DNA of 35,600 nucleotides from Candidatus Dojkabacteria bacterium (GTDB taxonomy: Bacteria; Patescibacteriota; Dojkabacteria; SC72), in assembly GCA_012842045.1 (NCBI GenBank), contig DUTP01000002.1:1-35600 (forward strand), written 5' to 3'. The translations under genes and the position numbers were made by a program. This document shows positions 1-35,600 of the stretch, piece by piece. The notes beneath the pieces were generated by a model. It did not search any database and had not been told where the DNA came from. It saw only the letters and a program-made list of their open reading frames with translations. The first letter of the stretch is position 1; every line of letters begins with the position of its first letter.

Positions 1-447
1 AAGAAAGGTATTAAGATTGCTAAAGTTGAATTAAAAGTGGGTTGGGGAACATTTGCTCCTGTTAGAGAAGAAGATATTGAAGATCACGAAATTCATGAGG
101 AAGAAATCTCTTTATCACAAACTTCTGCAGGTATTATCAACGAGACAATTAAGAATAGAGGTGATGTTTGGGCTTTTGGAACAACAGTTACAAGACTACT
201 TGAGAGTTGTGCAACAGAAGATGGCTTTGTAAATGCATATGATGGTAAGACAAACCTCTTCGTCTATCCTGGATATGAATGGAGAATTGTTAATCACTTA
301 GTTACAAATTTTCATATGCCCGACTCTTCTTTAATTCTTCTAGTTTCTTCATTTGCTGGGAAAGAGTTGATTAAGAAAGCATATGATGAAGCTTTGAAAA
401 ATGAGTATATGTTTTTAAGCTATGGGGATAGTATGTTAATAATTTAG
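1..447 (+). CDS. queA: S-adenosylmethionine:tRNA ribosyltransferase-isomerase, C-terminal part
   Basis: QueA transfers and isomerises the ribosyl moiety of SAM onto preQ1 in tRNA, giving epoxyqueuosine. The reading frame is open from base 1, so the 5' end lies outside the window; about 148 C-terminal residues are present, against roughly 340-355 for the family. Visible signatures are GWGTFAPVREEDIEDH followed by an MH-like IHEEE, and the block PGYEWRIVNHLVTNFHMP followed by LLVSSFAG, both typical of the QueA C-terminal half. The track start at 37 is an internal GTG, not a real start. Stop is TAG at 445-447. The pathway partner tgt lies downstream on the same strand, separated by one gene, so a queuosine operon is likely. 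Confidence 0.95.
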   Translation, partial: KKGIKIAKVELKVGWGTFAPVREEDIEDHEIHEEEISLSQTSAGIINETIKNRGDVWAFGTTVTRLLESCATEDGFVNAYDGKTNLFVYPGYEWRIVNHLVTNFHMPDSSLILLVSSFAGKELIKKAYDEALKNEYMFLSYGDSMLII

Positions 448-452
448 TATGA

Positions 453-458
453 TATAAC
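453..458 (+). promoter_or_regulatory. Extended -10 box giving a leaderless start for the 464 gene
   Basis: TGATATAAC ends five bases (tatat) before the ATG at 464. A bacterial -10 box places the transcription start about 7 bases downstream, which here falls at the start codon. No recognisable -35 is seen. The box sits just after the queA stop, so the downstream genes could be transcribed independently of queA. Confidence 0.5.
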
Positions 459-463
459 TATAT

Positions 464-2198
<1,735 letters not shown>

Positions 2199-2248
2199 GT
2201 ACAGAGCATCTTTTAGGTTGAGCTAGAATCTCAAACATGGTATTATTA

Positions 2249-2254
2249 TATAAT
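2249..2254 (+). promoter_or_regulatory. Candidate -10 box upstream of rny
   Basis: A TATAAT box in the 233-base gap between tgt and rny. If used, it gives rny a 5' leader of about 170 bases containing the hairpin at 2356-2377. No clear -35 is visible. Confidence 0.35.
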
Positions 2255-2355
2255 CCTAATATAAAGGGATTTTAGGAAAATAGAATTTTGATAAAAGTAA
2301 AATATTTTTGATATTTATGATTTTTGAAATTTTAGAAAATTCGTTGTTTTTTATT

Positions 2356-2377
2356 CAAAGACCTCTCTTGGTCTTTG
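2356..2377 (+). promoter_or_regulatory. Hairpin in the tgt-rny gap (rny leader or weak terminator)
   Basis: CAAAGACC and GGTCTTTG form a perfect 8-bp stem around a 6-base loop. Only a short imperfect T tract (tttcct) follows, so it is a poor intrinsic terminator. It could be a structure in the rny 5' leader, possibly a site of RNase Y autocontrol; that is inference. Confidence 0.45.
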
Positions 2378-2431
2378 TTTCCTAGAATCTGCCTTTTGAA
2401 GGTACGATTAAATTTTTAAACAAATATTGAT

Positions 2432-3964
2432 ATGAGTACTGGTGTTATATTATCTATAACCATAGGTGTAGCAATCCTTGCGGTTATAGCTACAGTGTTA
2501 GTGTTAAGGTATGCATTTAAATGGGTGAATGTGAAAGATATCCCGGAAGAAGAAGTAGAAAAGGTTGCTAAAAGAATCATGGGAGATCGAATGAAGAGTG
2601 CTGAGAGAGAGATGGATGAAATGAAAAACAGAGAGGAACGAAGACTTAAGCAGATGAGAAAAGAGAGCCAAGATCATGAGGAAATTTTGATTGAAAGAGA
2701 GAGAAAGTTAAATAGGAGATCCAAAATACTTGATGAGAAAAGTGAGGAATTAGAGAGTAAAGAGCATCAATTAAAAGATGGTATTGAAAGATTAGAAAAG
2801 GACAGAGTAGAAGTTAAACAAGAATTAGAAAACATCTCGGGTTTGTCAAAAGAAGAAGCTAGAGAGAAGCTTATCGAAGAGATAGATCAGGATATGAAAG
2901 AGTATGAAGCGAAGAGAATTAGGCAAGCAGAGAAGAATATAGAGGCAACAGCAGATGAAAAAGCAAGAAAAATATTAGTAGAAACGATGCAGAATGTTGT
3001 TACTGATTATGTTGGAGAGACAACAACTAGTACAATTAAAGTAGATGATGACAAGGTTAAGGGTAGAGTTATTGGAAAAGAGGGAAGAAATATTAGATCT
3101 TTTGAGCAGTTAACGGGTGTTGATGTGATTGTAGATGAATCACCCAATGCAATTGCTCTCTCTTCATTTGATCCTTTGAGAAGAGAGATTGCACATGTAG
3201 CTATGACTAAGCTAATAGCAGACGGAAGAATTCATCCTGGTTCAATAGAGGATTCTGTAAGAAAAGCAAAAAATGATATTGCACAAGAGATAAAGAAGAA
3301 TGGACAGATATTAGCAGATGAGGCTGGTTGGCCAGATATAGATCCTGGGTTAATGAAATTGATAGGTAAGATGAAGTATAGAAGTAGTTATGGTCAATCT
3401 TTAATGTCTCATACAATTGAAGTTATCAGACTTGCGGGTGCTCTTGCAAAAGAGATAGGGGCAGATGTCGATTTGGTTAAAAAAGCGGCTCTGTTACATG
3501 ATGTAGGTAAGGTTCTTACACACAAAGTAGATAGTCCACATCATCATATCTCAGGTCAGGTTGCTAGAAAATATGGATTGGATGAAACTCTTGTTAATGC
3601 AATAGAGTCTCACCATCTAGATATAGAACCTCAGACACCAGAAGCAGTAGTTGTCTACTTGGCGGATGCAATATCAGGATCTAGACCAGGAGCCAGGAAA
3701 GATAGTTATGAACAATATATCCAAAGAGTTGAAGGTATTGAAAATGCTGCAAAAGAAATAGGAGGAGACAGAATAGAGGATGTCTTTGCTATTAGAGCAG
3801 GAAGAGAAGTGAGAGTGATAGTTAACCCTAAGTTAGTTTCAGATGATGAAGCAATTGTAATGGCTAAGGATATTGCTGAAGAAATAGAGAGTAAGCAGAG
3901 CTATCCAGGTAACGTAGAAGTAACCATTATTAGGGAAACAAGAGCTACAAATGTAGCAAAATAG
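2432..3964 (+). CDS. rny: Ribonuclease Y
   Basis: Membrane-anchored endoribonuclease that initiates mRNA decay. All expected parts are present in 510 residues: an N-terminal transmembrane helix (about 7-27), a long charged coiled coil (about 35-185), a KH domain with VKGRVIGKEGRNIRSFEQLTG, then an HD domain with LLHDVGK and later ESHH and LADAISGSRPGARKDSYE. Length matches the usual 510-525. The start ATG has no Shine-Dalgarno and is preceded by AT-rich sequence. A strong terminator follows, so rny appears to end its transcription unit. No key motif is missing. Confidence 0.97.
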   Translation: MSTGVILSITIGVAILAVIATVLVLRYAFKWVNVKDIPEEEVEKVAKRIMGDRMKSAEREMDEMKNREERRLKQMRKESQDHEEILIERERKLNRRSKILDEKSEELESKEHQLKDGIERLEKDRVEVKQELENISGLSKEEAREKLIEEIDQDMKEYEAKRIRQAEKNIEATADEKARKILVETMQNVVTDYVGETTTSTIKVDDDKVKGRVIGKEGRNIRSFEQLTGVDVIVDESPNAIALSSFDPLRREIAHVAMTKLIADGRIHPGSIEDSVRKAKNDIAQEIKKNGQILADEAGWPDIDPGLMKLIGKMKYRSSYGQSLMSHTIEVIRLAGALAKEIGADVDLVKKAALLHDVGKVLTHKVDSPHHHISGQVARKYGLDETLVNAIESHHLDIEPQTPEAVVVYLADAISGSRPGARKDSYEQYIQRVEGIENAAKEIGGDRIEDVFAIRAGREVRVIVNPKLVSDDEAIVMAKDIAEEIESKQSYPGNVEVTIIRETRATNVAK

Positions 3965-4001
3965 CCCTAAATATCACTATCTTCTAGTAATGCTTCTTAT
4001 G

Positions 4002-4036
4002 GGGGGAGAGGAAACTATACAGTCTCCCCCTTTTTT
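4002..4036 (+). terminator. Rho-independent terminator after rny
   Basis: GGGGGAGA (4002-4009) pairs with TCTCCCCC (4023-4030), an 8-bp GC-rich stem, followed directly by six Ts. It is the clearest intrinsic terminator in the window and lies 37 bases after the rny stop. Confidence 0.9.
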
Positions 4037-4238
4037 AAACAAATGTATACTTTTTATCGTTGCTGTCTTGCTTTTGCTGTGGTGGTATCATTTAAGTCTG
4101 TTATATTAGTGTTTCTTTGTATTCTAAGATGTTCAAAAAATTTGTAAAGTTTGTAGGAAACATGAGAGAAGTAGAAAAAGATCTTATCCTAAGAGAGTTT
4201 TTATAACCCTCACCAGCTAGCCTATAGGAAAAGTGTAC
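4037..4238. other. Gene-free stretch between the rny terminator and the HU promoter
   Basis: About 200 bases with no convincing gene. A 25-codon ATG ORF at 4129-4206 is open but lacks an initiation signal or recognisable composition. I see no tRNA, riboswitch or repeat here. A small RNA cannot be excluded. Confidence 0.4.
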
Positions 4239-4267
4239 TTGACCATTTCTCTACTTTTGCTTATTTT
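4239..4267 (+). promoter_or_regulatory. Candidate sigma-70 promoter for HU
   Basis: TTGACC (4239-4244) is followed after 17 bases by TATTTT (4262-4267). The -35 is close to consensus and the -10 is weaker. The resulting leader would contain the dyad gatatac/gtatata near 4275-4297 and a strong ribosome binding site. Confidence 0.45.
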
Positions 4268-4307
4268 AATAGTGGATATACGCTATTTGTGTATATATCA
4301 AAAAAGA

Positions 4308-4314
4308 AAGGAGG
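4308..4314 (+). promoter_or_regulatory. Strong Shine-Dalgarno site setting the HU start
   Basis: AAGGAGG lies 8 bases before the ATG at 4323. It is the only near-perfect Shine-Dalgarno site I see in the window and rules out the upstream track start at 4233. It suggests the ribosome keeps a normal anti-SD although most genes here lack one. Confidence 0.85.
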
Positions 4315-4322
4315 TTATTACA

Positions 4323-4592
4323 ATGTTAAAGAAAGATTTAATTGACAGAATTGCAGCAACAGGTCTTACAAAGAAAGAAGCTGGTGCAGCATTAGATGCA
4401 GTCTTAGAAGCAATTGCTGATTCTCTTAAGAAAGGAGAACCAGTACTCTTGACAGGCTTCGGTAAATTCGAAGTTAGAACAAGAGCAGCAAGAACTGGAA
4501 TCAATCCAAAAACTCTAGAGAAGATTCAGCTTCCAGCAACAAAGGTACCTGCATTCAAAGCAGGAAAAGCTCTTAGAGCTGCTGTTAAGTAG
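4323..4592 (+). CDS. hup: HU-family DNA-binding protein
   Basis: Nucleoid-associated dimeric DNA-bending protein. The 89-residue sequence matches HU throughout: an N-terminal helical dimerisation half ([20 protein letters not shown]), [15 protein letters not shown], the beta-arm [16 protein letters not shown] with its intercalating Pro, and [11 protein letters not shown] at the C-terminus. The start is fixed by AAGGAGG eight bases upstream; the longer track ORF adds an unrelated hydrophobic leader and includes the promoter. Transcription is monocistronic, with a promoter upstream and a terminator downstream. The strong SD and isolated unit fit a highly expressed protein. Confidence 0.97.
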
Positions 4593-4602
4593 ACTGCCGG
4601 TA

Positions 4603-4622
4603 TTTCTTTATAGATAAAGAAA
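4603..4622 (+). other. Perfect hairpin after HU
   Basis: TTTCTTTA and TAAAGAAA form an 8-bp AT-only stem around TAGA, six bases before the HU terminator stem. It may protect the 3' end of the HU mRNA or be part of a tandem terminator. Confidence 0.4.
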
Positions 4623-4627
4623 TGGGG

Positions 4628-4653
4628 AAAGGATCCGTACGGGTCCTTTTTCT
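4628..4653 (+). terminator. Rho-independent terminator after HU
   Basis: AAAGGATCC and GGGTCCTTT pair (one G-T) around a GTAC tetraloop and are followed by a run of Ts. The track start at 4622 for the next ORF lies inside this element and is therefore unlikely to be used. Confidence 0.8.
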
Positions 4654-4693
4654 GTTTACTATTATTTCAAAATGCTTTAAACTATACTCAGAC

Positions 4694-6112
4694 ATGTTGA
4701 AGGATTTTTTCATTCCAACAAAGAAGAATAGAAACAAGGCATACTTACTAAGCAAACCAGCAATAGTACTCTATACTCTTTTTCTTTTGTTAATTAACCA
4801 ATTTGGACCAATCTTTGGAATTAATCAGGCATATGCTAGTACTATAAACCAAGCCAATATCATATCCCTTACAAACCAAGAGAGAAGATTAGCAGGGTTG
4901 GGAGATTTGAAAAATAATCCTCAACTAGCATCTGCTGCACTAGCAAAAGCGAATGATATGTTTGCAAAACAGTACTGGGACCACTTTGGTCCAAATGGAG
5001 AGACACCATGGCAATTCATAAGAGCTGCAGGATATAACTATGTCTATGCTGGAGAAAATTTAGGAAAAGGTTTTAGAACAGCAGAAGGTTTGGTCGAAGC
5101 ATGGATGGCTAGTCCAACTCATAGGGAAAACATACTTAGTGCAAATTACAGAGATATAGGGATTGCAGTTGTAGAAGGGGAGCTCTTAGGTAAACAGACA
5201 ATACTTGTTGTTCAAATGTTTGGGAATCTTACAAGGTCAGTACAAGGAACTACCACATCAGAAGCGCCTAAACCAGTAGAAACGACTACACCTCCTACAC
5301 CTAAAAAAGTTGAAACAGGTAGCCAGAAAGTAGTAACACCAAAAGAACAGGGTGAAATAAGAAGTATTAGAATAACATCTCCAGGTATGGGTGAAGTGAT
5401 AACTGATCCTTCTGTCAATGTTAAGGGGGAAACAAAGAATACTACTGGAGAATATACAGTAAATATTTTAGAAAATGATGAAGTTGTAGGAAGTAGTAAT
5501 GCAACAGGTAGCACATGGGAAGTTGATAAAGATAGTGATTGGAGTGAAGGGGAGCATAAAATTATTGCTGTACTTAAAGATACTGAAGTCAAATCAGAGG
5601 AAAATACATTTATAATAGATTCTAAAGCTCCTGAAGTAGACCTCTCAACTTTGAAAGTTGTTGAGGACTCTGAAAATTTCACTTTAACTTTCAAAGTTAA
5701 GGGTGAGTGGGAAGAAGTAAATATAATAGTGGATTCTAATATCATTCTTGCTAATTCACCAATAGGGCAAGAGGATGTTGAGGTGACTATTCCCAAAGAA
5801 CCACATCCAACATCTGTATATATAAACTTATCAGACCATGTTGGTAACACCTCTAGTGTGGAAATAACAGAATATTTCCAAGTAAAAGAGAAAGAACAGG
5901 GAAACAAACTTCCAATCTTTTCTCTGTCTACCAGAGATGGTATAAATATCGGTATAGTTTCCTTTGTTCTTGTCTTATTAGTATTGAATGTCTTCTGGTT
6001 TATCAAGCAACGCAAATTTAAAGAATCAATAGGAGATGTCTTTACAGTTGGTGCATGGTGGATAATAGTAACTGTTTCGTTATTTACAGGTTTCTCAGGT
6101 TCTATAACATAA
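4694..6112 (+). CDS. Secreted, membrane-anchored CAP-domain protein
   Basis: Extracytoplasmic protein of 472 residues from the ATG at 4694; the longer track ORF begins inside the HU terminator. A hydrophobic signal/anchor spans about 20-37. A CAP (SCP/PR-1-like) domain covers about 51-175, shown by LTNQERRLAGLGDL, AKQYWDHFGPNGETPW, YAGENLGKGF, AWMASPTHRENILS and YRDIGIAVVEG. A Pro/Thr-rich linker follows, then an Ig-like region and two C-terminal hydrophobic helices. CAP proteins of this layout are common in CPR bacteria and Firmicutes; their biochemical role is unsettled (lipid or peptide binding, or protease-like). It is followed after 16 bases by a polytopic membrane protein, probably in one operon with the kinase downstream. 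Confidence 0.88.
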   Translation: MLKDFFIPTKKNRNKAYLLSKPAIVLYTLFLLLINQFGPIFGINQAYASTINQANIISLTNQERRLAGLGDLKNNPQLASAALAKANDMFAKQYWDHFGPNGETPWQFIRAAGYNYVYAGENLGKGFRTAEGLVEAWMASPTHRENILSANYRDIGIAVVEGELLGKQTILVVQMFGNLTRSVQGTTTSEAPKPVETTTPPTPKKVETGSQKVVTPKEQGEIRSIRITSPGMGEVITDPSVNVKGETKNTTGEYTVNILENDEVVGSSNATGSTWEVDKDSDWSEGEHKIIAVLKDTEVKSEENTFIIDSKAPEVDLSTLKVVEDSENFTLTFKVKGEWEEVNIIVDSNIILANSPIGQEDVEVTIPKEPHPTSVYINLSDHVGNTSSVEITEYFQVKEKEQGNKLPIFSLSTRDGINIGIVSFVLVLLVLNVFWFIKQRKFKESIGDVFTVGAWWIIVTVSLFTGFSGSIT

Positions 6113-6128
6113 ATAAATGTAACTGCCT

Positions 6129-6926
6129 ATGAAGTTTGGGAAAATAGAAATAAAAAGTGAAATCCTCTACATCCTATTTCTGTTTGTAGTTACAGAGTTT
6201 TTTAACATCTCTATTCTTAAATCTCCTCTTAGAACAATTATCCTATGGGGAGTCTTAGGTCTTCTATTACTAATTTTTTGGTTTGGCAGGGCATTCTCCC
6301 TCTATTCTAAAAAGAAAATATCCAAATACAGCAATGTACTGATGAAAATATCTCTAAAGGAAAGATTCTTTTCATATTTTGTTTTACCTTCAATATTTTA
6401 CATCTCCCTTTTAGTTTTTCTCTTTTTTAATAGGAATGTAATCTTAGGTCATTTTGTCTTGATTATGTGTATGATTCTCCTTCTCCTTCTTTTCTTGAAT
6501 GTAAAAAGCTCTATGAAGAAATTTTACACAGTACATATTGCAACAAAGGCTGTATTTGATTTCATATGTATAACAATTCTTTTTCTTTTGTTAAATGCAT
6601 TTTTAAGAATAGGGTTCTCAATTATTGAATATACGTTACTAGGTTTCTTTTCATCATTAACTCTGTATATCTTCGTATTAAAACTACATGATAGGTTTGG
6701 CTTAGTTGAAATTGTCTTGGCATTCCTAAGTGCAATTGTTACTGCACTCTCGATGATTCCCTTTTGGAATAGAAATATCTTTATAATACCTGCTGTTGGA
6801 GCATTAACCTTCTACTTAATTATATCTCTTTGGAATATTAGATTCTCTGGTAGAGTGAAACTAAACGATTACCTAGCTCCTGTACTCTATGTAATCTTTG
6901 CTCTTGTTTTAATATTAACAATGTAA
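6129..6926 (+). CDS. Polytopic membrane protein, unknown function
   Basis: A 265-residue protein with about eight hydrophobic segments separated by short Lys/Arg-rich loops, such as YSKKKISKYSN and VKSSMKKF. I recognise no catalytic motif or family. The gene sits 16 bases after the CAP protein and 2 bases before the kinase gene, so it is co-transcribed with both. It may work with the CAP protein in the envelope, but only proximity suggests this. Confidence 0.75.
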   Translation: MKFGKIEIKSEILYILFLFVVTEFFNISILKSPLRTIILWGVLGLLLLIFWFGRAFSLYSKKKISKYSNVLMKISLKERFFSYFVLPSIFYISLLVFLFFNRNVILGHFVLIMCMILLLLLFLNVKSSMKKFYTVHIATKAVFDFICITILFLLLNAFLRIGFSIIEYTLLGFFSSLTLYIFVLKLHDRFGLVEIVLAFLSAIVTALSMIPFWNRNIFIIPAVGALTFYLIISLWNIRFSGRVKLNDYLAPVLYVIFALVLILTM

Positions 6927-6928
6927 GT

Positions 6929-7636
6929 ATGGATAAAAAAGACATTGTTTTGAAAGTTGGAGGTTCGTTACTGTATAGCGAGAATCAAGATATAAATTTT
7001 GACATAATGGGTAAGATTAAAAGTTGGTATGTTGAGAACAAGGATATCTACTGGAAATTTGTAATGGTGACTGGAGGCGGTACGCTGTCTAGAAGTCTCC
7101 AGAGTAAAGTAGGGAATAATATTGCTAATGAGCAGGCTCTACATAGTATAGCTATGTCTGTAACTCAGACTAGTGCAGAGCTTCTAGGAGGCTTCCTGGG
7201 GCATTCAAACATCTTCATACCCAGAACCCTAGGTGAAGCATATGAATACCTCTTAGAAGACACACCAGGAACTCTTGTAAGTGGTGGACTCAAGCTAGGT
7301 TGGAGTACAGACATGGATGCAGCAGTGTTTGCAGATATATTATTCGAAAAAAGAATATACAAACTCTCAAATATAGAATATGTATATGATAAAGATCCTA
7401 AAAAACACTCAGATGCAACCCCTATTAAAGACATGACTTGGAAAGAATATTTTGATCTCTTCTCAATCACAGATACAGATGAACACCAGGCAAATCATAG
7501 TCTTCCGATAGATAAAGTATCTGCAAGGTTTTGTAGAAACAAAGAAATGTCATTCTTCATATGTGGTGGTAAAAACTTGATGGAAAAAGAAGGCTTAGGA
7601 GATATTCTCTCAGAAGGGACTCTAATTCATCCTTAA
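6929..7636 (+). CDS. pyrH: Amino acid kinase family protein, probable UMP kinase
   Basis: A 235-residue amino-acid-kinase fold protein. LKVGGSLL (8-15) is the N-terminal phosphate-binding strand, VTGGGTLSR (48-55) the second glycine loop, and GWSTDMDAAVFAD plus KLSNIEYVYDKDPKKHSDA the nucleotide-binding C-terminal half. The last block closely resembles UMP kinase (LSNVDGVYDADP). The overall look is nearer the archaeal-type, short UMP kinases than E. coli PyrH; isopentenyl phosphate kinase is a less likely alternative. UMP kinase makes UDP for RNA and DNA synthesis. It starts 2 bases after the membrane protein and converges on greA. Confidence 0.75.
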   Translation: MDKKDIVLKVGGSLLYSENQDINFDIMGKIKSWYVENKDIYWKFVMVTGGGTLSRSLQSKVGNNIANEQALHSIAMSVTQTSAELLGGFLGHSNIFIPRTLGEAYEYLLEDTPGTLVSGGLKLGWSTDMDAAVFADILFEKRIYKLSNIEYVYDKDPKKHSDATPIKDMTWKEYFDLFSITDTDEHQANHSLPIDKVSARFCRNKEMSFFICGGKNLMEKEGLGDILSEGTLIHP

Positions 7637-7640
7637 AACA

Positions 7641-8102
7641 TTAAAGGATTTCTGAAAGTACATATTTCTCTTTTCCTCCTAACGATGGTAATTCAATCTT
7701 GTCACCAATTTTCTTTCCAATAAGGGACTCTCCAACTGGTGAGAGGTGTGAAATTTTTCCTTCAAGAGGATTAGCCTGATCTTCTCCAACAATCTGATAT
7801 TTCAACTCTTTCTTTCCCTTTAGTAGCACGGTATCACCAATATGTACAACATTCTTCTTTGTAGATACTACAACTTTTGCATTCTTAATCTTCTCCTTTA
7901 GTTCTACAATCTTTGCCTCATTAATATTCTGTTCTTCTACAGCCATGGAGTAACCATCATTTTCACTGAGGTCCCCCTGGCTTCTCATCTCATTCAAAAC
8001 ATTAGCTATTTTCTCTCTTGTTACCGTTTCTCTTTCTTTTAACTCTTCCTTTAACTTCTCTAAACCTTCTTTTGTTGTCAAATATTCATTGTTATCACTC
8101 AT
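7641..8102 (-). CDS. greA: Transcription elongation factor GreA
   Basis: Binds the RNA polymerase secondary channel and stimulates cleavage of backtracked transcripts. The 153 residues show the complete family layout: an N-terminal coiled coil (TKEGLEKLKEEL), the tip motif GDLSENDGY with the acidic residues that bind the catalytic Mg, then the FKBP-like C-terminal domain with VGEDQANPLEGKISHLSPVG and GKKIGDKI. A strong promoter precedes it. The stop lies 4 bases from the convergent pyrH stop. A second, divergent GreA-like protein is encoded at 15480. Confidence 0.96.
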   Translation of the reverse strand: MSDNNEYLTTKEGLEKLKEELKERETVTREKIANVLNEMRSQGDLSENDGYSMAVEEQNINEAKIVELKEKIKNAKVVVSTKKNVVHIGDTVLLKGKKELKYQIVGEDQANPLEGKISHLSPVGESLIGKKIGDKIELPSLGGKEKYVLSEIL

Positions 8103-8130
8103 ACTTCATTTCCCAATATTAATTCAAGGG

Positions 8131-8159
8131 ATGATATACATTCAAAATATCTATGTCAA
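8131..8159 (-). promoter_or_regulatory. Sigma-70 promoter for greA
   Basis: On the minus strand, TTGACA is followed after exactly 17 bases by TATCAT. It is the best two-box promoter in the window, in contrast to the -10-only promoters elsewhere. The leader to the ATG is about 22 bases and carries a weak SD-like GGAAA. Confidence 0.75.
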
Positions 8160-8195
8160 GGAGAAACCATTAATGAAAAAACATCTAAGTTGTGA

Positions 8196-8201
8196 TAAAA
8201 T
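8196..8201 (+). promoter_or_regulatory. Candidate -10 box for tRNA-Glu
   Basis: TGTGATAAAAT ends 13 bases before the first base of the tRNA, giving a predicted leader of about 6 bases. Confidence 0.4.
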
Positions 8202-8214
8202 ACCTCCTAGATAT

Positions 8215-8289
8215 GCCGCTATCGTCTAACGGTTAGGACATAGGATTCTCAATCCTACAATCGGGGTTCGATTCCCCGTAGCGGTACCA
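8215..8289 (+). tRNA. tRNA-Glu (anticodon CTC)
   Basis: A full cloverleaf is readable. The acceptor GCCGCTA pairs with TAGCGGT (G-T at the first pair). The D-arm GTCTAACGGTTAGGAC is typical of tRNA-Glu. The anticodon stem TAGGA/TCCTA encloses TTCTCAA with anticodon CTC. The T-arm is CGGGGTTCGATTCCCCG. A73 is followed by an encoded CCA. The S51 peptidase gene begins 23 bases downstream. Confidence 0.96.
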
Positions 8290-8311
8290 TAATTTTTCAA
8301 GGATAATCTCT

Positions 8312-9046
8312 ATGGTTAGATACTATTGCAGTGGATATGATATTAACAATGCTTTTGGTCATGGATTAGGAGATATGTTTAAGAATGAATTGAAAGAAAC
8401 AAAAAGCATAGTATATATTCCAGGTGATGCAGAGAAAATAGAGAAGGTAAAAGCAATATATTTACCAGCATTTACAAAACATTTTGAAGATGTAGGAATT
8501 AAATTTGATGAAGTCACTTTAATAACTCCAGATATTGATAAATCAAAAGCACAAGAAAAAGTGAAAAGTGCAGACTTTGTTATGTTAATGGGAGGTAACC
8601 CATTTAAGCAAAAAGAACTGTGTGAAGATCTAGGACTTTTACCATTTTTGAAAAATTATGGTGGAGTAATGATGGGTTTTAGTGCTGGTGCAATGTTAAT
8701 GTCAAAATATATCATTATAGTCCCGTGTAGTGATGAATATCCTGATTTTCGTATTGAAGAAGGTTTGGATTTGGATGGGTTATCAATCTATCCACATAAC
8801 AATACATCAAGTGATATCTATCCTAAATCATTAGTAGTAGATGATGAAACTTACAAAAGAGATGATTTAATTACAGTAGCCAAAAAATATGGTTCTTTCT
8901 ATTTACTTCAAGATAATATGAGAGAAGATGGAAAGACAGATGTGAGTATTATTAAATCAACAGATGGTGAATTAGAATTCTATACCGAGAATAATGGTAA
9001 AATCTGGGCGGTAGTAGATGATAAAATAATATTAATATCTAGATAA
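8312..9046 (+). CDS. Peptidase S51 (PepE / class I glutamine-amidotransferase-like)
   Basis: A 244-residue cytoplasmic protein of the S51 peptidase family, which includes the Asp-specific dipeptidase PepE and cyanophycinase. VMLMGGNPFKQ (90-100) is the family's GG-N/D loop. GFSAGAMLM carries the nucleophile elbow with S124, and YPHNN provides the probable catalytic His at 162. The length fits the family (about 200-240). It lies directly behind tRNA-Glu and may share its transcript. Exact substrate specificity cannot be read from the sequence. Confidence 0.8.
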   Translation: MVRYYCSGYDINNAFGHGLGDMFKNELKETKSIVYIPGDAEKIEKVKAIYLPAFTKHFEDVGIKFDEVTLITPDIDKSKAQEKVKSADFVMLMGGNPFKQKELCEDLGLLPFLKNYGGVMMGFSAGAMLMSKYIIIVPCSDEYPDFRIEEGLDLDGLSIYPHNNTSSDIYPKSLVVDDETYKRDDLITVAKKYGSFYLLQDNMREDGKTDVSIIKSTDGELEFYTENNGKIWAVVDDKIILISR

Positions 9047-9098
9047 ATATCTCTATTAAGTGTAATATATAGTTATATAAATTTTAAAAACTTTTCTA

Positions 9099-9641
9099 AT
9101 GAGTAAAGATTTTGATTCTATTCTAATGGAGAATGAGAAAGTAGTATGGGAGGGAAAACCTAAATTATTTCCATATATTTTAGCTACTTTTAAAAGATTT
9201 TTTGCTGGACTGGTATTTTTCCTAGTCACTTTACTTTTTGTATTCTTAGCAAATGGTGGTGATACAAATAAAGGTATTTTTAGCGGTATTAATATAATAT
9301 TTTTTGTTCCTTCCTTTATTTTGCTTCTTGCCCCACTATTTAGAATCATTCGATATAGCAAAGAGAAGTATGCTTTTACCGAGAGCAGAGTAATTCTTTC
9401 AAGTGGAATGTTTACTAGAAACTTCAAATCCATTGATTATAAGAATATTATAAATAGCCAAGTTAGAATTGGTTTTTTAGATAAGATCTTTTCTGTTGGT
9501 CAGATTTTGATTTTTACTGGAGAGGTAGGAGTTGTTAAAAAAAATCAGCCTCTTTCTTCTATAGCTGATTGTTTAGTAGCATTACCAAATCCTCATGATG
9601 CATACAAAGTTCTAACTAGTCTTTCAGAAGGGAAAAAGTAA
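9099..9641 (+). CDS. Membrane protein with bacterial PH domain (bPH2/YdbS-like)
   Basis: 180 residues with an N-terminal ENEKVVWEGKP motif typical of bPH2 proteins, two transmembrane helices (about 33-51 and 60-80), then a C-terminal PH-like domain with KYAFTESRVILSSGMFTRN and IDYKNI. Such proteins are small membrane-associated scaffolds of unproven function. It heads a cluster with LemA and TPM proteins that recurs in bacteria, suggesting a common envelope role. It has no Shine-Dalgarno, only an AT-rich leader. Confidence 0.78.
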   Translation: MSKDFDSILMENEKVVWEGKPKLFPYILATFKRFFAGLVFFLVTLLFVFLANGGDTNKGIFSGINIIFFVPSFILLLAPLFRIIRYSKEKYAFTESRVILSSGMFTRNFKSIDYKNIINSQVRIGFLDKIFSVGQILIFTGEVGVVKKNQPLSSIADCLVALPNPHDAYKVLTSLSEGKK

Positions 9642-9716
9642 TTGTGTTTGTTTGCTCGAAACCCTCTTTTATGTTAACCTTAATAGGTTCTTATATTATT
9701 TTATCTCTAAATTAAT

Positions 9717-10286
9717 ATGAAAAAAGGAATACCAGCATGGGCAATTATCATAGGTGTTATTGTAATCCTAGGAGGTTTCTTCCTAAGAACACACAATAGA
9801 CTTGTGAAATCTAATGAAGAAGTAGATAACCAATGGGCACAGGTTGAAAGTCAATATCAAAGAAGATTTGACTTAATTCCTAACTTGGTAGAATCTGTTA
9901 AAGGAGCTATGTCTCAAGAAACAGAGGTATTTACTAACATAGCAGAAGCAAGAACAAGATACTCTTCAGCAAAAACAACCAGTGAGAGAGCAGAAGCAGC
10001 TACAGCAGTCGAAGGTGCACTATCTCGACTACTTGTTGTAATAGAGAACTATCCTGAACTAAGATCTCTAGATACAGTTAAAACATTAATGTCTCAATTA
10101 GAAGGTACAGAGAATCGAATTGCTGTTGAAAGACAGAGATATAATGATCAGGTAAAGGAATTTAATGCAGATATGAAAACAATCCCAACTAAGTGGATTG
10201 CATCTATGTTCGGATTTGAAGAGAAAGCATATTTTGAATCAGAAGAAGGTTCAGAAGTTGCTCCTAAGGTTGATTTGACAAAGTAA
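9717..10286 (+). CDS. lemA: LemA family protein
   Basis: 189 residues with one N-terminal transmembrane helix (about 7-23) and a cytoplasm-free helical bundle. Diagnostic LemA features are NRLVKSNEEVDNQWAQVE, QYQRRFDLIPNLVESVKG, and NRIAVERQRYNDQVKEFN. LemA proteins are membrane anchored with the bundle outside the membrane; their molecular function is not established. It is commonly paired with TPM proteins, as here (12-base gap to the next gene). The start ATG directly follows AAATTAAT, a leader motif seen at several genes in this window. Confidence 0.93.
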   Translation: MKKGIPAWAIIIGVIVILGGFFLRTHNRLVKSNEEVDNQWAQVESQYQRRFDLIPNLVESVKGAMSQETEVFTNIAEARTRYSSAKTTSERAEAATAVEGALSRLLVVIENYPELRSLDTVKTLMSQLEGTENRIAVERQRYNDQVKEFNADMKTIPTKWIASMFGFEEKAYFESEEGSEVAPKVDLTK

Positions 10287-10298
10287 ACAATCTTTTAA

Positions 10299-11033
10299 AT
10301 GAAAATTAAAAATGTTGTAATATCTTTAATACTTCTTTTGTTGTTTGCAACACCTGTTGTTGCTTACTACAAATTAGGTACTCCTGAAAAATATGTTAAT
10401 GACTATACTAATACCTTAACATATGAACAAAAGAGAGCACTGGGAAGTAAGATTTCAGATTTTGAACAGGAGAGTACAAATGAGATAGCTGTTGTCATTA
10501 TTGATTCTCTCGAAGGTGATTATATTGAGAATTTTGCAGTAAAACTTTTTGAGGATTGGGGGATAGGGAAAAAGGGTAGAAATAATGGAGTTTTAATACT
10601 CGTTGCAATGAAAGAGAGACAGATGAGGATAGAGGTGGGATATGGATTAGAAGGAGCACTTACGGATGCTGAGGCTAGTTGGGTAATTGAGAATGTAATG
10701 GTTCCTAATTTTAGGGAAGACAAATATTACGAAGGTGTTGATGGGAGTGTTGATAAGATTATTGCGATAACTAAAGGGGAATTTGAAGTACCGGAGGATG
10801 ATAGTATGATCTCATTTGTTATCTTTCTTTTCATAGTTGCCATTGTTGTTGGAATAGCTGTCGCTGTAAGAATTCTGAGAAAAAAGTATCCTAACTGGAA
10901 AGGTTGGCATATTGGACCAGAAGACTTTACATCTTCTTCATCTAGTGATTATGGAGGTGGTAGTTCTGGTGATAGCTTTGGAGGTTTTGGTGGAGGTAGT
11001 TCAGGAGGGGGAGGTTCGAGTGGTAGTTGGTAA
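10299..11033 (+). CDS. TPM-domain protein (YgcG/Psb32 family), Gly/Ser-rich tail
   Basis: 244 residues: an N-terminal signal peptide (about 5-22, ending VVAYY), a TPM domain (about 30-160) with VNDYTNTLTYEQ, EIAVVIIDSLEGD, WGIGKKGRNNGVLILVAM and VGYGLEGALTDAEA, then a transmembrane helix (about 171-192) and a low-complexity C-terminus rich in Gly and Ser that ends in SGSW. This is the usual layout of bacterial TPM proteins adjacent to LemA. The domain has been linked to phosphatase activity and photosystem repair in plants; the bacterial role is unknown. Its 3' end overlaps the next gene by 14 bases. Confidence 0.9.
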   Translation: MKIKNVVISLILLLLFATPVVAYYKLGTPEKYVNDYTNTLTYEQKRALGSKISDFEQESTNEIAVVIIDSLEGDYIENFAVKLFEDWGIGKKGRNNGVLILVAMKERQMRIEVGYGLEGALTDAEASWVIENVMVPNFREDKYYEGVDGSVDKIIAITKGEFEVPEDDSMISFVIFLFIVAIVVGIAVAVRILRKKYPNWKGWHIGPEDFTSSSSSDYGGGSSGDSFGGFGGGSSGGGGSSGSW

Positions 11034-11637
11034 GTTTAAAGGAGATATTCTTAAACGAGATTTCTATCTTCAAAATATATTTGTTGTGCTTAGAGATACA
11101 TTAGGTAAAGTCTTAATCCGTCAAGAAGGAAATATTATTACAGGAGGGCGAATTGTAGAAGTAGAGGCATATCCGGGAGGAGAAGATAAAGGATCACATA
11201 CATACCTTAACAAGAGAACACCTAGAACAGAAGTTCAATTTGGAATAGGTGGACATGCATATATCTATACTGTTCATACACATCATCTTTTGAATGTTGT
11301 TATTGGTAAAAAAGGTATGCCTGGTGCTATTTTAATACGGGCAGTAGAACCAATGTATGGTATAGATGTTATGAAAGCGAGAAGAGGTATGGAAGATTTA
11401 AAATCTCTTACAAATGGTCCTGGTAAATTTACACAAGCTATGAATATTACAAAATTATTGAATGGTATTGATTTTTGTAGTAAGGATTCTGAATTGTTTT
11501 TAATAGATGATGGTTTTAAGGTTGAGGAAAAGAATATTGTTAAAACAACTAGAATAGGTATTGATTATGCAGAAGAATTTAGAGATGTACCTTGGAGATG
11601 GTATTTGGAAGGTAATATGTTTGTTAGTAGGGTGTAG
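11020..11637 (+). CDS. DNA-3-methyladenine glycosylase, AAG/MPG family
   Basis: Base-excision repair glycosylase that removes alkylated purines. Starting from the GTG at 11020, which overlaps the TPM stop by 14 bases, gives 205 residues, the normal bacterial size; the upstream part of the track ORF is a frame-shifted Gly/Ser tail. GGRIVEVEAYPGGEDKGSH contains the catalytic Glu (E49, human E125), Y51 (Y127) and H60 (H136). RTPRTEVQF, ILIRAVEP and LTNGPGKFTQAMNI are also typical. The position of the DNA-intercalating Tyr (human Y162) reads His, followed by Thr instead of Gly (IYTVHTHH). Coupling to the LemA/TPM genes looks positional only. Confidence 0.9.
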   Translation: MVVGKFKGDILKRDFYLQNIFVVLRDTLGKVLIRQEGNIITGGRIVEVEAYPGGEDKGSHTYLNKRTPRTEVQFGIGGHAYIYTVHTHHLLNVVIGKKGMPGAILIRAVEPMYGIDVMKARRGMEDLKSLTNGPGKFTQAMNITKLLNGIDFCSKDSELFLIDDGFKVEEKNIVKTTRIGIDYAEEFRDVPWRWYLEGNMFVSRV

Positions 11638-11664
11638 TAGTTCATAAAAATAGAGTTTTGTGTG

Positions 11665-11670
11665 TATAAT
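11665..11670 (+). promoter_or_regulatory. Extended -10 box for the transglutaminase-like gene
   Basis: TGTGTATAAT lies 51 bases before the ATG at 11722. The predicted leader of about 45 bases contains TTAAATTAATA and no Shine-Dalgarno. Confidence 0.45.
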
Positions 11671-11721
11671 ATAGTTGTGGTAGATGTGAGTGTATCGTTA
11701 AATTAATATATTTGTTATTTT

Positions 11722-12585
11722 ATGCCAGAAGGAGAGAGTTCAGAAAGTGATTTAAAGATACAATTACCAGCAGATTATAGAAGTAGCCCACGAATTACTG
11801 CAATATATGGTGTAAATCAAGGGAGGACACAAGAAGTAGAAGATGCAATTCTTAAAGGTGTAGATGATAGTATTGATGCTTTTACAGGAGTACCTGATGT
11901 TAATGGACTAGTAGAAGTACCAGTTATTAGTAAAGAACAAGTGATTAGTTTAAGAGAGAAGATAGTAAATATTGATAAAGACTTTGGAACTCTAATAAGT
12001 GGGAGTAATCTATCTGCAAATGAATTACAATTAGCAAAAGTAATGTATATATATAATCATATTCTTAATACAGTAAGCTATGCTGATGTCGAATTTACTA
12101 ATGATGGTCATGTCTCTGGTTTGGATGCACTAAATCGTGGATATTCCACTGCTTCAGCATATTCAGCATTAGTAAAAAATGAATCTGTATGTAGGGGAAT
12201 AAGTGAAGCTATCTATCTGTTGTGTAAATATATGGAAGTAAATGCTGAAATATGGCCAGTAGAAAGACCACCACATGCGTTTAATAGAGTGAATATAGGA
12301 GGTGTTTGGTATAAATTAGATGCTACATATGAAATAGGTATTACTCCTGGTGCAAAAAAAGATAGATGGTCTTCAAACTATTTCCTAAGAGCATGGGGTA
12401 ATACTTCTACAGATTATCCAAGAGAACAAATTGCTTCTATGAAAAATTTTCTTGCAGGTAAAGGACTTCGTTTTGAAGGATATCCAGAGAAACCTAAGAT
12501 TCAAATTAAACCACCTAAGATTGATATTAGAGGTAGGAGCGATAAACGACCTAGGATTGAAGTTAGAACTAGAAGTGATACATAG
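11722..12585 (+). CDS. Transglutaminase-like (papain-fold) protein, cytoplasmic
   Basis: 287 residues. The transglutaminase-core triad is visible: C157 in ESVCRGISEAIYLLC, H185 in PPHAFNRV and D200 in WYKLDATYE. In bacteria these domains are usually peptidases or amidases rather than true transglutaminases. Unlike most such proteins there is no signal peptide or membrane anchor. The last 35 residues form three imperfect repeats of a basic beta-strand-like unit (PKIQIK, PKIDIRGRSDK, PRIEVRTRSDT), which could bind nucleic acid or an acidic partner. The gene has its own -10 box and is followed by a gap with only a small antisense ORF. Its biological target is unknown. Confidence 0.8.
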   Translation: MPEGESSESDLKIQLPADYRSSPRITAIYGVNQGRTQEVEDAILKGVDDSIDAFTGVPDVNGLVEVPVISKEQVISLREKIVNIDKDFGTLISGSNLSANELQLAKVMYIYNHILNTVSYADVEFTNDGHVSGLDALNRGYSTASAYSALVKNESVCRGISEAIYLLCKYMEVNAEIWPVERPPHAFNRVNIGGVWYKLDATYEIGITPGAKKDRWSSNYFLRAWGNTSTDYPREQIASMKNFLAGKGLRFEGYPEKPKIQIKPPKIDIRGRSDKRPRIEVRTRSDT

Positions 12586-12637
12586 TGAGGTTGAAGAATT
12601 TGTGAATAGGGTGAACAAAAGTAAAAAGTATCTTCTA

Positions 12638-12769
12638 CTATGAACATTTTGAATCTCCATATCTCATTTGTAGAAGTATTTTTTGTGCATCTATTTTAGA
12701 AGTCTTAGGAGTTTCAGGAAGTATTAACTTTTTCCAATCTTTAATTGTTTTCTTTTGTTCTTTGGTCAT
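12638..12769 (-). CDS. Small ORF, 43 aa, unknown function
   Basis: Too short for the ORF track. On the minus strand an ATG at 12769 opens a 43-residue frame, MTKEQKKTIKDWKKLILP continuing to ILLQMRYGDSKCS and TAG. It has a protein-like composition (charged N-terminal helix, Pro break, second helix) and fills about half of a 297-base gap that is otherwise empty. The C-terminal part vaguely recalls the C-terminal helix of small antitoxins, but I cannot assign a family. It is divergent from the HGS-motif gene, with 113 bases between the starts. It may also be a gene remnant. Confidence 0.4.
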   Translation of the reverse strand: MTKEQKKTIKDWKKLILPETPKTSKIDAQKILLQMRYGDSKCS

Positions 12770-12871
12770 GTCAGAGTATTACATAAAAACATTGAAGGTT
12801 CAAACATAGTTAATAATTTTATATTCTCTAGGGTTATGTTAAGATATGAGCTATGAATAAATAAGAAGTAG

Positions 12872-12877
12872 TATAAT
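12872..12877 (+). promoter_or_regulatory. -10 box giving a leaderless start for the HGS-motif gene
   Basis: TAGTATAAT ends five bases (acatt) before the ATG at 12883; transcription would start at the start codon. No -35 is visible. Confidence 0.6.
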
Positions 12878-12882
12878 ACATT

Positions 12883-13371
12883 ATGGAATTAGAGAAAGTA
12901 GATACATTAGAAAAAAATTTAACAAAAATCTTAGAATATCAAGAAGAGGGTTATCTATTCCATGGTTCTCGTATGAATAATATTGAAATGTTAGAACCAC
13001 AAAGATCTTACGATGTTGATTCTACAAATACATTCAATAATGATACAGCTGTATTTGCAAGTGCAAATCCTCAATCTTGTATTTTTGCCCTGTTAGATAG
13101 AGAAAAAATGCCAGAAGAAATGCAAAAAGGTACTGTGATAGTTCGTAATCGAGGTAATTCTTTATTAGCAGAAATACCTTCAAGGTGGAAGGTATATATA
13201 GAAAATAATGTAGGAACATTGTATGTAATTCCTCCAGATGGTTTTATAACAGAAGAAGGTGGGTCTTGGCAATATAAAAACAGAAAACCAGTTGTTCCAG
13301 TAGATAAGATATCTGTAAGTTTTGAACATTTTTTAAGATTGGGTGGAAAAGTTATTTGGACAGAGGAGTAA
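12883..13371 (+). CDS. HGS-motif protein, possible ADP-ribosyltransferase-like fold
   Basis: 162 residues, no signal or membrane segment. The pattern GYLFHGSRMNNIEMLEP (H27), then DTAVFASANPQSCIFALL and a C-terminal RKPVVPVDKISV resembles a family of uncharacterised small proteins I recall from CPR genomes and phages. The spaced HGS plus the VFA-(T/S) strand also recall the first two core elements of ADP-ribosyltransferase-like folds (His, then Tyr/Phe). The third catalytic Glu cannot be placed, so an enzymatic role is only a possibility. The gene appears to be a single transcription unit with a leaderless promoter and is divergent from the 43-aa ORF. Confidence 0.55.
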   Translation: MELEKVDTLEKNLTKILEYQEEGYLFHGSRMNNIEMLEPQRSYDVDSTNTFNNDTAVFASANPQSCIFALLDREKMPEEMQKGTVIVRNRGNSLLAEIPSRWKVYIENNVGTLYVIPPDGFITEEGGSWQYKNRKPVVPVDKISVSFEHFLRLGGKVIWTEE

Positions 13372-13454
13372 ATCTAATTATTTCTTACTTCAAATATCTC
13401 TTGGTTGTACTCTTCTAAAAATATCACACCCTATATGATTTCATTACTAATTTA

Positions 13455-13488
13455 CAATTAATGTTCTAATTGTATACTTAAAAGTATA
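13455..13488. promoter_or_regulatory. Two abutting palindromes upstream of the CPBP gene
   Basis: CAATTA-N6-TAATTG (13455-13472) directly abuts TATACTT-AA-AAGTATA (13473-13488). Both inverted repeats are perfect. They lie about 30-60 bases upstream of the -10 box at 13517, where an operator would sit; neither has a T tract, so termination is less likely. Confidence 0.45.
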
Positions 13489-13516
13489 AAAAGATACTGT
13501 ATGAAGAATTCTTTAG

Positions 13517-13522
13517 TATAAT
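13517..13522 (+). promoter_or_regulatory. Extended -10 box for the CPBP protease gene
   Basis: TAGTATAAT ends 12 bases before the ATG at 13535, giving a predicted 5' leader of only 5-6 bases. Confidence 0.5.
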
Positions 13523-13534
13523 TATCGAAGATAT

Positions 13535-14146
13535 ATGTTACATAAAAACAATGTTAAAAAGAAAGATATAATAAGATTTATAATAATCCTATTAACCTAC
13601 ATCCTTACACCTATTCTCATACTTTTAAACCCACTATTTTTCAAATATAAATTTCTGTTTTTAGTAATAATAGGAATTTTAATATATCTTACCTTTAGAC
13701 TAACAGGAGTAACAAATGCAGAATTAGGAATAACAAAGAATAAATGGAAAGAATCTATAAAAGATATTATACCTTTTACTTTGCTGCTGATTGTAATAAC
13801 AATAGTACTAAGAACATTCGGTTTCCAAAGATTTAATCCTACAGAAACAATATACTTCTATCTCTTCTACCTCTTCATATCTTCTCCTGTACAAGAATTT
13901 TTGTATAGAAGTGTTTTTAAATATTTTGAGACAAAGAAACTCTTCTCTCCTGTAGTAGCTTTAATACTATCTTCTGTACTCTATTCATTTGTTCATATTA
14001 TTTACAAAGATATCTTTCTTTTACTAATTACTTTGGTTATTGGAATCATATGGTATACAGTATATGGAAAGACAAAGAATTTGTTAGGAGTTAGTATTAG
14101 TCATGCAGTACTAGGAATTTTAACAATAGCGTTGGGGATAATATAG
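13535..14146 (+). CDS. CPBP-family (CAAX-like) intramembrane glutamic protease
   Basis: 203 residues with about six to seven hydrophobic helices. The family's three motifs are present: SSPVQEFLYRS (E121, R125; the usual EExxxR reads QExxxR), LYSFVHII (H154) and ISHAVLG (H190). Related bacterial CPBP proteins process membrane peptides, protect against self-made bacteriocins or act in signalling. The Q for the first Glu occurs in some family members, but the first Glu is often considered important, so activity is uncertain. Upstream palindromes suggest regulated expression; the downstream methyltransferase has its own promoter. Confidence 0.8.
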   Translation: MLHKNNVKKKDIIRFIIILLTYILTPILILLNPLFFKYKFLFLVIIGILIYLTFRLTGVTNAELGITKNKWKESIKDIIPFTLLLIVITIVLRTFGFQRFNPTETIYFYLFYLFISSPVQEFLYRSVFKYFETKKLFSPVVALILSSVLYSFVHIIYKDIFLLLITLVIGIIWYTVYGKTKNLLGVSISHAVLGILTIALGII

Positions 14147-14158
14147 GTGTAAAAATAG

Positions 14159-14164
14159 TATAAT
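14159..14164 (+). promoter_or_regulatory. -10 box giving a leaderless start for the methyltransferase gene
   Basis: TAGTATAAT ends five bases (acact) before the ATG at 14170. Layout and flanking bases are nearly identical to the box at 12872. Confidence 0.6.
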
Positions 14165-14169
14165 ACACT

Positions 14170-14784
14170 ATGACAAAACAGGATACTACAACTCAAACAA
14201 TTGCATATTATGATAACAATGCTAGATTATGGACATCTTCTCACGGAGGATATGAAAAAGAATCTTGGTGGAAAGATCAAATGGAAATATTTCATAAATA
14301 TCTCCCAAAAGGTAGAGTTTTAGAGATAGGTGCTGGTGCAGGTAAGGATGCAGAATCCCTCATAAATCTAGGTTATGACTATGTAGGAACTGATGCATCT
14401 AAAGAACTTCTTAAAATAGCAAAGGAAAGAAATCCTAATGCTGTTTTTCTTAACAAACCAGTACAAGAACTCGATTTAACTCTTGGTAAATTTGACGGAT
14501 TCTGGGCTGCTGCTGTACTGTTGCATATTCCTAAAGATGAAATGGTCGATGCATTAAAATGTATATCATTAGTACTTAAAGATGGAGGCATTGGCTTTAT
14601 AACCCTGAAAGAAGGGATAGGTGAGAAAGTCGATGAAAAAACAGGAAGACACTATTCGTATTTCCAAAAGGAAGAATTTGAAGATTTACTAAATCTAGTA
14701 AATTTTGAAGTTTTAGAAGGGGATATAATAGATAGGGAGGGAGAGAAATGGTTAATATTTCATATTAAAAAGGTTTCTAAATGA
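14170..14784 (+). CDS. Class I SAM-dependent methyltransferase
   Basis: 204 residues. Motif I is VLEIGAGAGKDAESL (50-64), the acidic end of strand 2 is YVGTDASKELLKIAK, and FDGFWAAAVLLHIPKDEM resembles motif IV of small-molecule and quinone-type methyltransferases. The substrate cannot be deduced. Its stop is TGA, the only TGA stop among the genes in this window, and it overlaps the trmD start as ATGA, so translation of trmD is probably coupled to it. Confidence 0.85.
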   Translation: MTKQDTTTQTIAYYDNNARLWTSSHGGYEKESWWKDQMEIFHKYLPKGRVLEIGAGAGKDAESLINLGYDYVGTDASKELLKIAKERNPNAVFLNKPVQELDLTLGKFDGFWAAAVLLHIPKDEMVDALKCISLVLKDGGIGFITLKEGIGEKVDEKTGRHYSYFQKEEFEDLLNLVNFEVLEGDIIDREGEKWLIFHIKKVSK

Positions 14785-15428
14785 CAAAATTTGACATAAT
14801 AACAATATTTCCTAAAACAATAGAAGAATATATAAATACAGGAATAATAAGAATAGCAAGAGAAAAAGGTCTTGTTGAAATTAATGTTCATGATCTAAGG
14901 AAATGGACAACTGATAAACACAAAACAGTAGATGACACACCGTATGGAGGAGGTCCAGGAATGATAATGAAGATAGAACCAATATACAATGCAATAAAGG
15001 AATTAAAAAAGAAAAATACTTTAGTTGCAATTACAACACCAAAAGGGGAACAACTAAAACAGAAGAAACTAGTAGAATTCTCTAAAGAAAAAGACTTACA
15101 CATGATAATCCTTTGTGGAAGATATGAAGGTTTTGATCAGAGAATACATGACTATTTAGTAAACTATGAATTCTCAGTAGGAGAGTATGTGCTTTCTGGA
15201 GGAGAACTTCCTGCTCTAGTATTAATAGATGGGATTACTAGGTTAATACCAGGAGTGTTAGGCAATGAATTATCCTTAGAAGAAGAGACTTTCAATGACA
15301 ATTCTCTAGAGTATCCTCAATATACAAAACCAGAAGATTTTAATGGTTGGAAAGTTCCTGATGTTCTTTTGTCTGGTAATCATAAGGAAATAGAGGAGTA
15401 CCGAAAAACGAACAAGAAAATGGTATAA
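14781..15428 (+). CDS. trmD: tRNA (guanine-N1)-methyltransferase
   Basis: Methylates G37 in tRNAs reading CNN codons, using a SPOUT trefoil knot that binds SAM. 215 residues with PYGGGPGMIMKIEPI (54-68), LCGRYEGFDQRIHDY (111-125), the knot FSVGEYVLSGGELPALVLID (131-150), R154 in TRLIPGVLGNE, and EYPQYTKPEDFNGWKVPDVLLSGNH. Numbering coincides with E. coli in this part: R154 is kept, but the catalytic base D169 is Glu (EEETF instead of EDSF). The C-terminus is shorter than in E. coli (255 aa). The start overlaps the methyltransferase by 4 bases. Confidence 0.96.
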   Translation: MTKFDIITIFPKTIEEYINTGIIRIAREKGLVEINVHDLRKWTTDKHKTVDDTPYGGGPGMIMKIEPIYNAIKELKKKNTLVAITTPKGEQLKQKKLVEFSKEKDLHMIILCGRYEGFDQRIHDYLVNYEFSVGEYVLSGGELPALVLIDGITRLIPGVLGNELSLEEETFNDNSLEYPQYTKPEDFNGWKVPDVLLSGNHKEIEEYRKTNKKMV

Positions 15429-15429
15429 T
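15424..15429 (+). promoter_or_regulatory. Extended -10 box for the GreA paralogue, overlapping the trmD stop
   Basis: TGGTATAAT overlaps the trmD TAA codon. Transcription would start near 15436, giving a leader of about 45 bases that ends in AAATTAAT directly before the ATG. Confidence 0.5.
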
Positions 15430-15479
15430 ATCTATGCAGTTCCAATTTCTGTCCTTAATACATTTAAATTTAAATTAAT

Positions 15480-15944
15480 ATGGATATGAGCAATAAAATA
15501 TCAATAACTGCAGAGAAACTTCAATCTCTCAAAGAGCGATTGCAAGAGTTGATAAAAAAGAAGAAAGATTTAGGAGAACATTTAGAACAGGCAAGATTGC
15601 ATGATGTAAGTGAGGATACAGATTCTATCAATGCTGTTGTTACTGAGCTACAAAAAGTTGATCAGAAGATTGCAGAAACAAATGACACTTTATCAAATGC
15701 AGAGGTTCTTAAAAAGACCAAAGCTAGAAATAAAATAGAGGTTGGTTCTGAAGTTACAGTGAAGGTGAAAGGTAAGACTGTGAAATATACAATAGTTTCA
15801 GATGTTGAGGCCGATCCTCTTGAAAATAAGATTTCTGATATATCACCTGTTGGCAAATCTCTTTTGGGGAAGAAAAAAGGAGATAAGATAGATGTTAATG
15901 TTGGAGAGAAACCAGTGACTTACGAGATTGTGAAAATAGACTAA
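15480..15944 (+). CDS. GreA/GreB-family transcript cleavage factor paralogue
   Basis: 154 residues with the two-domain Gre layout. An N-terminal coiled coil (about 10-85) has the tip sequence HDVSEDTDS in place of GDLSENAEY, keeping the Asp and Glu that coordinate the cleavage Mg. The C-terminal FKBP-like domain has IEVGSEVTVKVKG, DVEADPLENKISDISPVGKSLLGKKKGD. The canonical greA is at 7641. This copy could be a competitor or modulator of GreA (compare Gfh1 or DksA-like roles) or a second active factor. A second in-frame ATG lies six bases downstream. The stop overlaps the convergent glyS stop by three bases. Confidence 0.87.
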   Translation: MDMSNKISITAEKLQSLKERLQELIKKKKDLGEHLEQARLHDVSEDTDSINAVVTELQKVDQKIAETNDTLSNAEVLKKTKARNKIEVGSEVTVKVKGKTVKYTIVSDVEADPLENKISDISPVGKSLLGKKKGDKIDVNVGEKPVTYEIVKID

Positions 15945-17236
15945 GAGATATATAGATTTAAATCTTCTATCTTTACTCTTTCTTGTTTCATAGTATCTCT
16001 GTCTCTTACTGTGACAGTATCATTTTCTAGTGTTTCGTAATCAATAGTAATACAGTATGGTGTACCGATTTCATCTTGATATCTATATCTCTTTCCAATA
16101 TTGCCTCTACCATCCCATACAACTTTATGAGAATCAGCTAGTAGATCAAATACTTCTCTAGCTTTCTTAACAATATCTTCCTTGTTTCCAACAAGTGGGA
16201 ATATTGCAGCTCTGTATGCAGCAATATCTTTGTGTATCTTTAGTACAGTCCTCATATTTCCTTCACCTAAATCTTCCTCCTCATATGCATCAAGAAGTAG
16301 GTAAAGAAATGTTCTAGTAACACCACCGGAGGTCTCTACAATGTTAGGAATATATTTTTCATTTGTAATTGGATCAGTATATGTTAAATCTGTTCCAGAG
16401 AACTTCATATGTTGAGTTAAATCATAATCACCTCTCCAATGAATTCCTTCATTCTCAGCCCATCCCCAAGGAGCTAAATATTCAATATCGTATGCATTTT
16501 TAGCATAGAAGGCTAACTTGTCTTTAGGATGTTGATAGAATCTAAGGTTTTCGTGTTTTCTGTAAAGTTCTTTGTAGAACTTCATTCTTTCTTCTTTCCA
16601 GTATTCAAAATATTTTCCCATATCATCAGGATGTACAAAGAACTGTAAATCCCACTGCTCAAACTCTCTTGATCTAAATGTAAATCTTCCAGGAGTAACC
16701 TCATTTCTAAAAGTCTTACCAATCTGTGCAATACCAAAAGGAATCTGTTGTCTTGTACTATCTACAACATTCTTAAAGTCCAAATATATATTCTGACATG
16801 CTTCACCTCTTAGATATGCTTTTACTTTAGAACCTTCAATCACACCAACTTCTGTAACAAAGAGAAGATTGTAGGTTCTAGGTTCAGTAAATTCTTTCTT
16901 ACCACAATTAGGGCATTTATCTTCAATGTCTTCTGGTCTGAATCTCTGGTGACAACCCTTACACTCTACAACCTCATCACCAAAATTATCTATATGTCCA
17001 GATGCTTCCCAAACCTTAGGATGTGTAATGATTGTTCCATCAATTCCAACTACATTCTCTCTTTTATCAACCATATTCTTCCACCAATACCTCTTAAGGT
17101 TGTTTAACATTTCAACACCAACAGGACCATAGTCATAGAAACCTCCTATACCACCATATATCTCTGAATTTGGATATATTATTCCTCTTCTCTTACAAAG
17201 GGCAACTATATTATCAAGTGTATTTTTGTTTTCCAT
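15941..17236 (-). CDS. glyS: Glycyl-tRNA synthetase, alpha2 (GlyQS) type
   Basis: Charges tRNA-Gly; class II enzyme of the single-chain dimeric kind. 431 residues. IYPNSEIYGGIGGFYDYGPVG is the characteristic N-terminus. CKGCHQRF and CPNCGKKEF form a Cys4 insertion. Motif 2 is FRNEVTPGRFTFRSREFEQWD, and GWAENEGIHWRGDYDL and NIVETSGGVTRTFLYLLLDAY are in the catalytic core. The start is set at the second ATG (17236) because a TATAAT box covers the first ATG (17245). The C-terminal anticodon-binding domain is of normal length. The 3' end is convergent with the GreA paralogue. Confidence 0.96.
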   Translation of the reverse strand: MENKNTLDNIVALCKRRGIIYPNSEIYGGIGGFYDYGPVGVEMLNNLKRYWWKNMVDKRENVVGIDGTIITHPKVWEASGHIDNFGDEVVECKGCHQRFRPEDIEDKCPNCGKKEFTEPRTYNLLFVTEVGVIEGSKVKAYLRGEACQNIYLDFKNVVDSTRQQIPFGIAQIGKTFRNEVTPGRFTFRSREFEQWDLQFFVHPDDMGKYFEYWKEERMKFYKELYRKHENLRFYQHPKDKLAFYAKNAYDIEYLAPWGWAENEGIHWRGDYDLTQHMKFSGTDLTYTDPITNEKYIPNIVETSGGVTRTFLYLLLDAYEEEDLGEGNMRTVLKIHKDIAAYRAAIFPLVGNKEDIVKKAREVFDLLADSHKVVWDGRGNIGKRYRYQDEIGTPYCITIDYETLENDTVTVRDRDTMKQERVKIEDLNLYIS

Positions 17237-17243
17237 GAGTACC

Positions 17244-17249
17244 ATTATA
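17244..17249 (-). promoter_or_regulatory. -10 box for glyS (near-leaderless)
   Basis: On the minus strand TATATAATG contains TATAAT seven bases before the ATG at 17236. The box overlaps the alternative upstream ATG and so argues against it. Confidence 0.5.
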
Positions 17250-17342
17250 TATTAAACATTTAACTAAACCAACTAAATTTATATCTTTTGTATACTATCT
17301 CTCTTGCAATCAATCTCTGTTTCAAATATATTTTAATTAGCA

Positions 17343-18308
17343 ATGAAGAAGCAAGAAAGAACCTTAGGAGAAATTGTAATACCATTAAATCATCTTATCA
17401 CAGTGGTTTTTGTTTGGTTAATTGCTGTTCCAATCTCTGTCTTTTTTTTCCTATCTCAAACAATAAAAAATCCGGGAAGAGTATTAGGTACGCAGAGTAA
17501 AGAGGTAGAAAGTGTTTTTTTGGAAGATAAAGAAAACCCTATATCTACTTCTGATCTTAAAGATGTAGGAAAAGTTGTAGTGGGAGATAAGGTATATTCA
17601 TTATCTATATGCTTAAAAGATCTGTGTAGGAATCTTTTTAATGATGATTTTAGGAGTTTGATAATAGGGGAAGAGTTAGATAAGTATAATTTTGAGAAGT
17701 ATATAGAAACTAATGTTCGTCCATATTTTGAATCGAAGTATGGTCAAAAGGTTGTTGTAAAGAATAGTAAGGGAGAATTTTTAGCTAGAGTTGAAGATGA
17801 GGTAATTAATTATAATTCTCTTTTTGATAAGGTTAATAGTGCATATTTAGCTGGAATAAACAATATTAAGATAGAGTTAGATTATAAAATAACAGCAGGT
17901 ACGGATGGAAAGTATGCAGATAAATATATTGAAATAGATAATTCACAGCAGAGATTATATGTTTGGGAGGAAGGAAAGATTATCAAAGAGATAGCATTGT
18001 CTGGGCCTGTCTATGGTTTTCAGGTGTATGGAGTTTTCCCAATAGTTGATAAGGGTAGAGAACCTATTGCTCCAGGAGGTAAGTATATGCCTTACTGGAT
18101 GGCTTTCTACTATAGCAAGAAACAAGATTCTTGGTATGGTCTTCATGCTTTGATTTGGGGATACAATGAAGATGGTACTAAGTGGTATGAGCCAGCTAGA
18201 AATATTGGAACTAGACAGAGTGCTGGTTGTATTAGAATGATGTTTGATGATGCTAAATGGCTTTATGAAAACTTTGAGAAAGGAGACCTTATCTTAATCC
18301 ATGAATAA
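17343..18308 (+). CDS. L,D-transpeptidase (YkuD domain), membrane anchored
   Basis: Peptidoglycan cross-linking or lipoprotein-attachment enzyme acting outside the membrane. 321 residues: a transmembrane anchor (about 18-38), an extracytoplasmic N-terminal region that may be a PG4-like peptidoglycan-binding domain, and a C-terminal YkuD domain starting KYIEIDNSQQRLYVWEEGK. Catalytic residues are H268 in WYGLHALIW and C296 in QSAGCIRMMFDDAKWLY, matching HxxxN...SxGCxR. It indicates that the cell makes a peptidoglycan wall. It is divergent from glyS across a 106-base gap. Confidence 0.93.
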   Translation: MKKQERTLGEIVIPLNHLITVVFVWLIAVPISVFFFLSQTIKNPGRVLGTQSKEVESVFLEDKENPISTSDLKDVGKVVVGDKVYSLSICLKDLCRNLFNDDFRSLIIGEELDKYNFEKYIETNVRPYFESKYGQKVVVKNSKGEFLARVEDEVINYNSLFDKVNSAYLAGINNIKIELDYKITAGTDGKYADKYIEIDNSQQRLYVWEEGKIIKEIALSGPVYGFQVYGVFPIVDKGREPIAPGGKYMPYWMAFYYSKKQDSWYGLHALIWGYNEDGTKWYEPARNIGTRQSAGCIRMMFDDAKWLYENFEKGDLILIHE

Positions 18309-18402
18309 GGTGTGTTTTGTATAAATATATACATTTCTGTAAAAAAGAAAGTTTTGCTTGTGTGATAAGTGGAAATTTGCAGACCGTATCAATATATTAT
18401 GA

Positions 18403-18408
18403 TATAAT
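18403..18408 (+). promoter_or_regulatory. Extended -10 box for lysS
   Basis: TGATATAAT lies 29 bases before the lysS ATG; the predicted leader is about 23 bases and lacks a Shine-Dalgarno. Confidence 0.45.
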
Positions 18409-18437
18409 CTAGAAATTCATTTCAAATATTTAGTTCT

Positions 18438-19973
18438 ATGGAAGATATTACAAGTGATTTAATTGGACAAAGAAATGTTAGGATTGAGAAAGTAAAGAAA
18501 CTCAGAGAATTGGGGATTGACCCATATCCTGCAAAAACGCATAGGAAAGACAAGATAGGGGATGTGGTTGAGAATTTTGAGAAATATGAAGGCAAGGAGA
18601 CATGTTTAGTGGGTAGAGTTATGGCATGGAGAGAACATGGAAAGTTGGTTTTTGGTGATATAAGGGATCAATCTGGGAATATTCAGATAATGATCAAGCA
18701 AGATAATTTGGTTGAGGATTTGAAGAAAGGGTATTTGGGTTGGGAACATCTTTCACTTTTGGATTTAGCTGATTTTGTTGAAGTATATGGAACAATCGGT
18801 AAATCCAAAACGGGACAGATTACTATCATGGTAGAGTGTATTCGATTACTTTCTAAAGCCATTAGACCAATTCCTAGAGAACTTAAGAGTAAGGAACAGA
18901 AATTTAGAAGAAGATATTTAGACTTAGTTATTCATCCAGAAAAGATGAGATTGTTTGAAAGGAAGGCTAAGTTTTGGCAAGTACAGAGAGATTTCTTGAG
19001 AAAAGAAGGTTTTATGGAAGTAGAAGTTCCAATTATGGAACCAGTAACAGGAGGAGCAGATGCACGACCATTTATTACACATCATAATGCACTTGACCAA
19101 GAATTCTATCTTAGAATTTCTACCGAATTGTACCAGAAGAGGTTAATAGGTGCAGGTTTTGAAAAGATATATACTTTTGGTCCACACTTTAGAAATGAAG
19201 GTATGGATGATGAACATCTTCAAGAATTCTATGATATCGAATGGTATTGGGCATATGCTGATTACAAAGACAATATGAAATTAGTAAGAGAATTGTTCTT
19301 AGAGATTGCAAAGAAAGTGTATGGAAAGACAGAATTTGAAACAAGAGGGCATAAGTTTGATTTAGCAGATGAATGGAAAGAGATAGACTATGCAACGACA
19401 ATTAAAGATCACTTTGGAATTGATATTTTCAAGGATAGTGATGAAAAAATATTAGATGTAATAAAAAAGAATAATATTGAGATGGGTGGGGAGGTGAATA
19501 GGAATAGAATGATTGATACTCTTTGGAAGGATATTAGGACTAAGATATCAGGACCAGCATTTCTTGTTAATCAACCTAAGTTCATTTCACCATTAGCTAA
19601 ATCACATGAGGATAATGAAGAACTAACACAGAGATTCCAAGTGATAATAGCAGGTAGTGAGTTAGGTAACGGATATACAGAGATTAATGACCCTCAAGAC
19701 CAATTAGAAAGATTCTTAGAGCAACAGGCATTAAGAGAGAGTGGAGATGAGGAAGCACATATGTTGGATATAGATTTTGTAGAGATGTTGGAGTATGGTA
19801 TGCCACCTGTTAGTGGATATGGTCATAGTGAAAGGATATTCTGGTTTATGGAAGATGTTACTGCAAGAGAGGGAACATTCTTCCCACAGATGAGAATAGA
19901 GGTTGAGAATCTAACTAAGGAGATCTACAAAGATAAAGTAAAGTTTGAGGATACAAAGAAGAAAAAGAAGTAG
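18438..19973 (+). CDS. lysS: Lysyl-tRNA synthetase, class II
   Basis: 511 residues. An N-terminal OB-fold anticodon-binding domain contains GRVMAWREHGKLVFGDIRDQSGNIQ. The junction RRYLDLVIHPEKM and motif 1 region RDFLRKEGFMEVEVPIMEP follow. Motif 2 reads FRNEGMDDEHLQEFYDIEWYWAY, where typical LysRS has RHNPEFTMMEFY; motif 3 reads PPVSGYGHSERIFWFMED instead of GGxGIGIDRLxM, with the essential Arg kept. These departures make it a divergent class II LysRS; AsnRS/AspRS are excluded by the overall pattern. The C-terminus ends in a Lys-rich KKKKK tail. Confidence 0.93.
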   Translation: MEDITSDLIGQRNVRIEKVKKLRELGIDPYPAKTHRKDKIGDVVENFEKYEGKETCLVGRVMAWREHGKLVFGDIRDQSGNIQIMIKQDNLVEDLKKGYLGWEHLSLLDLADFVEVYGTIGKSKTGQITIMVECIRLLSKAIRPIPRELKSKEQKFRRRYLDLVIHPEKMRLFERKAKFWQVQRDFLRKEGFMEVEVPIMEPVTGGADARPFITHHNALDQEFYLRISTELYQKRLIGAGFEKIYTFGPHFRNEGMDDEHLQEFYDIEWYWAYADYKDNMKLVRELFLEIAKKVYGKTEFETRGHKFDLADEWKEIDYATTIKDHFGIDIFKDSDEKILDVIKKNNIEMGGEVNRNRMIDTLWKDIRTKISGPAFLVNQPKFISPLAKSHEDNEELTQRFQVIIAGSELGNGYTEINDPQDQLERFLEQQALRESGDEEAHMLDIDFVEMLEYGMPPVSGYGHSERIFWFMEDVTAREGTFFPQMRIEVENLTKEIYKDKVKFEDTKKKKK

Positions 19974-19987
19974 TTTCTAAAAAAGCT

Positions 19988-20623
19988 ATGTCAAAAGTTT
20001 TTAAACTTCAATTCCAAAAATCTAATAGTAAAAAGATAGATTCTTTCTACAAGAAAGCAATGGAAGAGTTAAGTGAATTCTACCAGCTTAATTGGAATAG
20101 GAATACCCCTTTTATTTATCTTGTTGATAGTAGGGAAGATTATGATAAGTTGAATGGTTTTAAGACAGAACCTTGGGTTGTAGCATCAGCCTTTGAAAAT
20201 GGTGTGCTTATGTTATCTCCAGAGAGTTATGAGAAAGAGAGTACACATAAATATTCAGATGATGAGTATTTCTCTCTTATAAAACATGAGTTTAGTCATC
20301 TTTTCTATAATATATTTGCTAAGAACAATTACCCCGTATGGCTAAATGAGGGTTTTGCAATATATTCATCTGGTCAGTTAGCTACTAAGAAGAGACCAAA
20401 GAAGTTAAGTAAATTTCTTAATTATTATTCACAAGGAGGAACAGATGTGTATGAAGAGTCTGGGTTTGTAGTAGAGGGTTTGATTAAGGAGTTTGGAAAA
20501 GAGAAGGTTTTGAAGTTTATCAAACTATTACCTAATGTTAGAGGAGAAAGAGTGTTTAAAGAAGCTTTTGAGAAGTTTTTTGATTTAGAATTAAGTTATG
20601 AGAGTATTCAGGAGTTGTTATAA
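19988..20623 (+). CDS. Gluzincin metallopeptidase (peptidase MA-like)
   Basis: 211 residues without signal peptide. KHEFSH (H100, E101, H104) is an HExxH zinc site; the third ligand is E121 in WLNEGFAIYSSG, 16 residues later, as in gluzincins of the MA clan and M1-like peptidases. The domain is reduced, as expected for 'peptidase MA-like' proteins. The absence of a signal suggests cytoplasmic action. It begins 14 bases after lysS and is probably co-transcribed. Substrate unknown. Confidence 0.8.
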   Translation: MSKVFKLQFQKSNSKKIDSFYKKAMEELSEFYQLNWNRNTPFIYLVDSREDYDKLNGFKTEPWVVASAFENGVLMLSPESYEKESTHKYSDDEYFSLIKHEFSHLFYNIFAKNNYPVWLNEGFAIYSSGQLATKKRPKKLSKFLNYYSQGGTDVYEESGFVVEGLIKEFGKEKVLKFIKLLPNVRGERVFKEAFEKFFDLELSYESIQELL

Positions 20624-20731
20624 AGTTATTAAATTTTAAGAAGCTCTCTTCAGGTAGTTTCTAGTTTTTTTATTTTTCTAATCCACCGATTTTTATCTAT
20701 TTATCAAATCTAAGAATTTCTATATAAATGA

Positions 20732-20737
20732 TATAAT
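20732..20737 (+). promoter_or_regulatory. -10 box giving a leaderless start for the 20743 gene
   Basis: TGATATAAT ends five bases (tatat) before the ATG at 20743, the same layout as at 453, 12872 and 14159. Confidence 0.6.
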
Positions 20738-20742
20738 TATAT

Positions 20743-21138
20743 ATGGATTCTATAAAAGATATACTCTCACAACTTAAAAAAACTATCCCAAAAGAAAAAA
20801 AGAAAAAAGGTGAAAAAGAGATACAATCTAAACTCTTTGATTTAGACACATTAGAAACAAATCCTAAGAAACTTTTTGGAGATAAAGGGAAGTATGTATC
20901 TACAGAACATCAAAGTTATGGTTTAAGGTTAGCAGGTAAGTTAGATGATAAAAAAAGGTTAACTATGTATATCAAATGGGCAAAAACCAAGCCCAGAGCT
21001 ATACTAGAGACAGCCTTGAGTTTTGTATCTGATTATCCAAATGCAGAGAGTAAATCTAGGCTATTTATGTGGAAAGTAAAACAATTAGAAGATGAAATTA
21101 AATCGAAAAAAGAACAAAAACAGAAAGATACTAAGTAG
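20743..21138 (+). CDS. Hypothetical cytoplasmic protein
   Basis: 131 residues of no family I recognise. The ends are very Lys-rich (KKTIPKEKKKKGEKE and KSKKEQKQKDTK) around a central predominantly helical region with YGLRLAGKLDDKKRLTMYIKWAKTKPRAILETALSFVSDYP. No signal or membrane segment. It is the first gene of a unit with two ABC-2 permeases. The basic ends could bind nucleic acid or membrane surfaces; this is speculation. Confidence 0.7.
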   Translation: MDSIKDILSQLKKTIPKEKKKKGEKEIQSKLFDLDTLETNPKKLFGDKGKYVSTEHQSYGLRLAGKLDDKKRLTMYIKWAKTKPRAILETALSFVSDYPNAESKSRLFMWKVKQLEDEIKSKKEQKQKDTK

Positions 21139-21148
21139 GGAGATACAG

Positions 21149-21913
21149 ATGTATTTCTCTAGAGAGTTCCAGTACAGAGGGCAAATGGTTGCTTGGATTC
21201 TTGCAGATATTCTTAAGATACTAGGTCTCTGTTTTATCTGGCTAACTTCTGCAAAAGTTAATGGCAATGTAGAGCAAGGATATGTTGTGACATATTACAT
21301 TCTAATTATGCTTGTTAGTAAATTTACTTCAGACTACACGGTAGAGCATGGTGTTAGAAATATATTAGATGGTAGGTTTTCTAACTTCCTAATTAAACCA
21401 TTTAACTATCTTTTAGAATATTTAGGAATTAATATTGGGGGTAATGTTTTAAGAGTAATACTTTTCCTTCCTGCATTTCTTTTAGGAATATTAATTGCAT
21501 GGAAGAGTAATCTTTGGATTATGAATTTTAATATTCTTTCAATTTTCTTAGGACTAATTGCAATTGTTATTGGTTTTTCTATTAGTTTCTTAATGGGGAA
21601 TATTATTGCATTAGCTGCTATTAAGATAAAAGAGATGGATAGTATTAGAATATTTTTTTACAATGTGGCATCACTTCTCTCTGGGGAGTTCATACCTCTA
21701 GCTTTCATTTCAGGTGTAGCAAGGAAATTTTTCATTCTTCTACCTTTTAGATATACACTATCATTTCCAGTAGAGGTTTTTATTGGTGATATTGAAACAA
21801 AAGATATGTTGTTAGGTTTTCTAATGGGGATAACATGGCTTACAGTATTATATTTTTCTTACAAATTAATTTACAAGAAAGCTATTAAGAGATATGAAGC
21901 AGAAGGAATATAG
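21149..21913 (+). CDS. ABC-2 family transporter permease 1 (DUF990-like)
   Basis: 254 residues with about six transmembrane helices, resembling the ABC-2 permeases of uncharacterised exporters (COG4587/COG3694 type). Diagnostic are the N-terminal MYFSREFQYRGQMVAWILADI, EHGVRNILDGRFSNFLIKPFNYLLEY near residue 75, and FIPLAFISGVARKFFILLPFRYTLSFPVEVFIG. I chose the ATG at 21149 because GGGAG precedes it and it follows the previous stop by 10 bases; the longer track start at 21092 would overlap the previous gene by 47 bases. It pairs with the next permease; no ATPase gene is adjacent. Confidence 0.85.
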   Translation: MYFSREFQYRGQMVAWILADILKILGLCFIWLTSAKVNGNVEQGYVVTYYILIMLVSKFTSDYTVEHGVRNILDGRFSNFLIKPFNYLLEYLGINIGGNVLRVILFLPAFLLGILIAWKSNLWIMNFNILSIFLGLIAIVIGFSISFLMGNIIALAAIKIKEMDSIRIFFYNVASLLSGEFIPLAFISGVARKFFILLPFRYTLSFPVEVFIGDIETKDMLLGFLMGITWLTVLYFSYKLIYKKAIKRYEAEGI

Positions 21914-22706
21914 TAGGGGGATAAAATATTATTGGAATGTATGGAGACATGTTTTTAAGGGTGGTCTTAAACGAAGTTATCTTTACAAAACAGATATATT
22001 TGTAAGAATTCTTAGGACTCTTCTTGTTGTTGGAATACAGATTGGTTTGTTGAATATACTGTTTGGAAAGAGTGAAGTGTATGCTGGGTGGAATAAGTCA
22101 GAGACATATCTAGTTATTGGTATTTGGAATGTTCTTAACTATCTTGGTTGGTCGGTTTTTTCTACGAATCTTTTGTATTTGGAATCTAAAGTTATTGAGG
22201 GGAAATTTGACTATATTCTTCTTAAACCTCTCTCTTCATCTTGGTATGCTTCATTTTCAGATTTCTTCATTACAAACTTCATTACTGCAATATCGGGGGT
22301 TATATTAATAATCTATTACATAATTGTAGAATGGGGGAATATACAATTGTTGGATGTTCTTGTTGGTATATTAGCAATTTGTGTGGCATTACTTATTTGG
22401 TATGCTATATATCTTTTCTTTGCTAGTTTTACTATTTCAAATCCTAGAAATGGGATTCTTTCAATAGCTAAGGAACTTCTTGGGTTAACTAAGTATCCTA
22501 TGGATGTTTTTGGTAGTTCATTGGGTTTTGTTTTTTATACTGTTATACCAATTGCATTCCTAACTACTGTTCCTGCAAATATAATTAGAGGAGAGTTTAG
22601 CTATGGTTTTGTGTTGATAGGGTTAGGTATATCAATGCTACTTATTTTTATTGCTAACCTGTTTTGGAAGTGGAATGTAAAGAAATATTCTAGTGCGAGT
22701 AGCTAA
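21894..22706 (+). CDS. ABC-2 family transporter permease 2 (DUF990-like)
   Basis: 270 residues with about six transmembrane helices. It is the second half of the two-permease exporter: YWNVWRHVFKGGLKRSYLYKTDIFVRI at the N-terminus, ESKVIEGKFDYILLKPLSSSWY in the middle and FLTTVPANIIRGEFSYGF near the end parallel the partner's KPFNYLL and LSFPVEVFIG blocks. The start overlaps the first permease by 20 bases, suggesting translational coupling. The matching ATP-binding subunit is not in the window; the nearby exporter at 22817 has its own fused ATPase and is on the other strand. Confidence 0.85.
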   Translation: MKQKEYSRGIKYYWNVWRHVFKGGLKRSYLYKTDIFVRILRTLLVVGIQIGLLNILFGKSEVYAGWNKSETYLVIGIWNVLNYLGWSVFSTNLLYLESKVIEGKFDYILLKPLSSSWYASFSDFFITNFITAISGVILIIYYIIVEWGNIQLLDVLVGILAICVALLIWYAIYLFFASFTISNPRNGILSIAKELLGLTKYPMDVFGSSLGFVFYTVIPIAFLTTVPANIIRGEFSYGFVLIGLGISMLLIFIANLFWKWNVKKYSSASS

Positions 22707-22816
22707 AATGTAATTTTGTTTAACCTCTAGTATATTAAAAATCTACTAAAAAACATCTATAGTCCTTACTGTATACATACAAACTGATGAGGTAACCTTA
22801 TTTCTTATTTATTGAC

Positions 22817-24646
22817 CTACTTATATCCCTCCGCCTGTAATTTGTATGATTTACTGTATATTCCATCCTTCTTTACTAATTCTTCATGTGTGCCCTCTTC
22901 TACAACCTTTCCTTTGTCTAAAACAATAATCCTGTCAGCATTTCTAACAGTACTAAATCTATGCGATATAATGATTACTGTTTTATTATCAAAAAAATCA
23001 TATATTCTATTAAATATCTTGTATTCAGAAACAGCATCTATAGCGGCAGTGGGTTCATCAAAAATAGCAAGAGGAGCATTCCTGTAAAAGAATCTAGCAA
23101 TTGCTATCTTCTGGGCTTGTCCTGAACTTGGTCTAATACCACCTTCTACTTTCTCTGTCATTATCTGGTCATACTTATTCTTGTATTCCATAATAAATTC
23201 ATGGGCATCTGCATTCTTAGCAGCTTCAATGACCTTTTTCTCGTCTACTTTCTCCTTTGGTTTCCCAGTGATAATGTTTTCCTTTACACTAAGGTGTGAA
23301 TAGAAGTTGAATTCTTGAAAGAGTACACCAAGGTTCTTGTACCAATCATCTATTGATAAATCATTAATATTGATTCCATTAATTAAAATTGCACCACTAG
23401 TTACAGAATATATTCTCGCTAAGAGTTTTACGATTGTAGTCTTTCCAGCACCGTTATGTCCGACCAAAGCTACTTCTTCTCCACTGTCAATTTTAAAACT
23501 TAGATTCTTAAACACGTATTTTTTTGCTTTTGGATATTTAAAAGAAACATTTCTAAATTCAATTTCTGGAGGAGTGTCTAAATATGGAAGCTTGATGTTT
23601 CCATCTTCAACTGCAGGCTTCATCTCGAAGAGAGCAATAAGATCTTTCATCTTTACTGAGAACTCATTCATAAATGTGATGGAAGCTAACATACTGTCCA
23701 AAGAACCTGCAAATGTATCTAAAGCTCTCATTTGAAAGGAGGCAGTTCCCATTGTAAATTTCCCATGTACGAAGTTATAGAAGACAACACCATATCCGAC
23801 AACACCAATTATTGAATCTAAAGCAGAAAGGAAGAAATTAGTAACTTCTCTCTCTTTGAAAATTTTTAACATTCCATTGTTAAACCAAGTAAAGCAGTCA
23901 TCAAATTTCTTTTTAAAGAACTCATATCCTCCAACAATACTAATCTCTTGTAGACTAGATGCATTTTGTACAGCACCTATGGATGACCATGCAATTCTTC
24001 TTTTTTCCGAATTATCTACTTGCCAGTGAAAATCCTTTTTCATGAAATATTGATCAGGGAAGAATCTGATAATCATAGATCCTAAAAGTACCGGAATCAT
24101 GACAGGGAAGAAGGAGAATATTACAACACCAGAAACAATTACTTGAACAATGTTGGAGATGAACACAACAGTATCATTAAGGACCATAAATGTGTCTTGT
24201 AACCATTGTGAAGCTCTGTTTATACGATTTAATATATCTGGGTTTTCTAAGTTTTGTACACCTAAGTAATTCAATTGTTGTGCAAATATAATTTCTAATC
24301 TGCTTCGAGATATTTGTCTTAATCCTCTGTAAGAGTATTGATATATATTCCCAATTAGTCCAGAGACAAAAATGTAGTAGAGAAGCAAAGCTACTAGATA
24401 TGGAATCATTAATCTAAAATCTTTAGCCTCACTTGAAGCTACCATAATTAATTGGTCAATTATTTTTGCAAAAAACACTCCATATATTAAACCTCTTAAA
24501 TCTCTAAGAATCCTTGTTATCAAAAGTAATATGGTTTTACTGGGAGAGATTTCATAGTATGTTTTAAATATCCAACCAACAGTTTTGATAAATTCTTTTG
24601 GAGATAATTTCTCCTGTTTTTCTTTTTCCTGCTTTTTCTTTTCCAT
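22817..24646 (-). CDS. ABC exporter, fused permease and ATPase
   Basis: 609 residues, half-transporter of the lipid/peptide/drug exporter type. A charged N-terminus (MEKKKQEKEKQEK) precedes about six transmembrane helices (to about 320) and a nucleotide-binding domain with Walker A VGHNGAGKTT, Q-loop VLFQEF, signature PSSGQAQKIAIAR (typical LSGGQ altered to PSSGQ), Walker B LAIFDEPT and H-loop IISHR. The altered signature still keeps the functional Ser-Gly-Gln. It is a single gene, presumably a homodimer. Substrate unknown. Confidence 0.92.
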   Translation of the reverse strand: MEKKKQEKEKQEKLSPKEFIKTVGWIFKTYYEISPSKTILLLITRILRDLRGLIYGVFFAKIIDQLIMVASSEAKDFRLMIPYLVALLLYYIFVSGLIGNIYQYSYRGLRQISRSRLEIIFAQQLNYLGVQNLENPDILNRINRASQWLQDTFMVLNDTVVFISNIVQVIVSGVVIFSFFPVMIPVLLGSMIIRFFPDQYFMKKDFHWQVDNSEKRRIAWSSIGAVQNASSLQEISIVGGYEFFKKKFDDCFTWFNNGMLKIFKEREVTNFFLSALDSIIGVVGYGVVFYNFVHGKFTMGTASFQMRALDTFAGSLDSMLASITFMNEFSVKMKDLIALFEMKPAVEDGNIKLPYLDTPPEIEFRNVSFKYPKAKKYVFKNLSFKIDSGEEVALVGHNGAGKTTIVKLLARIYSVTSGAILINGININDLSIDDWYKNLGVLFQEFNFYSHLSVKENIITGKPKEKVDEKKVIEAAKNADAHEFIMEYKNKYDQIMTEKVEGGIRPSSGQAQKIAIARFFYRNAPLAIFDEPTAAIDAVSEYKIFNRIYDFFDNKTVIIISHRFSTVRNADRIIVLDKGKVVEEGTHEELVKKDGIYSKSYKLQAEGYK

Positions 24647-24720
24647 TATTGATAGAGGATATGTTTAATAAAGACTATTGTAACAGGTGAAATTGAAATG
24701 TGTCAAATGTTTTTGTTGAG

Positions 24721-25710
24721 TTATAGGTGTTTTCTAACGACTTTTAATATTTTTTCTAGAACCTCGTCTAATGAAGTAGCCTGTATCTGTACACCTGCTG
24801 AATATGTATGACCACCTCCTCCTAGCTCTTCTGCTATTACCTTGACATCCTGATATCCTTTAGTACTTCTAAATGAAACAAACCAAACATTTTCAATATT
24901 CATATCTGGTTTTAAGATAAAACCCCAATGTACACCTTGTATAAATCGGAGATATTTATCTCTCAAGAAGCTCTGTGCTGTACTGGCTCCTTTCTTTAAT
25001 TCATCATTGTTTTCTAAATCTTCTCTACTTACAAACATATATGCCATATCTTTCTCAATTATTAATGACTCTAAGTATTTAATAATGGCAGGTGTTGCTT
25101 CTCTTGGGAATTTTGAGTTCCTGTATGCAAAGTCCTCAAGGTCCACGTCAGCTATCTCTTTGGCATCTGCAAATACTCTATGTGTGTTGGGAGTGGTGAC
25201 ATCGTAAAGGAATCTACCAGTGTCTGCAACTATTCCATACTGTACTAACTCTGCCTTCTCTTCATCTAGTTTAAATTTTTTCCCATATACACTCTTAAGA
25301 AGTTCATGAACCTCTTCTGCTGCAGAACTCATGTTGTTGTTTATCAAAACTTCACCATGTACATAATTAAAAAAAGTATCGTGGTGATCTATATATATCT
25401 TTTGAATATCGTTAGAAATATTATCTTCATCGCCAGTACACAAACTAATATCTCCGGCATCAGTTACAATGATTAAATCAAAACCAGTTGAATCTAATCT
25501 GTCTACCATCTCAATATCCTTCATTCTTGGCAACCTAATTGTAGGACTCTGTTTGGTTTGAAAGACAAATCTCTTCTTAGGATATATCTCCTCTAAACTT
25601 ATCTTAAGAAGTAATGCACTAGAGAAAGCATCAATGTCTGGTCCTTTATGAGTCAGAATTAATATGTTTTTTGACCTTTCAACAAGTTTTTTGAATAGTT
25701 TGTAAGACAT
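24721..25710 (-). CDS. DHH-family phosphoesterase (NrnA-like)
   Basis: 329 residues. Motifs in order: THKGPDIDAFSSAL (metal-binding D-x-D), IVTDAGD, the DHH signature YIDHHDTF, and the DHHA1-domain GGGGHTYSAGVQI near the C-terminus. Together with the length this matches bifunctional oligoribonuclease/PAP phosphatase NrnA or c-di-AMP/pGpG phosphodiesterases. NrnA degrades 2-5 nt RNA fragments, which would complement RNase Y here. Specificity within the family cannot be resolved by eye. Confidence 0.88.
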   Translation of the reverse strand: MSYKLFKKLVERSKNILILTHKGPDIDAFSSALLLKISLEEIYPKKRFVFQTKQSPTIRLPRMKDIEMVDRLDSTGFDLIIVTDAGDISLCTGDEDNISNDIQKIYIDHHDTFFNYVHGEVLINNNMSSAAEEVHELLKSVYGKKFKLDEEKAELVQYGIVADTGRFLYDVTTPNTHRVFADAKEIADVDLEDFAYRNSKFPREATPAIIKYLESLIIEKDMAYMFVSREDLENNDELKKGASTAQSFLRDKYLRFIQGVHWGFILKPDMNIENVWFVSFRSTKGYQDVKVIAEELGGGGHTYSAGVQIQATSLDEVLEKILKVVRKHL

Positions 25711-25715
25711 GACTC

Positions 25716-25721
25716 ATTATA
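25716..25721 (-). promoter_or_regulatory. -10 box giving a leaderless start for the DHH gene
   Basis: On the minus strand TGGTATAAT ends five bases (gagtc) before the ATG at 25710. Confidence 0.6.
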
Positions 25722-25802
25722 CCATCCATTTAAAATGATTGTCTTGCAATATTTTCTATACACTTTAATTGATATCATAAATAACTTGTGATACTGTATT
25801 AA

Positions 25803-25808
25803 TATAAC
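25803..25808 (+). promoter_or_regulatory. Candidate -10 box for the GerMN gene
   Basis: TATAAC 17 bases before the ATG at 25826, predicted leader about 10 bases. Divergent from the DHH promoter. Confidence 0.35.
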
Positions 25809-25825
25809 TTTTAAATAAAATAGTT

Positions 25826-26731
25826 ATGAACAAAAACAAGGTTTTACAAATAGTCTTGTTTGTTCTTCTCTTTCTCATTGTAGGTCTTGGTGCATATTAT
25901 CTCTATTCAAAAGGAGTAATATGTAAATCACCAACAAGAACCGATGAAGAGATTACAGAGGAAGGTCTATACAAGACAGATGAAGGAGTAAGTTTTGAAC
26001 TAATTAGTCCTTTACCTGATAGTGAGATAGATTGTAAGTTTACTCTAGCTGGTAAAATGCCAAGAGAGTGGTTCTTTGAAAACTCCTTTTCATATTCAAT
26101 CATTGTAGATGGAAAAGAAGTATTAGCAGGTTCTGTACAAAGCAAAGATGACTATACAGAGAAAGAGATTTTAGAATTTGCTGAGGAGATTGAGTGCAAG
26201 GAGGGGTGTATTGGTGAGGGAGAGATTGTTTTAAAGAATGCTAACCCATCTGGTTTGCCAGAGAATGATGATCAGTACAGGATACCTGTTAAATTTACAT
26301 CGAAATGTTCTGTAGAGGAGGTTGTAGAGGAAACTCCTAAGGTAGCAGTAGTAAAACTTTTCTTTGGGAATAGTGAGAAAGATCCTGATTTTGAGAAATG
26401 TGAAGTAACATATGAGGTTAAAAGAACTATCAATGAGGTTGTAGCTGTTGGTAAAGCATCTATAAATGAGCTTCTTAAAGGACCAAGTACAATAGAGAAA
26501 AGTAAAGGATTTTACACTTCTATTCCTTCAGGAACAGAATTAAAATCTATTAATATTAAGGATGGAGTAGCATATGTAGATTTCAATGAGAAACTAATTG
26601 AAGGAGTAGGTGGAAACTGTTTAACAAGTAGGATTAGATCACAGATTACAAATACACTTAAACAATTTCCAACAGTGAAAAAAGTTGTAATACAAGTTAA
26701 TGGGAAATCTGAAGGAGTATTAGAACCGTAG
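25826..26731 (+). CDS. Membrane-anchored GerMN-domain protein
   Basis: 301 residues: an N-terminal transmembrane anchor (about 9-28), an Ig-like Gmad2-type domain (about 55-165, with FELISPLPDSEIDCKFTLAGKMP), then a GerMN domain (about 175-295) with KLFFGNSEKDP, INELLKGPSTIEK, SIPSGTELKSINIKDGVAYVDFNEKL and TLKQFPTVKKVVIQVNGK. GerMN domains occur in spore germination proteins and in envelope proteins of non-sporulating bacteria, probably binding peptidoglycan or proteins. Paired cysteines in the Ig-like part (DCKF, ECKEGC) could form disulfides. Function is structural by inference. Confidence 0.85.
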   Translation: MNKNKVLQIVLFVLLFLIVGLGAYYLYSKGVICKSPTRTDEEITEEGLYKTDEGVSFELISPLPDSEIDCKFTLAGKMPREWFFENSFSYSIIVDGKEVLAGSVQSKDDYTEKEILEFAEEIECKEGCIGEGEIVLKNANPSGLPENDDQYRIPVKFTSKCSVEEVVEETPKVAVVKLFFGNSEKDPDFEKCEVTYEVKRTINEVVAVGKASINELLKGPSTIEKSKGFYTSIPSGTELKSINIKDGVAYVDFNEKLIEGVGGNCLTSRIRSQITNTLKQFPTVKKVVIQVNGKSEGVLEP

Positions 26732-26817
26732 TCTAATACTAAACCAGAGTAGTTAAATAATATTTTTCTTTTTAGCTAAATAGCCCTTGGGTCGTTGATA
26801 TAACCTAGTTATGGTAA

Positions 26818-26823
26818 TATAAT
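26818..26823 (+). promoter_or_regulatory. -10 box for serS
   Basis: TATAAT 32 bases before the serS ATG. The predicted leader of about 26 bases contains CTAAATTAATA and no Shine-Dalgarno; there is no room for a T-box. Confidence 0.45.
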
Positions 26824-26855
26824 AGACATATCTTACTAAATTAATAAAAACAGAT

Positions 26856-28124
26856 ATGTTAGATATCAAACGCATAGTAGAACACAAAGAAGAAGTTCAA
26901 AGAGGTCTTCTCAAAAGAATGAATCCAGAAGATTTCAATCTAGGTGAAATAATATCTCTTTACGAAAATAAGAAGTCGTTACAAACAGAGTTTGATACAA
27001 AAAGAGCAGAGCAAAATAGTTTTAATGAAAGAATGGCTAAGGAAGATAAGGGAAGTGATGCTTTTAAGGAATTAGTAAAGGAACTCAAAGAACTATCTGA
27101 AGAAGTAAAAGAAATAGAAACAAGATTAAAAGAAGCAGATGAAAAACTAAAATCTAAGTTAGAGGTTCTCCCAAATGTACCAGATGAAGATGTAGTTTCT
27201 GGTGGTAAGGAAAACAATGAAGTTGTAAAAGAGGTTGGAAGAAAACCAGAATATGCATTTGCAATTAGAGACCATGTAGAGCTAGGTGTTGATTTAGGAA
27301 TCTTTGATTTTGAAACAGCATCAAAAGTTTCTGGAAACAACTTCTCTATGTACAGAGGTTTAGGTGCACAACTAGAATGGGCATTGATAAACTACTTCAT
27401 TTCAACACACTTAGATAATGGATACGAAATGATAATACCTCCTAATCTTGTAGTAAGAGAATCAGCATATACAGCAGGACAACTACCAAAGTTCGAAGAT
27501 GATGTATATTGGGTTCAAGATGGACTATGCTTAATTCCTACATCAGAAACAGTCCTTACCAATATCTACAGAGGAGATATCTTAAATGAGAGTGATTTAC
27601 CAAAGAAGTTCTTTGCATATACACCTTGCTATCGAAGAGAAGCAGGAAGTTACAGAGCTAATGAAAAAGGTTTAATTAGAATGCATCAATTTAACAAAGT
27701 AGAAATGTTCCAATATACTTCTGTAGAAAAGTCAAAGGAAAGTTTTGAAGAGATGCTAAATATTGCAGAAGAGTTAGTTGCTGGATTAGGTTTGCATTAC
27801 AGAGTTGTAAAATTAGCCGCAGGGGATTGTTCTGCTGGTATGGCAAGAACATATGATGTTGAGGTATATATCCCATCTATGGATACATACTATGAAGTCA
27901 GTTCTGTCTCCAATTCTAAGGACTATCAAGCTAGAAGAGGTAATATGAGGTACAAGAAAGCAGATGGAAAGATAGAGTTCTTACATACCCTAAATGGCTC
28001 TGGTTTAGCAACAAGTAGATTAATGGTTGGCCTCATTGAAACATACCAAAATGAAGATGGTAGTGTGACAATTCCAGAGGTTCTAAGACCATTTATGAAT
28101 GGTTTAAGTAAAATATCTAAGTAA
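26856..28124 (+). CDS. serS: Seryl-tRNA synthetase
   Basis: 422 residues, normal length. The N-terminal MLDIKRIVEHKEEVQRGLLKR and the long coiled-coil arm (about 30-110) bind the tRNA-Ser variable arm. LVPTSE-like LIPTSETVLTN, motif 2 CYRREAGSYRANEKGLIRMHQFNKVEMF, and motif 3 LNGSGLATSRLMVGLIETYQNEDGS complete the class II core. The gene is followed after four bases by thpR, so they are likely co-transcribed. Confidence 0.97.
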   Translation: MLDIKRIVEHKEEVQRGLLKRMNPEDFNLGEIISLYENKKSLQTEFDTKRAEQNSFNERMAKEDKGSDAFKELVKELKELSEEVKEIETRLKEADEKLKSKLEVLPNVPDEDVVSGGKENNEVVKEVGRKPEYAFAIRDHVELGVDLGIFDFETASKVSGNNFSMYRGLGAQLEWALINYFISTHLDNGYEMIIPPNLVVRESAYTAGQLPKFEDDVYWVQDGLCLIPTSETVLTNIYRGDILNESDLPKKFFAYTPCYRREAGSYRANEKGLIRMHQFNKVEMFQYTSVEKSKESFEEMLNIAEELVAGLGLHYRVVKLAAGDCSAGMARTYDVEVYIPSMDTYYEVSSVSNSKDYQARRGNMRYKKADGKIEFLHTLNGSGLATSRLMVGLIETYQNEDGSVTIPEVLRPFMNGLSKISK

Positions 28125-28128
28125 AACA

Positions 28129-28689
28129 ATGAGCATATTTGTTGGCTTTTTTCCAGATGATGAAATTAAAACAAAAATAGCTACTGTAGTAGTAGGTGTA
28201 AAGGATGTATTCAAAGATTTAGGAATTAATGTTAGATGGAGTGAAGCAGGAAAGTACCATGTAACATTACTTTTTCTTAGTGCTGATACGTCACCAATTA
28301 AATTACTGTATTACAAGTTTCTACTTAAAAAATTTAGTTTTAAGAAGTTTAAGATAAGATTTAATTCTATAAAGTTAGGTCTCTCAAGAAAATTTAGGCA
28401 ATTAATATATCTAGATTTATTGGAAGGTGGAGAGGAGATGAGAGGACTATATTTAACACTCAAAAAACTCTTGAAAAGTAAACAGGATATCAATTTCATT
28501 CCACACCTTACACTAGGAAGAGTAAATAAAGATGTATCACAGCAAGAATATTTGAATATAGTGAAAGATTTAAATGTTCTTACTAAAAAACTAAAAGTAA
28601 GTGATATCTCTTTTTCGGTGGATAGTATAGATTTAGTTAAATCACAGGATGGAAAGTATTCAGTTGAAATGAGCATTTCTAGTTCTTAG
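28129..28689 (+). CDS. thpR: RNA 2',3'-cyclic phosphodiesterase / 2'-5' RNA ligase family
   Basis: 186 residues of the 2H phosphoesterase superfamily. The two catalytic HxT motifs are YHVTLLFL (H44, T46) and PHLTLGRV (H126, T128), separated as usual. SIFVGFFPDDEIK is the family's N-terminal strand. ThpR opens 2',3'-cyclic phosphates and can ligate tRNA halves in vitro. It begins four bases after serS, and its stop overlaps the convergent miaA stop by 11 bases. Confidence 0.9.
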   Translation: MSIFVGFFPDDEIKTKIATVVVGVKDVFKDLGINVRWSEAGKYHVTLLFLSADTSPIKLLYYKFLLKKFSFKKFKIRFNSIKLGLSRKFRQLIYLDLLEGGEEMRGLYLTLKKLLKSKQDINFIPHLTLGRVNKDVSQQEYLNIVKDLNVLTKKLKVSDISFSVDSIDLVKSQDGKYSVEMSISSS

Positions 28690-29581
28690 GGATTAAGGTT
28701 TTCAAGAATATCTTTTGATTTTTAACATAGATAATATTTTTGTTTCTTCTAAACCAAGTTCTCTGTCTTTTAGCATACTGCTTTGTATGGGTAATTATAT
28801 CTTCCCTTATTTCATCCAAATCTTCTTTCTCTCTAAATTCCCTATATCCAATACTATTTAGAGCAGGATATATATCTAATCCTTCCTCTTTAATCTTTTG
28901 ATTCTCTTCAATTAGACCTGATTTGAACATTGCATCTACTCTTCTTACAATATTTTTCTCTAATTTATCTTTTGGTATATCTAAGAAAAAATATCTATGT
29001 TCTAACTCTGGACCTTTCTCAATACTAGGTAGAGACCCCTTAAGAATTATTTGAATTAATCTATGTGGGTTATTTTGATCACTGCTGTTTAATTTCGTTA
29101 ACTTCTCTTTTCCAACAATGTTTTGTAATTCTGTAATATCTAAATCTTCTAACTCACTTCTTTCTTTTCCCAAATTTTTCTCTTGTTCTTGAAGTTTGTA
29201 GTTAAAAACAACAGAATCTATGTATAGTCCTGTACCACCAACTAATATTGGTGTAATGTCTTCTGGTAATTCTTTTAGTATTTTAAAAACATCTTTCTGA
29301 TATCGATAGAGATTGTATTCTTCTTTTACACTAATGTACGAGTAGAGTAGGTGTGGAATGTTATCGATATACCAAATACCATTCCTTATTTCCTCAGGAA
29401 CAGGTTTTGCTGTACCAATAGAAATTTCTTTGTAGACCTGTCTTGAATCAGCATTGATGATAACTCCATTTATATGTTTTGCTAACTCTAAAGCAACAGA
29501 AGATTTTCCACTAGCTGTACATCCAGCAATCACAATTATTGGCTTTTTACGATATTCTGTTTGTTTTGAGACATTACCCAT
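28679..29581 (-). CDS. miaA: tRNA dimethylallyltransferase
   Basis: Adds the isopentenyl group to A37 of UNN-reading tRNAs. 300 residues, normal length. P-loop GCTASGKSS (20-28), NADSRQVYKEISIGTAKP, DNIPHLLYSYISV, VGGTGLYIDSVVF, NPHRLIQIIL and the C-terminal TKQYAKRQRTWFRR are all characteristic; the usual DSMQVY reads DSRQVY. It is the last gene of the minus-strand operon and its start overlaps the SecF-like gene by 8 bases. Confidence 0.96.
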   Translation of the reverse strand: MGNVSKQTEYRKKPIIVIAGCTASGKSSVALELAKHINGVIINADSRQVYKEISIGTAKPVPEEIRNGIWYIDNIPHLLYSYISVKEEYNLYRYQKDVFKILKELPEDITPILVGGTGLYIDSVVFNYKLQEQEKNLGKERSELEDLDITELQNIVGKEKLTKLNSSDQNNPHRLIQIILKGSLPSIEKGPELEHRYFFLDIPKDKLEKNIVRRVDAMFKSGLIEENQKIKEEGLDIYPALNSIGYREFREKEDLDEIREDIITHTKQYAKRQRTWFRRNKNIIYVKNQKIFLKTLIPKN

Positions 29582-30098
29582 TTTTCTGTTTGAAAAAAAG
29601 TGGGAAAAGGAAGTAATTTACCCAAGTGGTAAGGATTATTATTACACTAGTAATCAAAATGAAAGTAGTAGCTGGTTGATTTAGGAAAAAGATTAGTGCA
29701 AGACTCATTAGAGTAACAAATATTGAGATTAAGAAAGAATCTTTTAGAAATTCTTTCTGTAATTTCTCAACATTGATGTTCTTCATCATTTTCTTTGATA
29801 TGAAAAATCCTACAGACATGCTGATATATATGAAGTTGATTACAAATACTATAATTGGGGTGAGTTGGAAGATATATGTGATTTGAATTTTGAAAATAAT
29901 ATTAGCTAGAAGGAGGACGAGTGTTGTGATAATGGTTGCTGCTGTAAATGAAGTGAGAGTGAAGAATATATACTTCTTGTTTCTTATCAATATCCAGATA
30001 CCTAGGAGAATGGCTGCTACTATGAGCAAGAACATTAAAGTTAAACTGATTTTTTGATACCAAGTCCAATTGTAAAATATATGTTTAAACATTCCCAT
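29574..30098 (-). CDS. Small polytopic membrane protein, possible reduced SecF-like
   Basis: 174 residues with five transmembrane helices (about 17-38, 43-68, 75-100, 119-139, 143-168). The order of helices and of the loop SKKMMKNINVEKLQKEFLKDSFLISIF parallels the C-terminal half of SecF, where an IREN-type loop precedes a conserved TSL-rich helix. It lies 11 bases after a SecD-like gene, where secF normally is. It lacks the SecF periplasmic domain, the first helix with its following Gly-rich motif and the conserved Asp and Arg of the proton path. The assignment is tentative; an unrelated membrane protein is possible. Confidence 0.5.
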   Translation of the reverse strand: MGMFKHIFYNWTWYQKISLTLMFLLIVAAILLGIWILIRNKKYIFFTLTSFTAATIITTLVLLLANIIFKIQITYIFQLTPIIVFVINFIYISMSVGFFISKKMMKNINVEKLQKEFLKDSFLISIFVTLMSLALIFFLNQPATTFILITSVIIILTTWVNYFLFPLFFKQKNG

Positions 30099-30109
30099 AT
30101 TATCTTTTT

Positions 30110-31357
30110 CTAAATTCTTTTAATATTATCTAAATACCAATCTGTGAGTAAGTAGGCTAGTTTTGAGAAAGCAATTAATGCAATCATTGCTTGAGCAAAG
30201 AGAGATAGGAAACCGGTACCTAAAAGTGCAATTATTCCAAAAACTACAACACCTCCAATAACTAGTAGTAACTCTGCATCTCTGTTCTCTACAATAGCAA
30301 GTATAAATATTGAAATTAGAACTAACTGTACTGCAAGTAGGAATGTATCAACAGGAATATGGGATAGTTTAAGGTATGAAAGGAAGAATGTAATTGTAAG
30401 TAGTGTTGTTAGGAATGATGTGATCAATGTCTTCTTGGATCGGTGTTTGAAGAGTAGGAGATAGAGATATGTTGTGATAATTGCAATACCGAAAGATAGA
30501 GTTAATTTAACATGGTCTAATTTAATCATATTAACATCTAAACTCTTCTCCCCTTGTACTGAATATTCAACAGGTATCTTACCAGATGTGTAAAGAATTC
30601 TAAGAGCTTTTGTTTCTTCTTCTGTTTCTGTATAGACAGGTATTGTAATATCTGGAGTAGCAGTCATTTCTTCTGAGAATTCAGGTACAAGGAAAGGTGT
30701 TACAAAGAAGTCAATTTGCATACCTACAATCTGTCCTTGATTTTCTTTAAGAAAAGTTCTTAACTCTTTATCTTTACTCTGTTTCTGTTTAAAAACTGCA
30801 AAGTATCTATATTCTCCATCATTTGTTCTAAGTTTGTTTTTCGGTATGTATACATTTCTAAACATATCCCAATCTAAATCTGTTGGATTGTAGTTCTCTC
30901 CAAATATTATGGCATATGGATTCTCCTCATCTTCGAAATTAACCTCATCTTTTCTAGTTACAATTTTGTAATAGTGTCTGGTTGATATTAATTGTTGAAC
31001 TAAGCTTTCTTCTTTTGAAGTGTTTACAGTAACCTTTAATATTGATGTTTCTTCATCTCCTTCCTCTGTTCGTATTGCAACTCTTTCGACACCAAATCTT
31101 TTTAATCTTCTAAAAAGAATTTCTTTTGTTTTATTTATATCTTTCTTTTCTTTTGTATCTAAGACAAGGTTATATTCCTTAGACCAGTATTTTGAATCTT
31201 TAGTGTTAAGATTGAAAGTTACTTTATCTGATATCTTTTCTGTAAGAGGTAGTGCTACAAGAAGAGATGTTATGAATATTGCTGAAAGTAGAGTAAGTAG
31301 AAAAGACTTTAAGAAAAGTTGCCAATTAGGTTTTTTAAATCGAATTTTCAATTTCAT
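30110..31357 (-). CDS. Divergent SecD-like membrane protein
   Basis: 415 residues. One N-terminal transmembrane helix (about 15-36), a large external domain with RRLKRFGVERVAIRTEEGDE resembling the SecD P1 fold (RVDxLGVxEPxI), then EETKALRILYTSGKIPVEYSV, which matches the SecD stretch preceding TM2, and five further helices (about 284-303, 308-327, 336-356, 364-384, 388-406). The end LLGTGFLSLFAQAMIALIAFSK aligns with the SecD FFGTGP...GFA block. SecD uses a transmembrane Asp (VDANVLI) to couple the proton gradient to protein export; here that segment reads LVLISIFILAIVENRD, and the cytoplasmic loop is lost. Ancestry is likely; classical function is doubtful. Confidence 0.7.
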   Translation of the reverse strand: MKLKIRFKKPNWQLFLKSFLLTLLSAIFITSLLVALPLTEKISDKVTFNLNTKDSKYWSKEYNLVLDTKEKKDINKTKEILFRRLKRFGVERVAIRTEEGDEETSILKVTVNTSKEESLVQQLISTRHYYKIVTRKDEVNFEDEENPYAIIFGENYNPTDLDWDMFRNVYIPKNKLRTNDGEYRYFAVFKQKQSKDKELRTFLKENQGQIVGMQIDFFVTPFLVPEFSEEMTATPDITIPVYTETEEETKALRILYTSGKIPVEYSVQGEKSLDVNMIKLDHVKLTLSFGIAIITTYLYLLLFKHRSKKTLITSFLTTLLTITFFLSYLKLSHIPVDTFLLAVQLVLISIFILAIVENRDAELLLVIGGVVVFGIIALLGTGFLSLFAQAMIALIAFSKLAYLLTDWYLDNIKRI

Positions 31358-31359
31358 TT

Positions 31360-31935
31360 CTAGAGTAGGTCAGCTATCTGTCCAAAGAGAACAATTTTAT
31401 CATTTTCAAGGACATTTATTAAGAAAGGTTCTTTTTTCTTTCTAGCAAAGTCAAAATCTTGTTTTGTAATTGCACTAAAGCGTAAATTTCTATCTAAGTC
31501 TTTCTCTAGTTGCACAACTGCAGCTAGTAACTCTTTTACTTTCATTGTACCTATGAACAAGAAGTCTATATCTGTATCTTCTTCGTGTTTTTTGTTTTTG
31601 ATAAAGTTGTCAGTGAGAACGATTACCTCTATCCCTTCAATGTCTTTTGTGATATCTAAAATAGCTTTGCCAACTTTAGATTCTTTATAGAAAATAGCTC
31701 TTAAATCCCAAAGGATAGGGCACTGTTTGTTTACTCTGTATACAACCTTGTTCCCTTCTTTCTTTGATTTGAGAATGCCTGCCTTTTCTAGGTTAATTAA
31801 TTCTCTTCTTACAGCATTAATCTCTTCATCTAGTAATCTAACCAAAGCTCTTACATGATATGCAGAATCAATATTAGACATATACACATCTAATATGCTA
31901 ATTCTCACTTTAGAAATGAAAAGGTTCTTTAACAT
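31360..31935 (-). CDS. Winged-helix regulator fused to a degenerate nucleotidyltransferase-like domain
   Basis: 191 residues. Residues about 8-70 form an ArsR-like winged helix (YHVRALVRLLDEEINAVRRELINLEKAGILKSKKEGNKVVYRVN). Residues about 85-190 resemble the MNT-type minimal nucleotidyltransferase fold: the D-x-D strand is TDIDFLFIGT (D122, D124), but the preceding GS loop reads LTDNFIKN, so catalysis is doubtful. Such wHTH-NTase fusions are common in archaea and CPR as putative regulators. An SD-like AAAGGAAAG precedes the ATG. It sits 2 bases before the SecD-like gene and may regulate this operon. Confidence 0.75.
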   Translation of the reverse strand: MLKNLFISKVRISILDVYMSNIDSAYHVRALVRLLDEEINAVRRELINLEKAGILKSKKEGNKVVYRVNKQCPILWDLRAIFYKESKVGKAILDITKDIEGIEVIVLTDNFIKNKKHEEDTDIDFLFIGTMKVKELLAAVVQLEKDLDRNLRFSAITKQDFDFARKKKEPFLINVLENDKIVLFGQIADLL

Positions 31936-31955
31936 CTTTCCTTTAGTTCTTAATA

Positions 31956-33233
31956 TTACTGCTCTATTATATCAAATTTCCCATCAGATTGGGAAATGGC
32001 AGCAATCCATATTCTTCCTCTGTTAAATTTCATTGGTGCGCCAGAGCTGTCAAAAAACTGAGTTCTTTCTGTTCTAGAACCTTTTTTCCACTTACCATTA
32101 ATAACTTTTCCATCTAGAAGGTAAACAGCATCTCCTTGTGATATTGTATCTATCACTATTCTTGCAGTACCATCAGTAGATGGACGAGTATTTACTTTTT
32201 GTATTATTACATTCTTTGCATAAACCTGTGAGTTTGTTTCTTGATCAGCATCTATTACTCCACCAATCTTTCGTAAATATGAATTTGTGTCAGGGTCATA
32301 TGTCCATATGGCATCATATTTTCCTGAATTATTTAATCTCATATGGAATACAGTCTTAACCATTGTTTTCTTTCCTCGTTCTTCATTTTTGGCATCATTT
32401 TTAAATTCATATCCTTTTATATCAGGGAAAGAATCCCAATTTTGTCTCTTAGCATACTCCCAAGCATTCTTGATAGAGTTATATTCGTTATGAGGAGCAT
32501 ATCTTCTTCCATCATTCCATCTCCATGCTCCAATTGTTGAAATATCTTTAATCCCATATGCTCCAACATTTCCACAGGCATTTGCTCTTGGGTCTGTACT
32601 CTCAGCACAACCATCCCTTATCAGTAGAGGGTCATATTCACTTGCCCATTCCAAGTAGTATTGTCTGAGACTTCTTACTGGGCCAACTTTCTCTGGAGCA
32701 GAACTCCAAAATATTCCTAAATATCTAGTAATACCTGCTTCTGCGTTGGTTTCATAGACGATATCTGCACTGTTTAAACCAGATTGTGGTCTAGCTTCAG
32801 AATGATTATTAATCATCACTGCAACAGGTCTTCTTTTCTTTAGTACATCCATCTCTTTTTTTGTAAAGAGTAGTCCATTTAGTGGACTTTCTTCTGTTTT
32901 GGGTTCTTTGGGTTGTGAAAGTAATGGAAGCTTTCTTTTTGAAGAATCTGATTGCGATATTATGTATCTAGAATTAAACTTTATTACATTAGAAGGATGT
33001 GTTGGTTTTAATTTGTATATTCCAAAGTAGTAAAAAGCTACAATTCCTACCAGTGTTAAAATTGCAACAAGAGGAAAAGCAACTTTTCTAAGTATTGGGT
33101 GTTTCTGTTTTTTCTCTTCAGTCTTTTTTTTCTCTACATCTTTTTGAGGTTTTGTAGTAACAGTTTCAGTCTTGTTTTTACCAATGTTATTATCGACTTC
33201 TTTTCCATCTACTATTTCAACAACTTTTGCCAT
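31956..33233 (-). CDS. Membrane-anchored DUF3048 (YerB-like) protein
   Basis: 425 residues from the ATG at 33233; the longer track start uses a TTG. A charged cytoplasmic N-terminus is followed by a transmembrane anchor (about 50-72), then the DUF3048 region: RPVAVMINNHSEARPQSGLNSADIVYETNAEAGITRYLGIFW, KVGPVRSLRQYYLEWASEYDPL and, near the end, DTISQGDAVYLLDGKVINGKWKKG. DUF3048 proteins such as YerB are lipoproteins or anchored envelope proteins whose mechanism is unresolved. First gene of the minus-strand operon. Confidence 0.88.
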   Translation of the reverse strand: MAKVVEIVDGKEVDNNIGKNKTETVTTKPQKDVEKKKTEEKKQKHPILRKVAFPLVAILTLVGIVAFYYFGIYKLKPTHPSNVIKFNSRYIISQSDSSKRKLPLLSQPKEPKTEESPLNGLLFTKKEMDVLKKRRPVAVMINNHSEARPQSGLNSADIVYETNAEAGITRYLGIFWSSAPEKVGPVRSLRQYYLEWASEYDPLLIRDGCAESTDPRANACGNVGAYGIKDISTIGAWRWNDGRRYAPHNEYNSIKNAWEYAKRQNWDSFPDIKGYEFKNDAKNEERGKKTMVKTVFHMRLNNSGKYDAIWTYDPDTNSYLRKIGGVIDADQETNSQVYAKNVIIQKVNTRPSTDGTARIVIDTISQGDAVYLLDGKVINGKWKKGSRTERTQFFDSSGAPMKFNRGRIWIAAISQSDGKFDIIEQ

Positions 33234-33317
33234 ATGAATATAGTAGCACAAATGTTTGGTATTTCAAATGGATTGTGCTACTATTTTAATAATAAGTTAA
33301 ATTATATATAGAAGCTT

Positions 33318-34328
33318 ATGAAAAAATCTTACATATATATTTTAATCATTCTGGTTGTTGTAGGTGGATTAGTTGCCTACATTGTGACTAAGAACAAGAA
33401 TGTTGATGAGAAACCTGTGGATACAACCCAGGAACAGGAAGAGGAAAGAAAACTTGTAAAAGAAGTTTTTGAAGATGACAAGAAGGATAGTAGTAAGAAG
33501 AAAGTTGTATCTAAAATTGAGAGTGATACGGATTTCTCCAGCTATTCTTCAAGCAAGCAAGAGGTTGGTGAATTAGGTGATGAGGAAGACCTATTTGTTT
33601 TAGAAAGTATTACAGACTCTAAAGAGGATGGTTATCACAGCTTCCTCTTTACATTAAGTGGGGAGAAAGAACCACATGCAGTAGCTACATACAATGCTAC
33701 TTCAGGAGTTGTTAGAGTTGATTTTTACAATATTGAGAAGGATAGTAGTGGTATACCATATCAAGGTAAGAGAGATATTAATGTTAATGGTATTACTAAA
33801 CTTTACAGAGCAGTTTCTGGGATTGAGAAGAGGAGTATATATGAGGTTGGCGTAGAGGATGAGACAGTGTTTAAGTTGACAGCTAGTGAAGGTGATACTG
33901 ATGGTAAGTGGAAAGTGGTACTTAATGTTAAGTATCCAGGAGAGAGAGATGTTGATGTTGATTTAGGTAGTGAAGAGTTCTCCAGAGAGGATCAGGAGAT
34001 TAAAGGAGGTAGTGAGGGATCTCTTTTGAGTTACTCATACAGTGCAGGTGGTGGAGTTATGAAGTTTGTATGGGGAGTTTCAGCTTCAGGTACACCTATT
34101 CCAAGTGTTAAGGCATCTTTGAATGATGATGGCGATTTAGTTGTTCTCTTTGAGGATGTTAAAATGGATAAGGTAGGTGGAAAAGGTAAGACATTTGCTT
34201 TACCATTTAAAATCACAGCTAGTAGTGATAGTGCTGGTAGCTATCTCTTTACTGGTTTAACTGAGAAATATGAGTATAGATTGAGTGCTGGTCTTAGTCC
34301 GAATCAGGTCATTCTTGAGATTAAGTAG
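33318..34328 (+). CDS. Anchored extracytoplasmic protein, unknown function
   Basis: 336 residues with one N-terminal transmembrane helix (about 5-23), an acidic Lys/Glu/Ser-rich linker (about 25-90) and a beta-rich remainder with many Gly/Ser/Asp turns. Phrases such as VATYNATSGVVRVDFYNIEKD and KFVWGVSASGTPIPSVKASLNDDGDLVVLFED suggest two related beta domains, each starting after FVLES- or LLSYSYSAGG-like strands. I cannot name the family. It is divergent from DUF3048 across 84 bases, with no Cys for a lipobox. Confidence 0.75.
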   Translation: MKKSYIYILIILVVVGGLVAYIVTKNKNVDEKPVDTTQEQEEERKLVKEVFEDDKKDSSKKKVVSKIESDTDFSSYSSSKQEVGELGDEEDLFVLESITDSKEDGYHSFLFTLSGEKEPHAVATYNATSGVVRVDFYNIEKDSSGIPYQGKRDINVNGITKLYRAVSGIEKRSIYEVGVEDETVFKLTASEGDTDGKWKVVLNVKYPGERDVDVDLGSEEFSREDQEIKGGSEGSLLSYSYSAGGGVMKFVWGVSASGTPIPSVKASLNDDGDLVVLFEDVKMDKVGGKGKTFALPFKITASSDSAGSYLFTGLTEKYEYRLSAGLSPNQVILEIK

Positions 34329-34362
34329 AGGTATTAAGAGTAATATTCTCATGTAAATATGT

Positions 34363-34378
34363 ACCACTAAGAAGTGGT
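34363..34378 (+). terminator. Weak hairpin after the 33318 gene
   Basis: ACCACT-AAGA-AGTGGT is a perfect 6-bp stem followed by TTTAG. It overlaps the position expected for the -35 of the tRNA-Pro promoter. Confidence 0.3.
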
Positions 34379-34396
34379 TTAGTGGAGTTTTTGGTG

Positions 34397-34402
34397 TATA
34401 AT
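34397..34402 (+). promoter_or_regulatory. -10 box for tRNA-Pro
   Basis: TATAAT ends 7 bases before the first base of the mature tRNA, so transcription is predicted to begin at tRNA position +1 with no 5' leader. Confidence 0.6.
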
Positions 34403-34409
34403 ATGGAAC

Positions 34410-34486
34410 CGGGGTGTAGTTCAGATGGCTAGAACGCTTGTATGGGGTACAAGAGGTCGCTCGTTCAAGTCGAGTCACCCCGACCA
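34410..34486 (+). tRNA. tRNA-Pro (anticodon GGG)
   Basis: The acceptor CGGGGTG pairs with CACCCCG. The D-arm is GTTCAGATGGCTAGAAC. The anticodon stem CTTGT/ACAAG encloses ATGGGGT with anticodon GGG. The T-arm is CTCGTTCAAGTCGAG. A73 and an encoded CCA follow. The C1-G72 pair and CGGGGTGTAG start are typical of bacterial tRNA-Pro. Confidence 0.96.
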
Positions 34487-34513
34487 TTTTCCGTACATGA
34501 ATGTATTTTAGTG

Positions 34514-34519
34514 TATAAT
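34514..34519 (+). promoter_or_regulatory. -10 box for the HD-domain gene
   Basis: GTGTATAAT lies 28 bases before the ATG at 34548; the predicted leader is about 22 bases and AT-rich. Confidence 0.4.
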
Positions 34520-34547
34520 TTTTAAATAATTTTTCTTTACAAAAATA

Positions 34548-35129
34548 ATGATAAACAGAGATAGAGTAGTGGAGTTAATGGATAAATATATTTCTACACC
34601 TTGGCTTAAGATGCATATGAGGGAGAGTGAGCAGATTATGAGGGCTTTAGCTAAACATTTTAAAGAAGATGAAGAATTATGGGGATTAACAGGTCTTTTA
34701 CATGATATTGACTATGACTATGTGGATAAAGATCCAGAGAGACATGTTGTTGAGTTTGACAAAATATTAGAGATGGAAGGATTAGTTAGAGGTGAGGATA
34801 TTCCGGAAGATATGTATCATGCTATTAAAGCACACTATGAAGATAATCCTAAGGTTGAACAGAAGAGAGAGAGTAGGTTGGATTATGCACTTTCTGCATC
34901 TGAGAACTTGTCTGGTTTTCTAGTAGCATGTGCATTGGTACAGCCTAACAAGAAGATATCAGAGGTTACTACTGAGAGTGTTTTGAAGAAGTTAAAGAAA
35001 AAAGATTTTGCGAAGGCTGTTAGAAGAGACTTAATATATGATATTGAGAAGGTAGGTATATCGTTAGAAGAGTTTATAGAGATAGCTGTTGACTCTCTAA
35101 ATGAGATTAGTGATGAAATTGGTTTGTAA
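34548..35129 (+). CDS. HD-domain hydrolase
   Basis: 193 residues, cytoplasmic. H23 in LKMHMRESEQIMRALAKHF, the LLHDIDYDYVD doublet (H52, D53) and KAHYEDNP form the expected H...HD...H/D metal site of small HD phosphohydrolases (the family often called 'HDIG-like' or COG2316). Substrate unknown; nucleotides or signalling molecules are usual. The C-terminal half is helical (LKKLKKKDFAKAVRRDLI). Not an RNase Y relative, as KH and coiled-coil parts are missing. Confidence 0.82.
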   Translation: MINRDRVVELMDKYISTPWLKMHMRESEQIMRALAKHFKEDEELWGLTGLLHDIDYDYVDKDPERHVVEFDKILEMEGLVRGEDIPEDMYHAIKAHYEDNPKVEQKRESRLDYALSASENLSGFLVACALVQPNKKISEVTTESVLKKLKKKDFAKAVRRDLIYDIEKVGISLEEFIEIAVDSLNEISDEIGL

Positions 35130-35161
35130 TTGTAAACCTTTAGAAAAATCTTAAATTGCTT

Positions 35162-35167
35162 TATAAT
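35162..35167 (+). promoter_or_regulatory. -10 box for cysS
   Basis: TATAAT 16 bases before the cysS ATG, predicted leader about 10 bases, no Shine-Dalgarno. Confidence 0.4.
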
Positions 35168-35183
35168 TCAATAAAATAAATAT

Positions 35184-35600
35184 ATGAAGAAGGAAAAGCC
35201 AATTTCAATCAAAATATATAATACACCGAGTAAGCAGAAAGTTGCTTTTGATCCCTATAAAGATGAGGAAGTATGTATGTATAGTTGTGGCCCTACAGTT
35301 TACAATACTGTACATATAGGAAATCTAAGGTCTCTTCTAAATTTTGATGTTGTAGGCAGAGCTCTTAGGTATATGGGGTACAACTTAAAAAGAGTTGTAA
35401 ATTTCACCGATGTAGGTCATATGTCTAGTGATGCTGATTTTGGGGAAGACAAGATTGAAAGACAGGCTAAAAAAGAAAATGTAGCAGCTATGGAAATTGC
35501 TAATAAATATATTTCTCGTGTTCTTGAAAGTTTTAGGAAAGTAAATATTTTAAATCCAGATGGTTCTTCCATAGAAGAAAATATAGATGTTGAGAATATG
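35184..35600 (+). CDS. cysS: Cysteinyl-tRNA synthetase, N-terminal part
   Basis: Absent from the ORF track because it runs off the window. 139 residues are open to the last base. IYNTPSKQKVAFDPYKDEEV is followed by YSCGPTVYNTVHIGNLRS, holding the zinc-binding Cys and the class I HIGH motif as HIGN, then FDVVGRALRYMGYNLKRVVNFTDVGH, all diagnostic of CysRS. The rest, about 300 residues or more, lies beyond the window. Confidence 0.95.
   Translation, partial: MKKEKPISIKIYNTPSKQKVAFDPYKDEEVCMYSCGPTVYNTVHIGNLRSLLNFDVVGRALRYMGYNLKRVVNFTDVGHMSSDADFGEDKIERQAKKENVAAMEIANKYISRVLESFRKVNILNPDGSSIEENIDVENM

Follow-up and report, generated by a model that had tools for sequence, protein, structure and literature searches.

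A Reduced SecD/SecF-Like Pair Lacking the Proton-Coupling Residues in an Order of Candidatus Dojkabacteria

In one order of Candidatus Dojkabacteria the ancestral secD-secF slot now holds a reduced pair of membrane proteins, which is a real, conserved variant of SecDF. The pair was studied in a stretch of DNA of 35,600 nucleotides (contig DUTP01000002.1, assembly GCA_012842045.1), in the following referred to as the window. According to the published model of SecDF, the P1 domain binds the chain emerging from the channel, and proton flow moves and resets P1 (PMC6028853). Within the pair, the residues of the proton wire are gone and the P1 region is the best-conserved part. The pair is probably derived from secD-secF and still at work at the Sec translocon, without proton coupling, and on balance we lean towards the wider statement that Sec export throughout an entire bacterial order relies on a SecDF naturally uncoupled from protons, in which P1 has stayed under selection after the loss of the wire, the cytoplasmic loop and P4. 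Among the papers searched, none describes a reduced SecDF from Dojkabacteria.

Locus and Gene Order

The genome to which the window belongs (736,648 bases, Candidatus Dojkabacteria) is estimated to be 93% complete; the nearest named record is JAGPFQ010000001, with 96% identity over the 415-aa protein. Both open reading frames of the pair are found where an earlier note on this DNA had placed them, on the minus strand: the reduced SecD-like protein of 415 aa at 30110..31357, and the 174-aa five-helix membrane protein, which is in secF position and is a putative SecF remnant without P4, at 29574..30098. The order on this strand is DUF3048 protein (31956..33251), ArsR-like HTH protein (31360..31935), 415-aa protein, 174-aa protein and miaA (28679..29581). 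The intergenic distances from HTH through miaA are 2, 11, and minus 8 bases, the last figure being the overlap of miaA with the 174-aa gene, so these genes probably form one transcription unit. Nearly every genome of the order has miaA 3' of the pair.

The DUF3048 and HTH genes were used as synteny anchors. In three genomes of a family of the same class, f9, the order is DUF3048 - HTH - complete secD - complete secF, with the HTH gene directly upstream of secD and with products of 447–463 aa (SecD) and 294–299 aa (SecF). The DUF3048 protein of the window is 32% identical to its f9 counterpart (E 1e-50), the HTH gene is matched exactly once in each of 55 of the 59 relatives, and HTH and secD are adjacent beyond the class as well, in two genomes (L128, L129). 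Because the secD-secF genes of f9 and the pair have the same DUF3048 and HTH neighbors, the pair is in the ancestral secD-secF slot.

Two further observations concern the surroundings. The ArsR-like HTH protein has an N-terminal winged helix and, in its C-terminal part with a DxDxD-like stretch, a candidate nucleotidyltransferase; its gene, with one match per genome in almost all of the class, adjoins secD in separate CPR lineages (loci L128, L129, L133–L135). Near the start of the window, 28 kb away from the pair, are queA (partial) and tgt (37–447 and 1131–2198); in E. coli the yajC-secD-secF genes come after tgt, and the resemblance is probably a coincidence.

Descent of the 415-aa Protein

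Judged from its sequence, the 415-aa protein is a divergent SecD by descent. References for the comparison were TIGR01129, PF21760 and PF22599 (P1 domains), PF02355 and the T. thermophilus SecDF structure 3aqp. With hhalign, a 35-member profile of the reduced family aligned over 360 columns with one built from 32 SecD proteins (98.8% probability, E 7e-17), which bears out the proposed colinearity from TM1 to TM6. Hydropathy analysis gives six segments in the domain order TM1, P1, five TM helices. The secD model TIGR01129 is matched by 7 of 22 diverse family members (best E 1.1e-6) and an archaeal SecD model by 2 of them (best E 9.2e-6). When the 22-member profile was run against the entire PDB, the P1 domain of T. 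thermophilus SecDF came first (3aqo, E 0.033), and both P1 halves were colinear with the reduced family. The same profile, run against 380 genomes of the phylum, gave strong matches in the window's family alone, the other families of its order having been found by a separate search of relatives; the matches elsewhere were weak, and in 13 of the 13 genomes for which SecD coordinates were at hand they fell in SecD. A more divergent family of the same order, f5, matches both SecD (E 1.1e-9) and the reduced family (E 8e-19).

It should be noted that the distance from known SecD proteins is large. The 415-aa protein of the window does not match TIGR01129, and neither in its own genome nor in the sampled family members does any protein exceed the curated cut-off of this model (244.4 bits). 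Searches of Pfam and NCBIfam with the window's proteins yielded no useful model, every curated cut-off being missed; matches to HlyIII and similar Pfam families were dismissed as weak membrane-protein noise. Because the protein lacks the proton-coupling feature and stays below the curated cut-off, it is left out of the proton-coupled SecD functional family. A single-sequence structure model (pLDDT 43.9) was too poor for use. The SecD-like proteins of family f3 (L049, L050) are, with 504–515 aa, longer than the rest, that of L050 having a long N-terminal extension ahead of TM1.

Loss of the Proton-Wire Residues and Retention of the P1 Region

In the joint alignment, TM4 of the 415-aa protein (residues 337–358, 30284..30349, minus strand) is equivalent to the SecD helix with VDANxLIFER, which contains D340 of T. 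thermophilus. In 15 of 15 reduced sequences there is a gap that runs from mid-TM4 (GMAVDANxLIFER) into the cytoplasmic loop, whereas the TM4 aspartate (T. thermophilus D340, E. coli D519) is present, by the same measure, in 100% of the SecD set. The absence of this aspartate and of the loop following it, reported in the earlier note, is thereby confirmed, as are the numbers given there for the three coupling residues, which are correct by alignment to 3aqp: D340 is part of VD(A/G)N, D637 of (V/I)xD(T/S) in SecF and R671 of L(N/S)R(S/T) in SecF. Family f9, whose SecD and SecF are complete, retains all three. Column analysis of the SecD-like helices revealed no conserved charge inside them, the sole exception being D337, where TM4 begins on the extracytoplasmic side. 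The motif DLxGG at the start of P1 is also missing: the family reads FDLxxKxxxYW, with no GG, and Sec_GG (PF07549) is unmatched.

The most conserved residues of the family are those of the P1 region. The P1-head motif (residues 208–221, 30695..30736, minus strand) has the consensus GxxxGVxIDGFVTP, its counterpart in SecD being GKPIGIxLDGKVxxxP. Among the residues invariant in 22 members are G212, D216, V219, and P221 of GVxIDGFVTP, G259 in the segment LYNSGxIP (LNAGALP in SecD) and R84 in the segment RLxxFGVE. Taken as a whole, the 415-aa protein is like SecD in having TM1, a P1-like domain and five further helices, all in colinear order, and in its setting (downstream of DUF3048 and HTH genes, in a genome with a translocon), but unlike SecD in the absence of the TM4 aspartate, the TM4–TM5 cytoplasmic loop and DLxGG.

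The 174-aa Partner and Its Relation to SecF

Wherever the contig is long enough, the SecD-like gene is followed by that of a partner of about 145–210 aa, and this holds for five of the five families of the order. The partner has five predicted helices, comparable to TM2–TM6 of SecF. Its likeness to the C-terminal half of SecF, which had been proposed from the window, is upheld for helix number and gene position but not for sequence. The probability obtained with hhalign is 1.5%, the similarity is not above that of control SecF profiles (reversed, locally shuffled or block-permuted), and the NCBIfam model SecDF_plasm is matched by 2 of 24 partner members (best E 0.048). That the periplasmic domain is missing, as proposed, is evident from the five helices, which leave no room for P4, and the transmembrane Asp and Arg of SecF (D637, R671) are indeed gone, the column analysis having revealed no conserved charged column in the helices. 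The partner differs from SecF (PF02355) also in the lack of TM1, with the exception of f5.

The partner in f5 has one more helix at its N-terminus and matches TM2–TM3 of SecF weakly but in register (E 0.0026 in a single comparison), and is possibly an intermediate in the loss of TM1 and P4 of SecF. The pair to which it belongs (L100, L101, in genomes G035 and G039) is the most diverged one. A three-sequence structure model of the 174-aa protein (pLDDT 53.5) was too poor for use, and a fold search of the PDB with it gave nothing below E 1.

What ties the partner to SecF is its position and topology, because sequence similarity is no better than with shuffled profiles. By these two features it is plausible that the partner is a SecF remnant; that it is an unrelated replacement of secF is the less probable view, to be reckoned with nonetheless.

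Distribution

The pair is found throughout one order (families f1–f5, about 38 genomes). Sequence similarity revealed the SecD-like protein in 36 of 59 relatives, and gene position revealed it in a further two (G035, G039), always as an open frame. Two genomes assigned to the window's family, G017 and G021, are without the HTH gene and without the pair; G017 also stands alone in the family in having rotary-ATPase subunits, and it may be a mixed bin or represent a different lineage. In G042–G044 and G046–G056 (L087–L099) the HTH gene is present, no SecD-like gene comes after it and PF02355 finds no match, and for this reason SecDF seems to have been lost altogether from the majority of the remaining families sampled in the class. 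There are thus three states in one class: complete SecDF (f9), reduced SecDF (one order, f1–f5) and, in most other sampled families, none found, by which is meant no PF02355 match and no SecD or SecF beside the anchor gene. A published survey, in which every CPR class has members with a complete Sec complex (PMC9166423), fits the complete SecDF of f9.

Function of the Pair

SecA, SecY, and YidC are present in the window's genome. The pair is SecD-derived and without the proton-coupling residues, and the suggestion of the earlier note that it is not driven by protons is very probably right. The same note had thought of a repurposed system; conservation of the P1 region and the ancestral gene order point instead to a Sec role that has been retained and simplified. 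Since P1 is kept and the proton residues are gone, the simplest reading is that of a passive holder or Brownian ratchet, and most likely the pair acts as a passive holdase or ratchet at the exit of the Sec channel. The P1-like domain would bind or hold the chain leaving SecYEG, which would prevent back-sliding or help folding or hand-over; the energy would come from SecA and ATP, so that the pair would be powered indirectly, and the 174-aa protein would be the remaining membrane half of SecF, serving as a scaffold for the SecD-like helices.

SecYEG and SecA suffice for transport across the inner membrane (PMC8669966). In E. coli, SecDF becomes locked in one form when the proton pair is mutated, and SecDF D519N is similar to SecDF depletion with respect to outer-membrane protein maturation (PMC8669966). 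Since proton-pair mutants are locked in one form, the reduced pair must use a P1 that is either fixed or freely moving, and a SecDF without the wire must work differently. The D519N variant has in common with the reduced pair that the proton wire is disabled and P1 retained. However, D519N is a laboratory point mutant with a depletion-like effect, whereas the change in the reduced pair is natural, larger and selected across an order.

The SecD-derived protein could also have left the Sec pathway for another role in the envelope, the 174-aa protein then being a lineage-specific partner that replaced secF. Such a departure would agree with a partner whose sequence is not above chance with respect to SecF and with a divergence so large that no curated family cut-off is reached. 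We nevertheless consider it unlikely, for the P1-region motifs are the best-conserved part, the secD-secF position is kept, the translocon is present with no other SecDF, and the f5 partner has its extra N-terminal helix and its weak in-register match to SecF.

Far less probable is that the pair is still ion-driven, via residues other than D340, D637, and R671 or by a different ion. Relatives of SecDF driven by sodium are known: a passage in PMC6028853, citing Ishii et al. (2015), mentions such paralogs in marine bacteria. Going by that passage, theirs is also a natural change in energy coupling, but there the ion was swapped, whereas here the coupling residues are gone. Many members of the reduced family do have a K or R close to the cytoplasmic end of TM4. 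Against ion coupling stand the absence of a conserved acidic residue in the SecD-like helices and of a conserved charge in those of the partner, and the failure to detect rotary-ATPase subunits and H+-PPase in most pair-bearing genomes. In the window's own genome neither subunits a and c of a rotary ATPase nor an H+-PPase were detected, and the two subunits are missing from nearly all of its family. The searches for a and c agree in that both find the same 13 of 59 genomes, including all three with complete SecDF.

An association between the loss of the proton wire and the loss of the proton pumps searched for, rotary ATPase and H+-PPase, is suggestive, but it is loose rather than strict, and the genomes are related and not independent. 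A strict link is weakened because F-ATPase subunits a and c occur in two pair-bearing genomes, G037 (C31) and G038 (C21), the only ones among about 38, and an H+-PPase occurs in three genomes of family f2 (G032, G036, G041). Loss of the proton-gradient machinery as the simple cause was rejected on account of these five genomes.

The alternative offered in the earlier note, that the pair assists a complete SecDF encoded at another place in the genome, is rejected. At an estimated completeness of 93% a gene could be missed; however, PF02355 is without a match in the window's genome and in 31 other genomes of the family (32 of 32, several of them 97–99% complete), TIGR01129 likewise finds no complete SecD in the window's genome or in the family members sampled, and the secD-secF slot is occupied by the pair itself. 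As no complete SecDF was found in the genome, the pair is not an auxiliary.

Equally improbable is that the genes are decaying into (near-)pseudogenes of secD-secF, as fast divergence and trimmed domains might suggest, since no match among relatives contains an in-frame stop codon, the tight spacing is kept in an operon-like block, and the pairwise dN/dS values against two relatives (SecD-like protein 0.11–0.12, partner 0.06–0.13, rough for the more distant relative, where dS is saturated) are like those of the neighboring DUF3048 gene (0.08–0.11). The pair is under purifying selection and in use.

Significance

What SecDF contributes beyond proton-driven pulling is unsettled (PMC6028853, PMC8669966). 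With the P1 region kept and the motor residues lost, the reduced pair is a natural case of separation of function, in which this question is directly testable. If a proton-uncoupled SecDF does serve the translocon throughout this order, then P1 would be useful independently of the proton cycle.
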